From Rossellomorea marisflavi (GTDB lineage Bacteria > Bacillota > Bacilli > Bacillales > Bacillaceae_B): a DNA stretch of 64,000 nucleotides. This document shows positions 1 to 64,000 of the stretch, piece after piece. Position numbers and translations under genes: made by a program. A model generated the notes under the pieces. The model was not told the DNA's origin. It did no database searches and saw only the letters and a list, made by a program, of their open reading frames with translations. Location of the stretch: positions 1,332,501-1,396,500 of the forward strand of contig CP033051.1 in the NCBI GenBank assembly GCA_003667865.1, given 5' to 3'. Each line of letters opens with the position of its first letter. The first letter of the stretch is position 1.

Positions 1-58
<58 letters not shown>

Positions 59-139
59 AAATAACCTTTCTACATTATTTTCAAGCTTCGCTTGAAAGTG
101 ATAATAAGGAAAGTTATTTTTGAGCGAAGCTCAAAAAAA
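59..139 (+). repeat. two stacked inverted repeats between tRNA genes
   Basis: Positions 59-119 form a long imperfect hairpin whose tip is CAAGC-TTC-GCTTG. Positions 117-135 form a second hairpin, TTTTTGAGC-GAA-GCTCAAAAA. The tips of the two hairpins (AGCTTCGCT and AGCGAAGCT) are reverse complements, so an alternative long-range pairing is possible. It could be a processing or folding element between two tRNAs, or a mobile palindrome. It is not a normal terminator because tRNA-Asp follows directly. Confidence 0.6.
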
Positions 140-143
140 CTTT

Positions 144-220
144 GGTCCGGTAGTTCAGTTGGTTAGAATGCCTGCCTGTCACGCAGGAGGTCGCGGGTTC
201 GAGTCCCGTCCGGACCGCCA
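144..220 (+). tRNA. tRNA-Asp (GTC)
   Basis: A complete 77-nt cloverleaf. Acceptor GGTCCGG pairs with CCGGACC, the anticodon GTC is at 178-180, the T-loop motif GGTTCGAGTCC is present and CCA is encoded at 218-220. It is the last gene of the tRNA cluster and is followed by a terminator. Confidence 0.96.
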
Positions 221-234
221 TCTATTACACTAGT

Positions 235-259
235 AAAACGAACGATGTTCGTTTTTTTT
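235..259 (+). terminator. Rho-independent terminator after tRNA-Asp
   Basis: Stem AAAACGAAC / GTTCGTTTT with a 3-base loop, followed by a run of eight T. It closes the tRNA transcript. Confidence 0.85.
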
Positions 260-342
260 ATTTTCATTAACTTTATTTACATATACATTATAAAGATGCT
301 TTGCTCGTTTGGATTAAATTGTGTAAACTACATATATACTAC

Positions 343-372
343 ACCTTAGGGTTATGATCCTAAGGTTTTTTT
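343..372 (+). terminator. Rho-independent terminator upstream of tsaE
   Basis: Perfect stem ACCTTAGG / CCTAAGGT with an 8-base loop and a T7 tail. It lies between the tRNA terminator and tsaE with no gene before it, so it may insulate the tsaE operon from read-through. No obvious gene lies between 260 and 453. Confidence 0.75.
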
Positions 373-453
373 ACATATCAGTAGAACGTGTCATCACAAT
401 GAATGAAATTGAAATATAGTATGAGTACTTAACTTATTGAAGGTGATTGATAT

Positions 454-909
454 ATGAAGTCATATGAGTATGAGACACACTCCTCAGAAGAAACAGAATC
501 CTTTGCTATAAAGTTGGCTCAACTTCTACAGCCCCGTGATGTAATCACATTAGAGGGAGATCTGGGCGCTGGCAAGACTACTTTTACAAAAGGCTTAGCA
601 AAAGGTCTGAAAATAAGTAAGACGGTTAACAGTCCGACATTCACGATTATTAAAGAATATCAAGGAAGATTGCCTTTATATCATATGGATGTGTATCGTT
701 TAGATGATTCGTACGAAGATTTAGGGTTTGATGAGTATTTTGAAGGTAGTGGTGTTACGGTTGTAGAATGGGCACATCTTATAGAGGAGCAACTTCCCGC
801 TTCACTATTAACGATCTCGATTCAACGAATAGGTGATACGAGTCGGAAGATTGTTTTGAAGCCACTAGGTGAACGATACGAGACGTTATGTGAGGAGATT
901 TTTAAATGA
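454..909 (+). CDS. tsaE: tRNA t6A biosynthesis ATPase TsaE
   Basis: TsaE is the small P-loop ATPase that supports the TsaB-TsaD complex in making N6-threonylcarbamoyl-adenosine at position 37 of ANN-decoding tRNAs. The 151-residue length is usual. The Walker A motif GDLGAGKTT lies at residues 35-43 and the family motif NSPTFTI follows around residue 59. AAGGTGA lies 8 bases before the ATG. The stop overlaps the tsaB start (ATGA), so the genes are translationally coupled. The gene corresponds to ydiB of B. subtilis, in the same order. Confidence 0.95.
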   Translation: MKSYEYETHSSEETESFAIKLAQLLQPRDVITLEGDLGAGKTTFTKGLAKGLKISKTVNSPTFTIIKEYQGRLPLYHMDVYRLDDSYEDLGFDEYFEGSGVTVVEWAHLIEEQLPASLLTISIQRIGDTSRKIVLKPLGERYETLCEEIFK

Positions 910-1598
910 AAGTATTAGCTATTGATACATCGAACTATCCTCTTGGTATTGCTCTTATTGATGAGGAGAAAGTATTAGGAGAATACATAACAAACTTAAA
1001 AAAGAACCACTCATTACGTGCAATGCCTGCTATTCAACAACTATTAGATGAGTGTGAGGTAAAACAAAACGAGCTAACAAAGATTGTTGTGGCAAATGGA
1101 CCAGGTTCTTATACGGGTGTGAGGATCGGTGTGACAATCGCAAAAACGTTAGCATGGTCTTTAAATATCCCGATTGTTCCAGTATCTAGTCTAGCAACGG
1201 TTGCAGCTTCAGGACGTTATTTTTCTGGACTTATTTCACCTATATTTGATGCAAGAAGAGGACAAGTATACACAGGTCTGTATTCATTTAAGGATGGAAT
1301 ACTACAAACCGTAATAGAAGACAGTAATCTTTTAGCAAGTGAATGGGCTGAGAAACTAAAATCTTACAATGAAGATATATTATTTATCGGTAATGATGTA
1401 TCCATCCATCAGGAAACACTTCAAACAGTTCTTGGAGGTCAGGCATATATTGCAGCGATAACAAGTCATAATCCTCGTCCATCAGAGTTAGCATTTTTAG
1501 GTGTATCAGCAGAAGGAACATCCGTCCATGAAGTGGTACCGAATTATGTTCGTATGGTTGAGGCTGAAGTGAAGTGGTTAGAATCCCAAAAAAAATAG
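906..1598 (+). CDS. tsaB: tRNA t6A biosynthesis protein TsaB
   Basis: TsaB is an ASKHA-fold paralogue of TsaD that forms the heterodimer needed for threonylcarbamoyl transfer. It starts MKVLAIDTSNYPLGIAL and carries the typical GPGSYTGVRIG segment near residues 65-75. At 230 residues it is full length. Four bases overlap tsaE. The family lacks the full catalytic metal site of TsaD and acts as a scaffold. Confidence 0.95.
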   Translation: MKVLAIDTSNYPLGIALIDEEKVLGEYITNLKKNHSLRAMPAIQQLLDECEVKQNELTKIVVANGPGSYTGVRIGVTIAKTLAWSLNIPIVPVSSLATVAASGRYFSGLISPIFDARRGQVYTGLYSFKDGILQTVIEDSNLLASEWAEKLKSYNEDILFIGNDVSIHQETLQTVLGGQAYIAAITSHNPRPSELAFLGVSAEGTSVHEVVPNYVRMVEAEVKWLESQKK

Positions 1599-1616
1599 AC
1601 TAGAGGGATAAAAGAA

Positions 1617-2057
1617 ATGTTTATACGATTTATGGAGAAGAAGGATATTGATGATGTTGTAAAAATTGATCAGCAGTCTTTTTCTGTACCATGGAGCCGG
1701 CAGTCATTTGTTAATGAGATTGACCAAAATCTGTATGCCACCTATATTGTTTTAGAAGATGACGACGGTAGCATTATTGGTTATTGTGGAGTGTGGAATG
1801 TTCTAGATGAAGCACATATCACAAATATCGCCATTGCTCCTGGTAATCGAGGCAAAGGTTATGGGGAACTACTGCTCAAAAAGATTATGGAACTATCAAA
1901 GGAAGCGGGGGCAAAATCCATGACACTAGAAGTTCGATTAAGTAATGAAGTGGCACAAAGTCTTTATCGAAAGTTTGGCTTTGAAGACGGTGGAGTCCGT
2001 AAAAATTATTATTCAGATAATGGTGAAGATGCGTTAGTGATGTGGGTGACATTATGA
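1617..2057 (+). CDS. rimI: N-acetyltransferase RimI-type (GNAT)
   Basis: A 146-residue GNAT protein. The acetyl-CoA loop is recognisable as [11 protein letters not shown] (about residues 82-92), followed by the [19 protein letters not shown] signature of RimI. RimI acetylates the N-terminal alanine of ribosomal protein S18, though in Bacillus its targets may be broader. The position inside the t6A operon is conserved in Bacillaceae (ydiD). A GAGGGAT ribosome site precedes the ATG. Confidence 0.9.
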
Positions 2058-3073
2058 AGAAGGATTTATACATATTAGGAATTGAAACGAGCTGTGATGA
2101 GACGGCAGTGGCAATCATCAAAAATGGTACTGAAATTGTAGCAAATGTTGTCGCTTCGCAAATAGAGAGTCATAAGCGATTTGGTGGTGTTGTCCCTGAG
2201 ATTGCATCCCGCCATCATGTTGAACAAATGACCATTACGTTAGAAGAGGCTCTATCACAATCTAAAGTAACACTTGATGATATAGATGCGATTACTGTAA
2301 CAGAAGGACCAGGCTTAGTTGGAGCCTTATTAGTAGGGGTAAATGCAGCAAAAGCATTAGCCTTTGCAAGTGGAAAGCCATTAGTCGGAGTACATCATAT
2401 CGCTGGACATATTTATGCGAACCGCTTGATTAAAGAAATGGAATTTCCTTTATTATCCCTAGTGGTCTCTGGCGGACATACGGAGCTTGTTCTAATGGAG
2501 GAGCACGGAAGCTTCAAGGTCATTGGTGAAACACGTGATGATGCTGCTGGTGAGGCATATGATAAAGTGGCACGTACACTGAACTTGCCGTATCCAGGAG
2601 GGCCACATATTGATCGGTTAGCTCATGAGGGACAGCCTACTATTGATTTACCAAGAGCTTGGTTGGAAGAGGGCTCATATGATTTTAGTTTTAGTGGTCT
2701 GAAATCTGCTGTGATTAATACACTTCATAATGCTGAGCAAAAGGGAAAACAAATAGAGCCTGAAAACCTAGCAGCTAGCTTTCAAGAGAGTGTTATTGAT
2801 GTACTTGTTACAAAAACAGTCAAAGCTGCGAAGCAATATAAGGTGAAACAAGTGTTAGTAGCAGGTGGAGTGGCTGCAAACAAAGGCTTACGAGCACGGT
2901 TAGAGCAGGAATTTGAAGGCATTTTAGATATCGAGCTCATTATTCCTCCACTTGCTCTCTGTACAGATAATGCTGCTATGATTGCAGCTGCAGGTACGGT
3001 GTTGTATGAGAAAGGAAAACGAAGTGACCTCAGTATGAATGCTAATCCTGGATTAGACTTAGAAATGCAGTAG
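2054..3073 (+). CDS. tsaD: tRNA N6-threonylcarbamoyladenosine transferase TsaD
   Basis: Catalytic subunit of t6A synthesis, which transfers threonylcarbamoyl from its AMP ester to A37 of tRNA. I chose the ATG at 2054 (339 residues), which overlaps the rimI stop as ATGA and has GGGTGA just upstream, over the GTG at 2042. It begins [21 protein letters not shown]. The HHIAGH segment supplies the HxxxH metal ligands, and SGGHTELVL and [12 protein letters not shown] are further ASKHA motifs. Also known as gcp/ydiE. It is the last gene of the operon, and a terminator follows. Confidence 0.96.
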
Positions 3074-3079
3074 TTCAAG

Positions 3080-3415
3080 TTGTCCACAAAACATCCAGAA
3101 TTCGAGGTATTTTGCAGAGACTTAGCGTAAAAAGCTAAGTCTTTTTTTCATGGAAAGGAAGTATTATTCACAACATGGGGATATACTCTGGATAAAAACT
3201 GTAGAACACTGTTGAATTTTAGCGAACATACGTTTTATACACAGCTTGTGGACAAATTGTGCATAACTTTAAATAAATTGTTAAGAGATTGTGTAAAAAG
3301 AATTCGTAGAAGTGTGTCGCATTCTGTAGATAATGTGGATAAGTAAAGGTTTTATTGTGGATAATGTGGAAAAGTGCTGTGAATAACGTAAAATAAACCT
3401 TTTTTATGTGGATGA
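3080..3415. promoter_or_regulatory. DnaA-box cluster in the tsaD-ABC-F intergenic region
   Basis: About a dozen 9-mers match or nearly match TTATNCACA. Exact matches: 3164-3172 (+), 3235-3243 (+), 3258-3266 (-), 3334-3342 (-), 3356-3364 (-), 3378-3386 (-). One-mismatch copies: 3080-3088 (+), 3187-3195, 3247-3255, 3325-3333, 3365-3373 and 3407-3415 (all -). Several are spaced head to tail by 9 to 11 bases. The density is far above chance and no gene lies here. I recall a DnaA-box cluster between gcp and ydiF in B. subtilis that moderates replication initiation by titrating DnaA. The same gene pair flanks this one. The function here is inferred. Confidence 0.8.
3119..3148 (+). terminator. Rho-independent terminator of the t6A operon
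   Basis: Stem GACTTAGC / GCTAAGTC with a 7-base loop and a T7 tail, 45 bases after the tsaD stop. Confidence 0.9.
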
Positions 3416-3431
3416 AAATGTGGGAAAACGA

Positions 3432-3471
3432 TAAAAAACTGGACAAGAGTGTGTGTAACTCACTGTCCAGT
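3432..3471 (-). terminator. Terminator of the ABC-F gene
   Basis: Read on the minus strand: stem ACTGGACA / TGTCCAGT extended by AGT/ACT pairs, followed by TTTTTTA. It lies just after the stop of the leftward ABC-F gene. Confidence 0.8.
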
Positions 3472-3479
3472 CATATACT

Positions 3480-5420
3480 TTATACCTGTTTTAGCTCATC
3501 TTCGAGCTCTGTCCATTCCTCAAGCATGCTGTCTAGCTTGTGTTTGTTATCTTCCAGCTTGATTTGAATATCTTGAACCTTCTCGTGATCCTGAAAAATT
3601 TCAGGCAGACACAGCAGTTCCTCAAGTTCTTGAATGTTTGTTTCAAGTACTTCCATTTGATCCTCAAGTTCTGCAATTCTTCGTCGCTTTTGTCGTTCTA
3701 CTTTCTTTGCTTCTTTATCAATCTGGAAGCTTGTTTTGTCCGAAGTACTAACAACCGAAGTTTTGGATTCTTGTTCCTGTTTTTCCAGAAGCTCTAACTC
3801 CTCTTGTTCTTGAAGTTTTTCCTGGTAATAATCATAGTCACCTAAATAAACGGCAACACCTGTTTTTGATAGCTCGATTACTTTTGTCGCAATTCTATTA
3901 ATAAAGTATCGATCATGCGAAACAAAGAGAAGGGTACCAGGATAATCAATTAAAGCAGATTCTAAAACTTCCTTACTATCAAGATCTAAGTGGTTGGTAG
4001 GCTCGTCTAGAATAAGGACATTGGAATGCTCCATCATAATTTTTGATAAAGCGAGTCTTGCTTTTTCTCCACCGCTCAGAGAAGATACAGTCTTTAAAAC
4101 ATCCTCACCTGAAAATAAGAAATTCCCTAAGACAGTACGAATCTCTTTTTCATTTTTCATTGGATACTCGTCCCATAGCTCATTTAGAACCGTCTTATTT
4201 GACGTAAGACGTGCTTGCTCTTGGTCATAGTAGCTAATTGAAACATTTGTACCAAATTGAAACGAACCGCTTATCGGATCTAGGTTTTTAATGAGTGTTT
4301 TTAAAAGAGTAGACTTCCCTACTCCGTTTGGTCCGACTAACGCAATACTCTCTCCTCTATTTAGTGAGAAGGTAAGGTCCTCAGAAAGAATTTCCCCATC
4401 ATAGCCAATGGCTAAGTCTGAAACCTTTAATACATCGTTCCCACTTTGCTTTTCAATAGAAAAACCAAAAGTAGCTGATTTCTCATCTCCAAGTGGGCGG
4501 TCCATGAGCTCCATACGCTCTAGCTTCTTACGACGACTTTGCGCCATTTTTGTTGTAGAAGCTCTAGCAATATTTCGCTGAATGAAATCTTCTAGTTTGG
4601 CAACCTCTTGTTGTTGACGTTCATAAGCCTTAATGTCTCGTTCATATTCATCGGCCTTTTGTTCTAAGTACTTGCTATAATTGCCAACGAATTTTTTAAT
4701 ATAATTTCGTGAAAGCTCATACACTTGATTCACAACGCGATCAAGGAAATAACGGTCATGTGAGACAATAAGGATAGCACCTTCATAGGATTGTAGGTAG
4801 GACTCAAGCCATGATAACGTTTCGATATCTAAGTGGTTGGTAGGCTCATCTAGAATAAGGATATTGGGCTTTGATAATAGAAGCTTTGCAAGAGCCAGTC
4901 TTGTTTTTTGACCTCCACTTAAAGTGGAAATTTTTGTATCATAATCAAATTGCTCAAAATGTAGGCCGTGAAGGACAGAACGAATGTCTGCTTCATATTG
5001 ATACCCACCAGAATCTTTGAAAAGAATCTGTAGTTCATCATATTCCCTCAGAATTCGGTCATAAGCTGTCTGGTTTTCATAAATGGAAGGGTCAGACATT
5101 TGCTGCTCTAATGATCGTAGTTGCACTTCTTGCTTTCGGACTGTATCAAAAACCGTAAGCATTTCCTCCCATATAGAAAGACTAGACTCTAACCCAGTAT
5201 GCTGTGCTAAATATCCAATGGTGACATCTTTAGGTTTTATAATATCTCCAGAATCGTAGGAAAGCTGGCCTGCGATAATTTTTAATAGAGTCGACTTTCC
5301 GGTACCGTTTCGTCCAACAAGAGCAACACGGTCACGAGTTTGTATCTCTAGTTTTATATTCGATAAAATTAAATCAGCTGCATAACGCTTTGTTAGCTGG
5401 TTTACTTGTAATAGTATCAT
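3480..5420 (-). CDS. ydiF: ABC-F family ATPase (YdiF-like)
   Basis: A 646-residue soluble protein with two ABC ATPase domains and no membrane segments, the ABC-F layout. Walker A motifs are GRNGTGKST (about 37-45) and GPNGVGKST (about 363-371). The two signature motifs are LSGGQKTRLAL and LSGGEKARLAL. A linker rich in RRKKLERME lies between the domains, and the C-terminal 100 residues form a charged coiled coil (RRRIAELEDQMEVLE). ABC-F proteins act on stalled or antibiotic-bound ribosomes; whether this member is a housekeeping factor or a resistance factor cannot be read from sequence. GAGGTGA precedes the ATG. Divergent from rex. Confidence 0.92.
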   Translation of the reverse strand: MILLQVNQLTKRYAADLILSNIKLEIQTRDRVALVGRNGTGKSTLLKIIAGQLSYDSGDIIKPKDVTIGYLAQHTGLESSLSIWEEMLTVFDTVRKQEVQLRSLEQQMSDPSIYENQTAYDRILREYDELQILFKDSGGYQYEADIRSVLHGLHFEQFDYDTKISTLSGGQKTRLALAKLLLSKPNILILDEPTNHLDIETLSWLESYLQSYEGAILIVSHDRYFLDRVVNQVYELSRNYIKKFVGNYSKYLEQKADEYERDIKAYERQQQEVAKLEDFIQRNIARASTTKMAQSRRKKLERMELMDRPLGDEKSATFGFSIEKQSGNDVLKVSDLAIGYDGEILSEDLTFSLNRGESIALVGPNGVGKSTLLKTLIKNLDPISGSFQFGTNVSISYYDQEQARLTSNKTVLNELWDEYPMKNEKEIRTVLGNFLFSGEDVLKTVSSLSGGEKARLALSKIMMEHSNVLILDEPTNHLDLDSKEVLESALIDYPGTLLFVSHDRYFINRIATKVIELSKTGVAVYLGDYDYYQEKLQEQEELELLEKQEQESKTSVVSTSDKTSFQIDKEAKKVERQKRRRIAELEDQMEVLETNIQELEELLCLPEIFQDHEKVQDIQIKLEDNKHKLDSMLEEWTELEDELKQV

Positions 5421-5646
5421 CTGTCATTCACCTCAATCTCATAAAGCTAGTGTATCGTACTTTGAGTCAAACCAGCAATATAAACAAATTGGTTATACAA
5501 AGACAGAGAAGAAAAAATAGTGTATGATGAGAGAAGAAAAAGCTAGTATTTTAAATAAAATCCGTTTAAAATGGACAAGCATGAAAGGGCTCTCATAGGG
5601 TTCCATAAGATGTATAGAAATGCGAAGGAAATGTGGGGGAAAGGTT

Positions 5647-6324
5647 ATGACACAAGAAACAACAAAGATTCCACACGCAACAGCAAAACGATTACCACTT
5701 TATTATAGATTTTTAAAAAACTTATCCTCTTCTGGAAAACAGCGAGTCTCTTCTAAAGAATTGAGTGATGCTGTAAAGGTAGATTCTGCCACAATTCGAA
5801 GAGATTTTTCATACTTTGGTGCTTTAGGAAAAAAGGGATATGGGTATAATGTTAGTTATCTGTTATCCTTCTTTAGTAAAACATTGGATCAAGATGAATT
5901 AACAAAGGTCGTTCTGATCGGTGTAGGGAATCTAGGAACAGCATTTCTTCATTATAATTTTATAAAAAATAATAATACTAAAATAGAAATGGCTTTTGAT
6001 GTTTCTGAGGATAAGATTGGAACGTCAATTGGTGATGTTCCGGTTTATCATTTAGATCAGCTAGAGGAAAAGCTAAAGGATGAAAATATTGAGGTCGCAA
6101 TTATGACAGTCCCTGCTGGAGCGGCACAAAATATTACGGACCGTCTCGTTTCTTCAGAAGTAAAGGGGATTTTAAACTTTACACCTGCACGGTTAAATGT
6201 TCCGGATCATATCCGGATTCATCATATTGACCTAGCAGTAGAATTGCAATCATTGGTTTATTTCCTGAAAAATTATTCTGGAGATGACACGGAACTGTCA
6301 CAGGATACCGAAATTCCAGAATAG
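5647..6324 (+). CDS. rex: redox-sensing transcriptional repressor Rex
   Basis: Rex senses the NADH/NAD+ ratio and represses fermentation and respiration genes when NADH is low. The 225-residue form from the ATG at 5647 is preferred: it follows GGGGGAAAGG and matches family N-termini ([16 protein letters not shown]). The winged-helix domain spans about residues 15-85 ([25 protein letters not shown]). The Rossmann motif GVGNLGTA lies near residue 98. An upstream in-frame ATG at 5620 lacks family support. In B. subtilis moaC sits between ydiF and rex; here 226 non-coding bases separate them. Confidence 0.95.
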
Positions 6325-6372
6325 CCAATTAGGCTCGGATACGTTATCATATTGTTGAGGAGGTGTTGTAAA

Positions 6373-6552
6373 ATGCCAGTAGGTCCAGGTAGCCTCGTTT
6401 TAATAGCAATCGTTGCTATATTAATCTTTGGTCCAAAAAAGCTTCCAGAGTTAGGGAAAGCTATGGGTAATACATTACGTGAATTTAAGAATGCAACTAA
6501 AGGCTTAGCAGATGAAGATGACAATCCGAAAAAAGAGAAAGATGCTAAGTAG
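6373..6552 (+). CDS. tatA: Sec-independent translocase subunit TatA
   Basis: A 59-residue TatA/E-type protein: a short N-terminal membrane helix (PGSLVLIAIVAILIFGP), the hinge KKLPELGKAMG, an amphipathic helix and a charged tail. A strong GAGGAGGTG site lies 8 bases before the ATG at 6373; the longer TTG-initiated frame from 6352 is not credible. With TatC 15 bases downstream it forms a minimal two-component Tat system that exports folded proteins, like TatAy-TatCy in the same locus of B. subtilis. Confidence 0.95.
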   Translation: MPVGPGSLVLIAIVAILIFGPKKLPELGKAMGNTLREFKNATKGLADEDDNPKKEKDAK

Positions 6553-6567
6553 ATTAGGATGAACGCC

Positions 6568-7335
6568 ATGAGTCAGAAAGACATGACGGTATATGAGCAT
6601 ATAGGTGAATTACGGAAACGACTCATGTTTGTGGTCGTTTTCTTTGTGTTAGCGGTTATAGGAAGTTTCTTTCTAGCAGAACCACTGATACGTTATTTGC
6701 AGCATGCAGATGAGGCGAAAGAGCTAACCATGAATGCCTTCCGAATTACAGATCCTTTAAAGATCTATATGGAAATGATGGTGTTTATTGCGCTTCTCAT
6801 CACTTCGCCATTGATTCTGTTTCAACTGTGGGCATTTATTAGCCCGGGGTTACATGATCGAGAAAGAACCGTTACACTAAGCTATATCCCGATTTCATTG
6901 ATATTGTTTCTAAGTGGAATCTCGTTTGCTTACTTTATTCTTTTTCCATATGTAGTGGAGTTTATGACATCACTGTCCAACAGCTTAAATATTGAACAAG
7001 TAATTGGAATTAATGAATACTTTCATTTCTTATTTCAATTAACGATACCTTTTGGGTTCCTATTTCAGTTACCAGTGGTGATGTTATTCTTAACAAGACT
7101 AGGAATTATCACACCAATGCTGATGAGTAAATTTAGACGCTTTGCGTATTTTATCTTATTAGTCATTGCTGCGTTCATTACGCCACCAGATATTGTGTCG
7201 CATCTGATGGTGACTGTACCACTTTTCATACTGTATGAAATTAGTATCTTAATTTCAAAGGTAGGATATAAAAAATTCCTAGAGGCAGAACAGAAGTTAC
7301 AATATGAGTTATATGAGAAAGAGAAGGGAGATTGA
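6568..7335 (+). CDS. tatC: Sec-independent translocase subunit TatC
   Basis: A 255-residue polytopic membrane protein with about six helices. The family N-terminus MTVYEHIGELRKRL binds the twin-arginine signal peptide, and the conserved loop SPLILFQLWAFISPGL (about 85-100) is present. ATG 6568 is preferred over ATG 6559, because the only purine-rich site (TTAGGATGA) is spaced for the second. It pairs with tatA upstream and ends at a terminator that overlaps its stop codon. Confidence 0.95.
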   Translation: MSQKDMTVYEHIGELRKRLMFVVVFFVLAVIGSFFLAEPLIRYLQHADEAKELTMNAFRITDPLKIYMEMMVFIALLITSPLILFQLWAFISPGLHDRERTVTLSYIPISLILFLSGISFAYFILFPYVVEFMTSLSNSLNIEQVIGINEYFHFLFQLTIPFGFLFQLPVVMLFLTRLGIITPMLMSKFRRFAYFILLVIAAFITPPDIVSHLMVTVPLFILYEISILISKVGYKKFLEAEQKLQYELYEKEKGD

Positions 7336-7358
7336 TCATTTGATCAGTCTCTTTTTTT
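7327..7358 (+). terminator. Terminator after tatC
   Basis: Stem GAGATTGATC / GATCAGTCTC (one G-T pair) followed by T7. The stop codon of tatC lies in the left arm. Confidence 0.85.
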
Positions 7359-7387
7359 GAAAGATAAGAAAGTATAAAATTTTGGAC

Positions 7388-7417
7388 TACCACAGACCTT
7401 GATGCTGTGGTATTTTT
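7388..7417 (+). terminator. hairpin with T-run at left edge of the IS91-like element
   Basis: Perfect 8-bp stem TACCACAG / CTGTGGTA, a 9-base loop and TTTTT after the stem, immediately before the transposase gene. It could stop incoming transcription and so limit transposase expression, or be the structural end used in rolling-circle transposition, or both. Confidence 0.6.
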
Positions 7418-7422
7418 CATGT

Positions 7423-8718
7423 ATGGAGACAAATATTCTTAGACGTATTTTCTTTGATGAAAATCAACATTGGGAACAATTTAAAATTAAAAATGGGAAA
7501 AAAATCCGTTCTATTGTTATTAAAGAAGTAGAAAAATTTCGGGACTGTGGAAATCCGAAAAATGGGTTCAAGTTATTTGTTTGTGAAGGTTGTCATGATG
7601 TCCGACATGTTCCTTATAGATGTAAGGGTCGTTTTTGTACAACATGTTCTGTTGGAGAAAGCGAGGAATGGAGTAGATTACTGACGGAAGATGTATTACA
7701 GGTCAATCACCGACATGTGATTTTTACAATTGATGAAGGGTTGCGAGATATTTTCCTACTTCACAGACATCTTCTGAAAGATCTAATGGATGCGGCATCC
7801 AAATTATTAATAGACTTCTTTCAGAAGAAGGCGAAAGTAACTCCTGGGATTATTTCAGGACTACACACTTTTGGTTCGAGAGTCAATTTTAATCCTCATG
7901 TTCATATGTTAGTGACGATGGGGGGATTAACTGAAAAAGGGGAATGGAAGCAGTATGATTTTTTGCCATTTGCGATGCTTCGAAAGCAATGGCAGACAGT
8001 TGTATTAAAATTAATTAGAAACGGAGTTTCTCAGAAAGAGAAAAAAAGAATTCAACCAAGACTCCAAAAGGCGTTCACCAATAATGGGGAAGGCTTCTAT
8101 GTGTATGCTCCGAAACAGAGAGGCAAAATTAAAGAACAACTTCGTTATATTGGACGTTATATTCGTCGACCCGCAATTGGAATTAATCGGATTGAGGCAT
8201 ATGATGGTCAAAATGTTACGTTTAAATACAAGGACAAAACAGATGGAAAAGATAAAACAGAAACCGTAAGCGTGGAAGAATTTATTTCACGTTTAATTCG
8301 TCATATTCCAGATGAGCAATTTAAAACCATTCGCCATTATGGAATGTATTCTAGAAGGTCAAAGAAACTGTGTAAAAAGCTGTTAAGCAATTGGCAACAA
8401 ACAGCGAGACGTTGGGTAGTGAAGGTGAAGAAGACCTTACGTCGTCAGACGTGGCGTGAAAGAATAATAGCCAGTGGTAAAAAGGACCCTCTGGTTTGTC
8501 CGAAGTGTGAGTGCTACTATGAATACAAGGGAGAAGTCTGCCTAGAAGATGGTAGATTAGAGATAAAGGTAGCTTTATGCCCAACGACTAGAGCCTATTT
8601 AGAAAGGGTGATTAACAATCTCACCAGTATCAAAAACCCGCAAAAAGGGAAAAAAGAAAAAGAATCCAAACCAAACCAAAAAACAGAGCGTCAGCTTTGT
8701 TTGTTTAGAGTGTCATGA
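7423..8718 (+). CDS. IS91-family Y2 rolling-circle transposase
   Basis: Single-strand HUH nuclease transposase, 431 residues from the ATG at 7423. An N-terminal zinc-binding domain shows CEGC and CKGRFCTTC (about residues 45-80). The HUH metal motif is H159-V-H161 in NPHVHMLVTMGG. The two catalytic tyrosines fit Y242-IGR-Y246. The tail contains another CPKC pair, then a Lys-rich segment. No good ribosome site precedes the start, typical for low-level transposase translation; the ATG at 7402 or TTG at 7399 would lie in the hairpin. The family assignment is firm. Activity is unknown. Confidence 0.9.
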   Translation: METNILRRIFFDENQHWEQFKIKNGKKIRSIVIKEVEKFRDCGNPKNGFKLFVCEGCHDVRHVPYRCKGRFCTTCSVGESEEWSRLLTEDVLQVNHRHVIFTIDEGLRDIFLLHRHLLKDLMDAASKLLIDFFQKKAKVTPGIISGLHTFGSRVNFNPHVHMLVTMGGLTEKGEWKQYDFLPFAMLRKQWQTVVLKLIRNGVSQKEKKRIQPRLQKAFTNNGEGFYVYAPKQRGKIKEQLRYIGRYIRRPAIGINRIEAYDGQNVTFKYKDKTDGKDKTETVSVEEFISRLIRHIPDEQFKTIRHYGMYSRRSKKLCKKLLSNWQQTARRWVVKVKKTLRRQTWRERIIASGKKDPLVCPKCECYYEYKGEVCLEDGRLEIKVALCPTTRAYLERVINNLTSIKNPQKGKKEKESKPNQKTERQLCLFRVS

Positions 8719-8884
8719 AAAGGAAGAAATACCTTTCAATGTAGTAAGAGATTTTGACTTAATGGATGGTGGAGATCCTACAACACCTCCCATGTTTGCA
8801 TGTGAGAAATGTGGGAGCGAAATGTACCCTGAATACTATAAAGGAGTACATGGAATAGAGTACAAACTATCGGATATTCTCTAG
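8612..8884 (+). CDS. zinc-ribbon-like reading frame overlapping the transposase 3' end
   Basis: A +1-shifted open frame runs from 8612 to a TAG at 8884. Its last 65 codons read like protein: CLECH, then about 30 residues with DLMDGGDPTTPP, then CEKCGSEMYPEYY and GVHGIEYKLSDIL. That is two cysteine pairs in zinc-ribbon style. No ATG, GTG or TTG occurs before the first cysteine pair. It is therefore either reached by +1 frameshifting from the transposase (the A-rich stretch near 8645-8690 would be suitable), started at a rare codon, or a decayed gene. It ends 8 bases before the element's right hairpin. Confidence 0.45.
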   Translation, partial: LTISPVSKTRKKGKKKKNPNQTKKQSVSFVCLECHEKEEIPFNVVRDFDLMDGGDPTTPPMFACEKCGSEMYPEYYKGVHGIEYKLSDIL

Positions 8885-8891
8885 ACAAAAA

Positions 8892-8920
8892 AGGACCGGG
8901 CGGTTTTTGCCCGGTTTTTC
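8892..8920 (+). terminator. terminator / right-end hairpin of the IS91-like element
   Basis: Stem ACCGGGC / GCCCGGT, 7-base loop, T-run TTTTT. A GC-rich hairpin at the 3' end of an IS91-type element may also be the replication-origin end. Confidence 0.8.
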
Positions 8921-9002
8921 TTATGGAGTTGCTTGTGATTTTAGCGAGGGGGATGCTACAGGACATAGAAGTCCTTGTTTGTGAAAAAATGAGGTATACT
9001 GG

Positions 9003-9142
9003 CGAGCTATTGGACACAGCATATCTTATTTACAAGATATCAGGGGAAAATACTGTCTCAAATAGAGAATAAGGTCTCTCATGTCCATTAGCAACAATAA
9101 TAGTAGGAAAATGATTGAAATAAGGTCCCTGGTGTCCATTTC
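9003..9142. repeat. three-copy degenerate repeat with motif AATAAGGTCYCTNRTGTCCATT
   Basis: Similar 22-25 base segments occur near 9068-9092 (+) and 9118-9142 (+). A third, inverted copy lies near 9008-9032 (GGACACAGCATATCTTATTT). The whole stretch 8921-9166 has no gene. The one-inverted-plus-two-direct layout recalls the larger repeats at 49697-50708, which also use GGACA...TTATT motifs. Confidence 0.5.
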
Positions 9143-9166
9143 GAAATCGGCACTACACTACCCAAT

Positions 9167-9196
9167 AAAAAAAGAGCTAGGCTACAACCCAACTCT
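9167..9196 (-). terminator. terminator of the ydiL-ydiK operon
   Basis: On the minus strand: AGAGTTGGG pairs with CCTAGCTCT (two G-T pairs), loop of 6, tail TTTTTTT. The left arm overlaps the ydiK stop codon. Confidence 0.75.
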
Positions 9197-9401
9197 ACTT
9201 CTTCTGATTTAATTGCTTCTTTATTTTAAAATGAATCATGACCATACGTAATCCAGAACCAAAGTCAATGGTTGCGAGAAACACAAGCATGTAAGTGAAA
9301 AAGCCCCAACCAGACTCTTGTACGTTCTGAATGGCAAGGTATGTAAACAATACCCCAAGTATGATATAAATGATCCCTGAAAACAGGGGAGAACGTCTCA
9401 T
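9195..9401 (-). CDS. ydiK: YdiK-like small membrane protein (DUF4305)
   Basis: A 68-residue protein with two membrane helices (about residues 8-24 and 33-53) and a basic tail KIKKQLNQKK. Its place next to the CPBP protease and upstream of groES is conserved with B. subtilis ydiK. Its ATG overlaps the ydiL stop by one base (TAATG), so it is translated from the same message. No function is known to me. Confidence 0.85.
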   Translation of the reverse strand: MRRSPLFSGIIYIILGVLFTYLAIQNVQESGWGFFTYMLVFLATIDFGSGLRMVMIHFKIKKQLNQKK

Positions 9402-10141
9402 TAAAACAAGCCTCCTATAAATCCTTGAATCTGCTCATATTCTTTTAGCCATCGTTCAATGTCTTCTCTGAAAATAGACTGAATGAGAACAACCGACGTA
9501 TTCATTGCCACATGAGCAAATATTGGAACAATAATTCGTTTTGTAACTTTATATAGAAACGCAAATGTGAATCCCATCGCACTATAAATTAAGATATGAG
9601 TAAGCTCGAAATGAGCAAGAGCGAAAACAACGGAGCTTAAAAGGGCTGCAAAGAAAAAATTCATTCGATCATAGAGTACCCCAAAAATGATTTTTCGAAA
9701 GACAATTTCCTCTAATATCGGTCCAATGATGGCTGCAATAATCATGGAGAGTGGAACGCTTTCAATAATACTAATAATCACTTGCGTGTTTTCAGACCCC
9801 ATCTCGATTCCAATCAACCGTTCAATATTAATCGCAATGCTTTGAGCGGTAAAAGCAAGAAATACCCCAGCAACTGCCCAAAACGTTGAGCTGATCGGAT
9901 CTAAAGGAGTTGCACGTTCTATTTTCGTCGTTGTCTCACTCTTTCGAATGATTGCCCATACAACTAGAAGTGTTACTGTAAAGCTAAAGACTAACCAATA
10001 TCCAGGAACAATGGCTTCCATCCGTTCTGGATCAATTCCAAGTAACTTCACACCGATTACTGAAAAAAGTGGAATCCCCACAATACTGGATAATTGCATC
10101 ACAACATAAGCAATTAAAATATATCCAAAATGCTTTTTCAA
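9401..10141 (-). CDS. ydiL: CPBP intramembrane glutamic endopeptidase (YdiL-like)
   Basis: An Rce1/CPBP family membrane protease of about 246 residues with roughly eight helices. The three family motifs are present: EEIVFR (the EExxxR catalytic pair), FALAHFE (FxxxH) and HVAMN (HxxxN). The TTG start at 10141 is preferred because AAAGGAG is spaced 8 bases upstream and the product starts (M)KKHFGYI as in the family. The TTG at 10162 would be too long. Substrate unknown. Confidence 0.88.
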   Translation of the reverse strand: MKKHFGYILIAYVVMQLSSIVGIPLFSVIGVKLLGIDPERMEAIVPGYWLVFSFTVTLLVVWAIIRKSETTTKIERATPLDPISSTFWAVAGVFLAFTAQSIAINIERLIGIEMGSENTQVIISIIESVPLSMIIAAIIGPILEEIVFRKIIFGVLYDRMNFFFAALLSSVVFALAHFELTHILIYSAMGFTFAFLYKVTKRIIVPIFAHVAMNTSVVLIQSIFREDIERWLKEYEQIQGFIGGLF

Positions 10142-10374
10142 AATGATGTCTCCTTTAAACAAGCTTTGTAGTCGTACATATATATGCGTAAATCACTTAC
10201 TCAATTCTACTAGTAAATGAATTCGGGTTCAAATATATAGACTACAATTATATGAAGAGGTATAAATTTCAAGGAATAGACGTATTATAGTACGGTGCTT
10301 GGCTAGCCAATAAGTATACATAATAGGTAAAGAAACAAATGTGTTAATTTTTATAAAAATTTTAAGCAGGACTC

Positions 10375-10406
10375 TTGCAAAATGGAATCGAATTAATTAA
10401 TATAAT
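10375..10406 (+). promoter_or_regulatory. putative sigma-A promoter of groESL
   Basis: A TATAAT box lies at 10401-10406, and an alternative TAATAT box at 10398-10403 is spaced 17 bases from TTGCAA at 10375-10380. Which hexamers are used cannot be settled by eye. The site is directly upstream of the CIRCE operator. Confidence 0.6.
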
Positions 10407-10413
10407 AGTTGTG

Positions 10414-10440
10414 TTAGCACTCACTGAGTTTGAGTGCTAA
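10414..10440 (+). promoter_or_regulatory. CIRCE operator (HrcA binding site)
   Basis: A perfect TTAGCACTC-N9-GAGTGCTAA inverted repeat, the operator of the heat-shock repressor HrcA, just downstream of the -10 box. It predicts HrcA control of groES-groEL. Confidence 0.97.
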
Positions 10441-10481
10441 TAAAATAAAATTCTTACATAATTTTGAGGAGGTTGTTTCAC

Positions 10482-10766
10482 TTGTTAAAACCACTAGGTG
10501 ATCGCGTCGTAATTGAACTAGTTGAGTCAGAAGAAAAAACTGCAAGCGGTATCGTACTACCTGATTCAGCAAAGGAGAAACCACAAGAAGGTAGAGTTGT
10601 TGCTGTTGGTACAGGTCGCGTTCTTGATAACGGTGAGCGTTCTGCGTTTGACGTAACAGTAGGCGATAAAATCATCTTCAAAAAGTATGCTGGTACAGAA
10701 GTGAAATACGATGGCAAAGAATACTTAATCTTAGGTGACACTGATATTTTAGCAATCGTCGAGTAA
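10482..10766 (+). CDS. groES: co-chaperonin GroES
   Basis: The 94-residue Hsp10 lid of the GroEL chamber. A TTG start at 10482 is supported by GAGGAGG 9 bases upstream and by the standard N-terminus (M)[14 protein letters not shown]; the longer frame from 10464 starts inside the ribosome binding site. The mobile loop lies around residues 17-35 ([19 protein letters not shown]). Co-transcribed with groEL. Confidence 0.97.
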
Positions 10767-10800
10767 TTGGATTTTTCACATAAACGAATCGAAAATATGA

Positions 10801-12456
<1,656 letters not shown>

Positions 12457-12531
12457 TAAGCCGTCTCAACCCTTGGCTTGACTGATTTTGCAAGTCATTT
12501 GCTAACAAAATGCTAACATAGGTAAAGAAAA

Positions 12532-12576
12532 AAAGGGCTTCTCTTAGTTAAAACAACTAGTGAGAAGCTCTTTTTG
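12532..12576 (+). terminator. terminator after groEL
   Basis: Stem GGGCTTCTC / GAGAAGCTC extended by imperfect TTAGTT / AACTAG pairing, with a T5 tail. The rest of 12457-12772 holds no recognisable gene. A TATGAT box at 12734-12739 may be the -10 of the merR gene. Confidence 0.8.
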
Positions 12577-12772
12577 TGTTGGAGAAAATGCTTCTCTGCG
12601 ATAGGATTAAAACTCTTCATGGATAGCAGAATCGAAATTGTTAATTCTTCTATCTGGCCTTGTTAACGCTAAGATTGATGTTAATCTCTTTTCTTTTGAT
12701 TTAGATAGTACAAATTTCTAGCCTAAAGAGGGTATGATAGTGTTAGTAAAAGAATTAGAGAGGAATTTTTAA

Positions 12773-13588
12773 ATGCAAAATCTGTTCACAATAGGAGAAA
12801 TGGCAAAACTACATAATATAACGATGAAATCACTGCGTTACTATGATGAGATTGGATTATTAAAGCCGATTCAAACTACAAGTAATGGCTATAGATACTA
12901 TTCAACGGAACAGTTTGAACAATTAAATACGATTCAGTATTTAAAGAAATTAGGGTTTTCTTTGAAGGAGATCAAGGCTCACTTTGACCATAGGGATATC
13001 GATGGCTTCTTGGATTTATTAGAGAAGCAAAAGAAACTAACCGAGCAAAAAATAAACGAATTAGAACGTGTTAACCGTAGATTTCAGAATCGTATCAATG
13101 ATATCAAATTAGCACGAGAAAGAACGGAATTAGGAGTAGTAAAAATAGTAGAGATGAAAGAAAGAAAAGTAGTAAGGTTGATGGGCAAAATAGGGTCAGA
13201 ACCAGAATTGGAGGTTTCGTTAAGACAACTGGAGAATTTGGCGAACATGAATTCCTCCATTTTCATTGGTGGTGTCGGACTTACCGTAGAATTAAATGAT
13301 ACTAAAGATAACATGTTTGACAAATATAACTCCATTTTCATCTTAATTGAGGAAGAAGATATCCAAAGCCCATTAGTCGCAACCTTTGACAAAGGTACGT
13401 ATGCCAGCATTTACTACAGGGGGGATCATCGAGATTCGTTTCAGTATTATAATATCCTGCTAGATTATATCAAGACAAATGCTCTTAACGTAACAGGTGA
13501 CTTCATCGAAAGGACGATTATTGACCATTACATTTCAAAAAATAAAGAAGATTATTTTACAGAAATACAAATACAAGTTACCTATTGA
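12773..13588 (+). CDS. MerR-family regulator with GyrI-like effector domain
   Basis: A 271-residue regulator. Residues 4-70 are a MerR helix-turn-helix (FTIGEMAKLHNITMKSLRYYDEIGLLKP). A long dimerisation helix spans about 75-115, and the C-terminal 150 residues resemble a GyrI/BmrR effector-binding domain for drug-like ligands. GAGAGGAAT precedes the ATG. It lies upstream of an MFS pump, DoxX and a CatE-like gene in the same direction, so it probably activates them in response to a toxic aromatic or cationic compound. That link is inferred from position. Confidence 0.85.
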   Translation: MQNLFTIGEMAKLHNITMKSLRYYDEIGLLKPIQTTSNGYRYYSTEQFEQLNTIQYLKKLGFSLKEIKAHFDHRDIDGFLDLLEKQKKLTEQKINELERVNRRFQNRINDIKLARERTELGVVKIVEMKERKVVRLMGKIGSEPELEVSLRQLENLANMNSSIFIGGVGLTVELNDTKDNMFDKYNSIFILIEEEDIQSPLVATFDKGTYASIYYRGDHRDSFQYYNILLDYIKTNALNVTGDFIERTIIDHYISKNKEDYFTEIQIQVTY

Positions 13589-13612
13589 CCTTCCCCTAAG
13601 GGGAAGGTTTAT
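13588..13612 (+). terminator. hairpin between merR and the MFS gene
   Basis: A near-perfect palindrome (CCTTCCCC / GGGGAAGG) overlaps the merR stop region and is followed by TTTATTATTT. It would act as a partial terminator, lowering read-through from merR into the transporter gene, or as an operator. Confidence 0.6.
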
Positions 13613-13688
13613 TATTTGTATGCTGTTTAAAAAGGACTTTTTATATGGAATTTTATTAATCAGTAATTTCAACAAAGGTGGGTTAAAA

Positions 13689-14894
13689 ATGACTACTATA
13701 AATAATAAAATTTGGTCATTTTCGTTTATTTTCGTATTGGTCTCCAATGCCTTAGTTTTTATGATATTTGAAATGCTATTACCTACCCTTCCCTTATTTG
13801 TTACGTCTATAGGTGGAGGAGCAAGCCAGGTCGGTTTAGTAACAGGAATTTTTATGTTATCAGCTATTATAATCCGACCATTTGCTGGGATTCTTGCAAC
13901 TAAATTTGATAAAAAGCTACTTTTAATTTTAGGTATTTTGACTATTGGCCTCTCTACAGGTGCCTATTACCTCTCAAGTAGCATATCAACATTATTACTT
14001 ATTCGTTTGATCCATGGGGCTGGGTTCGGTTTAGTCACAACTTACTTTGCTACCCTTGCTGCTGAGATTATTCCTAAAGATCGCCGGGGGGAGGGGATTG
14101 GCTACTTTGGTGTTGGAGAAACAGTAGCGATCTCTGTAGGTCCAATGATTGGAATTATGACTTTAGAATTATATGACTTTCAACGTTTGTTCTTTGGAGG
14201 AATGGCTGTTATTTTCTTAGCTGTTATCATGGCTATTTTTATAAAAAGAGCACCTCAAGGAAAAGAGAGAGATCAACAAGTAAGTGGGAAATTTAAACTA
14301 TTGGAGAAACGCGTTTTGTTTCCTGCACTGCTTATCTTTTTAATTGGAATTGCGGCAGGAGGGATTATGTCTTTCTTTTCTCTATATGCGATAGAGAGGG
14401 GCTTCACTCAAGTCGGTCTGTTTTTCTTATTAATTGCCGCAGCAAGTTTTATCATTCGTTTACTATCAGGAAAATTATTTGATGTGTACGGTCCATCCAT
14501 TATTCTAATACCAGGCTCTATTCTGTCTATCATCGGACTAATAATCCTGTATGTAGCAGTAAGTAATAGCATGTTTTTAATCGCAGCTACCTTTTACGGA
14601 TTCGGATTTGGTGCGATATTTCCAGCGATTCAGACATGGTGCATGAACTTAGTAGGGGAACATGAACATGAGGATGCGATGGCCACATTCTTCAATTTCT
14701 TTGATTTAGGTATTGGAGGAGGTTCCTTTATTCTTGGTCTAGTTGCCACAGTTTCATCCTATCAAGCGGTATATCTTGTCGCATCTATTGTTTATGGTGT
14801 GGTTCTAGTCATTTATCTTATTTATTTTGTGATGAAAGGACAGCTAAATAAACATCGGAAAAGTGAAGTAATAACAAATCAAGCAAACTATTAA
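13689..14894 (+). CDS. MFS transporter, drug efflux type
   Basis: A 401-residue major facilitator with about 12 helices. The start at ATG 13689 follows AAAGGTGGG, and the product begins MTTINNKIWSFSFIFVLVSNALVFM. A motif-A-like loop ATKFDKKLLLILG and the segment AEIIPKDRRGEGIGYFG match the 12-helix efflux subfamily. The longer reading frame from 13497 overlaps merR and the palindrome and is rejected. Proposed role: export of the compound sensed by the MerR protein. The substrate is not evident. Confidence 0.85.
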   Translation: MTTINNKIWSFSFIFVLVSNALVFMIFEMLLPTLPLFVTSIGGGASQVGLVTGIFMLSAIIIRPFAGILATKFDKKLLLILGILTIGLSTGAYYLSSSISTLLLIRLIHGAGFGLVTTYFATLAAEIIPKDRRGEGIGYFGVGETVAISVGPMIGIMTLELYDFQRLFFGGMAVIFLAVIMAIFIKRAPQGKERDQQVSGKFKLLEKRVLFPALLIFLIGIAAGGIMSFFSLYAIERGFTQVGLFFLLIAAASFIIRLLSGKLFDVYGPSIILIPGSILSIIGLIILYVAVSNSMFLIAATFYGFGFGAIFPAIQTWCMNLVGEHEHEDAMATFFNFFDLGIGGGSFILGLVATVSSYQAVYLVASIVYGVVLVIYLIYFVMKGQLNKHRKSEVITNQANY

Positions 14895-14968
14895 TTTTAG
14901 CGGGTATTGCTAAGGTCTATAAAAAAGGATTTGAAGGAAAATAAATAAAGTCTTTAGGAGGAACTATA

Positions 14969-15361
14969 ATGATAAATAAACAAGAAATTGGTGCACTGAT
15001 ACTACGAATGGCTTTAGGAGTTATTTTTATAGGACATGGAGCTCAAAAATTCCAAGGAGGAATAGATAACACGGTTGGATGGTTCGATAGCATTGGGCTT
15101 CCTGGATTCTTGGCTTATATAGTAGCGATTATAGAGTTAGTTGGTGGTATAGCAATGCTACTTGGTTTTGCCACTCGTATTATAGGAGGACTTTTTGTCT
15201 TCGTACTTTTAGGTGCAATTGTAACAGTACAATTTGATGCAGGTTTTATTGGAGGATACGCTTACGATCTTGCATTACTAGCGATAGCGTCTTATTTTTT
15301 ACTAAATGGAAGTAAGCTTTATTCTGTAGATTATTATATATCAAAAGCAAGAAACAAATGA
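14969..15361 (+). CDS. DoxX family membrane protein
   Basis: A 130-residue, four-helix DoxX-type protein (IGALILRMALGVIFIGHGAQK at the N-terminus, then ELVGGIAMLLGFATR). TTAGGAGGAA precedes the ATG. In B. subtilis DoxX-like proteins (MhqP, CatD) are encoded next to catechol or quinone dioxygenases and help against thiol-reactive electrophiles. The CatE-like gene directly downstream fits that pairing. Confidence 0.85.
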   Translation: MINKQEIGALILRMALGVIFIGHGAQKFQGGIDNTVGWFDSIGLPGFLAYIVAIIELVGGIAMLLGFATRIIGGLFVFVLLGAIVTVQFDAGFIGGYAYDLALLAIASYFLLNGSKLYSVDYYISKARNK

Positions 15362-15401
15362 TAATTTTGAAAGAAGGGGAGAGACCTTTACGGTGTAAAA
15401 A

Positions 15402-16370
15402 ATGAAAAAAACATGGATCATTTCGGTAATTATTATTTTAACTATTGTAGTGACACTATTTTTATTTCTAACTAAGAAAGGACGCGACGAAGATATGAGT
15501 ATGGAAACTTATACAAGGACTATGGAACCTCGAATTGGTTATGTAGAGTTGCAAGTTTCTAACCTAGAGCAGTCTTTAGCTTTTTATAAGGAATTAATAG
15601 GGTTTCAAGTGTTAGAGCGAGATGAAGAAACAGCAAAACTTTCAACAGATGGACTGGTTCCGCACCTCGTATTAAAAGAAGAAGAAATATATGTTGAAAG
15701 ACCGATAGGAACTACGGGTCTATATCACTTTGCGATTGTTGTTCCTACTAGACAGGATTTAGCTCTATCTACAAAACATTTAGTGGATAGTGGTTATCCT
15801 GTACAAGGGGCATCAGATCATCAATATAGTGAAGCGGTATATCTAGCAGATCCAGATAATAACGGAATTGAAATATATGTAGACAGAGAACCAAATCAGT
15901 GGATAAGGGATAAAAATGGTGGTTATGTCGGAGCCACTGAACCGTTAGATGGTGAGAGTTTATTCGCTGAAATAAAGGGAAGTACTTGGACTGGTTTAGC
16001 TAGTGATACAAGAATAGGTCATATACATTTACAAATATCAGACATAGAAGAATCAGAGAGATTCTATGTGGAAGCACTCGGGCTGGATATAGTTGCTAAA
16101 GATACTCATATGCTTTTTGTATCCAAAGATGCATACCACCATCATATTGGCATGAACATTTGGGCAGGAAAAGGATTGCCTACACCTCCGGAAAATGCAT
16201 TAGGATTAAAGTATTTTACCCTTCATTTTACTAAAGAAGAGTATAATAGTGCTAAAGCAAATCTTGATCATTTAAAATACAATTACATGGAGGACAATCA
16301 AACAATTATCGTTGATGATCCCTCAGGAAATAGAATAAAAATATTAATAAAAAGTGAAAAGCTGGATTAA
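15402..16370 (+). CDS. membrane-anchored CatE-like double-VOC (glyoxalase/dioxygenase) protein
   Basis: 322 residues: a membrane segment at about residues 4-24, then two VOC domains (about 45-165 and 205-320). The motifs GLYHFAIVVP, DPDNNGIEIY, IGHIHLQISD and YHHHIGMNIWAG match the CatE-type catechol-2,3-dioxygenase of B. subtilis as I remember it. Domain 1 lacks the usual first His (GYVEL) and domain 2 has Lys where the last Glu ligand normally sits (GNRIKI), so the metal site is incomplete by the textbook pattern. The N-terminal anchor is unusual for a cytosolic enzyme family. No strong ribosome site is seen; AAGAAGGGGAGAG lies 20 bases upstream. Confidence 0.75.
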   Translation: MKKTWIISVIIILTIVVTLFLFLTKKGRDEDMSMETYTRTMEPRIGYVELQVSNLEQSLAFYKELIGFQVLERDEETAKLSTDGLVPHLVLKEEEIYVERPIGTTGLYHFAIVVPTRQDLALSTKHLVDSGYPVQGASDHQYSEAVYLADPDNNGIEIYVDREPNQWIRDKNGGYVGATEPLDGESLFAEIKGSTWTGLASDTRIGHIHLQISDIEESERFYVEALGLDIVAKDTHMLFVSKDAYHHHIGMNIWAGKGLPTPPENALGLKYFTLHFTKEEYNSAKANLDHLKYNYMEDNQTIIVDDPSGNRIKILIKSEKLD

Positions 16371-16498
16371 TTTAATTCTTTCATACAGCGGAGCTCAAAT
16401 ATTCTGTTCAGTAGGAAATTCACAAAAATAAATTATTAATTGAATATCTTTGGACTTCATTGAAAATTGTACTAAAAAAATTCTAACATTCGGTTTAT

Positions 16499-16550
16499 AA
16501 AAGATGCTTCTTCATGAGTTGGTGAAACTTATTGAGAAGCATCTTTCTTT
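16499..16550 (+). terminator. terminator after the CatE-like gene
   Basis: Stem AAAGATGCTTCT / AGAAGCATCTTT around a loop of about 23 bases, followed by a short T-rich tail. Otherwise 16371-16666 holds no gene; a TAAAAT box at 16629-16634 may serve the next gene. Confidence 0.75.
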
Positions 16551-16666
16551 ATTAAACGGACCAATGGGGGTAAGACTTGTTATATTATGAGGTCTTGAAG
16601 GGAATCTGTGTAATGCTTTCGACTATGCTAAAATATGAGTAAGTGTGAATTGAAAGGGATGATTTC

Positions 16667-17236
16667 ATGACCGTTCCGGATAAAAAAGAGAAGTATTCGT
16701 ATGCCGATTATCTAATATGGGACGAAGGTGGAAGATTCGAATTAATTGATGGTGAAGTTTTTAATTTGTCTCCTGCTCCATCGCGCAGGCATCAACAGGT
16801 TCTCCGAGAGCTATCTACAGCTTTTTCGATTTTCTTGCGAGAAGAAGAATGTGAAGTTTTTTTTGCGCCTTTTGATGTACGGCTATTAGTTGAAAATAAA
16901 CAAGATGATGATATAAATAATGTAGTTCAGCCCGATTTATCGATTGTATGTGACCAGAAAAAGCTTGATGACAAGGGGTGCAATGGAGCCCCGGATATGA
17001 TCATTGAAATCCTTTCACCTTCATCTGTTAAGTTAGATCGATGGAACAAATTTCAGCTTTATGAAAAAGCAGGGGTGAAAGAGTACTGGCTTGTTGACCC
17101 GGTGAACGAATCTGTAGAAATCTATCTTTTAATCAATGAGCAATATAAATTTCAAGGAGTCTTTACAAAAGCTGATAAAATTTCCGTGAATATCTTAACC
17201 GGATTAGAATTGGACTTAAATCAAGTTTTTGAATAA
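16667..17236 (+). CDS. Uma2 family (DUF820) putative restriction-endonuclease-fold protein
   Basis: A 189-residue protein of the Uma2/DUF820 family, which has the PD-(D/E)xK nuclease fold. Key segments: YLIWDEGGRFELIDGEVF near the N-terminus, PDLSIV (about residue 84) and the family block APDMIIEILSPSS...KFQLYEKAGVKEYWLVDP (about 105-142). The proposed catalytic Asp is in PDLSIV and Glu in IIEIL. The biological role is unknown; copies are often numerous and mobile. GAAAGGGATGAT precedes the ATG. A REP-like repeat and the Fic gene follow. Confidence 0.85.
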   Translation: MTVPDKKEKYSYADYLIWDEGGRFELIDGEVFNLSPAPSRRHQQVLRELSTAFSIFLREEECEVFFAPFDVRLLVENKQDDDINNVVQPDLSIVCDQKKLDDKGCNGAPDMIIEILSPSSVKLDRWNKFQLYEKAGVKEYWLVDPVNESVEIYLLINEQYKFQGVFTKADKISVNILTGLELDLNQVFE

Positions 17237-17237
17237 A

Positions 17238-17262
17238 TTAATGTGCCTGACCCCAGTTTGTT
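17238..17262 (+). repeat. GTGCCTGACCCC repeat, single arm
   Basis: TAATGTGCCTGACCCCAGTTTG lies between uma2 and the Fic gene and matches the left arm of the palindrome at 18078-18131. The two copies bracket the Fic gene. This repeat type is common in Bacillaceae intergenic regions. Confidence 0.65.
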
Positions 17263-17282
17263 TAGTGAGAGAGGTGAAGCAA

Positions 17283-18017
17283 ATGTTCGAACATATTGAT
17301 CGAAAGAAGGAACATCTAGATGCCAATCGACCGTTACCTAAATATACAGTAAAAAGTTTACGTGAAAAATTATTACTTGAATGGACATATAATACTAATG
17401 CGATTGAAGGAAACACGTTAACGATTAACGAAACGAAGGTAGTTCTGGAAGGAATTACCGTTGGTGGCAAAACGCTACGTGAACACTTGGAGGTTCTTAA
17501 TCACCGGGATGCAATTCAATTTGTGGAGGAGATTGTACAAAAGGATGAACCTTTGTCAGAGTGGCAAATAAAGAATCTACATCGACTAGTACTTAAGGGT
17601 ATTGATGATGAATATGCAGGCTTATATCGTGACCAACAAGTTTTTATTTCTGGTGCTAAACATATACTTCCAGCTCCCTTTCTGATAAAAGAAGAAATGG
17701 AGAAGTTGATTCATTGGTACGAACAAGCAGAAACAAAAATACTGCATCCGGTTGCTCGTGGAGCTATGCTACATGCTATATTTGTTGGGATTCAACCATT
17801 TATAGCTGGAAATGGTCGGACATCACGATTGTTATTAAATTTAGAACTCATGAAAGAAGGTTTTCCTCCAATTGTAATTAAAGTGGAAAATCGGTTAGCT
17901 TATTATGGAGCATTAGATAAAGCGCATACACAAAAAGAGTATGATGACTTTACCATGTTAGTGGCAGGCGAAGTAGAAGATTCATTAAACCTTTATTTAA
18001 GTGCAATAAATACTTAG
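17283..18017 (+). CDS. Fic/DOC family protein with degenerate catalytic motif
   Basis: 244 residues from the ATG at 17283, which follows GAGGTGA; the longer frame from 17229 begins in a repeat. Fic enzymes transfer AMP or other phosphates to target proteins. An N-terminal inhibitory-type motif TNAIEG is present (residues 38-43), with the Fic core at about 90-230. The motif expected as HPFxDGNGRxxR reads Q171-PFIAGNGRTSR: the catalytic His is Gln (codon CAA at 17793) and the Asp/Glu that holds Mg is Ala175. The rest of the loop is intact. It is probably not an ordinary AMP-transferase; it may be inactive, a binding protein, or a different chemistry. Confidence 0.85.
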   Translation: MFEHIDRKKEHLDANRPLPKYTVKSLREKLLLEWTYNTNAIEGNTLTINETKVVLEGITVGGKTLREHLEVLNHRDAIQFVEEIVQKDEPLSEWQIKNLHRLVLKGIDDEYAGLYRDQQVFISGAKHILPAPFLIKEEMEKLIHWYEQAETKILHPVARGAMLHAIFVGIQPFIAGNGRTSRLLLNLELMKEGFPPIVIKVENRLAYYGALDKAHTQKEYDDFTMLVAGEVEDSLNLYLSAINT

Positions 18018-18077
18018 TAACTGGAAAGTGGAATCCCTACATCTTTTTTGACTTAAGTGCTATCATTTTACTAAATT

Positions 18078-18136
18078 AAGTGCCTGACCCCCAGTGTGTT
18101 AATGCTTTAGCGTACTGGGGATCAGACACTTTTTTC
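18078..18136 (+). repeat. REP-like palindrome (GTGCCTGACCCC family) with T-run
   Basis: Arm AAGTGCCTGACCCCCAGT at 18078-18095 pairs with 18114-18131 with two mismatches across an 18-base loop, and the right arm runs into T6. It could terminate the Fic transcript, and it is also a member of a dispersed palindromic repeat family. Confidence 0.75.
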
Positions 18137-18210
18137 TTAGTGAATTTGTTTTTTGATATTACGGGACTTTGTAATATCTTTAGGGGATAAAGAGGAAATA
18201 ATGTTTTGAT

Positions 18211-18257
18211 AAAAAAGGTTTTCCATTAGTTTAGTATACTTTCGGAAGACCTTTTTT
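18211..18257 (+). terminator. bidirectional-looking terminator
   Basis: AAAAAAGGTTTTCC pairs with GGAAGACCTTTTTT (one G-T pair) around a 19-base loop. No intact gene precedes it; it may belong to a gene now lost, consistent with the recombinase fragment just downstream. Confidence 0.65.
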
Positions 18258-18345
18258 ACTTTGAGTGGTTAAAGTTCTGTAGCGCTACTTGTGACCACCA
18301 TAATTTAAACTATAGTATATAGAAGGTAAAGACAGAAAGTTTTTA

Positions 18346-18441
18346 GCGATAAAAACCACTCGAATAGCGCAGCAAGGCGGAGACATTCAATCTATTGGAG
18401 AACTTGCAGGCTATAGTAGTATTCCTCTATACTGCGTGGGA
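18346..18441 (+). pseudogene. remnant of a tyrosine recombinase C-terminus
   Basis: This frame reads AIKTTRIAQQGGDIQSIGEL then AGYSSIPLYC, which resembles the C-terminal block of phage-type tyrosine recombinases (...ATRLAQQGxDIxxIQELLGHSSIxTTxxY). The catalytic His is replaced (AGYSS for LGHSS), the nucleophile Tyr region is lost, and nothing recognisable of the upstream domain remains. I read it as a relic of an integrated element. The similarity is from memory of the family pattern. Confidence 0.5.
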
Positions 18442-18488
18442 AGAAAGGTTATACTTGTAATAGACAATTTAAAGGAGAATCACTACTA

Positions 18489-18980
18489 ATGACGAACAAT
18501 GATATTTTAATTCGATTACGCTATGCACTGGATTTACGAAATGCGGAAATGGTGGACATTTTTAAGCTAGCTCATGTGGAAGTCACTCAAGAGGAAGTGC
18601 TGAAGCTTCTGAGGAAATACGAGGATGAAATTGAAATTCCGGAGGATGCAGTCTGTAGCAATAGTATGCTTGAGTCGTTTTTAAATGGGTTGATTATCTT
18701 TAAACGTGGGAAGCAGGATTCAAAACCTGGGCAACCTGAAATCCCAGCTCTCACTCATGAGCATGCGAATAACCTTTTGTTGAAAAAGGCTAAAATTGCA
18801 TTATCCCTAACAAGTGAGGATATGATGGACATCCTGGCTTCAGCCGGAATCGGAATTGCAAAGGGAGAGCTAAGTGCTTTTTTACGAAAAGAAGGACATA
18901 GTAATTACCGCGTGTGCGGGGATAAATATGCCCGGAACTTCCTGAAGGGATTAGCAATCAGATATAGAGGGAATGACTAA
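18489..18980 (+). CDS. DUF1456 (YehS-like) protein
   Basis: 163 residues made of two copies of an approximately 65-residue helical module: NDILIRLRYALDLRNAEMVDIFKLA (copy 1) and NNLLLKKAKIALSLTSEDMMDILASA (copy 2), each ending with a conserved LNGLIIFKRGK / LKGLAIRYRG segment. This is the YehS/DUF1456 architecture; function unknown. AAAGGAGAATC precedes the ATG. It stands alone and ends at a terminator at 19022. Confidence 0.85.
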   Translation: MTNNDILIRLRYALDLRNAEMVDIFKLAHVEVTQEEVLKLLRKYEDEIEIPEDAVCSNSMLESFLNGLIIFKRGKQDSKPGQPEIPALTHEHANNLLLKKAKIALSLTSEDMMDILASAGIGIAKGELSAFLRKEGHSNYRVCGDKYARNFLKGLAIRYRGND

Positions 18981-19021
18981 TTTGAAAAAATAGAGGATTC
19001 TTAGTTTAATGTGAGCAAGTT

Positions 19022-19052
19022 GGCACTTATCCGATGATAAGTGCCTTGTTTT
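19022..19052 (+). terminator. terminator after the DUF1456 gene
   Basis: Perfect stem GGCACTTATC / GATAAGTGCC with a CGAT tetraloop, then TTGTTTT. From here to 19507 there is no gene: only AT-rich DNA and the repeat element ending at 19499. Confidence 0.85.
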
Positions 19053-19309
19053 GGTTAGTGTGGGACGAGTGGACATCGTCTCACCCATAAAACCTATGAA
19101 TCTAGTGGTTAATTCGTTCGAGAGTGGATTTTTAGTTATAACGATAAAGGTTAAAAGATGTAAGGTAGTGTAAATCGGGAAAGAAGAAAAAATGTTCTAT
19201 GTAATGTAAATGAAAGTACTCACATTTTGTTTAAAAAGATAAATAGGTTAATCTTGTGTCGTTGAATACACTTGAGGGAAGCCTTTTTCGTTTATAAGGA
19301 CTGGTTTTG

Positions 19310-19499
19310 CTGATTTCTCATGAATCAACTAGTGCAATAGAAACAAAAGGAGAAGGTATCTTTCTTATATTTTTCAGTGTTATTGACTTTAAAAGACAAT
19401 TACTCAAAATGAAGAAAGAGTAGAACAGATATAAATATGTCAGAACTTCTAAAAGGACAAGGAAGCACAAGAACCGTCCCCATGCTTCCCCATGCTTCC
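19310..19499. repeat. GGAAGC-type inverted-repeat element, copy A (left end decayed)
   Basis: The right end 19461-19489 reads GGAAGCACAAGAACCGTCCC-CATGCTTCC and its last 9-10 bases are duplicated (19491-19499). The interior shares ATCAACTAGTGCAATAGAA and CAGAACTTCTAAAAGGACAAG with copy B at 29812-30000. The left terminal repeat cannot be recognised. Short reading frames through it are spurious. Confidence 0.65.
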
Positions 19500-19507
19500 T
19501 GAGTTTT

Positions 19508-20173
19508 TCAATAAACCGATAATGTTTTAATCTGCAGAAGCTTTCTTTCAATTCGTATTGGAATCTCATGATATACTTCATCCCATTCATAAAAGATTTC
19601 TTTTGGGAAACGATATGGGAGAAATTTCATGGATGGTGTAAAGGCAAACTTCTTTAAGTAGTGTGATACGAGTTCTTGGGTTTCTTCATTCGTCGTAAGG
19701 ATATGGTGTAAAAAATCAGGTATGAGTAGTCCATCCTTTCCAGCATCTTGATTCGTACACGTGAGCAAATTAGGTATAAGCTCAAACATCTCCGGTTTAG
19801 GTAAAAATGCGTGTTTCCCAGGTTGAGAGTATAGTTTCACATGTGTGCCATCAACCAGGTTACTCTTGTCAAGGAGTAATCCTTTGAAGTAGCGTCCATG
19901 AAAGCTTGCCTCACAATCAATAACAGCTCCATCTTTATCAACGTACACCCATACATGCTCCAATTCATATAAATGTTGGATATCAAAATCCCAATAGATG
20001 GCGTATTCCAAAATGACATCTAGTTCTTCGTGGAAGGAAGGGAAGGTTCGCTTAAATGATGGTGATGCTTGTTCTTCGAAAATTTCTGTAACACCGACCA
20101 TGCAGGGATAAAAAGGTTCGTTCTCATCAAAATATAGAACGGGAGCATAGGTTAAGGCCTTCGTAAAATCCAT
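19508..20173 (-). CDS. conserved hypothetical protein, last gene of the importer operon
   Basis: 221 residues from the ATG at 20173, with GTAGGAGGAG in front; the longer frame overlaps the MATE gene. The N-terminal phrase YAPVLYFDENEPFYPCMVG and the middle block WDFDIQHLYELEHVWVYVDKDGAVIDCEASFHG recall proteins of the Vps62/DUF946 type, with a His-rich core (HVW, SFHG). I am not sure of the family. There is no signal peptide or membrane helix. It lies 17 bases after the MATE gene, so it is co-transcribed. Confidence 0.7.
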   Translation of the reverse strand: MDFTKALTYAPVLYFDENEPFYPCMVGVTEIFEEQASPSFKRTFPSFHEELDVILEYAIYWDFDIQHLYELEHVWVYVDKDGAVIDCEASFHGRYFKGLLLDKSNLVDGTHVKLYSQPGKHAFLPKPEMFELIPNLLTCTNQDAGKDGLLIPDFLHHILTTNEETQELVSHYLKKFAFTPSMKFLPYRFPKEIFYEWDEVYHEIPIRIERKLLQIKTLSVY

Positions 20174-20190
20174 AGTTTCTCCTCCTACTT

Positions 20191-21528
20191 TTACAAACCG
20201 CGAACTAAATTTTTGGCCCATTTATTTGACCGATAGCGGAAATATCCAAAGAACGCTTTCGTCACTTCTTCAAGAGCAAACATCAAGTAGACCGTTTCTA
20301 TTGACCAATGGAAGACGTACGCGCCCAGAAAGACTAATGGTAGAGCGATAAACCAAGTAGTGTATAAAACGAGCTTCATCGAATAGACATTGTCCCCTCC
20401 TGAACGAAACACCCCGACAATCCATATATTATTTAAGAAATACATGGATAAGACAATTCCTTGAATGTATAACACATGACGAAACGTGGTTTGTGCTTCT
20501 TCACTAACATTTGTAAATAAGTTAACGATGAGTGGATTAAGTAAGATAATTAGAACGCTGACTATGACCGCAGAATACATCGCTAATCTTGTAAATCTCC
20601 TTGCGTCTGCAATCGCCTCAGATGGATCCTCCGAGCTAAGTTTCTTTCCAATTACGACCTTTGCAGCATAAGAAAAGCCGAAGATCCCCATCATAAAATA
20701 ATTATTAAAGGTTCTGGCTAATTGAAAAATGGCAAGCGCCATGACCCCCATATAGCCAAAAGCAACAGCATATAATAGGTTGCCTACAGACCATATTCCT
20801 TCATGAAGTACAAGTGGAAAAATTGTTTTATAGATTCTTTTTACAAATGTCATGTTAAAAGAAAACATTTCTTTAAAAGTAGCATGAACATGAAATTTCC
20901 GAACATAGATAAAAAGAAGCAGTACAACGGTACTTATCACTGTGGAAAGCAACGTGGCTATAGCTGCGCCTTTCACCTCAAGTCGAGGAAACCCAGCATT
21001 TCCGTAGATAAGTAAATAGTTAAATAATGTGTTAATTGCCATACCGATACAGCCAATAATGACATTCACTTTAATTTTTCCTATGGCGCCTAACGAATGC
21101 CCATATGTATCTTTAATGGCGTTTAAGATATAGACAAAAACAATAACCGATAAATACTGCGAGCCATAGATCATGGCTTGTTCGTCACTGACAAAAATTT
21201 GTAGCAAACGATCTCTTAATAGGAATACGACCACTGACGCAATAAGGGAAAAAGCAAAACTGGTAAGCAGCATCAACCCCATTGTTCTATGGACGTTTGG
21301 CAGATTGTTAGTTCCATAGAATTGTGTAATAAATGCTGACATACCATATGTTGCAGAAAGAACCATCCCCAATACAAAACTAAACTGACCGGCAGCTGCT
21401 ACAGAGGCGACGGCCACTTCTCCTAGTCCTGCAATCATTAAGGTATCGATAAAGGAGAAGGAATTGCTAATTAACATGTGTAAAACAAAGGGGATGACCA
21501 GTAATCGTACTTCTTTCTTAAACTCCAT
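20191..21528 (-). CDS. MATE-family efflux transporter
   Basis: 445 residues with about 12 membrane helices and two MatE repeats. The segments LISNSFSFIDTLMIAGLGEVAVASVA (about 18-43) and VLHEGIWSVGNLLYAVAFGYMGVMALAIFQ are characteristic. MATE pumps exchange Na+ or H+ for cationic drugs or metabolites. Its start overlaps the end of the HAD gene by 11 bases. The position at the tail of an importer operon suggests export of a by-product or of a toxic relative of the imported compound, but this is inference. Confidence 0.88.
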   Translation of the reverse strand: MEFKKEVRLLVIPFVLHMLISNSFSFIDTLMIAGLGEVAVASVAAAGQFSFVLGMVLSATYGMSAFITQFYGTNNLPNVHRTMGLMLLTSFAFSLIASVVVFLLRDRLLQIFVSDEQAMIYGSQYLSVIVFVYILNAIKDTYGHSLGAIGKIKVNVIIGCIGMAINTLFNYLLIYGNAGFPRLEVKGAAIATLLSTVISTVVLLLFIYVRKFHVHATFKEMFSFNMTFVKRIYKTIFPLVLHEGIWSVGNLLYAVAFGYMGVMALAIFQLARTFNNYFMMGIFGFSYAAKVVIGKKLSSEDPSEAIADARRFTRLAMYSAVIVSVLIILLNPLIVNLFTNVSEEAQTTFRHVLYIQGIVLSMYFLNNIWIVGVFRSGGDNVYSMKLVLYTTWFIALPLVFLGAYVFHWSIETVYLMFALEEVTKAFFGYFRYRSNKWAKNLVRGL

Positions 21529-22072
21529 GATGATTTAAGCTTGTCGAAGTCAACTCTTGGTTCAGCTTTTCAACAAGCTCAATCAATTCTAATGGTTCAT
21601 GAATAATATAATCTGGCTTCTCAAGCTCACTTGAGGGCTCGTTTGTATATCGAGGTGACCAATCAAGAAATATACTTGTTAAACCTAATTGATTAGCTCC
21701 TTTAATATCACGACTTAAATTATTACCAACCATGACAATGCGATCATAGTCTTTTTCAGATAGATTCATTGCACCTACTGCCGCCTTAAACATTCTCACA
21801 TCTGGTTTTCGTTGCTTAATGGTTTCTGAATAAATCATCGTTTCAAAACAATCGTATATTCCATGATCGGTCAACATGTTCTTAAATGATTGTGCTAATC
21901 CATCTGCGACTAAAGCAATGCGGTACCCTTTCTCGGCAAGCTTTTTAACCATGTGATCCGCACCTGGGATCACATCTGCTTGAATGACAACATCTGCGTT
22001 ATCACGAATTTCAGTCGCTTCATTAATAATTGTGTCACCACAATCAAGAAAAACGATTAACTGCTTTTCCAT
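21518..22072 (-). CDS. HAD-superfamily protein with altered motif I
   Basis: 184 residues from the ATG at 22072 (GAGGAGG upstream; the in-frame extension to 22138 overlaps the ATPase gene). HAD motifs: motif I is D10-C-G-D-T14, motif II lies in MIYSET, Lys in KQRKPDVRMF, and motif IV in VMVGNNLSRDIKGANQLG. The usual second Asp of DxDxT, the general acid/base of HAD phosphatases, is Gly here and an Asp follows one place later. This may alter or abolish phosphatase activity, or point to a dehalogenase/phosphonatase-like branch. It is co-transcribed with the importer. Confidence 0.82.
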   Translation of the reverse strand: MEKQLIVFLDCGDTIINEATEIRDNADVVIQADVIPGADHMVKKLAEKGYRIALVADGLAQSFKNMLTDHGIYDCFETMIYSETIKQRKPDVRMFKAAVGAMNLSEKDYDRIVMVGNNLSRDIKGANQLGLTSIFLDWSPRYTNEPSSELEKPDYIIHEPLELIELVEKLNQELTSTSLNHHGV

Positions 22073-22089
22073 TCTACATGGCCTCCTCT

Positions 22090-23082
22090 TTAATGACTGA
22101 CTACACCTTTTAGCGATAGTTCCTTTGCATAATGGCATGCCGAATAATGACCTTCTGATACTTCAACGAGATCAGGAGATTCCTGCATACACCTTTTTGT
22201 TCTGTACTCACATCTTGTATGAAAATGACATCCTGTTGGTCGATTTGCTGGATTAGGTACCTCTCCCTTCAAGATCTTCCGCTGCATCTTAACATCCGGA
22301 TTAGCGACTGGAACTGCAGATAGCAACGCCTCCGTATAAGGGTGAAGAGGATTAGTGAATAGCTCTTCTGTTTTTGCGACTTCGATGATTCGACCCAGGT
22401 ACATCACTGCGACACGATCTGAAATGTGCTCGACAACAGAGAGATCATGAGAGATAAACAAATACGTCATCCCAAACTCATCTTGTAAATCTTTTAATAG
22501 ATTAATGATCTGTGCTTGAATCGAGACATCCAGCGCAGAAACAGCCTCGTCACATACGACCACTTTGGGATTTGTAATTAAAGCTCTTGCGATTCCAATC
22601 CGTTGACGTTGACCACCTGAGAAGGAGTGGGGATAACGCTTCAAGTAGCTCACATTCAGCCCTGTTTTTAGGGCAATCTCTTTAACACGTTCCTCAATTT
22701 CAGCCTTTTTCATTTTCTTTGTGACTCTTAAAGGCTCACTAATAATATCAAACACTGTCATTCGTGGATTTAATGAAGAATAAGGGTCCTGAAAGATCAT
22801 TTGAATGTCTTGGCGAACTTCTTTTAATGTCTTTCTTTTTAATGAAAGAAAATCTATCTTTTCATCTTCTGATTTTTGATAGTAAATGTGACCGGATGTG
22901 CTTTCGATTCCTCGAACAATACAACGTCCAAGAGTCGTCTTTCCACATCCAGATTCTCCAACCAAGCTAAATGTTTCACCTTTTCTTAAGGTAAAAGACA
23001 CGTCAGATACCGCTTTAACAGATTCATTCTTTCCTTTATACTCCTTCGATAGCTCATTTACTTCCAGAATTACTTGGTTCAA
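22090..23082 (-). CDS. oligo-permease-type ABC importer ATPase, OppF-like
   Basis: 330 residues from a TTG start at 23082 (AGGTGA five bases before). Walker A GESGCGKTT lies near residue 42, signature SFSGGQRQRIGIARAL and Walker B VVCDEAVSALD. The C-terminal oligo_HPY extension has four cysteines (CHFHTRCEYRTKRC and a later C). It overlaps the 3' end of the OppD-like gene by 29 bases, so the two ATPases are coupled. It pairs with OppD to energise the importer at the inner face of the membrane. Confidence 0.9.
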   Translation of the reverse strand: MNQVILEVNELSKEYKGKNESVKAVSDVSFTLRKGETFSLVGESGCGKTTLGRCIVRGIESTSGHIYYQKSEDEKIDFLSLKRKTLKEVRQDIQMIFQDPYSSLNPRMTVFDIISEPLRVTKKMKKAEIEERVKEIALKTGLNVSYLKRYPHSFSGGQRQRIGIARALITNPKVVVCDEAVSALDVSIQAQIINLLKDLQDEFGMTYLFISHDLSVVEHISDRVAVMYLGRIIEVAKTEELFTNPLHPYTEALLSAVPVANPDVKMQRKILKGEVPNPANRPTGCHFHTRCEYRTKRCMQESPDLVEVSEGHYSACHYAKELSLKGVVSH

Positions 23083-24100
23083 GGGATTCACCTCGCGTCT
23101 TAATGTGGTCTTTATATAAAAAGCATGCAACTTTATGGTCAGACGAAAGCTCTGTCATCGCTACTTCTTGTTGATCGCACACACCAGGAATTCTCTCTGG
23201 GCAACGGTCGTGGAAACCGCACAGCTTCGGAAGATTAATAGGTATAGGAACGGTTCCCTCGATTGATGCTAAGCGCGAGTGGGATTGCCCAATTTTTGGA
23301 ATCGATTGGAGTAACCCCTTTGTATAAGGATGCTTTGGATTCTTAAACAATTCCTGAACCGTGGAATGCTCCACAATTTTCCCCAAATACATCACGGCAA
23401 CCTCATCACACATTTCGGCGACAATTCCAAGATCATGAGTAATAAAAAGAATCGACATTCCTAATTCCGTTTGTAAGCTTTTCATCAATTCCAATACTTG
23501 AGCTTGAATGGTTACATCAAGCGCTGTTGTAGGCTCATCTGCAATTAGAATTTCAGGGTTACAAGCTAGTGCCATTGCGATCATGGCACGTTGTCTCATC
23601 CCTCCCGAAAACTCGTGAGGATACTGATGAAACCGCTTCTCCGCATCTGAAATTCCTACTTTCTCAAGCATGGAGAAGGTTCTCATTTTCGCTTCAGTTT
23701 TATCCTTTGTTTGATGCAGAAGAATCGTCTCCATGATCTGGTTGCCAATGGTATATAGCGGAGAAAAAGCAGTCATTGGCTCTTGAAAAATCATTGAGAT
23801 TCTTTTGCCCCGTATTGAACGCATGACAGGACCATTTCGTTTAATTTTCAGAAGGTCAAGATAGTCAGTCGATGAATCTGACTCTTGAAACAGAACTTCT
23901 CCTGTGGTTTCAAAATCTTTTGGATTTAAGCCAATAAGGGCCTTACTTGTCACACTTTTTCCGCAGCCGGATTCACCGACGATTCCAAGTGTTTTTCCTT
24001 TTTCAAGAGTAAAATCAACGCCATTTACAGCTTGAAGTAACCCAGTATCTGTCTTGAATTGAATTCGCAAATCTTTCACTTGAAGAAAAGGGTGTTTCAT
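23054..24100 (-). CDS. oligo-permease-type ABC importer ATPase, OppD-like
   Basis: 348 residues with Walker A GESGCGKS (about 38-45), signature EFSGGMRQRAMIAMAL, Walker B ILIADEPTTALD, and an oligo_HPY C-terminus (CGFHDRCPERIPGVC). AAGGTGAAAT precedes the ATG. It forms a heterodimer with the OppF-like protein. The family transports peptides, but close relatives move oligosaccharides. Confidence 0.9.
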   Translation of the reverse strand: MKHPFLQVKDLRIQFKTDTGLLQAVNGVDFTLEKGKTLGIVGESGCGKSVTSKALIGLNPKDFETTGEVLFQESDSSTDYLDLLKIKRNGPVMRSIRGKRISMIFQEPMTAFSPLYTIGNQIMETILLHQTKDKTEAKMRTFSMLEKVGISDAEKRFHQYPHEFSGGMRQRAMIAMALACNPEILIADEPTTALDVTIQAQVLELMKSLQTELGMSILFITHDLGIVAEMCDEVAVMYLGKIVEHSTVQELFKNPKHPYTKGLLQSIPKIGQSHSRLASIEGTVPIPINLPKLCGFHDRCPERIPGVCDQQEVAMTELSSDHKVACFLYKDHIKTRGESLEPSNSGSK

Positions 24101-24115
24101 TTAATTTCACCTTCC

Positions 24116-25258
24116 CTACTTGTATGGATCGGCCGCATCTCGTAAGCCGTCACCTAAAAAGTTGAATGCTAGTACTGTTAATATGACAAAACCTAGAGGT
24201 ATGAGCTTCCAAGGATAAAGCGCAACGTTTTCAATTTGCTGCGCTTCCTGCAGCAGTACTCCCCAGCTAGTGGCGGGTGCTTGAATACCAAGCCCAAGAA
24301 AACTTAACGCTGTCTCACCAATAATCATCCCCGGAATAGCAAGAGTTGCCGCAACGACTAAATAACTAATAAAACCAGGGACTAAGTGTGTCATGATGAT
24401 TCTCCAATCGCTCACCCCTGCAATCTGTGCTGCCATGACGTAATCTTCATTTTTTAACGAAACAAACTTACTGCGGACCACACGTGCTAGGCCGGTCCAT
24501 TCGATGAATGCCATAATAATTGTGATATAGAGAAACATCTGAACAACAGGTACCCTTGGAGGAATAGCTGCTGATAGTGCCATCCACAGTGGTAAGGTTG
24601 GAAAGGATCTCATGATTTCAATAATTCTTTGAATCACTGAATCAATGACTCCGCCAAAATATCCAGAGATTCCACCAATGACTACGCCTAAAACAAAGCT
24701 GATTGCGACCCCTATTAGTGGAATTGAAAGAGAAATTTGACTGCCGAGAACAATTCTTGAAAATAAATCACGTCCTGTTCCATCCGTTCCAAGAATAAAA
24801 ACTTGGCCAGGACTTTCCACACCAAATAAATGACGATCGGTTTCAAATAAACCTAAGAAGGAATAGGTTTCTCCTTTCGTAAATAGCTGAATAGGGTACA
24901 TCACACTTGTATCCTCAACAATAATCTTCCGTAGGGTCTCAGGATCTCGAGAAGATGTTAATCCATAAACGAAGGGATTAAGATGAAAGTTCCCCTGCTC
25001 GTCATAAAAATGAATCTTTGTGGGCGGAGCATTCATGTACTCACTGTTATAACTTTGAAGTCCATACGGTGTAATAAATTGTCCAAACAACGCACCGATA
25101 TATAGAAGAAAAAGTATGATTAGGCTGATACGTGCCAGTTTATGTTTTTTCAACTTTTGGCCCATTAACGTCCATTGAGAGGCCATGTAATGGTCTTCAA
25201 GTGTTTTTCTTTTTTTCCAAAAAAGTAGCTTAGGTTGTACAGAAACTTGAGTTTTCAT
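24116..25258 (-). CDS. oligo-permease-type ABC permease, OppC-like, with long extracytoplasmic loop
   Basis: 380 residues, longer than the usual 290-310 of OppC. The first membrane helix (about 43-62) is followed by an insertion of about 95 residues (SYNSEYMNAPPTKIHFYD onward) before the BPD transmembrane domain that starts near FSRIVLGSQISLSIPLIGV. The EAA-type loop is AAQIAGVSDWRIIMTHLVP. Such long loops are typical of OppC proteins in oligosaccharide importers with large binding proteins, as I recall. Three bases separate it from the OppB-like gene. Confidence 0.88.
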   Translation of the reverse strand: MKTQVSVQPKLLFWKKRKTLEDHYMASQWTLMGQKLKKHKLARISLIILFLLYIGALFGQFITPYGLQSYNSEYMNAPPTKIHFYDEQGNFHLNPFVYGLTSSRDPETLRKIIVEDTSVMYPIQLFTKGETYSFLGLFETDRHLFGVESPGQVFILGTDGTGRDLFSRIVLGSQISLSIPLIGVAISFVLGVVIGGISGYFGGVIDSVIQRIIEIMRSFPTLPLWMALSAAIPPRVPVVQMFLYITIIMAFIEWTGLARVVRSKFVSLKNEDYVMAAQIAGVSDWRIIMTHLVPGFISYLVVAATLAIPGMIIGETALSFLGLGIQAPATSWGVLLQEAQQIENVALYPWKLIPLGFVILTVLAFNFLGDGLRDAADPYK

Positions 25259-25261
25259 AGA

Positions 25262-26260
25262 CTACGCTCCTTTTCTTTCCATACGGATTCTAGGATCTAG
25301 CCACGCTAGGAGAATGTCTGAAATTAGCGTTCCTATTACTGTACAGATGGCCATGAAGAATAACCATGTTCCAGCCAAATACATGTCCTGTCCTAGTAAA
25401 GCCTTATGCATGACCGGTCCTTGTGTCGGCAGGTTTAATACGATGGCTGTAATCGTTGAGCCTGTAAAAATAGCTGTGAGAGACCAACCAATTGTACTAA
25501 TTATTGGGTTCAAGGCTGCACGAGTGGGGTATTTGCGAAGGATACGCCCCTCTGATAATCCTTTGGCTCTAGCTGTTAAGACATTGGGTCTATTCATCTC
25601 ATCAAGCATTTGACCGCGCATTACACGAATCAGCTCACATGTATTAGCTGTTCCAATGACGACAATTGGTATGACTAAGTGCTTTAGCATATCCATCACC
25701 TTTGCAACACTCCAAGGAGCATCAACAAATTCCTGAGATTGGAGTCCTAGCATAGGGTCTCCAAAATAGACAAAGGAAAGGTACATTAAAATAATGGCTA
25801 ATAAAAAATTAGGTGTGGCCATACCTAAAAATCCTATACTCGTGAAGACATAGTCACTAATTGAATACTGCTTAAGTGCACTGTAAATACCAATAGGAAT
25901 GGAAACGAGATATGTAAATAGAAGTGAAGCGATAGAAACGACAAGGGTCATCCCCATATGTTGTTCAATAACATCCGTTACAGGACGATTATAGCTAAAG
26001 GAGTAACCAAAATCGCCTTCTGTAATAATGCCCCACATCCATTTTCCATACTGAACGTACCAAGGGTCATCAAGCCCAAGTGAGTCTCTAATTCTATCCA
26101 TTTCATCCATATTTAAGGATTCGCCTTCCTGCTCCATTTGATAGGCATAGTTACTAACGAAATCTCCTGGAGGGAGCTGGATAATGAAAAAGACAATCAT
26201 TGATATAATAAAAACGACAGGAATCATGAGTAAGGTCCTGCGAATAATATAACGAAGCAT
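25262..26260 (-). CDS. oligo-permease-type ABC permease, OppB-like
   Basis: 332 residues from the ATG at 26260 (GAGAGGATCGGAC upstream), starting MLRYIIRRTLLMIPVVFIISM, a classic OppB N-terminus. The reading frame extends upstream into the binding-protein gene, but that part is not plausible. Six helices, with the EAA loop ARAKGLSEGRILRKYPTRAALNP. It forms the channel with the OppC-like subunit. Confidence 0.9.
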   Translation of the reverse strand: MLRYIIRRTLLMIPVVFIISMIVFFIIQLPPGDFVSNYAYQMEQEGESLNMDEMDRIRDSLGLDDPWYVQYGKWMWGIITEGDFGYSFSYNRPVTDVIEQHMGMTLVVSIASLLFTYLVSIPIGIYSALKQYSISDYVFTSIGFLGMATPNFLLAIILMYLSFVYFGDPMLGLQSQEFVDAPWSVAKVMDMLKHLVIPIVVIGTANTCELIRVMRGQMLDEMNRPNVLTARAKGLSEGRILRKYPTRAALNPIISTIGWSLTAIFTGSTITAIVLNLPTQGPVMHKALLGQDMYLAGTWLFFMAICTVIGTLISDILLAWLDPRIRMERKGA

Positions 26261-26287
26261 GTCCGATCCTCTCTTTCTTAAATAGAA

Positions 26288-26317
26288 GAAAAGGAGAGGG
26301 AGTATCCCCTCCTTTTC
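26288..26317 (-). terminator. intra-operon hairpin between binding protein and permease genes
   Basis: On the minus strand GAAAAGGAG pairs with CTCCTTTTC around an inner GGG/CCC stem, then TTCTATTT. As a leaky terminator or mRNA stabiliser it would let the binding protein be made in excess over the membrane parts, a common arrangement. Confidence 0.65.
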
Positions 26318-26324
26318 ATATCCA

Positions 26325-28289
26325 TTACTCCTTAATAAAGAACTGAGCTGGCTTTGCATGACCGAAGCCGCGGAATTCATCACTGTCAACAATACCGTCT
26401 GGGACATTTCTTAAATCATTACTTACTACAACTAGAGTAGGGGTAGGCCCCGTATATCCAATAACCCATTGATTCTTTTGGTGTAGCTTAATAATTTCAT
26501 CACTCCACTGATTAACTTCTTCTGGTGTGGTAGAAGACGTTAGGTTATTCCAATACTCAAGAAGATTTGCTACATCACCCTCTGGTTTCACACCTTCCTT
26601 GCCATTAGAAGAGTTATAAAGCCCATAATGTCCAAACCATGGCGTGATAACTCGAAGTGGCACAAGTGTATCTGGACGATACGCTACCTTAACAACACTT
26701 ACATTTTCAGTTGTTGCAGGGATTTTGTTCTCGTATTTCAAATCAAAGTATAAACCTTGGTCAGCAATCTTAATGTCTGTTTTAACGCCAATTTCTTCAT
26801 AATATTTCTTTAATAGCTCTTGTAGTGTTCCTATTTGCGATTCACCTTTAGATTCTTGATAGATAACTAGATTTAATTCTGATCCATCTGCAAAGGTACG
26901 GAACTTTTTATCTGCATCCCACTTTAAGCCGATTTCGTCGAGAAGTTCATTGGCACGATCTACATCGTACTCAACCCATTGCTCATTCCAACCTTCTTGA
27001 TAGTTTGGAAGGTTTTCAGGAACAGATGCTTGTTGAGGTACTCCTAATCCATTAGTCAAAATCTCAGATAACTCATTACGGTCAACTGCTACAGATAGAG
27101 CCTCGCGGAAGCGAATATCCTGGAACAGCTCTCTAAGCTTTGGATCATCAATTGTCTGATTAAGCTGTAAGCCTGTGCTAGACCATGCAGGAGGATACCA
27201 CTGAAGTACACGATAGTCTCCCTTTTTCTCATTCTCTTTTAAAACCGTAAAATCTTTGAATGGGAACATACGTAGATTAATATTTCCAGCTAACGTTTCT
27301 AGTAAATAATGACTTTCATCTTGGACCTTATCTAAACGAACTTGGTCAAGGTATGGTAATTGGTTTCCTTCTGCATCCGTTTTAAAATAGTAAGGGTTTC
27401 TTTCCATAATGAAACGATTACTTTGTGGGTCATTCGTGGCAACCCATGCTCTAAGAGTTGGTCTCTCCGGCCATAGCCAATAATAGTATCCTGTCCATTC
27501 ACCAAGTGCATCGATATCATTGAATCCCCATTCATTAGCAACCTTCAGAGCCTCTTCTTCACCGATGAATTCAGGAAGGATCGTTTTATAAAAATGCGCT
27601 GGAGCAAAGAACCATTTGTTATCAATAGCCAAACGTTCTAGGAATAGAACACTAGGGAATTCATGAATAACCTTAAACGTGTAATCATCGACTTTTACAA
27701 CTTCAGAGCGAACTTTCTCTCCCGTTTCAGGATTTACTGAATAGTAACAATCATATAAAGCTTTTCCGAACGTTTCTGGAATCAACATATGCTCCCAGTA
27801 GAAAATAACATCATCCGCAGTGAACGGAGTCCCATCAGACCACTTCATCCCTTCACGTAGATAGATAGTATACTCAGTCGCATCTTCGTTGACGTCGTAT
27901 CCTTTTGCGACATTCGGTTCGATACTGTCGCCATCTTCAGTAAAGCGAAAAAGAGCTTCCTCAGTCGCTTTTCCAATACCCCATTTGTCATCAGGACCAG
28001 CCCATGGGAAGACCCATTCCCCACCGTATTGACCGATCTCCTCTAATACATTCTCAACCATAATATCTTCAGCAACAGGCATACGCTCCTGAACAGGATC
28101 AAGTGTGCCCGCTTGAACTAACTCAGCTAACATTGGCGCTTCTTTTAAACCATCCTCATTTTTTACAACTTCCTCTTGATCCTTTTGATCTGTTGTTTCT
28201 TGACTATCATCTTCGGTACTCGTTTCCGACGAACAAGCAACTAACAATAGAATGAATAAGAAAAAAATGAAAGGAAATGCGCGTTTCAT
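26325..28289 (-). CDS. ABC importer substrate-binding lipoprotein (SBP_bac_5 family), large
   Basis: 654 residues from the ATG at 28289. The signal peptide MKRAFPFIFFLFILLLVAC carries a lipobox (LVAC), so it is anchored at Cys19. An acidic linker follows (TEDDSQETTDQKDQEEVV). The SBP_bac_5 core has FRFTEDGDSIEPNVAKGYDV, then LREGMKWSDGTPFTADDV, and RFREALSVAVDRNEL. It is about 100 residues larger than typical OppA, like binding proteins for oligosaccharides. The upstream LacI regulator also points to a sugar ligand. The exact substrate cannot be read. Confidence 0.88.
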   Translation of the reverse strand: MKRAFPFIFFLFILLLVACSSETSTEDDSQETTDQKDQEEVVKNEDGLKEAPMLAELVQAGTLDPVQERMPVAEDIMVENVLEEIGQYGGEWVFPWAGPDDKWGIGKATEEALFRFTEDGDSIEPNVAKGYDVNEDATEYTIYLREGMKWSDGTPFTADDVIFYWEHMLIPETFGKALYDCYYSVNPETGEKVRSEVVKVDDYTFKVIHEFPSVLFLERLAIDNKWFFAPAHFYKTILPEFIGEEEALKVANEWGFNDIDALGEWTGYYYWLWPERPTLRAWVATNDPQSNRFIMERNPYYFKTDAEGNQLPYLDQVRLDKVQDESHYLLETLAGNINLRMFPFKDFTVLKENEKKGDYRVLQWYPPAWSSTGLQLNQTIDDPKLRELFQDIRFREALSVAVDRNELSEILTNGLGVPQQASVPENLPNYQEGWNEQWVEYDVDRANELLDEIGLKWDADKKFRTFADGSELNLVIYQESKGESQIGTLQELLKKYYEEIGVKTDIKIADQGLYFDLKYENKIPATTENVSVVKVAYRPDTLVPLRVITPWFGHYGLYNSSNGKEGVKPEGDVANLLEYWNNLTSSTTPEEVNQWSDEIIKLHQKNQWVIGYTGPTPTLVVVSNDLRNVPDGIVDSDEFRGFGHAKPAQFFIKE

Positions 28290-28329
28290 TAAATGTTTCT
28301 CTCCTCTTTGTATATCCATAGTGAATGGA

Positions 28330-29367
28330 TCAATTTTTTAAACCTTTTAAACCTGGAGGGGCACACGATTCTCTTTCATGTAGTTTAATTTGTACCATCA
28401 CGCGCTTGATGACCTTTTCTGTTTTCGTTAATTGTTCAAGTAGTAGCTTCGTTGCTTCTAAACCCAATGTTTCGCCATTTAATGTCATGCTAGTTAATGT
28501 TGGAGTAAGTTCATTAGAATACATCGAGCCGTCACTAAACGCGATTACAGATAAATCTTCTGGGATGGACAAGCCGAGCTCGTTACATGCTCGATAAAAG
28601 CCTAGCGCTACTTTGTCATTATCTGTAATAACAGCTGAGATCTCGGGGTGTTTATGTAACATAGTCATTGCCGTTTGATATCCAAATTCAATGGATGTTA
28701 TCGTTTCATCTCTATATGTGATATACGTAGGGTGTTCTGAAAGACCAGCTTGTGAAAAGGCATATTCGTAGCCCTTCTCTCGATCGATGCTGACTGTTCT
28801 TTTTTTCGGGGCATTACAAAATAAAATATGACGGTGACCTAATGATAGTAAGTATTCAGTAGCCTGTTGAGCAGCAGGGGAATTATTATTATCTACTGAA
28901 GGTACAGTATCTTCAAACGGCTTCGGAGGTCTTCCTACAACAACTAAAGGAATATTGTTTTCGAATAATTCTTGAATACGGGCATCTTCCCGTGAAGGAT
29001 TTAAAATAATTTCACCATCAGTTGGATCTGATGACAGATTGATGACCTGCTGCTTATAATCATCTGACAATGTATTTATGAGCAGTCGATAATCATTTTG
29101 GTAACATTCATTAAGAACTCCATTAATAAAGGATAAATGAAACTGGTTGAATTTGATTTTTTCCCCGATCATATTTAGACCAATAATTTTTGTTTCCTTA
29201 ATGGCCAAGCTTCTTGCTAAATAGTTGGGGCGGTAATTTAATTCCTTCGCCACGGCTAGAACCCGCTCTCTCACCTCCTGACTTATTGGTCGTTTTTGAC
29301 TAAATACATTCGATACTGTACTTTTTGATACACCTGCTGCTTTTGCAACATCATTAATTGTCGGCAT
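28330..29367 (-). CDS. LacI-family transcriptional regulator
   Basis: 345 residues from the ATG at 29367 (AAAGGTG six bases upstream). The helix-turn-helix is at residues 2-25 (PTINDVAKAAGVSKSTVSNV), followed by the hinge helix YLARSLAIKETKIIGLN and a periplasmic-binding-protein-like sugar domain to about residue 330. It is the first gene of the operon, 40 bases before the binding-protein gene, and dyads AAACCGGTTT at 29394 and AACCGGTT at 29526 lie upstream. It probably represses the operon and itself until a sugar inducer binds. Confidence 0.9.
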   Translation of the reverse strand: MPTINDVAKAAGVSKSTVSNVFSQKRPISQEVRERVLAVAKELNYRPNYLARSLAIKETKIIGLNMIGEKIKFNQFHLSFINGVLNECYQNDYRLLINTLSDDYKQQVINLSSDPTDGEIILNPSREDARIQELFENNIPLVVVGRPPKPFEDTVPSVDNNNSPAAQQATEYLLSLGHRHILFCNAPKKRTVSIDREKGYEYAFSQAGLSEHPTYITYRDETITSIEFGYQTAMTMLHKHPEISAVITDNDKVALGFYRACNELGLSIPEDLSVIAFSDGSMYSNELTPTLTSMTLNGETLGLEATKLLLEQLTKTEKVIKRVMVQIKLHERESCAPPGLKGLKN

Positions 29368-29393
29368 ATCCATCACCTTTCGTTTTATATATT

Positions 29394-29403
29394 AAACCGG
29401 TTT
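29394..29403. promoter_or_regulatory. putative LacI-type operator 1
   Basis: Perfect palindrome AAACCGGTTT with the central CG typical of LacI-family operators, 27 bases upstream of the lacI start codon. Confidence 0.65.
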
Positions 29404-29524
29404 TATAAATCTATTGTTATTCTATCGTTAATTATTGTAAATTAATAGTAAATTATGGATATAAATTTCCGGAAATACCACGAATTATGACACATAAAAC
29501 TAATTTTTACTTATTGTGGTTGTA

Positions 29525-29535
29525 GAACCGGTTTC
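29525..29535. promoter_or_regulatory. putative LacI-type operator 2
   Basis: GAACCGGTTTC shares the AACCGGTT core with operator 1. The centres are 131 bp apart, near 12 helical turns, so looping is possible. Confidence 0.6.
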
Positions 29536-29576
29536 ATGAAATGGAAAAGGATTGCTATAAAAGTAACCCTTTTCTC

Positions 29577-29743
29577 TTATTTATGGTAATCGAGTCGAAT
29601 CAATAAATAACGATTACACTCCCTCGCTTGTTGTCCTTCAATCGAGGCTTTGTCCACGACGTATGTCATCAGCTGCAAAGATTTCATCCGCAAATCACTG
29701 GGGATCAGGGATTGTACATCTAAAAAATCATTATGAAAGCAAA
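29577..29743 (-). pseudogene. possible gene fragment, family not recognised
   Basis: On the minus strand about 56 codons are open, bounded by a TGA upstream and ending at 29577. The product includes DFLDVQSLIPSDLRMKSLQL, then MTYVVDKASIEGQQARECNR and YLLIRLDYHK, which looks like the C-terminal helix bundle of a real protein. Without a start site or upstream domain it is probably a truncated remnant. An ATG inside it would give only a 34-residue peptide. I do not recognise the family. Confidence 0.3.
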
Positions 29744-29811
29744 TTCAGATAGTTGTTACGAATTTTAAAGAGATTTTTCTCCAGTTTAATAGACTTGGGG
29801 AGTGTTTTTTG

Positions 29812-30000
29812 TTTGTTGGAGGGGTTTCACTGCTTCTACCGAGAATCAACGAGTGCAATAGAAGCAATGGCATAGAATAAAATAAGGTACTAATTGACTG
29901 TAAAAGAAAGTTACACAAGTTGAAAAATGAGGAGAGCAAGTATAACATGACTGAACTCCTAATAAGACAAGGAAGCGCAAGATCCGTCCCCGTGCTTCAC
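29812..30000. repeat. GGAAGC-type inverted-repeat element, copy B
   Basis: The right end 29971-29999 reads GGAAGCGCAAGATCCGTCCC-CGTGCTTC. The interior matches copy A (ATCAACGAGTGCAATAGAAG, CATGACTGAACTCCTAATAAG). The left end GGAGGGGTTTCACTGCTTC near 29818-29837 is a decayed form of the inverted end. Minus-strand reading frames here are spurious. Confidence 0.65.
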
Positions 30001-30162
30001 AAAATCTACCAAAATCTAAAGTTGCATATTTAGTGAAAATTTTCATCTGAAGTTATACACTAATAAAGCGCTAAAATGTAAAACGGATGAATAGTATTAG
30101 GATTAGTGTGATTGAATCAGTTTTTAAAGTGAAATAAAAACAACCGAGAAGAGGAATAAGAA

Positions 30163-31383
30163 TTGAATACTTTATCAAAGGCAAAGCGTTTACAGCTTGC
30201 CATTTTATTAGGAACGCTTTCACTCATAGGCCCTTTTACAATAGATACCTATTTACCTTCGTTCCCAACGATTGTGAAAGATTTTGATACGAATGCTTCT
30301 TTAGTACAGATTAGTCTAACTACTTGCTTGTTGGGGTTAGGATTAGGGCAATTAGTAATTGGGCCACTAAGTGATATAATGGGTCGTCGCAAGCCACTTC
30401 TCATTTTTCTTAGCTTGTATTTACTTTCTTCGTTAATATGTGCTGTGGCACCCAATATTTACACATTGATTGTGTCTCGTTTTATTCAAGGTTTTGCGGC
30501 AGCGGGTGGACTTGTGATTTCAAGAGCTGTTGTACGAGATCTCTATAGCGGAAGAGAACTCACGAAGTTTTTTGCAACGTTAATGTTAATCGGAAATTTG
30601 GGTCCCATTATTGCGCCGATCGCGGGTGGTCTTATTCTTACTTTTGCGAGTTGGAAATTTGTTTTCGTTGCATTGGGAGGTGTTGGTGTGCTGCTCGTTC
30701 TGTCGGTTGCATTGAAACTAGAGGAGACACTACCGGCTGAGAAGCGGATCCCAAGCAATTTTAAACAAATCGTTGGAAACTTTGGAACGTTGCTTAAAGA
30801 CCGTGAATTCGCAGGCTATGCCTTTACTCAAGGCTTTACGGTTGCAGGGATTTTTGCTTATGTATCGGGTATTTCCTTTGTGTATCAAAATATATACGGT
30901 GTTTCACCTCAAGTCTTTAGTTTGTTATTTGGTGTCAATGGAATTGGGTTAATCATTGGAACACAGCTTGTAGGCAGGTTATCCATTTTTTCTGAGAGAA
31001 CCTTCTTGAAGCTTGGGCTACTTCTTTCAAATGTGGCTGCTTTATTACTACTGTTTGCTCTGATAGTAAAAGCACCGTTACTTGCTGTTGCTGTCCCGAT
31101 TTTCTTCGTTGTTATGTCCATTAGTATTATAGGGACATCTTCATTCTCCTTAGCAATGGAGACAAAAGGGCATATCGCTGGTAGTGCTTCAGCATTGTTA
31201 GGTGTATTACCATTCCTGCTAGGTTCATTAACAGCACCTTTAGTCGGAATAGCGGGAGAATATACAGCGATCCCTATGGGCATTGTCATCTTTTCAGCAA
31301 GCTTCCTGGCCTTTTTATCTTATTTTGTCTTAGTTAACAAAGGTTTGATAAACCTAAAAACTAGGAGAAAGCTTTATCAATAA
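30163..31383 (+). CDS. Bcr/CflA-type MFS drug-resistance transporter
   Basis: 406 residues, about 12 helices, TTG start with AGAGG eight bases upstream. The N-terminal pattern GPFTIDTYLPSFPTIVKDFDTNASLVQISLT and LGLGQLVIGPLSDIMGRRKPL (motif A) is diagnostic of the Bcr/CflA (DHA1) subfamily that exports bicyclomycin, chloramphenicol or sulfonamides. It is monocistronic and ends at a strong terminator. Confidence 0.9.
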   Translation: MNTLSKAKRLQLAILLGTLSLIGPFTIDTYLPSFPTIVKDFDTNASLVQISLTTCLLGLGLGQLVIGPLSDIMGRRKPLLIFLSLYLLSSLICAVAPNIYTLIVSRFIQGFAAAGGLVISRAVVRDLYSGRELTKFFATLMLIGNLGPIIAPIAGGLILTFASWKFVFVALGGVGVLLVLSVALKLEETLPAEKRIPSNFKQIVGNFGTLLKDREFAGYAFTQGFTVAGIFAYVSGISFVYQNIYGVSPQVFSLLFGVNGIGLIIGTQLVGRLSIFSERTFLKLGLLLSNVAALLLLFALIVKAPLLAVAVPIFFVVMSISIIGTSSFSLAMETKGHIAGSASALLGVLPFLLGSLTAPLVGIAGEYTAIPMGIVIFSASFLAFLSYFVLVNKGLINLKTRRKLYQ

Positions 31384-31401
31384 TCATCACTTTCTATCAT
31401 T

Positions 31402-31440
31402 CCTCCGCTCTGCATATAAGTCAGAGGGGAGGTTTTTTTG
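31402..31440 (+). terminator. terminator after the Bcr/CflA gene
   Basis: CCTCCGCTCTG pairs with CAGAGGGGAGG around a 9-base loop, followed by T7. Confidence 0.9.
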
Positions 31441-31526
31441 AAGAGCAAGGGAAGGTTCCCTCCTATGTCATTGTTCATAAAAGAAATTACTAGAGAGTAA
31501 ATGTATAAAAGATTTTCAATCAACAA

Positions 31527-32357
31527 TCATGAATATTCTTTATGATTTATCATTCTATATACCTTAACATTACGTTTATCTATTGATAGAAAGTGATGTG
31601 ATTCCCTTGTATCTAATCCTCTTGTATGACCATTGACTCTCCCTATTACTTGTGGACGGTGTTTGCCAATTTCCCAACAATATAGTTCTTTATTTGAGTT
31701 ATATGAATCATAAAAGTATGCAAAATTTCCCCTTACACAGATACCGTTTGCCCCATGTAAAACTTTTGGCACCTTGTACGATTTAATCGTCTTTTTAACT
31801 GGATTGACATTAAGTAAAGGAAAGTCTGAATAAGGAAAAAGCCAAAGTGAGGAGGACGTGCCTTTACAAATAGCATAACAATCAACAATAGGTGGTCTGT
31901 CTAATAAGTCGCTATGGTATCTAAATATAGGAGTTCCTTCATAAGAGAAAAGGACAAGACCCTCAGTTGAAATCCCTTGCCCAAATATTCCTTCATCAAA
32001 ATAACTTATCCAAATGCCTTCGTTACTAACTACTATGTCCTCAATAGCATCACCACAGTAAAAGGAATTGAGTAAAGTTCCATCAAGGTTAATTATAAAA
32101 ACATTGTCTGTATCGCTATGATTACGTGCGTTAACAATTAAGAAATGATTATAATCGATCCATCTAACTAAAGGATAAGAGTATGTACTACCTAATTGGG
32201 ATAGTATAAGTTGTGTTTTTCCAATTTGCACTATGAATTGCCTATCCTCTTTAAAGACTACGATCAATCCATAGTTGTCTGCCCAATCACAATCAATCAA
32301 TGTAACATTGTCATCATCAGATTGTTTTGAATATAGAATGGTTTCAATAATATCCAT
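31527..32357 (-). CDS. hypothetical protein, probable beta-propeller
   Basis: 276 residues, cytosolic by appearance. Repeated strands of the type DNVFIINLDGTLLNSF, GLVLFSYEGTPIFRY, NVNPVKKTIKSYKVP and NFAYFYDSYNSNKELYCWEIG suggest a WD40/YVTN-like beta-propeller of four to five blades. I recognise no family. It is flanked by the Bcr/CflA terminator and a long repeat-bearing intergenic region, so it is likely monocistronic. No strong ribosome binding site is seen upstream (TTGGGAGTTG). Confidence 0.7.
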   Translation of the reverse strand: MDIIETILYSKQSDDDNVTLIDCDWADNYGLIVVFKEDRQFIVQIGKTQLILSQLGSTYSYPLVRWIDYNHFLIVNARNHSDTDNVFIINLDGTLLNSFYCGDAIEDIVVSNEGIWISYFDEGIFGQGISTEGLVLFSYEGTPIFRYHSDLLDRPPIVDCYAICKGTSSSLWLFPYSDFPLLNVNPVKKTIKSYKVPKVLHGANGICVRGNFAYFYDSYNSNKELYCWEIGKHRPQVIGRVNGHTRGLDTRESHHFLSIDKRNVKVYRMINHKEYS

Positions 32358-32743
32358 TTAATCAACTCCCAAAATACCGTTTGTGAATTTTATACATAGA
32401 TAATACTATCAAAACGAATGTATATGACACTACTTAAATAGTATAAGAAAAGGTGTATTTATAGCTGGATAACAGTATCATAACGGAGTATTAAAAACTA
32501 GTTTGACATCTAACTAAAGAAGTATTTGTATGAATGTCTTACACAATAGTTCGAAAGAAGGTATATATACGTATCTATTAGAAGGCTGTATGGAGACTGT
32601 TCATTTTACTTGTCTCTTAAATCATCAAAATAATTATTTTATAGGCATAGTTCGGACAAATAGTATGTAGTAGCTTTGGCTCAGTCGCTCACGTTTGTAA
32701 AAGAGCGTTCAGGGGGTAGTTACGTTACCAATTAGTCATATTA

Positions 32744-32827
32744 GGAAGTGTAAGAACCGTCCCCGCGCGTCCCCCTTTATCAATGAGCCCCATTAAGGAA
32801 GCACTAAAACCGTCCCCACGCTTCCCC
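32744..32827. repeat. GGAAGC-type repeat, copy C (two right-end units)
   Basis: Two direct copies of the element's right end lie 53 bases apart: 32744-32774 (GGAAGTGTAAGAACCGTCCC...) and 32797-32827 (GGAAGCACTAAAACCGTCCC...), with no internal body. The rest of 32358-33053 is AT-rich and gene-free apart from the promoter and Fur box. Confidence 0.6.
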
Positions 32828-32875
32828 TAAATGAGGAATTTCTATAAAGTTTGGATAATAAAGTAAAAATTATAG

Positions 32876-32936
32876 TTGCTATTTTAAAAATATTTGTTAT
32901 AATTTGACTTGGGATTGAAATTGATAATCATTATCA
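32876..32936 (+). promoter_or_regulatory. promoter and perfect Fur box of the siderophore importer
   Basis: TTGCTA at 32876-32881 and TATAAT at 32898-32903 are spaced by 16 bases. Downstream at 32922-32936 is TGATAATCATTATCA, an exact 7-1-7 Fur operator. It predicts iron-repressed transcription starting near 32910. The untranslated leader would then be about 145 bases. Confidence 0.85.
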
Positions 32937-33053
32937 CTAATTTATTTTATAACTGTGCACTATGTTAAAAAGAGATAACTAGTAACATAGATTATCAGTT
33001 CAATAAGCTTTTAGTTTTTAAAATTTATACTACATAGGAAAGAGGTTTAAGAT

Positions 33054-34094
33054 ATGAGGAAATTTAAATTAACGATCATCATGGCAATTTTTGTTTTATT
33101 TTTGGCGGCTTGCGGAAGTTCAGATGAAACAAGTAATGAACCTGAAGCTACTGAGCCTGAAGCTAGTGAAACAAGTGGGGAAAAAGAGGAAGCTACCGAA
33201 CCTACAACTGTCGAAATCACTGATGCTCATGGAACGGTTACGGTTCCTGTCAATCCTAAGAATGTAGTTGCTTTAGATAATAGAACATTTGAAACGTTGT
33301 CTGATTGGGGAATTGAAGTAGCTGCTGTGCCAAAGGCGGTAATGTTATCAGATTCACCATATGTAACAGATGAAAACGTTCAAGACATTGGGAATCACCG
33401 TGAACCAAACCTTGAAATTATTGCAGCTGCAAACCCTGATCTTGTCATTGTAGGTCAAAGATTCTCAGGATATTATGAAGATATCAAAAAATTAGTACCA
33501 AATGCGGCTGTCATTGATTTAAATGTTGATGTTGAGGAAACTAGTACACCTGGAGAAAGTTTAGTGAATGGATTTAAAGAAACGACACGTACATTGGGTC
33601 AAATTTTCGATAAAAATGACGAGGCTGAACAATTAGTAGCTGAACTAGATCAAGCTATTGAAAAAGCGAAGTCTGCTTATAATGGGACAGATACTATTAT
33701 GAGTGTTATTGTTTCTGGTGGAGATATTGGTTTTTCAGCTCCTCACACTGGACGTGTATTTGGACCGCTATATGAAATTTTTGGATGGACTCCGGCATTA
33801 GAAGTTGATAAAACATCTACAGATCATCAAGGTGATGAAATCTCAGTTGAAGCAATTGCACAGAGCAATCCTGATTGGATCCTTGTTTTAGATCGTGATG
33901 CGCCAATCTCTGGTGTAGCGGAAGATGAAAAAGTTCCTGCTCAGGATGTTATTGATAATTCACCTGCTCTTCAAAATACAACAGCTGTTTCTGAAGGACA
34001 GATCGTTTATGCACCAATTGATACGTACCTAAATGAATCTATCCAAACGTTCATTGAGTTATTTGATAACATTGCTGATTCTTTAGCTAAGTAG
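33054..34094 (+). CDS. siderophore-binding lipoprotein of ABC importer (YclQ-like)
   Basis: 346 residues. Signal peptide with lipobox FLAACGSS (Cys about 21), then an acidic linker EPEATEPEASETSGEKEEATEP, then a TroA/FhuD-like periplasmic binding fold. The family phrases NVVALDNRTFETLSDWGI, IGNHREPNLEIIAAANPDLVIVG and IAQSNPDWILVLDRDAPI resemble the petrobactin-binding YclQ of B. subtilis as I recall it. Fur control fits iron acquisition. AGGAAAGAGG precedes the ATG. Confidence 0.88.
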   Translation: MRKFKLTIIMAIFVLFLAACGSSDETSNEPEATEPEASETSGEKEEATEPTTVEITDAHGTVTVPVNPKNVVALDNRTFETLSDWGIEVAAVPKAVMLSDSPYVTDENVQDIGNHREPNLEIIAAANPDLVIVGQRFSGYYEDIKKLVPNAAVIDLNVDVEETSTPGESLVNGFKETTRTLGQIFDKNDEAEQLVAELDQAIEKAKSAYNGTDTIMSVIVSGGDIGFSAPHTGRVFGPLYEIFGWTPALEVDKTSTDHQGDEISVEAIAQSNPDWILVLDRDAPISGVAEDEKVPAQDVIDNSPALQNTTAVSEGQIVYAPIDTYLNESIQTFIELFDNIADSLAK

Positions 34095-34113
34095 CGTAAA
34101 GGAGTTTAACATA

Positions 34114-35133
34114 GTGCAGAAAAATATCATCAACGGGATTGAGAGTAACTCTCAATCCCGATTTTATAGCCAAAATAAAATATGGACAATACCTTTTATA
34201 CTAGCATGTATCGTTGTGATAGGTTTAGGTATTATTTCACTGTTTACTGGGGTTTATGATATACGTGGACAAGAAGATGGAATGGAGATGTTCTTCATCA
34301 CTCGTGTTCCGAGGACAGTTGCACTTATGCTTACTGGTGCTGCTTTGGCGATGACAGGACTCGTCATGCAGCTTATTACACAGAATCGTCTAGTGGAACC
34401 TACCACAACAGGTACGACTGAATGGGCAGGCTTAGGTCTTCTTTGTGTTTATTTAGTATTTCCTGCACCTACTTTAATGCTTAGAATGACTGGTGCAATC
34501 ATTTTTTCTTTTATAGGAACGATGATTTTCTTTTTATTTATAAGAAGGGTTAGACTCCGTTCCTCTTTAATTGTCCCAATCATTGGTTTGATGCTTGGTG
34601 CCGTCATTTCTGCCGTTTCTACTTTTACGAGCCTCTTTTTTCAAATGTCACAAGTGATTGAAGGTTGGTTTGTAGGATCCTTTTCGTCTGTTCAAGCGGG
34701 TAGGTATGAATATTTATGGATCATTATAATCGTTACGATATTAATTTTTATTTATGCGAATAGATTGACTTTAGCTGGTCTAGGGGAAGATGTTGCAATA
34801 AGTCTTGGAGTAAATTATAACACCCTTATTCTATTGGCTAACGGTCTTATTGCGGTTGCTATTGGGATTGTTGCAGCGGTTATTGGTAACTTGCCTTTTC
34901 TTGGATTAATTGTCCCAAATATAGTTTCAATGTTTAGAGGGGATGATCTTAGAAGTAATTTGCCTTGGGTCTGTTTGATTGGTATGGGGACAATTACTAT
35001 TTGTGATATCATTTCTCGAACCATTATTATGCCTTTTGAAGTTCCTGTCTCTTTAATCCTTGGATCAGTAGGCTCCGTCGTATTTATTGTGATCTTATTG
35101 AGGCAAAGAAAGCCAAGGAGGAGGCTAAAATGA
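34114..35133 (+). CDS. iron-siderophore ABC permease 1 (FecCD family, YclN-like)
   Basis: 339 residues with about nine helices; GTG start with AAAGGAG nine bases upstream. FecCD marks: RVPRTVALMLTGAALAMTGLVMQLITQNRLVEPTTTG and the C-terminal GNLPFLGLIVPNIVSMFRGDD coupling region. A 13-bp perfect hairpin lies within codons 8-16. It overlaps the next permease gene by four bases. Confidence 0.9.
   Translation: MQKNIINGIESNSQSRFYSQNKIWTIPFILACIVVIGLGIISLFTGVYDIRGQEDGMEMFFITRVPRTVALMLTGAALAMTGLVMQLITQNRLVEPTTTGTTEWAGLGLLCVYLVFPAPTLMLRMTGAIIFSFIGTMIFFLFIRRVRLRSSLIVPIIGLMLGAVISAVSTFTSLFFQMSQVIEGWFVGSFSSVQAGRYEYLWIIIIVTILIFIYANRLTLAGLGEDVAISLGVNYNTLILLANGLIAVAIGIVAAVIGNLPFLGLIVPNIVSMFRGDDLRSNLPWVCLIGMGTITICDIISRTIIMPFEVPVSLILGSVGSVVFIVILLRQRKPRRRLK
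34134..34160 (+). promoter_or_regulatory. perfect hairpin inside the first codons of permease 1
   Basis: CGGGATTGAGAGT is followed after one base by its exact reverse complement, then ATTTTATAG. It sits 40 bases after the binding-protein stop. It may end part of the transcripts or slow ribosomes or RNases, raising the ratio of binding protein to permease. Confidence 0.6.
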
Positions 35134-36191
35134 ACGCTTTAGATTATAGAAAAGAAGACAAGGTTAAAATTGATTTTAATCTTCATAATGAAAAGAGATC
35201 AGCTAGAGCTTTTCGTACGAAGAAAGACGAGCGACGCTATTGGATTTTGCTTATTACGTTGACTGTTCTGGGCCTTCTATTTGCGTGCGGCCTTTTACTT
35301 TATAACAATCCTGTTCCAGTAGACTCCCCTTCTTTTATCCCAGTTGTTGAAAGAAGGATCGTAGCTGTTATTGCTATGCTTATTGCAGCAATCTGTCACA
35401 GTATGTCGACCGTTGCATTTCAATCGATTACGAATAATAGGATTATTACTCCTTCTCTTTTAGGCTTCGAATCACTTTACTCAACGATTCATACTGGTAC
35501 AATGTTTTTATTTGGTGCGAGTGCACTGGTGAGTTTTAGTGGTATTGGACCATTCTTTCTTCAAGTGAGTCTTATGGTCTTAATGAGTTTGCTGCTGTAT
35601 GGATGGCTACTTTCCGGAAAGTATGGAAATATACAGCTTGTACTTTTGGTGGGAATTATTATTGGAACTGGGCTGAGTACGTTGTCGGCGTTTATGAGAA
35701 AACTTCTGTCGCCATCTGAGTTTGACCTTTTGCAGACACGATTAATTGGTTCTGTCAATAATGCGGATTCAGAGTACTTCCCAATTGTAATTCCAATGGT
35801 CATCATTATTGGGCTGTTGCTTTTTGGTTTTTCAAAGAAATTAAATATCCTGTCACTTGGAAAGGACGTCTCTACTACCTTTGGCGTCAAATACCAACCT
35901 AGTATCATTTATACACTTGTATTAGTAGCTGTTTTAATGTCAGTATCGACAGCTTTAGTAGGGCCTCTTACGTTCTTTGGATTTTTAGTTGCCATTTTGA
36001 GTTATCAAGCGGCGCCGACTTATGATCACAGATATATTTTTCCAATGGCTCTTGCTATAGGGTTCTTTGTCCTTACAAGTGCGTACTTTTTGATGTACCA
36101 TGTATTCAATGCTCAAGCTGTTTCTGTTTTTATTGAACTGTTTGGTGGAATTGTATTTTTAATTGTAATTTTAAGGAAGAGGTCGCTATGA
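35130..36191 (+). CDS. iron-siderophore ABC permease 2 (FecCD family, YclO-like)
   Basis: 353 residues with a 35-residue cytosolic N-terminus rich in Lys/Arg, then about nine helices. FecCD features: RRIVAVIAMLIAAICHSMSTVAFQSITNNRIITPSLLGFESLY and the C-terminal ALVGPLTFFGFLVAILSY. It forms the heterodimeric channel with permease 1. Four-base overlaps on both sides show a tightly coupled operon. Confidence 0.9.
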   Translation: MNALDYRKEDKVKIDFNLHNEKRSARAFRTKKDERRYWILLITLTVLGLLFACGLLLYNNPVPVDSPSFIPVVERRIVAVIAMLIAAICHSMSTVAFQSITNNRIITPSLLGFESLYSTIHTGTMFLFGASALVSFSGIGPFFLQVSLMVLMSLLLYGWLLSGKYGNIQLVLLVGIIIGTGLSTLSAFMRKLLSPSEFDLLQTRLIGSVNNADSEYFPIVIPMVIIIGLLLFGFSKKLNILSLGKDVSTTFGVKYQPSIIYTLVLVAVLMSVSTALVGPLTFFGFLVAILSYQAAPTYDHRYIFPMALAIGFFVLTSAYFLMYHVFNAQAVSVFIELFGGIVFLIVILRKRSL

Positions 36192-36940
36192 TAAAAATTG
36201 ATAATGCTAGAAAGATGTATACGGATGAGGTGAAAATTGGACCTTTGAATATTGAAATACCAAAGGCTGGTTTTACTTCATTAATTGGACCTAATGGTGC
36301 TGGAAAGTCTACGACACTTTTGATGATTGGAAGACTTTTAAATATGGACGAAGGTCAAATTATGGTGGCAAATATGGATGTTTCATCTTCTAAATCAAAT
36401 GACTTAGCAAAAATTGTAACCATTTTACGTCAGGAGAATCATTTTGTAACGAGGCTTACGGTTAGACAATTAGCTGGATTTGGACGTTTTCCTTATTCAA
36501 AGGGCAGATTAACAAAAGAAGATGAGGAAATCATTTCTAAATATATTGATTTCTTAGACTTGACGAATTTAGAAGATCGATATTTAGATGAGCTTTCAGG
36601 CGGCCAAAGACAAAGAGCGTATGTTGCAATGGTTTTGTGCCAAGAGACTGAATATGTGCTGTTGGATGAGCCTCTGAACAATCTTGATGTTGCACGTTCT
36701 GTACAAATGATGGAGTATTTACGACATGTTGCCAATGAATTTGGAAGAACGATTCTCACTGTTATGCATGATATAAATTTTGCAGCTAAATATTCTGATA
36801 GAATCTGCGCTATGAAGGATGGACAAATTGCTGCTTTTGGAACGGTAGAAGAGATAATGGAACCAAAACTATTGACAGATATTTTTGAAACGAAAATAGA
36901 AATTATCCAAGGTCCTTATGGTCCTATAGCTGTTTATTAG
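36188..36940 (+). CDS. iron-siderophore ABC ATPase (YclP-like)
   Basis: 250 residues. Walker A GPNGAGKST lies near residue 35, signature LSGGQRQRAYVAMVL, Walker B YVLLDEPLNNLD and switch His in VMHDINFA. FepC/FhuC-type ATPase that drives the two permeases above. Last gene of the Fur-controlled operon; a terminator follows at 37031. Confidence 0.92.
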   Translation: MIKIDNARKMYTDEVKIGPLNIEIPKAGFTSLIGPNGAGKSTTLLMIGRLLNMDEGQIMVANMDVSSSKSNDLAKIVTILRQENHFVTRLTVRQLAGFGRFPYSKGRLTKEDEEIISKYIDFLDLTNLEDRYLDELSGGQRQRAYVAMVLCQETEYVLLDEPLNNLDVARSVQMMEYLRHVANEFGRTILTVMHDINFAAKYSDRICAMKDGQIAAFGTVEEIMEPKLLTDIFETKIEIIQGPYGPIAVY

Positions 36941-37030
36941 TCAGTAAGTTTTTGAGAAAAGGTACATCTTAAAGAAGTTTACTAGATAATGAGTGTATAA
37001 ACTGTTGCTTGCACAAATCATACTTATTAC

Positions 37031-37080
37031 AAAGAGACTTATCATTTGTTAATGGAAACTTATGATAAGTCTCTTTTGTT
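37031..37080 (+). terminator. terminator after the siderophore importer
   Basis: AAGAGACTTATCAT pairs perfectly with ATGATAAGTCTCTT around a loop of about 16 bases, then TTGTTT. The stretch 37081-37390 has no recognisable gene and presumably carries the promoter of the sensing genes. Confidence 0.85.
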
Positions 37081-37406
37081 TATCAGAAAACCTTAGTTTT
37101 TTAATTTTCCTGCTACTACTTTTACTTATTCTTAGCGATAGACTCTACAATAATTTCCTCTTGTAAATATATACGGAACACTTATCCACTGGGAGGTTAC
37201 TCCTTCTATTATGACGGAGTACACAAAAATACCTTCTCGACATTGTACAAATTTACCAGTATATTGAAAGTGAAATGATCTTAGAGTGCTATTTTAAAAG
37301 GTTATCTTGAGAACTTTATAGTTTTTTTGATGAATTGATAGAAAAGTATTACTATTAGTAAATATAAGTTTATTTCACTTACTATCTTTTGAAAGGGGTT
37401 TCATTA

Positions 37407-38399
37407 ATGAAAAAGCTACTGTTCATCTATTTACTGTTAACGGGTTTATTTGTATTTTATGTCTATAATTTTCAATCAGAAAATGCTTCAACACCTGAAT
37501 GGTCTGAAGATGAATTAAAGGGTAGCATGGATGAAACCTATGTGATGGTTACCTTCCAAGTTGGAATTGACTATTGGAAGCGTGCATTAAAGGGATTTGA
37601 AGATGCCGCAGAAGCCCTGAATGTATCTGTGGAGTACCGTGGGGCTATGCAATACGATGTAAATGAAGAGATCACTGTACTAGAACAAGTGATTGCAAGA
37701 AATCCTGCAGGTATTGCGATATCAACAATGGATCCAGAGGCTTTGAATCCTGTTATTAATAAAGCAGTTGATGCGGGTATTCCAGTCGTCTTGTTTGATT
37801 CGGATGCACCTGAAAGTAAAGCATATTCTTTTTTAGGAACAGACAATTATTATGCTGGAGTAGAAGCCGCGAATAAGATGGCAGAGTTAGTAAATGAAAA
37901 AGGGGAAGTTGGCATTATCACACATCAGCACCTCAATCATATGGAACGCACTCAAGGTTTTCAGGATACGATTTTTATGGACTATCCGGACATGAAGGTT
38001 GTTTCGATTAAGGATGGAAGAGGAGACCAAATGCTTTCGAAAGAAGCCGCACAGGAAATGATGCAGGAGTATCCAGACCTCGAGGGAATTTTTGTAACAG
38101 AAGCTGTAGGAGGCGTTGGAGTTGGAAAAGCCACTTTAGCCAATAATCTTCAAGATCAAGTGAAAATCATTAGTTTTGATACAGATAAAGGAACATTAGA
38201 TATGATTAAAGATGGGACCATCTCTGCTACATTGGCACAGGGATCATGGGAGATGGGATACTGGTCACTACAATTTTTGTTCCACTTAAATCATGACTTA
38301 TTAGAAGAAAAAGATAAAAAGGCACCATTGCCACGCTTTGTTGATACCGGTATAACGATCGTTACCAAGGATAATGTAGACTCTTATTATCCGCAATAG
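37407..38399 (+). CDS. membrane-anchored sugar-binding sensor protein (type I periplasmic binding fold)
   Basis: 330 residues from the ATG at 37407 (GAAAGGGG upstream). Residues 2-21 form an uncleaved-looking anchor with no lipobox Cys. The remainder is a ribose/xylose-type binding fold (TFQVGIDYWKRALKGFEDAAEAL ... VVLFDSDAPESKAYSFLGTDNYYAGVEAA ... IISFDTDKGTLDMIKDGTISATLAQ). It is followed by a histidine kinase and AraC-type regulator, not by permeases, so it likely presents a bound sugar to the kinase, as XylFII does to LytS in Clostridium beijerinckii. The ligand is probably L-arabinose, judging from downstream genes. Confidence 0.82.
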   Translation: MKKLLFIYLLLTGLFVFYVYNFQSENASTPEWSEDELKGSMDETYVMVTFQVGIDYWKRALKGFEDAAEALNVSVEYRGAMQYDVNEEITVLEQVIARNPAGIAISTMDPEALNPVINKAVDAGIPVVLFDSDAPESKAYSFLGTDNYYAGVEAANKMAELVNEKGEVGIITHQHLNHMERTQGFQDTIFMDYPDMKVVSIKDGRGDQMLSKEAAQEMMQEYPDLEGIFVTEAVGGVGVGKATLANNLQDQVKIISFDTDKGTLDMIKDGTISATLAQGSWEMGYWSLQFLFHLNHDLLEEKDKKAPLPRFVDTGITIVTKDNVDSYYPQ

Positions 38400-38428
38400 T
38401 TTAGGAGAAGTGGAGGGGATTGATTCTA

Positions 38429-40225
38429 TTGAAGCACTGGTTACAAATAAATGACTTGCCGATTCGGTATAAATTAATCTCGCACTTTTTAATTATTAGT
38501 ATTATTCCTATTATTTGTCTGGGATTTCTGATCAATGGAATAGTCGAACGTGTAATCGAACGCCAAGTCAGTGACAATACGTTACAACTTATAGGAGAAG
38601 TAAATAAAAGTATTGAATTTTACATTAACAATATTCAAAGTATCACGTATTTAATTGGCTTTAATGAAGAGGTCCAGTATTTTTTGGAAAGAGATGTAGA
38701 AGGAGAACCTAATACATCTAATGAGTATCAAATACAACGGTTTCTACGTGATTTTACAACTCTTTCACCTGAAGTGGCAGGGATCATGGTCATTAATAGC
38801 AAGGGTGACTATATTAGTAATGAATACTATGCACCCTCAACACAAGACTTAACAGAGGAGTCTTGGTATAAAGAAGCTATTGAAAATAAAGGGATTTTTA
38901 AAATAATAGGTCAGCCAACGGGCAGAAGTCTATCTTCATTAGTCAATTATCAGAATGACGAAGTTGTCTCGGTTGTCAGGGCAGTGGTAGATCCGTACAC
39001 GCAAGATGTTCTAGGTGTTATTATGATTGATTTAAAACTACGTGTAATAGCCGAAACCTTAGTAGACGTTCGCCTAGGGAAAACAGGTTATCTTATGGTG
39101 ATAGATGAACTAGGGAAAGAAATTTATCAGCAGGATGACTCATTAATTAAAACGATACCAAGGGATTGGATAGAAGGTAAAAATTCAGGAACACTCTCAA
39201 AAGAAGTAGATGGACAACGACTTCAACTTATTTATCAAAAATCTCCTTTTACGAATTGGACAACAGTCGGTGTGTTTCCTTTGGAAGAAACCATCTTTGA
39301 ACTACGCGAAATACGGTTCTATTTGATCGGATTTATTTTTCTATTAATGGTCTTTGGAATACATATATCCTATGTGTTATCTAATTCATTATCCCATCCT
39401 ATTACGCAACTAATGAGATTTATGCGTAAAGCAGAAGCTGGAGAGTTTCACGTTCGCTATAAGGAAAAACGAAATGATGAGATTGGGATGTTAGGGCGTA
39501 GCTTTAATAAAATGTTACAACAAATTAACCACTTAATTCTCTTGACGAAACGTCATGAAAGGGAAAAAAGAGATGCAGAGTTTAGAAGTCTACAAGCAAA
39601 TATTAATCCCCATTTTCTTTATAATACGCTTGATACGATTCAATGGATGGCACGCAAGCGAGATGCAGATGATGTAGCAGATGTCGTAGAGTCTCTGGCA
39701 AAATTGTTCCGTATTGGGTTAAGTAAAGGAAGAGATATAATTCCATTAGAGGACGAGCTTGATCACATAAGAAGCTATTTAATGATACAGAAGACGAGGT
39801 ATCGAAATATCAATTATCAAATTCATGTCGAAGAAAGTATTCGTCCGTTATATGTTATAAAGTTTATTCTCCAGCCAATTATTGAAAATGCCATTTATCA
39901 TGGAATTAAAGAAAGACGAGGACCAGGAAATATCGTTGTGACAGCGCAAGAAAAGGAAGGTGATCTACTCATCACTGTTGAAGATGATGGAACGGGTATG
40001 TCTGAGATACAGCTTGAAGAGATGCGTCAAGCATTACGTGAGGCTATTGCTAGAACCGAGAACAAAGGGGAAACGATGAATAAAAAAGGCTATGGTATGT
40101 TAAATGTTCAAGCACGAATTCAGTTAGCTTTTGGGGAAAGGTATGGAATTCATATTAATAGTGAAGAAAAAGTTGGTACAACAGTCGAAATCTTAATACC
40201 CATGCAAAAAAATAAGATAGATTAA
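38429..40225 (+). CDS. LytS/YesM-type sensor histidine kinase
   Basis: 598 residues from the TTG at 38429, which has GGAGGGG at a 10-base spacing; the TTG at 38420 is too close to that site. Order: membrane helix (about 15-38), extracytoplasmic double-Cache-like domain (about 40-285), second helix (about 290-315), HAMP (about 318-370), His_kinase domain with the phospho-acceptor in NINPHFLYNTL (His395), then HATPase (QPIIENAIYHGIKER, VEDDGTGMS, KKGYGMLNVQ). It sits at the membrane between the anchored sugar-binding protein and the response regulator, forming a three-component sensing unit. Confidence 0.9.
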   Translation: MKHWLQINDLPIRYKLISHFLIISIIPIICLGFLINGIVERVIERQVSDNTLQLIGEVNKSIEFYINNIQSITYLIGFNEEVQYFLERDVEGEPNTSNEYQIQRFLRDFTTLSPEVAGIMVINSKGDYISNEYYAPSTQDLTEESWYKEAIENKGIFKIIGQPTGRSLSSLVNYQNDEVVSVVRAVVDPYTQDVLGVIMIDLKLRVIAETLVDVRLGKTGYLMVIDELGKEIYQQDDSLIKTIPRDWIEGKNSGTLSKEVDGQRLQLIYQKSPFTNWTTVGVFPLEETIFELREIRFYLIGFIFLLMVFGIHISYVLSNSLSHPITQLMRFMRKAEAGEFHVRYKEKRNDEIGMLGRSFNKMLQQINHLILLTKRHEREKRDAEFRSLQANINPHFLYNTLDTIQWMARKRDADDVADVVESLAKLFRIGLSKGRDIIPLEDELDHIRSYLMIQKTRYRNINYQIHVEESIRPLYVIKFILQPIIENAIYHGIKERRGPGNIVVTAQEKEGDLLITVEDDGTGMSEIQLEEMRQALREAIARTENKGETMNKKGYGMLNVQARIQLAFGERYGIHINSEEKVGTTVEILIPMQKNKID

Positions 40226-40241
40226 TAAAGGGGTTATAACA

Positions 40242-41429
40242 ATGAATAAATGGAAGGTATTAATCGCAGATGATGAATATATAATACGAGACGGTATCCG
40301 TTCTTCTATCGACTGGGGAGAGTTCGGTATGGAAGTGGTTGGGGAAGCAGAAGATGGTGAAGAGGCAATAGAATTAGCGACAAAGTACCAGATAGATATT
40401 TTATTGATTGATTTAAATATGCCAATCATAAATGGTATTACTGCTATGACACGGATTAAAGAGGTTCTCCCATATTGTAAGATGATCATCATCTCTGGAT
40501 ATGAGGAATTTAGCTATGCTCAGGAAGCAATACGCTTGCAAGTAGAAGACTACTTGTTAAAGCCGGTCAATAAAGAAAAACTAAAAAGCCTCCTTGTAGA
40601 GCTTAAGCAGCAGCTTGTCCGAGAAGTCTATGAGAAAGTTTATTTAAAACAAGTGGAAAACCAGTTGATGAAAAATCATGTACAACTGAAGGAACGGTTT
40701 TTTCAGGAATGGATAGCAGGCAGGGTGACGAGTAATGAAATAAAGGAACAATTACAATTCTTACACTTACCTGTAATGACGCCTGTTCAGTACATCGTGA
40801 TTAGGTGGCCAGATTTCCACCAAAATCAAACCGTGCTGCAAGAGAATGATCGGCAGGTGTATTTATTCGCAGTTGAAAACATAGTAGCAGAGTTTATGGA
40901 GAGTAAAAGGGCGGTTGTTTTTCGGGATAAGCATCATGTAATAAATGTTTGTCTTTGGGAAAGTGTGACAACTAAAGAGATAGAAGAGGTTGAAGCAGCT
41001 ATTAAGAAATTCTTAAATATTACCGTCTTTTGGCACAGTGAAGATGTAAAAGAAGAGTTATCAAATTTATATAAAGTATATGAGCAGTGTGAAAGGGAAG
41101 TAGACAATAAGACAAAAATCTCTCCCATTGTAAAACAGGCTCAAGCGTATGTTCAAAAGCATTATCATGACTCATCTCTTACATTAGAAAGAATTGCAGA
41201 TGAACTGCACGTTACAACCGTTTACTTAAGCCGTATGATGAAACAAGAGCTTGGTATTTCTTATATTGGTCTCTTAACACAGCTGCGTATCAATAAAGCA
41301 ATTGATTTATTAAAAACAACAGATAAGCCGATGCGAGTGATTGCAGAAGAAGTCGGTTATGAATCTCAGCATTACTTCAGCACATCCTTTAAAAAAGTGG
41401 TCGGCGTGTCTCCTAAACAATTTAAATAG
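40242..41429 (+). CDS. YesN-type response regulator with AraC DNA-binding domain
   Basis: 395 residues. The receiver domain (1-125) has the acidic pair DDE near residue 9, phospho-acceptor Asp57 in LLIDLNMP, and Lys in LLKPV. A middle helical region is followed by two AraC/XylS helix-turn-helix units (about 295-395: SLTLERIADELHVTTVYLSRMMKQELG ... RVIAEEVGYESQHYFSTSFKKVVG). It is expected to activate the importer operon at 41659 when phosphorylated by the kinase. AAAGGGGTT precedes the ATG. Confidence 0.92.
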   Translation: MNKWKVLIADDEYIIRDGIRSSIDWGEFGMEVVGEAEDGEEAIELATKYQIDILLIDLNMPIINGITAMTRIKEVLPYCKMIIISGYEEFSYAQEAIRLQVEDYLLKPVNKEKLKSLLVELKQQLVREVYEKVYLKQVENQLMKNHVQLKERFFQEWIAGRVTSNEIKEQLQFLHLPVMTPVQYIVIRWPDFHQNQTVLQENDRQVYLFAVENIVAEFMESKRAVVFRDKHHVINVCLWESVTTKEIEEVEAAIKKFLNITVFWHSEDVKEELSNLYKVYEQCEREVDNKTKISPIVKQAQAYVQKHYHDSSLTLERIADELHVTTVYLSRMMKQELGISYIGLLTQLRINKAIDLLKTTDKPMRVIAEEVGYESQHYFSTSFKKVVGVSPKQFK

Positions 41430-41437
41430 TAAACACT

Positions 41438-41472
41438 TAAAACACTTTCATCATATAGAAAGTGTTTTTTCT
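41438..41472 (+). terminator. terminator after the response regulator
   Basis: AAAACACTTTC pairs with GAAAGTGTTTT around an 8-base loop, ending in TTTTTTC. It separates the sensing genes from the importer transcript. Confidence 0.85.
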
Positions 41473-41573
41473 TTATATTTGGGACGTGATCGTAACAATA
41501 AACTTACTCAGCATTCCCTAAAATGGACATTTTATACATTTAGATTAAATTTTTATAAAAACAGTTTAATTTT

Positions 41574-41589
41574 ATGTAAAGCCTTACAT
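41574..41589. promoter_or_regulatory. palindrome upstream of the importer, candidate operator
   Basis: ATGTAAAGCCTTACAT is an inverted repeat (ATGTAA / TTACAT) 70 bases before the binding-protein start. It resembles a CcpA cre box (TGWAANCGNTNWCA) except that the central CG is GC. It could be a weak cre or another operator. AT-rich imperfect direct repeats precede it and might bind the AraC-type regulator. Confidence 0.4.
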
Positions 41590-41658
41590 TGGAAAAAGTA
41601 GTATTCTGAAAAAAAGGAATATTAGTAAGATTACTGAAAATGAAAGGGGTTACAAAGG

Positions 41659-42747
41659 ATGAAGAAATCGGGGTTATTTGCACTATTAATTAGTTTTATG
41701 TTAGTTCTAGCTGCTTGTGGATCTGGAGAAACTGGAGGGTCTGGTGGCTCTGAAGATGGAGGATTAATCGGGGTTGCGATGCCAACAAAATCATCACAAA
41801 GATGGGTAGATGATGGAAATAACATGGTGAAGCAACTAGAGGAACTTGGTTACAAGACAGATTTGCAATATGCAGAGGATGACGTTGATAAGCAAATCGA
41901 ACAGATCGAAAACATGATTGTAAAAGGTGCAGAAATTCTAGTTGTTGCATCAATTGATGGAACAGCATTAACAAATGTATTAGAAAAAGCTGCAGATCAA
42001 GATATTCAAGTCATTTCGTATGACCGCTTAATCATGGGTACTCCAAACGTTAGTTATTATGCAACATTTGATAATTTCCAAGTAGGTGTCCTACAAGCAA
42101 CTTACATTGAAGAAGCATTAAAACTAAAAGAAGAAGCGGGACCATTTAATATCGAACTATTTGCTGGATCTCCAGATGATAATAACGCGAATTTCTTCTG
42201 GGATGGTGCAATGTCTGTGTTACAACCATACATTGACAGTGGGAAATTGGTTGTACAAAGTGAGCAAACAAAATTTGAACAAGGTGCAACAATGAGATGG
42301 GACGGAAACGTAGCAAAATCACGTATGGAAAATATTTTAAGTAAAGCATATTCAGATGGTGAAACGGTAGATGCGGTCTTATCACCATATGACGGAATTA
42401 GTCGTGGTGTTATTCAAGCATTAAAAGGAGTAGGTTATGGCTCTGGAGATTTACCACTTCCTGTCATTACGGGTCAAGATGCAGAAACAGCTTCAATTAA
42501 ATCAATGATTGCAGGCGAACAAACGCAAACAGTATTCAAAGATACTCGTGACTTAGCAGCTGTTGTCGTAAACATGATTAAAGCCATCCAAAATGGTGAA
42601 GATGCAGAAGTGAATGATGAAGAAACATATGACAATGGTGAGAAAGTTGTTCCTTCTTATCTAGTAGAACCTGTATCAGTTGATATCAACAATTACGAAG
42701 AAGTGTTAATTGACAGTGAGTACTATTCTGAAGACGATTTGAAATAG
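41659..42747 (+). CDS. chvE: multiple-monosaccharide ABC importer binding lipoprotein (ChvE-like)
   Basis: 362 residues. Lipoprotein signal with lipobox VLAACGSG (Cys about 20), a Gly-rich linker, then a ChvE-type sugar-binding fold: [81 protein letters not shown]. ChvE relatives bind L-arabinose, glucose, galactose or xylose. GAAAGGGGTTACAAAGG precedes the ATG. A strong hairpin follows the stop, then the ATPase and permease. Confidence 0.9.
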
Positions 42748-42754
42748 TAAGAAC

Positions 42755-42785
42755 AATTCAGTGGTGATGTAATCACCACTGAATT
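42755..42785 (+). promoter_or_regulatory. perfect hairpin after the binding-protein gene
   Basis: AATTCAGTGGTGAT and its exact complement flank a GTA loop; no T-run follows. It probably protects the 3' end of a processed binding-protein message, giving it higher levels than the ATPase and permease genes. Confidence 0.65.
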
Positions 42786-42825
42786 CATTCATTATAACGT
42801 TATTTATAAGAAGGTGGTTAGGGAT

Positions 42826-44379
42826 ATGTCAGATTATATATTAGAAATGCGTAACATAACGAAAACATTCCCTGGTGTTAAAGCGTTAGATAATGTGAAT
42901 TTAAAAGTTAGAAGAGGTGAGATCCACTCACTTGTCGGTGAAAATGGTGCAGGTAAATCGACACTAATGAAAGTGTTAAGTGGTGTGTATCCAAGTGGGT
43001 CATACGACGGTGGTATTTATTTTGAAGGAGAAGAATGCCATTTTAAAGATATAAAACAAAGTGAAGGTGTAGGAATTGTTATTATTCACCAGGAGCTTGC
43101 GTTAAGTCCTTTTCTATCAATAGCTGAAAATATATTCTTAGGCAATGAAAGGCAACACCGCAAAATTATAAAGTGGCAAGAGACATTTCAAGAGTCAAAG
43201 AGATTACTAGAACGAGTTGGCTTAAAAGAGTCACCTGAAACAGCTGTAATGGACATAGGTGTTGGGAAGCAACAACTTGTGGAAATTGCAAAAGCATTAT
43301 CAAAAAATGTGAAATTATTAATCTTAGATGAACCAACCGCAGCGTTAAATGAAACAGACAGTGAGAATCTATTGAAGCTATTACTAGAACTTAAAAACCA
43401 AGGAATTACGTCCATTCTTATATCACATAAGTTAAATGAGGTTTCAAGTGTCTCAGATTCGATTACGATTTTACGAGATGGTCAAACGATTGAAACGTTC
43501 GCAGCGCAACAAGAAGAAGCACAACTAGAGGATAGAATCATTAAAGGGATGGTAGGGCGTGAGTTAACAAGCCGCTATCCACAACGTACTCCTAATATAG
43601 GAGAAACTGTTTTTGAAGTTAAAGATTGGAGTGTTTATCACCCACAACAGCAAGATCGTAAAGTTATTGATAATGTGAATTTCCATATTCGTCGCGGGGA
43701 AATTGTCGGGATAGCTGGTCTAATGGGAGCAGGTAGAACCGAGTTAGCGATGAGTATTTTTGGCAAGACATATGGGAAGAAAATTTCTGGATCTCTCTAT
43801 AAAGATGGAAAAGAAATTCATGCAAATACAGTAAGTGAAGCCATTAAAAACGGTATTGCATATGTTTCAGAGGATCGAAAAACGTATGGATTGAACTTAA
43901 TAGATGACATTAAACGGAACATCACGCTATCAAATCTTAAGAGAATCTCAAAAAATACGGTCATTAATGAAAACGAAGAAATTTCAGAAGCACAGTTATT
44001 GCGTGAAAAATTAAACATTAAAACACCATCGTTACAACAGCTTGCTGGAAACCTAAGTGGTGGGAACCAACAAAAAATAGTATTAAGTAAATGGATTTTT
44101 ACAGAGCCCGATATTCTAATTTTGGACGAACCGACGCGAGGTATTGACGTGGGTGCTAAATATGAAATCTATTCTCAAATTAATGAGTTAGCGGCTGAGG
44201 GATTAGGTGTATTAGTGATTTCATCTGAGTTACCTGAGGTACTTGGACTCTCAGACCGTATATATGTCATGAATGAAGGGCGAATAACAGGTGAGCTTGC
44301 TCGCTCGGAAGCCAACCAAGAAAATGTAATGCGTTATATGACCGGATCTGGAGGTGCTAGTCTTGCAAACAGTTATTAA
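42826..44379 (+). CDS. gguA: multiple-monosaccharide ABC importer ATPase (GguA-like)
   Basis: 517 residues from the ATG at 42826, with two fused ABC domains as in RbsA/XylG/GguA. Domain 1: Walker [21 protein letters not shown], Walker [13 protein letters not shown]. Domain 2: [16 protein letters not shown] in place of a standard P-loop, signature [34 protein letters not shown]. This asymmetry is normal in the family. The end overlaps the permease start by 17 bases. Confidence 0.92.
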
Positions 44380-45526
44380 CTTATTTCGAAACAATATACG
44401 TGAATACGGGATGATTATAGCACTTGTATTCATTACGGGACTGTTTTGGGTATTAACAGATGGAATTACGTTTAACCCACTGAACTTAACCAACTTAATC
44501 TTACAAAACGGCTTTATTTTAGTCCTAGCTGTTGGGATGGTTCTCGTTATAATTACCGGGAACATTGACCTCTCAGTCGGCTCGGTCGTTGCCTTTGTCG
44601 GAGCTATTGCCGGCGTACTAATGATTAATAATAATGTGCCTGTATGGTTAGCGATTATTTTAGCTCTTCTAGTTGGTGCATTGATTGGTGTATGGCAAGG
44701 GTTTTGGATTGCCTATGTTGGGCTACCATCCTTTATTGTAACGTTAGCAGGGATGTTAATCTTCCGAGGATTGACACTTTATTTGTTGGATGGTAAGTCA
44801 TTAGCACCATTCCCTGAATCATTTGGAAAGTTAAGTAGTGGCTTCCTACCAAACATTGGTTCAGGTGACTTTCATATTCTATCAATCATTTTATCAGTGG
44901 GATTATCGCTGGTACTCATTTATTTAGAAATTAGTAAACGCAAAACACAACTCCAAAACAATTTTGAAGTATTTCCACTTTGGATTATGGTAACAAAGCT
45001 AGCACTATTAATCTTTGTTATTAACTGGTTTACGTATCAATTAGCACTGAATAAAGGAATTCCAATTGTATTGGTAATCGTATTTGTCCTTATCCTTATT
45101 TACACCTTTATTATGAACAATACTGTAATGGGGCGCCATATCTATGCAACAGGTGGGAACAAAAAGGCAGCAGACCTATCCGGTATAAAAACCAAGCGCG
45201 TTGTTTTCTGGGTGTTTGTAAACAATGGTGTTATTGCAGCACTGGCTGGTTTAATGTTTGCTGCTCGTTTAAACTCTGCAACACCTGCAGCAGGTAACAT
45301 GCTTGAATTAGACGCAATTGCAGCCGTATTTATCGGTGGTGCTTCAATGGCCGGTGGTGTTGGTACTGTTATAGGTGCAATCGTCGGTGGTCTAGTAATG
45401 GGTGTCATGAATAATGGGATGTCATTAATTGGTGTAGGTATCGATTGGCAACAAGCGATTAAAGGTTTAGTCCTATTACTTGCAGTTGGTTTTGATGTGT
45501 ATAACAAAAATAAAGCTGGAAAGTAA
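44363..45526 (+). CDS. gguB: multiple-monosaccharide ABC importer permease (GguB-like)
   Basis: 387 residues from a TTG start at 44363 (GGAGG eight bases upstream inside the ATPase gene); the in-frame GTG at 44354 overlaps that site. About ten helices, with the BPD_transp_2 marks [23 protein letters not shown] and [24 protein letters not shown]. GguB types are longer than RbsC, as here. Together with ChvE- and GguA-like proteins it forms a complete importer. Confidence 0.92.
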
Positions 45527-45532
45527 TTCAAA

Positions 45533-45572
45533 AGAACATCATGGGGTAGTAAGCATCCATGATGTTTTTTTG
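45533..45572 (+). terminator. terminator between importer and araD
   Basis: AACATCATGG pairs with CCATGATGTT around a 12-base loop, followed by T7. araD begins only 30 bases later without an obvious promoter, so read-through or a promoter within the hairpin region is likely. Confidence 0.85.
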
Positions 45573-45601
45573 CTAATAGCTTTGAAGGGAGCTGTGCGAA
45601 T

Positions 45602-46297
45602 ATGTTGGAGGATTTAAAGCAGCATGTTTTAGAAGCGAATCAAGATTTACCAAAGTATAACCTAGTTACATTAACGTGGGGGAATGTCAGTGGGATTGAT
45701 CGTGAAACAAATCTTGTTGTCATTAAACCAAGCGGTGTGAACTATGAAGAATTGAAAGTAGAGGATATGGTCGTTGTTGACTTAGAAGGTAACGTTGTCG
45801 AAGGACATCTGAAGCCCTCTTCTGATACACCAACACATGTGCATTTATATAAATCATTCCCGGAAATTGGAGGGGTTGTCCATACTCATTCTCCTCAAGC
45901 GACTAGCTGGGCCCAAGCGGGAAAAGGAATACCTGCTCTCGGTACAACACAGGCTGATTACTTTTATGGTGAAATCCCATGTACTCGTCCAATGACGAAA
46001 GAAGAGATTCAAGGCAATTATGAGCATGAAACTGGTGTTGTCATAGTAGAAGCCTTTGAAAAGGAATCACTTAATCCAACACAAGTTCCAGGAGTTCTAG
46101 TACATAGTCATGCTCCCTTTGCATGGGGAAAGGATGCACATGAAGCAATTCGTAATGCAGTGGTTCTAGAGGAAGTAGCAAAGATGGCATTATGGACGTA
46201 TCAGATTAACCAAGATACGAAACCTATGGATCAACATTTACTAGATAAGCATTTTCTTAGAAAACACGGAGCAAATGCCTATTATGGACAAAAGTAA
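45602..46297 (+). CDS. araD: L-ribulose-5-phosphate 4-epimerase
   Basis: 231 residues of the class II aldolase/epimerase family that converts L-ribulose-5-P to D-xylulose-5-P. Motifs: [56 protein letters not shown] with the metal-binding HTH pair, and [15 protein letters not shown] with a further ligand His. The length matches AraD. AAGGGAGCTG precedes the ATG. Confidence 0.93.
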
Positions 46298-46342
46298 TTA
46301 TATAAACATATAACCCAATTTAGTGATTTGGAGGAAGATACT

Positions 46343-47827
46343 ATGTTAAAAGTAAAGCCTTATGAATTTTGGTTTGTGACAGGAAGTCAGCATTTATATG
46401 GACCAGAGACATTAATGGAAGTGGAAAAACACTCTCAAGAAATGGTGAAAGGTTTAAATCAAGGGAGCAGTTCTAAAATTGTTTATAAGCCTGTTGTCAA
46501 AACAGCAGAAGAAATCCGTAACGTTATGATTGAAGCAAATGCAGATGAGAATTGCGGTGGGATCATTACATGGATGCATACATTTTCACCAGCGAAAATG
46601 TGGATTGCCGGTCTTTCACAGTTAAAGAAGCCTTTATTACATTTCCATACACAGTACAACCGTGATATCCCTTGGGACAAAATTGATATGGACTTTATGA
46701 ACTTAAACCAAGCAGCGCATGGTGACAGAGAGTTTGGTTTTATTGGAGCGAGAATGGGAATTGCACGTAAGGTTGTTGTCGGTCATTGGCAGGATCGTGT
46801 GACCCAAGGAAGAATAGCGACTTGGATGAGAACAGCTGTTGCTTTTAATGAAAGTAAAAATTTAAAAGTCGCTCGTTTTGGTGACAACATGCGTAGAGTT
46901 GCTGTTACGGAAGGAGACAAGGTTGAAGCACAAATCAAATTTGGTTGGACTGTGAATGGATATGGTGTCGGTGACCTGGTTGCGAAAATGAATGAGCTTT
47001 CTGAGGAAGATGTTGATCGTTTAGTCGCTGAATATGAAGAAAAGTATGAGATTGTTGCAGAAGGGAAAGAAGCTGGACCAGTTCGTGAATCCATCCGTTA
47101 TCAAGCTCGAATTGAACTTGGAATGAGAGCCTTCTTAGAAGAAGGTGGCTATACGGCATTTACAACAACATTTGAAGATTTGCATGGCATGAAACAATTG
47201 CCTGGACTTGCAGCTCAACGCCTTATGGAAGATGGTTATGGTTTTGCTGGTGAAGGGGATTGGAAGACTGCAGCTCTATTACGTATTATGAAGATCATCT
47301 CTGATAATCAAGGAACATCCTTTATGGAGGATTACACGTATCATATGGAACCAGGAAATGAAATGGTATTAGGCTCTCATATGTTAGAGATTTGCCCGAC
47401 AATTGCCGAAACAAAGCCGGTAATTGAAGTCCATCCACTAGGGATCGGTGGAAAAGAAGACCCAGCAAGAATGGTATTTAATAGTCGTCCAGGAAGAGCG
47501 GTGAACTTCTCAGTCATAGACTTAGGCCATCGCTTCCGATTACTTGTAAATGAAGTAGAGGCTGTAAGAGTGGAAGAGGAAATGCCAAATCTACCTGTTG
47601 CAAGAGTATTATGGAAGCCACAACCTTCATTAAGAGACTCTGCAGAAGCATGGATCATTGGTGGTGGAGCACACCATACCGTGTTCTCCTATGAGATTTC
47701 ACTAGAACAACTGCAGGATTGGGCAGAGATGGTAGGGATTGAATGTGCAATTATTGATGAACATACAAAGCCTTATGCATTTAGAAATGAATTACGTACT
47801 ACAGAATTAGCTTGGAAGTTCAATTAA
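46343..47827 (+). CDS. araA: L-arabinose isomerase
   Basis: 494 residues from the ATG at 46343 (GGAGGAAG seven bases upstream). It starts MLKVKPYEFWFVTGSQHLYGPETL, the AraA N-terminus, and contains FHTQYNRDIPW, TTFEDLHGMKQLPGLAAQRLM, GEGDWKTAALLRIMK and EMVLGSHMLEICPTI, which carry the Mn-binding Glu/His residues. It converts L-arabinose to L-ribulose. Same operon as araD and the kinase gene. Confidence 0.96.
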   Translation: MLKVKPYEFWFVTGSQHLYGPETLMEVEKHSQEMVKGLNQGSSSKIVYKPVVKTAEEIRNVMIEANADENCGGIITWMHTFSPAKMWIAGLSQLKKPLLHFHTQYNRDIPWDKIDMDFMNLNQAAHGDREFGFIGARMGIARKVVVGHWQDRVTQGRIATWMRTAVAFNESKNLKVARFGDNMRRVAVTEGDKVEAQIKFGWTVNGYGVGDLVAKMNELSEEDVDRLVAEYEEKYEIVAEGKEAGPVRESIRYQARIELGMRAFLEEGGYTAFTTTFEDLHGMKQLPGLAAQRLMEDGYGFAGEGDWKTAALLRIMKIISDNQGTSFMEDYTYHMEPGNEMVLGSHMLEICPTIAETKPVIEVHPLGIGGKEDPARMVFNSRPGRAVNFSVIDLGHRFRLLVNEVEAVRVEEEMPNLPVARVLWKPQPSLRDSAEAWIIGGGAHHTVFSYEISLEQLQDWAEMVGIECAIIDEHTKPYAFRNELRTTELAWKFN

Positions 47828-47863
47828 TCGTTTAAATGCTATTAAGGCTTGGAGGGGAATGAC

Positions 47864-49462
47864 ATGATTCTTGACGTGAAAGAAGCGATTCAAAAGGGAG
47901 AAACAACTCTCGGTATTGAACTTGGATCCACCCGAATCAAAGCAGTTCTGATTGGAAAAGACAATGTTCAAATTGCTTCTGGTAGCCATGATTGGGAGAA
48001 TCGCTATGTAAACAATATCTGGACCTATAGTATCGAGGATATATGGAATGGTCTACAAAATAGCTATCAAAGGATGGCAAACGATGTCAAACATCAATAC
48101 GGTGTTACCTTACAAAAAGTGGGAGCAATCGGTTTTAGTGCGATGATGCACGGCTATATGGTTTTTGATCAAAATGAAGAGCTTCTCGTGCCTTTCCGTA
48201 CATGGCGTAATAACATAACGGAACAGGCATCAAAGGTTTTAACAGAACGCTTTCAATATCAAATTCCTCAAAGGTGGAGCATTGCTCATTTGTATCAAGC
48301 CATCTTCAATCAAGAAGAGCATATACCTGACATTTCGTATCAGACAACTCTTGCTGGATATATTCATTGGAAATTGACAGGAGAGAAGGTATTAGGTGTT
48401 GGTGAGGCATCGGGTGTGTTTCCAATCGACTTGAATACGAAAAAGTATAATCAAGAAATGATTGCTCAATTTAATGAGTTGGTTGATTCTGAGGGTCTTC
48501 CTTGGAAACTAGAGGATATCCTTCCTCGTGTTTTAGTAGCTGGTGAACGTGCTGGTGTTCTGACAGAGGAAGGAGCAAGGCTGCTGGACGTTACCGGAGA
48601 GTTACAGCCAGGGATTCCTCTTTGTCCACCAGAAGGTGATGCAGGAACAGGGATGGTTGCCACAAATAGTGTAGCAAAACGTACGGGGAATGTTTCTGCA
48701 GGAACATCTGTATTTGCAATGGTTGTACTGGAAAGAGAACTATCAAAAGTGTATTCCGAGATTGATCTTGTTACGACCCCTACTGGCAACCTGGTAGCTA
48801 TGGCACATTCTAATAATTGTTCTTCAGACCTGAATGCATGGGTTGGATTGTTCGACGAATTTTCAAAAGCTATGGGTATGGAAGTTAACATGGATAAGCT
48901 GTATGGAACGCTATATAACTTGGCTCTTCAAGGAGATCCAGATGGTGGTGGCCTATTGGCATATGGCTATCTTTCCGGTGAACACATGACCCACTTTGAA
49001 GAAGGTCGTCCATTGTTCGTTCGATCATCAGATAGTAATTTCAACCTAGCTAATTTTATGAGAGTCCATTTATTTTCAGCATTGGGTGCATTGAAAATAG
49101 GAATGGATATTCTTCTTAAAAAAGAAGAAGTAGAGCTCGATAAAATCTTAGGGCATGGTGGTTTATTTAAGACTGAGGGTGTTGGACAACGCATCATGGC
49201 TGCTGCGCTCAATGTTCCCGTTTCTGTTATGGAAACGGCAGGAGAAGGTGGTGCCTGGGGAATTGCACTTCTAGCATCCTATATGCTCAACAGTGAAGAG
49301 AATGAAACGCTGGAGGAATTCCTAAGTCAAAAAGTATTTGCAGAACAAGAAGGGGTAACGGTGACTCCGGATCAAAAGGATGTAGAAGGCTATGAGCAAT
49401 TCATGAGCCGTTACATCAAGGGACTTGCCATTGAAAGAGCAGCAGTAGATCATCTTACCTAA
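47864..49462 (+). CDS. araB: FGGY-family sugar kinase, probable L-ribulokinase (non-canonical)
   Basis: 532 residues from the ATG at 47864 (TTGGAGGGG upstream). FGGY kinase marks: [15 protein letters not shown] (phosphate 1 loop), [29 protein letters not shown], and [16 protein letters not shown]. The sequence is clearly not of the classical AraB type (which starts YTIGVDFGT and has SGR); it belongs to a separate FGGY branch seen beside araD/araA in some Firmicutes and actinobacteria. By context it phosphorylates L-ribulose. The gene symbol is given by position. A role on another pentulose is possible. Confidence 0.78.
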
Positions 49463-49696
49463 ATATTTGGAGATTGATATGCGGCAGGAGATGCATTCTA
49501 GGCAGTTCAGTTTTGTGAGGTGCACGTTTGATCATAGCAGTCCTAAATGGGCTGCTATTTTATTATGTGATTGTGATATAGTTACGGTCATCATCACGGG
49601 ATTTTTGCAGAGGGCTAATTTTATTTGATAAATATATACTTAGCCAGCTTGTTTAACTAAAGGAAGAGGGAAGAGGCATAAGCTTGATGAGTTTAG

Positions 49697-50708
49697 TGTG
49701 GGATGAGGCATGCTGGCATGTTGCGGGCAGTAGCATGCGGACATTTATTCCGTTATTTTAGCTTAAAACAGGGATTTTGGGATGTAAGAGGACATCCGTT
49801 CCTTTATTTAACAAAATCAAGTCCATTTTCCTAATGAATATTGATTATAACGGAATAAATGTCCGCCAACACCTTAAAATGAGCGATTTTTAGTGAAATA
49901 GCGGAATAAATGTCCTCCACCAAATTGTTTGATGTGGGATGGTGGATGCGGTGGGTAGTTGCATGCTGGAGGATAAGGGATGCAGGATGCGATGCGGACA
50001 TTTATTCCGTTAATTACGCTTAAACCAAAGAATATTGGGTGTAAACGGACATCTGTTCCTCTATTTAACAAAATCAAGTCCATTTTCCTAATGAATATCG
50101 ATTATAACGGAATAAATGTCCGCCAACACCTAAATATGAGCGATTTTTAGTGAAATAGCGGAATAAATGTCCTCCACCAAATTGTTTGATGTGGGATGGT
50201 GGATGCAGTGGGTAGTTGCATGCTGGAGGATAAGGGATGCAGGATGCAATGTGGACATTTATCCCGTTAATTACGCTTAAACCAAAGCATATTGGGTGTA
50301 AGCGGACATCTGTTCCTTTATTTAACAAAATCAAGTCCATTTTCTAATGAATTTGGATTATAACGGAATAAATGTCCGTCAACGCCTTAAAAAGAGCGAT
50401 ATTTAGTGAAATAGCGGAATAAATGTCCTCCACTAAATTGTTTGATGTGGGATGGTGGATGCAGTGGGTAGTAGCATGCTGGAGGATAAGGGATGCAGGA
50501 TGCAGGATGCAATGCGGACATTTATTCCGTTAATTACGCTTAAACCAAAGCATATTGGATGTAAGCGGACATCTGTTCCTTTATTTAACAAAATCAAGTC
50601 CATTTTCCTAATGAATTTGGATTATAACGGAATAAATGTCCGTCAACACCTTAAAAAGAGCGATATTTAGTGAAATAGCGGAATAAATGTCCTCCACCAA
50701 ATTGTTTT
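49697..50708. repeat. tandem array of four ~257-bp repeats with internal inverted motifs
   Basis: Copies begin at about 49697, 49933, 50190 and 50446 (anchor TGTGGGA); the first is about 20 bp shorter and the fourth carries an extra GCAGGAT. Each unit holds GCGGACATTTATTCCGTTA on the plus strand, then GGACATCTGTTCC, then TAACGGAATAAATGTCCGC and CGGAATAAATGTCCT as inverted partners about 115-150 bases away. The 19-bp arms are exact, so each unit can form a large stem. The last two units are nearest in sequence. Reading frames of 67-89 codons cross the units but shift and are not gene-like. 49463-49696 has no recognised feature. Confidence 0.9.
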
Positions 50709-50770
50709 ATCGTTAACGGGTCTTTAGTTGAAATAAATCCTTTAGAATGAATGAAAAAATCGAACCTAGC

Positions 50771-51466
50771 TTAAAGAATTGACTTAATTTGAGCGATCTT
50801 TTCTATTTCTAGCAATGGGGTGTGATCCGATTCTGGACTTCTTTTTCGATGGTTAAACCATATTGAATTCCAACCAGCCTGTATGGATGGAGATACATCA
50901 TTCTCCCACGTATCACCCACATATACATTTTGCTCTGGAGATGATCCAATCCTATTATTTACGTAATGAAAAATTGCTGGATCCGGTTTGGTTATGCCTA
51001 TTTGTTCAGAAATGAATATATTTTCATGCTGAAACCAATCGAGTAAATGCAATCTTTTAATTTTTTGATACTGGTGCTCGGTAGGACCGTTTGTAATAAT
51101 ACCTAATTGATAGTGTTGTTTTAAGCCAGATAGTAACTTCGGAAGGTCATGTAAGAGCTGTATGTTCGATAAGTTAAGATTATAGTTTTGCTGAAATACC
51201 TCACATTCCGTTGGGGTGGAGGAGAATCCAAAGTCTTGCAGAGATAGAAGAATACGTTGTATCCTAACCTCTTTTAAACTTATGTTATTTTTAACAAAGT
51301 CTTTCCAAAGTACATCACTATAATATCTGGTTCTTTTAAACAGTTCATAGATGTGAATCTCACTAGGTAGATGAGGAAATATCTCATTCATTGCAGCTTC
51401 AAAAGGAGCAGCTTGGTCATACAGGGTATCATCTAAGTCAAAAAAAATCCATCTTATGTTCTTCAA
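50771..51466 (-). CDS. HAD-superfamily hydrolase (YjjG/pyrimidine-nucleotidase-like)
   Basis: 231 residues with all HAD motifs: FFDLDDTLYD (I), ITNGPTEHQ (II), Lys in GITKPDPAIF (III) and VGDTWENDVSPSIQAGW (IV). A helical cap lies between I and II (C1 type). This build resembles YjjG/YsaA-type house-cleaning nucleotidases, but the substrate is not certain. It sits alone between the tandem repeats and the inverted-repeat element; AGGTGAAGC precedes the ATG. Confidence 0.85.
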   Translation of the reverse strand: MKNIRWIFFDLDDTLYDQAAPFEAAMNEIFPHLPSEIHIYELFKRTRYYSDVLWKDFVKNNISLKEVRIQRILLSLQDFGFSSTPTECEVFQQNYNLNLSNIQLLHDLPKLLSGLKQHYQLGIITNGPTEHQYQKIKRLHLLDWFQHENIFISEQIGITKPDPAIFHYVNNRIGSSPEQNVYVGDTWENDVSPSIQAGWNSIWFNHRKRSPESDHTPLLEIEKIAQIKSIL

Positions 51467-51514
51467 TTTGCTTCACCTCTAATGTAAGCATTTACTATAC
51501 AAAATATATTAAGA

Positions 51515-51653
51515 GGATGCAAGGGGACGGATCTGCTGCTTCCTTACAAAAGTTTAACTAATGTAATAGAGGAAAATGGATAGAAAAGAGCGATAACTAA
51601 ACTATATAAGAAGTTGGGAAGTACCTATACAGAAGGAAGCACAAGAAGCGTCC
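51515..51653. repeat. GGAAGC-type inverted-repeat element, copy D, left part (interrupted by IS1182-type element)
   Basis: The left end GGATGCAAGGGGACGGATCT...GCTTCC (51515-51543) is the inverted partner of the right end GGAAGCACAAGAAGCGTCC starting at 51635. The right end stops at 51653 and resumes after the insertion sequence at 53381. Rejoined, the element would be about 149 bp. Confidence 0.75.
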
Positions 51654-51695
51654 GAGACCAGTGAAAAACTAACGTTTTTTTCTTTCTCTATTCCC

Positions 51696-53231
51696 CTAAA
51701 TGGTAAATAGTTGAAAATTAAAGTGGGTCATTAGATATTTATCTAAAAATACAGTTAAAGAGGAAGCTGCTATTGCTGCTATCCTCTTTAAATTTACTGC
51801 TAATGCAGCCAATTTCGATTGTATGGACACACTTAAAAGACCATACCCCTTTGCTCGAGATAGGCCGTGGAATCTTTTGAGCTCCGCGTTTTTTCCTTCT
51901 ATGGAGGCTCTCTTTTTATACTTTTCTTTGAACTCATCTGTTTTTTGGTATTGAGAGATCTCGTAAAATTCAGTTGAATTTAGTCCCACAGATAGTATTC
52001 TTCGTGCACTCGTCTTAGCACACTCATCATGAAGAGGGCACGCTTTACATTGATTGAGTTCAAAATAATATTTATAACCTTCCCTTCTGGTACCATCTTT
52101 TCTTTTAGAACTATGATACTTCTTGTTTACAGTGATATTCCCTTGACTACACTGCCATTCATCGGAATCTTTGTTGTATGTAAATTCACTTTCATCTATT
52201 CTGTAGACTGTGGCACTAACAGGTATAAAAGCTTTCGCTTTTACGGCATTAATATCTTCAAGAATCGACTTTCTAAAATAGGCTTTGTCCCCGTAGACTT
52301 CTTCGAGTATCACACCTGCTTTTTGCGTTTCCGCCAACATTTCTTTTGCATAACTGCCATCCACATAAGCACCATCTGAAGTCCTCACTGAAGTAATAAT
52401 TCGTTCATCCGTTGTCATCACAAACTCCGTTTTATAGCCATAGAAGTCTTGAGTTTTACTCTTCCTGCCAACTCTTGCGTCTTCATCGATAAGGGAACGA
52501 ATACTTTTTTGGTTCAAAAACTTTGGGTCTTTTAGTATCTCACGAGACTTTTGAATGACCTTATGAGTCTGAGATTCTTTAACAGATGTATGCTTATTGA
52601 CTTCGTCAATGACAGTTTCTAAATAGGTTTTCATCACAGCTTTTGCTTCTTTGTGATCCTCTATTTCCTGGTACTCTGGAATTGCTGGTAAATTTTCTAA
52701 GGGATTACCGGATTCTTCTTCGTAAGTCTTGATAATTCTCTTAGCTAAGTGTTTCATGATTCTTTCAGGGGTTTTCTTTTTTGTATTCGCTTCTATATGA
52801 GTAGAGTCAATACTAACACTCTTACTCTCAATAATACCTTGTTCTATACATTGTCTTACGACCTCAGTAATGATCTCATCGAGCGTGGTTTCTCCAAGGC
52901 GTTGCGTTCTAAATTTGGATAATAGACTTTTATCAGGTAGGACCGTTTCAGGATTTACCCCAAGGAAATATAAGTGGGCAAGGTTTAAATTTGCATCCAT
53001 AATAAGCTTTTCATCTGAAAGGTTACAGAGTTGTTGTAATAAGAGAAGTTTACACATTAATTCTGGTTCTTTTGCAGGACGGCCAAATCCTGCGCAATAA
53101 CTGTCCGCTAGTAAAATATTAATAAAACTAAAATCTACTACTAAAGAAATCTTCTTAAGGGTATGATTTTCTGGAATTTTATCATATAATATTGAATGAA
53201 AACTTGATTGCTTTGGCTCAATTCGAAGCAT
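51696..53231 (-). CDS. IS1182-family DDE transposase
   Basis: 511 residues with no frameshift. The N-terminal block FSFINILLADSYCAGFGRPAKEPELMCKLLLLQ is the DUF772-type domain of IS1182/IS5-like transposases. Catalytic acidic residues are proposed in SIDSTHIEANT (D), VYGDKAYFRKS (D) and KNAELKRFHGLSRAKGYG (E). A Cys cluster (CKACPLHDEC) lies before the last motif. The ATG at 53231 follows GGGGGG at 7 bases, but this site lies in a long hairpin. Confidence 0.93.
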   Translation of the reverse strand: MLRIEPKQSSFHSILYDKIPENHTLKKISLVVDFSFINILLADSYCAGFGRPAKEPELMCKLLLLQQLCNLSDEKLIMDANLNLAHLYFLGVNPETVLPDKSLLSKFRTQRLGETTLDEIITEVVRQCIEQGIIESKSVSIDSTHIEANTKKKTPERIMKHLAKRIIKTYEEESGNPLENLPAIPEYQEIEDHKEAKAVMKTYLETVIDEVNKHTSVKESQTHKVIQKSREILKDPKFLNQKSIRSLIDEDARVGRKSKTQDFYGYKTEFVMTTDERIITSVRTSDGAYVDGSYAKEMLAETQKAGVILEEVYGDKAYFRKSILEDINAVKAKAFIPVSATVYRIDESEFTYNKDSDEWQCSQGNITVNKKYHSSKRKDGTRREGYKYYFELNQCKACPLHDECAKTSARRILSVGLNSTEFYEISQYQKTDEFKEKYKKRASIEGKNAELKRFHGLSRAKGYGLLSVSIQSKLAALAVNLKRIAAIAASSLTVFLDKYLMTHFNFQLFTI

Positions 53232-53234
53232 AAT

Positions 53235-53300
53235 AAAGCCCCCCTAGTAAAATTTTGTTTCTTGGTCGATACAAAATTATAACATTAGGAGGGCTTTTTT
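53235..53300. promoter_or_regulatory. long hairpin over the transposase ribosome binding site
   Basis: AAAGCCC-CCTAGTAAAATTTTGT at 53235 pairs with ACAAAAT...TTAGGAGGGCTTT ending at 53296. On the transposase message (minus strand) the GGGGGG ribosome site is inside the 3' arm, so transcripts that start outside the element would hide it. On the plus strand the same stem followed by TTTTTT works as a terminator. Confidence 0.65.
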
Positions 53301-53380
53301 GTGTTTAAAATTATTTAAGTCAAGCAGAACAAACTTAAAACCGAAGGTTATAAATGATAACTGACTTTTTCACTGGTCTC

Positions 53381-53399
53381 GAAGCGTCCCGGTGCTTCC
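53381..53399. repeat. GGAAGC-type element copy D, right part
   Basis: GAAGCGTCC (duplicated target) followed by CGGTGCTTCC completes the right terminal inverted repeat of copy D. It ends just before the stop codon of the glycosyltransferase gene, so it may also serve as that gene's 3' end. Confidence 0.75.
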
Positions 53400-53402
53400 C
53401 CA

Positions 53403-54710
53403 TCACCATCTTTTTTTAAAGGAGAACAGCTCTTTCATATATCCTGTTAATGTTGCGGGTGCTTGAATGAACGAATAGGATAATAAAAAAAGTATTGCCC
53501 AGGATATTTTTCTAGGTGGCTGGATATTTAATTCATGAAATACTTTTGCCTGATAGTTGTAAATCCACATTGTTAGTAATAGTGTTAGAGGAAGCACTAA
53601 TAACGTGTAAACTCCTGCAAGTAGATACCATTGGAAAAAGATAGCTAATAGAATTCCAGGTAATAGAATAAATAACACCGTAAAATCAATGAGTGGGAAA
53701 AACACATTTAAAAACATTAGATATCTAGATAGCCCCTTATTGGTAAAGAGGATGTTAGGATGTTCTCTAAATGCTTCAAATAGTCCTCGTGCCCAGCGTT
53801 TTCGTTGCTTTAAAAAACCAAGTAAGCGTGAAGGGACATGTGTAAACCCAATCGCTTTTTCTGCATAATAGACACGATACTTGTTCTTAAGGATTCCCCA
53901 GGTTAATACGATATCTTCGCCTAAAACATCTAGCCACCCTCCAACTTCTAAGATTGCTTTTTTTCTATAAAGACTAAACGCCCCCTGTGCCACTAGCGTA
54001 CCTTCATATATGGACTGTTGACGTTTAACAGCAGCAATACTTATAAAGTAATCCCATACTTGAAGTCTTGTGATCCAGCTTTTATTTTCGTTCTGTACAA
54101 TAATGGATCCAGCAACAGCACCAACATCTTCCTTACGAAACATAGGTTTCATAATTTCAGTTAAAGCTTCTTCGTGTAACCAAGTGTCAGCATCTACGGT
54201 TACAATATAATCATATGTTGCGTGACGTAAGCCTTTGTTCAACGCTGGTGATTTCCCCATATTATTTTCTTGATCTAGTACCCTAATCTGTGGGTGAATT
54301 TGCTTTAATGTTGTAAGAATCTCACGGGTACGATCTGTTGAACCGTCATTGATGACAATAATCTCTAGCGTACCTTCGTAGCGGGTAGCTAAGATTTTTT
54401 CAATTGTGGTTTTAATATAGTGTTCTTCATTATAGGCTGCGATTAGAATGGATAAGTTAGGGTGAAGTGTAAGGTGGTGGGGAGCAGATTCTGTCTTGAA
54501 AAATGTGAGTGTCAGTAGCAAAAAAACATAGATAAACCCTGGCAAAATAGCAATACCCAATACTGCTATAAAGGCAAAAGGATATGGGACATAGCTGCTA
54601 ATATCTTGGATCCACTGAGTATTCAAGATGATACTAAAACCAAACCACAAACTTGCAATTAAAAAGGATACAAAAAATATCGCTTTTGGATTTTGTCTAA
54701 ACTTCTTCAT
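53403..54710 (-). CDS. membrane glycosyltransferase family 2 (PgaC/IcaA-like)
   Basis: 435 residues from the ATG at 54710 (GCGGGG upstream). Two N-terminal helices (about 13-30, 43-68), a GT2 catalytic domain (LSILIAAYNEEHYIKTTIEKIL; DADTWLHEEAL with the DxD; QRKRWARGLF as the Q/RxxRW motif), and about three C-terminal helices. This is the processive synthase layout used for poly-N-acetylglucosamine or similar polymers at the membrane. No partner genes (deacetylase etc.) are adjacent, so the product is uncertain. Confidence 0.87.
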   Translation of the reverse strand: MKKFRQNPKAIFFVSFLIASLWFGFSIILNTQWIQDISSYVPYPFAFIAVLGIAILPGFIYVFLLLTLTFFKTESAPHHLTLHPNLSILIAAYNEEHYIKTTIEKILATRYEGTLEIIVINDGSTDRTREILTTLKQIHPQIRVLDQENNMGKSPALNKGLRHATYDYIVTVDADTWLHEEALTEIMKPMFRKEDVGAVAGSIIVQNENKSWITRLQVWDYFISIAAVKRQQSIYEGTLVAQGAFSLYRKKAILEVGGWLDVLGEDIVLTWGILKNKYRVYYAEKAIGFTHVPSRLLGFLKQRKRWARGLFEAFREHPNILFTNKGLSRYLMFLNVFFPLIDFTVLFILLPGILLAIFFQWYLLAGVYTLLVLPLTLLLTMWIYNYQAKVFHELNIQPPRKISWAILFLLSYSFIQAPATLTGYMKELFSFKKRW

Positions 54711-54952
54711 AAACATATACCCCGCTTTACAAAGAGCTTGGTATATACATATGAAGAAAGACCTAATTCGTATGGGCGACGTTCTTAAAGCACACTGTTA
54801 CATGTAACAATAGATGAATAACTACTTCAAATTTGGTTTAGGAACTACAACCCATAGAAAGACTAGAAGTGGAACAATTGAACTTTAAAAGAGTAGTCTC
54901 CTATAGAAAGTGAATTTTTTTCTAATGACCCACGCACTGGATGAATGACAGT

Positions 54953-54982
54953 AAGGAAGCTCTATACGTCCCCGTGCTTCCT
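54953..54982. repeat. GGAAGC-type repeat, copy E (right end only)
   Basis: AAGGAAGCTCTATACGTCCC-CGTGCTTCC is a single diverged right end without a body, between the divergent glycosyltransferase and degV genes. Nothing else is recognised in 54711-55051 apart from AT-rich promoter-like DNA. Confidence 0.55.
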
Positions 54983-55051
54983 ATCATGTATAATTAAAAC
55001 GATTGTAAGAAGATTAAACACGGACCTTACTATAACCAAGGGGGAAATAGA

Positions 55052-55903
55052 ATGCGAAGAATCATCTTAACGACGGAAAGTGGTGCGGATGTACCCGGTG
55101 ATTTAGCTGAAAAGTACAATATTCAAGTAGTTCCCATGCACATTATTATGGATGGAAAAGATTATTTAGATGGTTATTTGCCGGTCCAGGATATTTATGA
55201 CTATTACGGACGTACAAAGAAAATACCCACTACTACTTCTACAAATGCTCATGAGTATCAAGAATTCTTTGCGAAGATAAGAGAGAATTTCCCAGACTGC
55301 ATCATTGTACATATTGGTTATACATCAAAAGCCTCTTCTTCTTTTCAAAATGCTGTCATTGCTGCGGAAGAATTTGAAGACATTTATCTCATTGATGCAC
55401 TTAACGTCACGGGAGGATTAGCAGCGATTGTACTTAATGCTGCTGAGTTATTAGAAAAGGAACCTTCTATTGAACCGGAACAATTAGTTGGAAAAATAGA
55501 GGCAATCGTCCCTAAATCTAGACTTGCTTTTATCCCGGGAAGTCTGGAGTTTCTTAAAGCGGGAGGACGAGTAAGCAATATGGCTTCTCTGATTGGAACG
55601 CTGTTGAAAATAAAGCCTTGCATTGAGTTAAAGGACGGAAAGCTAATGTCTACAAAAAAGTACCGCGGGAAAATGAGTGGCGCTACTGAAAAGCTATTCA
55701 GTGATTACTTAAATGAATTCAACATCGATAGAAATCAGCTTTATTTTATCTACTCAATTGGGTTAGATGAAAGCATCAAGCCGAGGATGGATGAGATTGC
55801 GAAAGAGAATGGATTCCACAATATAAGATGGATCCAAGCAGGCGGTATGATTTCGACTCATTCTGGGGCAGGGGGCTTTGGGGTAGCAGGATTAGAGAAA
55901 TAG
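55052..55903 (+). CDS. DegV family fatty-acid-binding protein
   Basis: 283 residues. DegV signatures: the N-terminal ILTTESGADVPGDLAEKYNIQVVPMHIIMDGKDYLDG, TTTSTNAHEYQEFF, IHIGYTSKASSSFQNA and SRLAFIPGSLEFLKAGGRVS. DegV proteins bind one fatty acid and, as FakB, hand it to the kinase FakA for phospholipid synthesis; several paralogues with different lipid preferences are usual. CAAGGGGGAAA precedes the ATG. Probably monocistronic. Confidence 0.9.
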   Translation: MRRIILTTESGADVPGDLAEKYNIQVVPMHIIMDGKDYLDGYLPVQDIYDYYGRTKKIPTTTSTNAHEYQEFFAKIRENFPDCIIVHIGYTSKASSSFQNAVIAAEEFEDIYLIDALNVTGGLAAIVLNAAELLEKEPSIEPEQLVGKIEAIVPKSRLAFIPGSLEFLKAGGRVSNMASLIGTLLKIKPCIELKDGKLMSTKKYRGKMSGATEKLFSDYLNEFNIDRNQLYFIYSIGLDESIKPRMDEIAKENGFHNIRWIQAGGMISTHSGAGGFGVAGLEK

Positions 55904-56211
55904 TAAGGGGACGTTTATATGCCAGAAGTTATTGATTATAATGATGAACACGAAGAGGTGTAGAAAAAGGGTAGAGGTTCTGTTCTAACTGCTGAATTTT
56001 TTGCTAACCCAAGATGATTCAAACGTTAAAATTCCATTAAAGATGTTACAGTCAGAACTAAATAATGCATTGATTTACTACATTCTACCCACACCAAGAT
56101 AACAAAATTATGGAATCTCGGCTTAATGACTGCATGATGGAAATCCCCCTGACCCTTGATATTTAAGGGTTTGTTGGTAAGGTGGAAATGCATACATTTG
56201 AAATTATTTAC

Positions 56212-56251
56212 AAAAGCCTCTCAAAGTTTAGCAGACTTTTGAGAGGCTTTT
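56212..56251. terminator. bidirectional terminator between degV and the chemoreceptor gene
   Basis: AAAAGCCTCTCAAAGT pairs with ACTTTTGAGAGGCTTTT (one bulge) around a short loop, with A- and T-runs on either side, so it can serve both converging genes. The rest of 55904-56328 shows only a 14-codon frame (55920-55964) and no credible gene. Confidence 0.8.
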
Positions 56252-56328
56252 AATTTCAGGAAATATAGCTGATAGGGTACCTATTTTGCACTTATTTTCA
56301 TTTTTGAAAAAATTGTAATGTAATACTA

Positions 56329-57630
56329 TTAGTTACTTAACGTAAATTTATGCATTTCATTTTTTAGCGCAAAAGCTGCTTTACTTAGCTGTTCTGCAGA
56401 AGAAGTAATTTCTTCATTTGAAGCTGATTGTTCTTCTACAGATGCAGCTACATTTTGTATACTAGATGATATTTGTTCTGTACCACTAGTGATAAATCTA
56501 ACGATTTCTCTAGTCGTTTTAGCTTTCTCATTCACTTCTGATGACCTACTAGTGACCAGTTTTGACTGGTCGCTGATCTGATGAACATAGTCTACAATAT
56601 GGTTAAAGGCTTCACCACTTTTATTCATCATAGTAGTGCCTTCTTCAACTTCTATATTTCCATTATTAATAGAACTTACAGCATTAACGGTTTCCTTTTG
56701 AATTTCGGTTATCAGCTTACTAATACTTCCAGCCGCTTCCCTTGATTCTTCAGCCAATTTTCGAACTTCATCAGCTACAACGGCAAAACCTTTACCGGCT
56801 TCACCGGCACGCGCAGCTTCAATAGACGCATTTAGGGCAAGGAGATTGGTTTGTTCAGCGATTGATGTAATAAGAGAGACAATTTTACTGATTTCCTTTG
56901 ATTTATCACCTAGTGAATTAATGATTTTGGACGATTCTTTAACAGATGACTGTATTAATGCCATTTTAGAAATGGTTTCTTCAATTAATTCAATTCCTGA
57001 ATTAGCTTGATCATTGGTTTCGTTTGATAGCTGATAAACTGATTGGATCGAAGTGGTAACGTTCTCCATTTCATTCACAACTAATTGTGCTAATTGTTCT
57101 AAGTCTGAAATTTCATTTACTTGTTCCTCTGAACTGGAGGCAATTTCTTGAATAGCGTTGGAAATTTGATCAACTGATTCACTTGATTGTTCCGTACTAC
57201 TTTTTAACTCGTCAGAATAGGTCGAAACAAGTGTGGTTGTATCATTTGCTGTTTTCATTAATGAATTTAAATTCATTGTCATTGTATTAAAAGATGTTAT
57301 TAAACGTCCTATCTCATCTTTGGAATGGTCATGAACTTGAACAGTTAGGTTCCCTTGTGATGCTTGTTGGATTGCGACTGATATTTTATTAATTCTTTTA
57401 ATTACTAAAATCCTTACTAGTAAAACAATAACAACAGTAGTAATAAGAAAAGAAACAAGGTTACTCACAATAAGCCCAACAGTACCACTTATAATATTGG
57501 CTAAATATACTTTAATAATTACCTCTGAGATTAGTGAAGTAATCATTAAACCTAGGACTACACCCAACATAACTTTAACAACTAAACTACTTTGTAATTT
57601 GAAGTTCTTCGTTTTTGCGTCATTATCCAT
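56329..57630 (-). CDS. methyl-accepting chemotaxis-type protein without a ligand domain
   Basis: 433 residues. Two membrane helices (about 17-39 and 47-72) are separated by only a few residues, so there is no external sensing domain. A HAMP domain follows (about 72-125), then a long MCP signalling coiled coil with the conserved hairpin tip [40 protein letters not shown]. It could sense membrane state or cytosolic signals, or cooperate with another receptor. The C-terminus lacks a receptor-tethering pentapeptide. No che genes are nearby. Confidence 0.88.
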
Positions 57631-57699
57631 ATGTTCTCCTCATTCCATAATATTTTATAGTATATATCGGATACTTTATTAAATTCTTTAGTAATGTAA

Positions 57700-57924
57700 G
57701 GAAGCAAGGGGACGGTTCCGTTGCTTTCTTTCAAAAAACTCACTTGTCTAATTAAGCAAGAGGTATAGAAAGGGAGACTGTAATTTCCTTATATTCTCCT
57801 ATGGAATAGGCAAAAAAACATTACTAGTGCTAAATATTAAAATAGAAACAAAAGTAAACATGACTATACTTCTAAAAAGATAAGGAAGCACAAGAACCGT
57901 CCCGGCGCTTCCACCGGCGCTTCC
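57700..57924. repeat. GGAAGC-type inverted-repeat element, copy F (most complete)
   Basis: The left end 57700-57728 (GGAAGCAAGGGGACGGTTCC...) is the imperfect inverted partner of the right end 57884-57912 (GGAAGCACAAGAACCGTCCC...), giving a 213-bp element with terminal inverted repeats of about 29 bp. The final 12 bases of the right end are duplicated to 57924. The interior is AT-rich, codes for nothing, and shares CATGACTATACTTCTAAAAAG with copies A and B. No transposase gene of matching type is in the window. Confidence 0.8.
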
Positions 57925-58020
57925 AAAACTCACATAAATCGCACATAAATTTTACACAAAGTCTGTAGTAGAATAACCCACCAGTTGGTATAATTTTACA
58001 AAAACAAAGGCGGAGTGTAG

Positions 58021-59004
58021 ATGGAAAAACAAATCAATGCCAACATAGGTCGGAAAACCTCAATAATTCAGAGAGGCGTATCATTTTTAAAATGGCTCGG
58101 TATCTCAATAGCTGCTTTAATCGTCATTGGTTTTACGTATCAACAAATTCAAACTAAAGTTACTGCAGATAAATATCCTCCGGTTGGTGAAATTATTGAT
58201 ATAGGGGATTATAAGTTACACCTCTATGCACTAGGTAAGTCAGGTAAACGTCCTACTGTTATCCTGGAATCTGGTTTGGGAACTCCCTCCTCATATAAGG
58301 ACTGGGAGCAGATCCAATCCGAGCTATCTAAGTATACAAGAGTCATTTCCTACGACCGAGCTGGATATGGGTGGAGTGAGTCTGCATCTAATGATCGCAC
58401 TGCAGAACAGATTGCTGATGACTTGCATGCACTCCTTAAAGAAGCTGGAGAAGAAGGTCCTTATTTATTGGTAGGGCATTCATTTGGGGGATTTACATCT
58501 CAGGTTTTTGCTCATAAGTATAAGGAGGATGTTGCTGGGCTTGTATTGATTGACTCCTCCCATGTGGATCAGGAAGGTGGCTTCTCAAAAGTGGAAAGCT
58601 ATCTGATTAGAGGATTAAAAGAAATAGGGGTAGGTAGAGTACTAGGGTGGATTAACATGCTACCTATCTATGAACCTTTTACTAAAGATGAGTTATCCGT
58701 ACACTTCTTTCATCAGCATTTTTACAACGCCAATCAGATAAGTGAAATGGAGTATATGATGACCGAATCTGCAGAACAAGTGCGTGCAGCTCAAGCTTCT
58801 GGATTTGGGGATATGCCTCTAAGTGTTTTATCGGTAGAACATGAAGATTATCCTGAATGGTCAAGTCTCCAACAACAAATTACCTCTTTATCGAGCAATA
58901 GCCAACATACTGTTGTCAAGGATGCGAGCCATTATATACATCTAGATCAACCTGAAATTGTAGTTGAAACCATTATGGAAATGCTAGAAAGTCAGAATGA
59001 GTAG
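58021..59004 (+). CDS. membrane-anchored alpha/beta hydrolase
   Basis: 327 residues. A single N-terminal helix (about 24-43) is followed by an alpha/beta-hydrolase fold: VILESGLGTPSSYKDWEQIQSEL (oxyanion region), ISYDRAGYGWSES, nucleophile elbow VGHSFGGF (Ser about 157), Asp probably in SVEHEDYPEW, His in DASHYIHLDQPEIV. Similar proteins are lipases or esterases of unknown substrate; the anchor suggests action at the outer face of the membrane. GGCGGAG lies five bases before the ATG. Confidence 0.87.
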   Translation: MEKQINANIGRKTSIIQRGVSFLKWLGISIAALIVIGFTYQQIQTKVTADKYPPVGEIIDIGDYKLHLYALGKSGKRPTVILESGLGTPSSYKDWEQIQSELSKYTRVISYDRAGYGWSESASNDRTAEQIADDLHALLKEAGEEGPYLLVGHSFGGFTSQVFAHKYKEDVAGLVLIDSSHVDQEGGFSKVESYLIRGLKEIGVGRVLGWINMLPIYEPFTKDELSVHFFHQHFYNANQISEMEYMMTESAEQVRAAQASGFGDMPLSVLSVEHEDYPEWSSLQQQITSLSSNSQHTVVKDASHYIHLDQPEIVVETIMEMLESQNE

Positions 59005-59324
59005 ACAATAGGGTTAATATTTGACGGAAAAAAGGGCTTACTTCTCCTTACTAGACTTTTTTATATCTGTAGAATGCTTTTATTAATTTACTGGCTATCA
59101 TTTCTACTAGTGTAGCGATGAAAAACTATTAAAAATAGATATCTAAAATAAGGGTAGGTAGAAGTAGCAATTCTAATGATTTCTGGAGACTTATGAATTA
59201 CGCAAACCGTGCTACTATTAAATTGAATTCATTAAAAGAGTTACCCTGTATTTACCATACCTTTACAAATAGTTAATCCTCTATTAAAAGTAGAAGAGTA
59301 TAAATAATAGTAATAATAATAATT

Positions 59325-59391
59325 CGGGTGGAGAATATGGAGCAACCCAAAGAGTTTTACACGTTACGTGTACTCTTTGGGTTGCTTTTTT
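59325..59391 (+). promoter_or_regulatory. leader 1: shared GlpP-type motif plus terminator before the HAD phosphatase
   Basis: CGGGTGGAGAATATGGAG at 59325-59342 is followed by a terminator: GCAACCCAAAGAGT (59342-59355) pairs with ACTCTTTGGGTTGC (59372-59385), an inner ACACG/CGTGT stem, then T6. The gene starts 16 bases later, so it is expressed only if the terminator is bypassed. The same motif precedes glpP. GlpP is an antiterminator protein in B. subtilis that acts on such leaders in response to glycerol-3-phosphate. 59005-59324 holds no gene. Confidence 0.8.
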
Positions 59392-59406
59392 ATTTGGAGG
59401 AGAATG

Positions 59407-60198
59407 ATGAAAAGCTATCAGACTTATATATTTGATATTGATGGAACCTTGATAAGGGGAAAGCAAGTGCTTCCGGGTGTTATTCCTTTTTTGGATTATT
59501 TACGATCTCATAACAAACAACTGATATTTGCGACCAATAATCCAGTGGAAACAAAGGAATCAATACATCGAAGGTTATGGAATTTAGGCATAATTCAGAG
59601 CGTTACAGAAATTATTACACCTATTGATGCAATTCACACTTACTTATTAACTGAGAAGAAAGTCTCCAACATTATGGCTATAACTAGTGAAGAGATAAAG
59701 GAAGAGTTGGGAAGATTAGGCTGGGATGCGATAGGGCAACATGGAGGGAATCAAACAGATGTGTCACACGTAATAGTAGGAATGAATCCTGACCTTACTT
59801 ATAAAAGTCTGTCACATGGGTTAAAGGCAATAGATCATGGTGCTGTGCTTATTGGCTTAAATCCTGATTTTTACTGTCCAACTGAGGATGGAAGGATTCC
59901 TGATACGGGATCTCTCTTGGCTTGTCTAGAGTTAGCAAGTGGTACAAAAGGGTTGATAATGGGGAAGCCTACTAAATGGATGCAGCAATCTATAAAACGG
60001 ATAAACAAGCATGAAGATTCTCTTTCTATTGTTATCGGTGATTCACCTTATACAGATATCAAGCTTGGAATGGAGATGGGTATGGATACATTGCTTCTTA
60101 ATACAGGATTGCGTTCATTTGATAAGAAGAAGGTAGAGATTACCCCAACATATATACTAGATACTTTAGAGAAGATAATGCTAAAAGAAAATAAGTAA
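59407..60198 (+). CDS. HAD-IIA family phosphatase (NagD/AraL-like)
   Basis: 263 residues from the ATG at 59407 (GGAGG six bases upstream). Motifs: YIFDIDGTLIRG (I), FATNNPVETKESI (II), Lys in LIMGKPTKWM (III) and VIGDSPYTDIKLGMEMGM (IV); a C2-type cap lies between II and III. Relatives dephosphorylate sugar phosphates, glycerol phosphate, phosphoglycolate or p-nitrophenyl phosphate. Its leader matches that of glpP, so it is probably induced by glycerol-3-phosphate and may act on it or a related triose phosphate. That substrate is inference. Confidence 0.87.
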   Translation: MKSYQTYIFDIDGTLIRGKQVLPGVIPFLDYLRSHNKQLIFATNNPVETKESIHRRLWNLGIIQSVTEIITPIDAIHTYLLTEKKVSNIMAITSEEIKEELGRLGWDAIGQHGGNQTDVSHVIVGMNPDLTYKSLSHGLKAIDHGAVLIGLNPDFYCPTEDGRIPDTGSLLACLELASGTKGLIMGKPTKWMQQSIKRINKHEDSLSIVIGDSPYTDIKLGMEMGMDTLLLNTGLRSFDKKKVEITPTYILDTLEKIMLKENK

Positions 60199-60271
60199 TA
60201 CGTTTACAATATATTAAACTAGCATTAACACATTCTCAATATATCCCTGATAAGATAAAAAATGTAAATAA

Positions 60272-60401
60272 TATAATAACTTCTCACGGGTGTGGAGAAT
60301 AAGGAGTAACCCTAGAGGCGTGAACATTCAGTACATAGAGAGGAATCTAACTTCTTTGTATGTTATTTGTTTGTGTCCGTCTTAAGGGTTACTTTTTTTT
60401 T
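60272..60401 (+). promoter_or_regulatory. leader 2: promoter box, shared GlpP-type motif and terminator before glpP
   Basis: A TATAAT box at 60272-60277 is followed at 60287-60312 by CGGGTGTGGAGAATAAGGAG then TAACCC. The left arm GTAACCCT (60306-60313) pairs with AGGGTTAC (60385-60392), followed by T9. The motif differs from leader 1 by a TG insertion and one base, while the sequence between the terminator arms is unrelated, which argues for selection on the motif. Confidence 0.78.
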
Positions 60402-60414
60402 GAGGAAAGGGGAG

Positions 60415-60981
60415 ATGCGAGTGCTAGAAACAAGAGGTTTAATAGGATCTGTTCATAATGATGAAGCGCTGGATACTGCTATTCGATCTGAAGGGATTGA
60501 GATGTTATTTCTTATGTATGGGGATATTATAACGATTCGAAATGTGGTTGAAAAAGTACATCTTGCCGGTAAAAAGGTTTGTGTTCATGTAGATTTTATT
60601 CAGGGATTATCTACAGATAAGAAAGGGATGGAATATTTAGCAACTCATGTTAGACCCGATGGGATCCTTAGTACAAGAGGGCAAGTCATTCAACATGCAA
60701 AAAAATTAAGATTATATGCCATTCAAAGGTTGTTTTTGGTTGATTCTGGTGCCTTACATTCCGGGATAAAAAGCGTTAATACAAGTCAGCCGGATGCAGT
60801 TGAGGCTATGCCAGGATTAATGCCCAGAGTCATTAAAGAATTAACAGAGAAAGTTGAATTGCCCATCGTTGCTGGTGGATTATTTAAGTTCAAAGAGGAG
60901 CTCACTTCTGCCCTTAATGCAGGTGCTATTTCTGTTTCAACAGGCTCACCTGAATTGTGGAAAGAAGTATCAAAAATATAA
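60415..60981 (+). CDS. glpP: glycerol-3-phosphate-responsive antiterminator GlpP
   Basis: 188 residues from the ATG at 60415; a GTG at 60421 with AAAGGGGAG at 6 bases is an equally good start. The GlpP family pattern is clear: VHVDFIQGLSTDKKGMEYLATHVRPDGILSTRGQVIQHAKKLRLYAIQRLFLVDSGALHSG and PIVAGGLFKFKEELTSALNAGAISVSTG, a TIM-barrel-like RNA-binding regulator. It binds leader RNA and prevents termination when glycerol-3-phosphate is present. Its own leader carries the target-like motif, so positive autoregulation is likely. It is followed by ugp-type transport genes. Confidence 0.92.
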   Translation: MRVLETRGLIGSVHNDEALDTAIRSEGIEMLFLMYGDIITIRNVVEKVHLAGKKVCVHVDFIQGLSTDKKGMEYLATHVRPDGILSTRGQVIQHAKKLRLYAIQRLFLVDSGALHSGIKSVNTSQPDAVEAMPGLMPRVIKELTEKVELPIVAGGLFKFKEELTSALNAGAISVSTGSPELWKEVSKI

Positions 60982-61004
60982 AAAAATTAAAAGGAGTGTT
61001 ACAG

Positions 61005-62381
61005 ATGAAAGAAATTAAGAAACTTTCTTTATTTTTATTCTTATTCGTGATGGCAGTTATCGCTGGGTGCTCTTCCAACGCAACAAACGATACAGACTCT
61101 AGTAATGAAAAAGAGACTGCGACTGAAACGGAAGTAAAGTCAGAGACCACTGAAAAATCTAAGGATCCTATTGAATTAACCATGTATTATCCGATTGCAG
61201 TAGGTGGACCACTTACAGAAATTGTAGAGAAGATGGCAACAGACTTTAATAAAGAAAATCCCGATATTATTGTGAAGCCTGTGTATACAGGTAGCTACCA
61301 GGATACGATGGTGAAAACCCAAACAGCTGTTAAAGGGAAAACACCACCTGATTTAGCTGTGCTTTTATCAACAGAACTTTTCACTCTGAAGGATATGGAT
61401 GCCATTGTACCACTCGATGATTATATTGCAAACGATGGTGGAGACGAGTATGTAAATAGCTTCTACCCTGGTTTCATGGAGAATGCCCAAACGGAAAACA
61501 AGACATGGAGTATTCCATTTCAAAGAAGTACTATTGTTCTTTATTACAATAAGGATGCATTTGCAGAAGTGGGTCTAGATCCAAACTCACCACCGAAAAA
61601 TTGGAATGAGTTGATTGAGTATTCAAAGAAATTAACAAAGGTTGAGAATGGTGATACAACACGCTATGGAGTAGAGATTCCTTCTTCAGGCTTCCCATAT
61701 TGGTTATTCCAAGCTTTTGCATTACAAAATGGTAAGAACTTAATGTCAAGTGATGGTAGTGAAGTGTACTTCGATACAAAAGAAAACGCAGAAGCTCTTC
61801 AATTGTGGTTGGATCTTGCGAAAAAACATAAATCTATGCCTGAAGGAGTCATTGATTGGGCAACTGTACCAGCCAACTTCTTAGAAGGTAAAACAGCTAT
61901 GATGTACCATACTACAGGTAATTTAACAAATGTTAAAAATAACGCTTCCTTTGACTTTGGCTTAGCTTATTTACCAGCAGGTGGAAAAGACTTTGGAACA
62001 CCAACGGGTGGAGGTAACTTCTACTTATTTAAGGATACACCGAAAGAAAAACAAGAGGCAGCATGGAAGTTCATCAAGTGGGCTTCACAACCTGAAAATG
62101 CAGCACAATGGAGTATTGATACAGGATATGTTGCTGTAAGTCCTGGAGCTTATGAAACAGATGTGATGAAAGAATATGTGGAATCATTCCCACAAGCTGC
62201 AGTAGCGAGAGATCAATTACAATATGCTTCTGCTGAGTTATCAACTCATAATAATGGTCAAGTATCTAAAGTGTTTAATGACCAGCTTCAAGCGGCTATA
62301 ACTGGCACAGCAACAGCAGAAGAAGCATTGAAAAAAGCACAAGAAGAAGCAGACAAATTATTAGCTCCATTTAAGCAATAA
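61005..62381 (+). CDS. ugpB: ABC importer binding lipoprotein, probably glycerol-3-phosphate (UgpB-like)
   Basis: 458 residues from the ATG at 61005 (AAAAGGAG upstream). Lipobox VIAGCSS (Cys about 22), an acidic Thr/Glu-rich linker, then a SBP_bac_1 fold: TEIVEKMATDFNKENPDIIVKPVYTGSYQDTMVKTQTA, PPDLAVLLSTELFTLKDMDAIVPLDDYI. The opening pattern of the mature domain resembles UgpB. The location 24 bases after glpP supports uptake of glycerol-3-phosphate or glycerophosphodiesters. Confidence 0.85.
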   Translation: MKEIKKLSLFLFLFVMAVIAGCSSNATNDTDSSNEKETATETEVKSETTEKSKDPIELTMYYPIAVGGPLTEIVEKMATDFNKENPDIIVKPVYTGSYQDTMVKTQTAVKGKTPPDLAVLLSTELFTLKDMDAIVPLDDYIANDGGDEYVNSFYPGFMENAQTENKTWSIPFQRSTIVLYYNKDAFAEVGLDPNSPPKNWNELIEYSKKLTKVENGDTTRYGVEIPSSGFPYWLFQAFALQNGKNLMSSDGSEVYFDTKENAEALQLWLDLAKKHKSMPEGVIDWATVPANFLEGKTAMMYHTTGNLTNVKNNASFDFGLAYLPAGGKDFGTPTGGGNFYLFKDTPKEKQEAAWKFIKWASQPENAAQWSIDTGYVAVSPGAYETDVMKEYVESFPQAAVARDQLQYASAELSTHNNGQVSKVFNDQLQAAITGTATAEEALKKAQEEADKLLAPFKQ

Positions 62382-62457
62382 TGTTTAGTGAATAGAAGAG
62401 TTACAAAATAGAAAAATGTAATATTGTTATAAAAAAATTGAGAAGGATGTAGGAAGA

Positions 62458-63399
62458 ATGGGGAAAGTAGACCTGGCAAATACTATTATGACGACCAATT
62501 CTAGTAAAAGGAAATCTAAGATTGGTACATTACTAACGCTTAACTTACAAGCATGGTTACTTCTCCTTCCTTCACTCATCTTTTTATTTCTGTTTACGTT
62601 TTATCCAGTCATGCAAACCATTTATTTGAGCTTCTTTAGAGCGGATCTGGGAACACCAGACCCTTTTTTTGTAGGACTTGAAAACTATAGGCAACTTAAA
62701 GAAGATGATGTGTTTTGGAAGGTTATGAAGAATACAGTTTGGTTTTTAGTCACAACGGTTCCAATTAGTATGCTTTTAGCGCTAGTAATGGCTTTAGCAT
62801 TAAATAAAGCAATCAGAGGAACAAGCTGGCTACGTACGATGTTTTTTTATCCAACTGTAATCCCTATGATTGCGGTTGCTAATATTTGGTTGTTTATATA
62901 TACCCCAGATTATGGCGTGCTTAGTCATGTTCTAGGCTGGTTGGGTATCAGTGATATCAATTGGTTAGGTACCCAGGAAACGGTTTTAACAGCGATGATT
63001 ATTGTAGCTATTTGGAAAGAAGCAGGCTTCTTGATGGTATTTTATTTAGCAGGCTTGCAGACGATTTCCAAGGATCTTTATGAGTCAGCATCAATTGACG
63101 GGGCATCATGGTGGTACAGCTTCCGAAACATTACGCTCCCATTATTAATGCCAACAACCCTTTTTGTCACGATTATCGCATTAACAAATTTAATTAAGCT
63201 AGTTGATCATATTGTGATAATGACGAAGGGTGGACCAGACAATGCTAGTAATCTTCTACTTTATTATATTTATGAAACAGCCTTTACATTTTGGAATGAG
63301 GGCATGGCTGCAACATTAACGGTCGTGATGTTATCGATATTAGTCGTTATTGCAGTCATCCAGATATTCTTTGTAGATAAAAAAATCCATTATAGTTGA
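62458..63399 (+). CDS. ugpA: ABC importer permease 1 (UgpA-like)
   Basis: 313 residues, six helices; a cytosolic N-terminus of about 27 residues, then LNLQAWLLLLPSLIFLFLFTFYPVMQTIYLSFF. The EAA loop is YESASIDGASWWYSFRNITLPLLMP. GAGAAGGATG lies upstream, and an alternative ATG at 62488 is possible. Pairs with the following permease. Confidence 0.87.
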   Translation: MGKVDLANTIMTTNSSKRKSKIGTLLTLNLQAWLLLLPSLIFLFLFTFYPVMQTIYLSFFRADLGTPDPFFVGLENYRQLKEDDVFWKVMKNTVWFLVTTVPISMLLALVMALALNKAIRGTSWLRTMFFYPTVIPMIAVANIWLFIYTPDYGVLSHVLGWLGISDINWLGTQETVLTAMIIVAIWKEAGFLMVFYLAGLQTISKDLYESASIDGASWWYSFRNITLPLLMPTTLFVTIIALTNLIKLVDHIVIMTKGGPDNASNLLLYYIYETAFTFWNEGMAATLTVVMLSILVVIAVIQIFFVDKKIHYS

Positions 63400-63409
63400 G
63401 GGGAAAATC

Positions 63410-64000
63410 GTGCAAATTCTTCTACGTATAAGTATTGCTTGTCTAGGATTATTATGGGGAGTGCCACTAGTATGGTGTGTCTGGACAGCATTTAAACCAA
63501 GAGATATGGCAACATCCTATTCTTTAGATGTTCAGTTTACATTTGATAATTTTGTTCATGCATGGAGTGCGGCACCATTTGGTCAGTATTACTTGAACAC
63601 ATTGATCATTGTGTTTGGAATTTTGGTTATACAAATTTTTACGGCTACAATAGCAGCTTATGCCTTTGCTCGCATGAAGTTTTGGGGAAGAGATCTTCTT
63701 TTTGTTCTTGTGCTCGTACAGCTAATGGTTCCTGCAGACATTTTAATCTTCCCAAATTACTCTGTTTTAAGAGATCTTTCTCTGTTAGATACAAAACTAG
63801 GAATTATGATGCCCTATCTTGCTTCTGCATTTGGAATTTTTCTACTTCGCCAAACCTTTAAAACAATTCCATATGAGTTGGAAGAGGCTGCAAGGGTGGA
63901 AGGATGTAATATCTTTCAAATACTATGGTATGTTTATATGCCACTTGCAAAACCGACATATATTGCCTTTGGGCTCGTGTCTGTTAGTTATCATTGGAAT
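63410..64000 (+). CDS. ugpE: ABC importer permease 2 (UgpE-like), cut by window end
   Basis: GTG start at 63410 with TTGAGGGG upstream, 10 bases after ugpA; at least 197 codons are open to the window end. It begins MQILLRISIACLGLLWGVPLVWCVWTAFKP, has FTFDNFVHAWSAAPFGQYYLNTLIIV, and the EAA loop EEAARVEGCNIFQILWYVYMPLAKP. The ATPase (UgpC/MsmX type) is not in the window; in Bacillaceae a shared MsmX-type ATPase often serves such importers. Confidence 0.85.
   Translation, partial: MQILLRISIACLGLLWGVPLVWCVWTAFKPRDMATSYSLDVQFTFDNFVHAWSAAPFGQYYLNTLIIVFGILVIQIFTATIAAYAFARMKFWGRDLLFVLVLVQLMVPADILIFPNYSVLRDLSLLDTKLGIMMPYLASAFGIFLLRQTFKTIPYELEEAARVEGCNIFQILWYVYMPLAKPTYIAFGLVSVSYHWN

Follow-up and report, generated by a model that had tools for sequence, protein, structure and literature searches.

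The window is a stretch of 64,000 nucleotides of the Rossellomorea marisflavi genome (contig CP033051.1, 1,332,501-1,396,500). Near its start, tsaD (gcp; 2054..3073, plus strand) and a ydiF-type ABC-F gene (3480..5420, minus strand) converge. The tsaD product matches TIGR03723 at 449 bits (cut-off 296) in an open reading frame that runs from a GTG at 2042. The ABC-F product matches NF000355 at 494 bits, above the cut-off of 380, which classes it as ribosomal-protection-like. Judged by its position and by the 54–77% identity among its counterparts in the order rather than by a tree, the ABC-F gene is probably the YdiF orthologue.

The stops of the two genes (tsaD 3073, ydiF 3480) are separated by 406 bp. 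This interval contains six exact and eight one-mismatch copies of TTATNCACA, the binding box of the replication initiator DnaA. By sequence match, the exact boxes start at 3164(+), 3235(+), 3258(-), 3334(-), 3356(-), and 3378(-), and the one-mismatch boxes at 3080(+) and at 3187, 3247, 3290, 3325, 3365, 3407, and 3450 (all -). The cluster was first reported, in an earlier note on this DNA, as spanning 3080..3415 with six exact boxes and about six near matches, partly in head-to-tail series of 9–11 bp. All six exact boxes were located in that span together with seven one-mismatch boxes, and head-to-tail pairs are present at 3325/3334 and 3356/3365 (9 bp) and at 3247/3258 (11 bp). The exact box at 3164..3172 (+) reads TTATTCACA. 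The exact boxes 3235(+) and 3258(-) form a convergent pair (3235..3266) with the one-mismatch box 3247(-) in between. The remainder of the window contains a single exact box, at 45496. Like the published cluster in Bacillus subtilis (a gcp/ydiF-type DBC), this dense TTATNCACA group has the tsaD (gcp) and ydiF 3' ends on its two sides.

The tsaD transcript ends at an intrinsic-terminator-like hairpin with a T run (3116..3144, +), found by a terminator scan of 2900–3600 that returned two terminator-like sites compared to a mean of 0.4 in shuffles. At 3439..3470 (-), inspection by eye showed an interrupted hairpin (CTGGACA...TGTCCAG) and, after it on the minus strand, a run of six T. It is absent from the scan output for 2900–3600 and is likely the ydiF terminator, and the one-mismatch box 3450 inside this putative terminator is probably fortuitous. 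A 75-aa antisense ORF (3219-3446) was given no weight. A cluster regulating promoters of tsaD or ydiF was ruled out because both genes end at the interval and promoter-like matches at the locus number 4 versus 2.1 in shuffles. Elsewhere in the window, a 439-aa ORF at 7399-8718, IS91/transposase-type by eye, follows a twin-arginine-translocase-like gene pair.

The box cluster far exceeds chance expectation

The genome (4,591,517 bp, one contig) contains 215 exact boxes versus 228 matches to the backwards motif, and boxes are therefore not enriched genome-wide. The count of 215 gives an expectation of 0.019 exact boxes per 406 bp; the interval has six (Poisson P(≥6) ~6e-14), so the group stands far above chance, as in a gcp/ydiF-type DBC. 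A scan of the whole genome for two exact boxes separated by ≤30 bp gave six places, near 404.2, 883.7-883.9, 1069.8-1069.9, 1073.0, 1335.7-1335.9, and 4361.4 kb; the tsaD/ydiF cluster is the 1335.7-1335.9 kb site. Reversed patterns with the same gap limit gave 0 pairs in the whole genome.

Box density was ranked over 1.2 of the 4.59 Mb (C1:280001-1480000, 26% of the genome), and the exact-pair scan covered the whole genome. The tsaD/ydiF cluster is the densest 350-bp window of the ranked 1.2 Mb with a score of 25, above oriC, and the windows that follow score 20, 17, 14, 13, 13, and 9. Thirty permuted decoy motifs run on the same 1.2 Mb reached a highest window score of 10 versus 25 for the DnaA box. 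The interval is AT-rich (33% GC), as it is in most other genomes sampled. Similar box density in many ordinary AT-rich intergenic regions had been named as grounds for abandoning the idea; it was seen neither in the 1.2-Mb density rank nor among the whole-genome exact pairs.

The cluster is distinct from oriC

The dnaA gene is located at 1073.4 kb, ~261-262 kb from the cluster. Among 40 genomes with both genes on one contig, the median dnaA-to-tsaD distance is 268 kb or 6.3% of the genome, some genome lengths being rounded, and the distance is below 10% of the genome in 31 of the 40. DnaA, DnaN, and RnpA had no match in 220 tsaD loci, the present locus included, which rules out that the tsaD/ydiF cluster is oriC. 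An oriC at 883.7 kb was also ruled out, as dnaA sits at 1073.4 kb. The cluster thus shares with a gcp/ydiF-type DBC a location in the origin-proximal part of the chromosome outside oriC. The two oriC clusters of this genome, in the dnaA 5' region and at dnaA-dnaN, have the same box type and, unlike the tsaD/ydiF cluster, stand beside dnaA/dnaN, genes found near none of the 220 tsaD loci.

In addition to these two oriC sites, clusters are present at trmE/jag; adjoining a threonylcarbamoyl-AMP synthase gene, which we take to be ywlC; at an RlmH gene, presumably yydA, with an HtrA-like protease that scores below model cut-offs; and at yqeG beside a 46-aa ORF that matches no NCBIfam model and is assumed here to be Sda. 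No ywcI/vpr counterpart was recognised among the clusters of this genome. The other clusters largely coincide with the strong B. subtilis DnaA regions given in Table 1 of PMC4447404, and seven of the eight strong B. subtilis regions seem to be common to this genome, two of these identifications being tentative. The second-densest window of the 1.2 Mb (G000 C1:403949-404298, equal to L067:3949-4298) is located upstream of uvrB. This cluster is not among the B. subtilis eight in the available sections of PMC4447404; DnaA is reported to regulate E. coli uvrB (PMC6015884).

The cluster recurs in many Bacillota

TsaD was detected in 298 of 299 genomes of the order. The 113 loci examined were a non-random sample composed of the 30 best TsaD matches plus picks spread over families, and a cluster was scored as present when a locus had ≥2 exact boxes. 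The earlier note had proposed comparing the gcp-ydiF interval across Bacillaceae. The ydiF gene is present in 91 of the 113 loci, and at least two exact boxes lie between tsaD and ydiF in 88 of these; the tsaD-ydiF intervals of the other three are just 75, 32, and 34 bp. When the 700 bp after tsaD or the 700 bp next to ydiF are counted, 102 of the 113 loci have a cluster, as do 44 of the 47 families. Five of the 11 loci without a cluster at tsaD (G073, G050, G004, G061, G021) have at least two exact boxes ≤350 bp from the end of a separated ydiF, and these five cover all three missing families. The cluster is absent from 6 of 113 order loci with both the tsaD and ydiF sides inspected. G025, G035, G258, G053, and G127 have none or one exact box on the two sides, G059 has four exact boxes 1.27-1.38 kb from ydiF, and ydiF is within 1 kb of tsaD in G030, G003, and G088.

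Loci in which the two genes have moved apart separate the cluster from the pair. It stands at the ydiF end in L182, L183, and L185 (1.7-4.4 kb between tsaD and ydiF) and near tsaD in some genomes of families f3 and f6 (2.5-3.5 kb). Because it follows ydiF in some genomes and tsaD in others when the genes are apart, the cluster is not tied to the tsaD-ydiF pair. All exact boxes between tsaD and ydiF are reversed in L045 and L059 of family f29, as if inverted in place.

Among other Bacilli, 29 of the 39 loci, representing 17 of 25 families, have a cluster next to one of the two genes. In other Bacillota classes it is present in 41 of 65 loci (31 of 44 families) and absent from 24 of 65. These 65 loci were drawn from 134 genomes as the better TsaD matches plus a few lower ones, a choice of better matches that may bias the non-Bacilli share upward. 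The boxes concentrate at the gene end: the first 700 bp of the non-Bacilli loci hold 135 exact boxes, the second and third 700-bp stretches only 5 and 4. Forty decoys in the same first 700 bp averaged 2.0 matches and reached 10 at most, and a second set of 40 averaged 3.3 and reached 45. In this second run the highest decoy counts were 124 matches for the order set and 31 and 45 for the remaining two. The top decoy of the order set, TATCNACAT, is a shifted reading of abutting boxes, and 117 of its 120 matches overlap a box.

Loci with named sources (80 taken, 79 usable) have a cluster in 31 cases. On the Bacilli side these include Halobacillus, Planococcus, Lysinibacillus, Brevibacillus, Paenibacillus, Macrococcus, Jeotgalicoccus, and Kroppenstedtia, and outside Bacilli they include Thermincola, Thermovorax, Alkaliphilus, a Peptococcaceae assembly, and a Clostridiaceae assembly. 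No cluster was seen in loci, some of them short stretches, from Streptococcus suis, Shouchella, Marinococcus, Alkalibacterium, and Bavariicoccus or from Lachnospiraceae, Ruminococcus, and Erysipelotrichaceae. Of seven loci outside Bacillota, none has an exact box within 700 bp. The positional conservation that the earlier note suggested from a second genus is borne out and reaches well beyond that (the order, other Bacilli, and many non-Bacilli classes), and it does not depend on the gene pair staying together.

The boxes form an ordered array

The core of the cluster is a head-to-tail array on the minus strand (3325..3427) with boxes starting at 3325, 3334, 3356, 3365, 3378, 3407, and 3419, the last with two mismatches. 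Their offsets from 3334 are -9, 0, 22, 31, 44, 73, and 85. Spacings were compared among 72 genera, using one locus per genus from 44 families. The same-strand spacing of 9 bp is found in 65 genera, 12 bp in 53, 21 bp in 47, 31 and 42 bp in 46, 22 and 63 bp in 45, and 73 bp in 34. Randomised positions (1000) gave a best spacing shared by 20 genera on average and 28 at most. The groups outside the order agree: spacings of 9, 12, and 21 bp are each seen in 35 of the 41 non-Bacilli loci (null maximum 15 of 200), and 9 bp occurs in 19, 12 bp in 14, and 21 bp in 11 of the 26 other-Bacilli loci (null maximum 9). Box distances cluster at a period of ~10.75 bp, with R = 0.46 where the null maximum of 200 was 0.09 and R = 0.45 where it was 0.13, and boxes at the fixed spacings stand in rough helical phase. 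The nulls for spacing and phase preserve the number, strand, and span of the boxes and ignore the kinship of the genomes.

Boxes are mostly on the strand opposite tsaD, with exact -/+ counts of 228/68, 73/20, and 117/12 in the three groups. A matrix fit to the 72 loci places boxes at 0, 22, 31, 73, 85, and 94 with a partial box near 42. Positions 0, 22, 31, and 73 were seeded and are present by construction; 85, 94, and the partial box near 42 emerged from the fit. One orientation accounts for 71 of 72 loci, and 8 of 72 fit poorly (score under 31). The local offsets 0/22/31/73/85 agree with the fit, and 44 deviates by 1-2 bases from the usual 42-43.

Many non-Bacilli have a 31-bp three-box module, TGTGGATAATGTGNATAANNNTGTTNATAAC, directly after tsaD. 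With ≤2 mismatches the module was found in 161 of 398 Bacillota genomes and the backwards control in 0 of 398; the matches divide into 160 of 380 non-Bacilli and 1 of 18 Bacilli. The standard module (≤2 mismatches) was not found in this genome, and its local form (3356..3386, -) has gaps of 9 + 13 bp where most other taxa have 9 + 12. Bacilli retain the first two module boxes, and the third has drifted. Even ≤6 mismatches gave only two matches in the genome's own 1.2 Mb (558.4 and 1200.8 kb), none of them at tsaD/ydiF or oriC. In 48 genomes, among the matches listed, the module is ≤3.5 kb downstream of tsaD in 32, elsewhere in 38, and at both places in 22. The four elsewhere sites examined all adjoin hpf, and three of the four lie between a comF-family gene and hpf. 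DnaA and DnaN are absent from 30 module loci. In the non-Bacilli loci L479, L485, L490, and L470 (module at 1501-1531), a second module copy is found upstream of hpf, which encodes a ribosome hibernation factor.

Discussion

Most of what is known of initiation control outside oriC comes from E. coli and B. subtilis, whose circuits look unrelated. The gcp/ydiF DnaA-box cluster of B. subtilis, named in the earlier note, is real and published (PMC4447404), and it occupies the same gene pair and the same two 3' ends as the present one. In the available sections of that paper, the region has 10 DnaA sites with a Kd of 0.15 μM for ATP-DnaA versus 0.33 for ADP-DnaA, DnaA binds it cooperatively, and it belongs to the eight strongest of 269 regions, which were the only eight seen bound in vivo. 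With ATP-DnaA at 55 nM, 16-fold more gcp/ydiF DNA was recovered, compared to 3-4-fold at most for the oriC regions (PMC4447404). The box number is similar, with 10 bound sites in B. subtilis versus 14 sequence matches at ≤1 mismatch here, and the B. subtilis site is farther from oriC (position 627,955 versus ~262 kb from dnaA here) (PMC4447404). When the six B. subtilis clusters that lie outside oriC are deleted together, initiation comes early, and one reintroduced cluster partly relieves this (PMC5295017, PMC13220808). Subtracting the two regions at oriC from the eight strong ones, we infer that gcp/ydiF is one of Okumura's six. On the other side, one review states that in B. subtilis no cluster is known to play a significant part in controlling initiation (PMC5295017, section 37), and ~10-fold DnaA overproduction does not lead to over-initiation (PMC13220808). 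The cluster itself is a further example of the kind of DnaA-box cluster published for B. subtilis; its depth of conservation and its order are what is added here. A published statement on conservation beyond B. subtilis or on geometry was not found in the part of the literature covered, a weak form of absence given that coverage.

The tsaD-side array is probably an ancient control element rather than a product of chance. It is likely that the locus carries an inherited, ordered ATP-DnaA-binding array between convergent gene ends that restrains initiation. DnaA, mainly in its ATP form, would load cooperatively on head-to-tail boxes on about one helix face and build an ordered oligomer. The array would withhold ATP-DnaA from oriC and, with the other clusters of the genome, delay initiation. 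Being near oriC, it would be doubled soon after each initiation, which would double the sink. A site between convergent ends, behind the tsaD terminator, would suit a complex that is kept free of transcription. For this species, binding of DnaA to this copy, one-face oligomers, and early doubling of the sink are expected by analogy. A same-facing, phased row of boxes is presumably what a cooperative ATP-DnaA oligomer would need, and the geometry exceeds the need of a plain sponge because a sponge requires no fixed spacing or orientation.

The same geometry, with spacing, orientation, and phase fixed across very distant taxa, also speaks for a datA-like site, where the ordered ATP-DnaA complex would promote hydrolysis or nucleotide exchange and reset DnaA after initiation. 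E. coli datA resembles the present cluster as a high-affinity DnaA-box group outside oriC that lowers initiation (PMC5295017); it differs in being IHF-dependent, in promoting ATP hydrolysis, and in its gene neighbourhood. The strong preference of the B. subtilis copy for ATP-DnaA (PMC4447404) would fit such a role, and PMC13220808 calls it unknown whether B. subtilis possesses a factor that balances ATP- and ADP-DnaA. The reading is nevertheless unlikely, because datA requires IHF and B. subtilis is described as without IHF (PMC13220808), and because, in PMC4447404 as available, no B. subtilis initiation regulator known so far affects nucleotide binding, exchange, or hydrolysis by DnaA. E. coli DARS1 and DARS2 are likewise conserved DnaA-box loci, non-coding and with an effect on DnaA (PMC13220808), and they raise ATP-DnaA.

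Bound DnaA could instead serve as a roadblock to transcription and so insulate tsaD and ydiF, the two convergent units, from each other, or it could regulate them or a further neighbour. The position at 3' ends and the strongly biased box orientation fit this idea, and E. coli DnaA blocks transcription in an orientation-dependent manner. Three observations make it quite improbable: tsaD is already ended by an intrinsic terminator, the cluster persists at ydiF or at tsaD when the genes are apart, and the array is flipped in two loci of one family (L045, L059). A chromosome-organisation element or a dormant second origin using DnaA could account for a box density above that of oriC (1.2 Mb ranked); it is a still weaker candidate and very unlikely, as the 220 tsaD loci are without a DnaA, DnaN, or RnpA match and the use of alternative origins in B. 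subtilis is judged unlikely in the sections of PMC11019786 available. Chance or base composition can draw on the AT-richness of the interval here and in most other genomes sampled. It is effectively ruled out by the decoys (a best permuted-motif window of 10 versus 25, and a mean of 2.0 versus 135 exact boxes in non-Bacilli), by the empty reversed-pair scan, and by the fall-off to 5 and 4 boxes beyond the first 700 bp.

Returning to the inherited, initiation-restraining array, a more far-reaching version of it can be put forward tentatively and is rather doubtful as a whole. One array would have been inherited at the tsaD 3' end since the ancestor of most Bacillota classes, and its phased geometry would have been kept because the ATP-DnaA oligomer acts beyond sequestration, for example in nucleotide hydrolysis or exchange. 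The array would then be the Bacillota counterpart of datA, and the comFC-hpf site of many non-Bacilli would be a second copy. If an array has stood beside tsaD since early Bacillota, control outside oriC is old in the phylum. The kept geometry yields direct predictions for binding, nucleotide state, and timing, and the short box pattern offers a means of finding DnaA-regulated sites in uncultured Bacillota.

The module also occurs outside cellular genomes. The viral contig IMGVR_UViG_3300037249_000660 (L493:977-1182) has an exact module within a group of ten exact or one-mismatch boxes, and its neighbouring ORFs resemble phage packaging and head genes by eye. A phage carrying a DnaA array may use or sequester the DnaA of its host.
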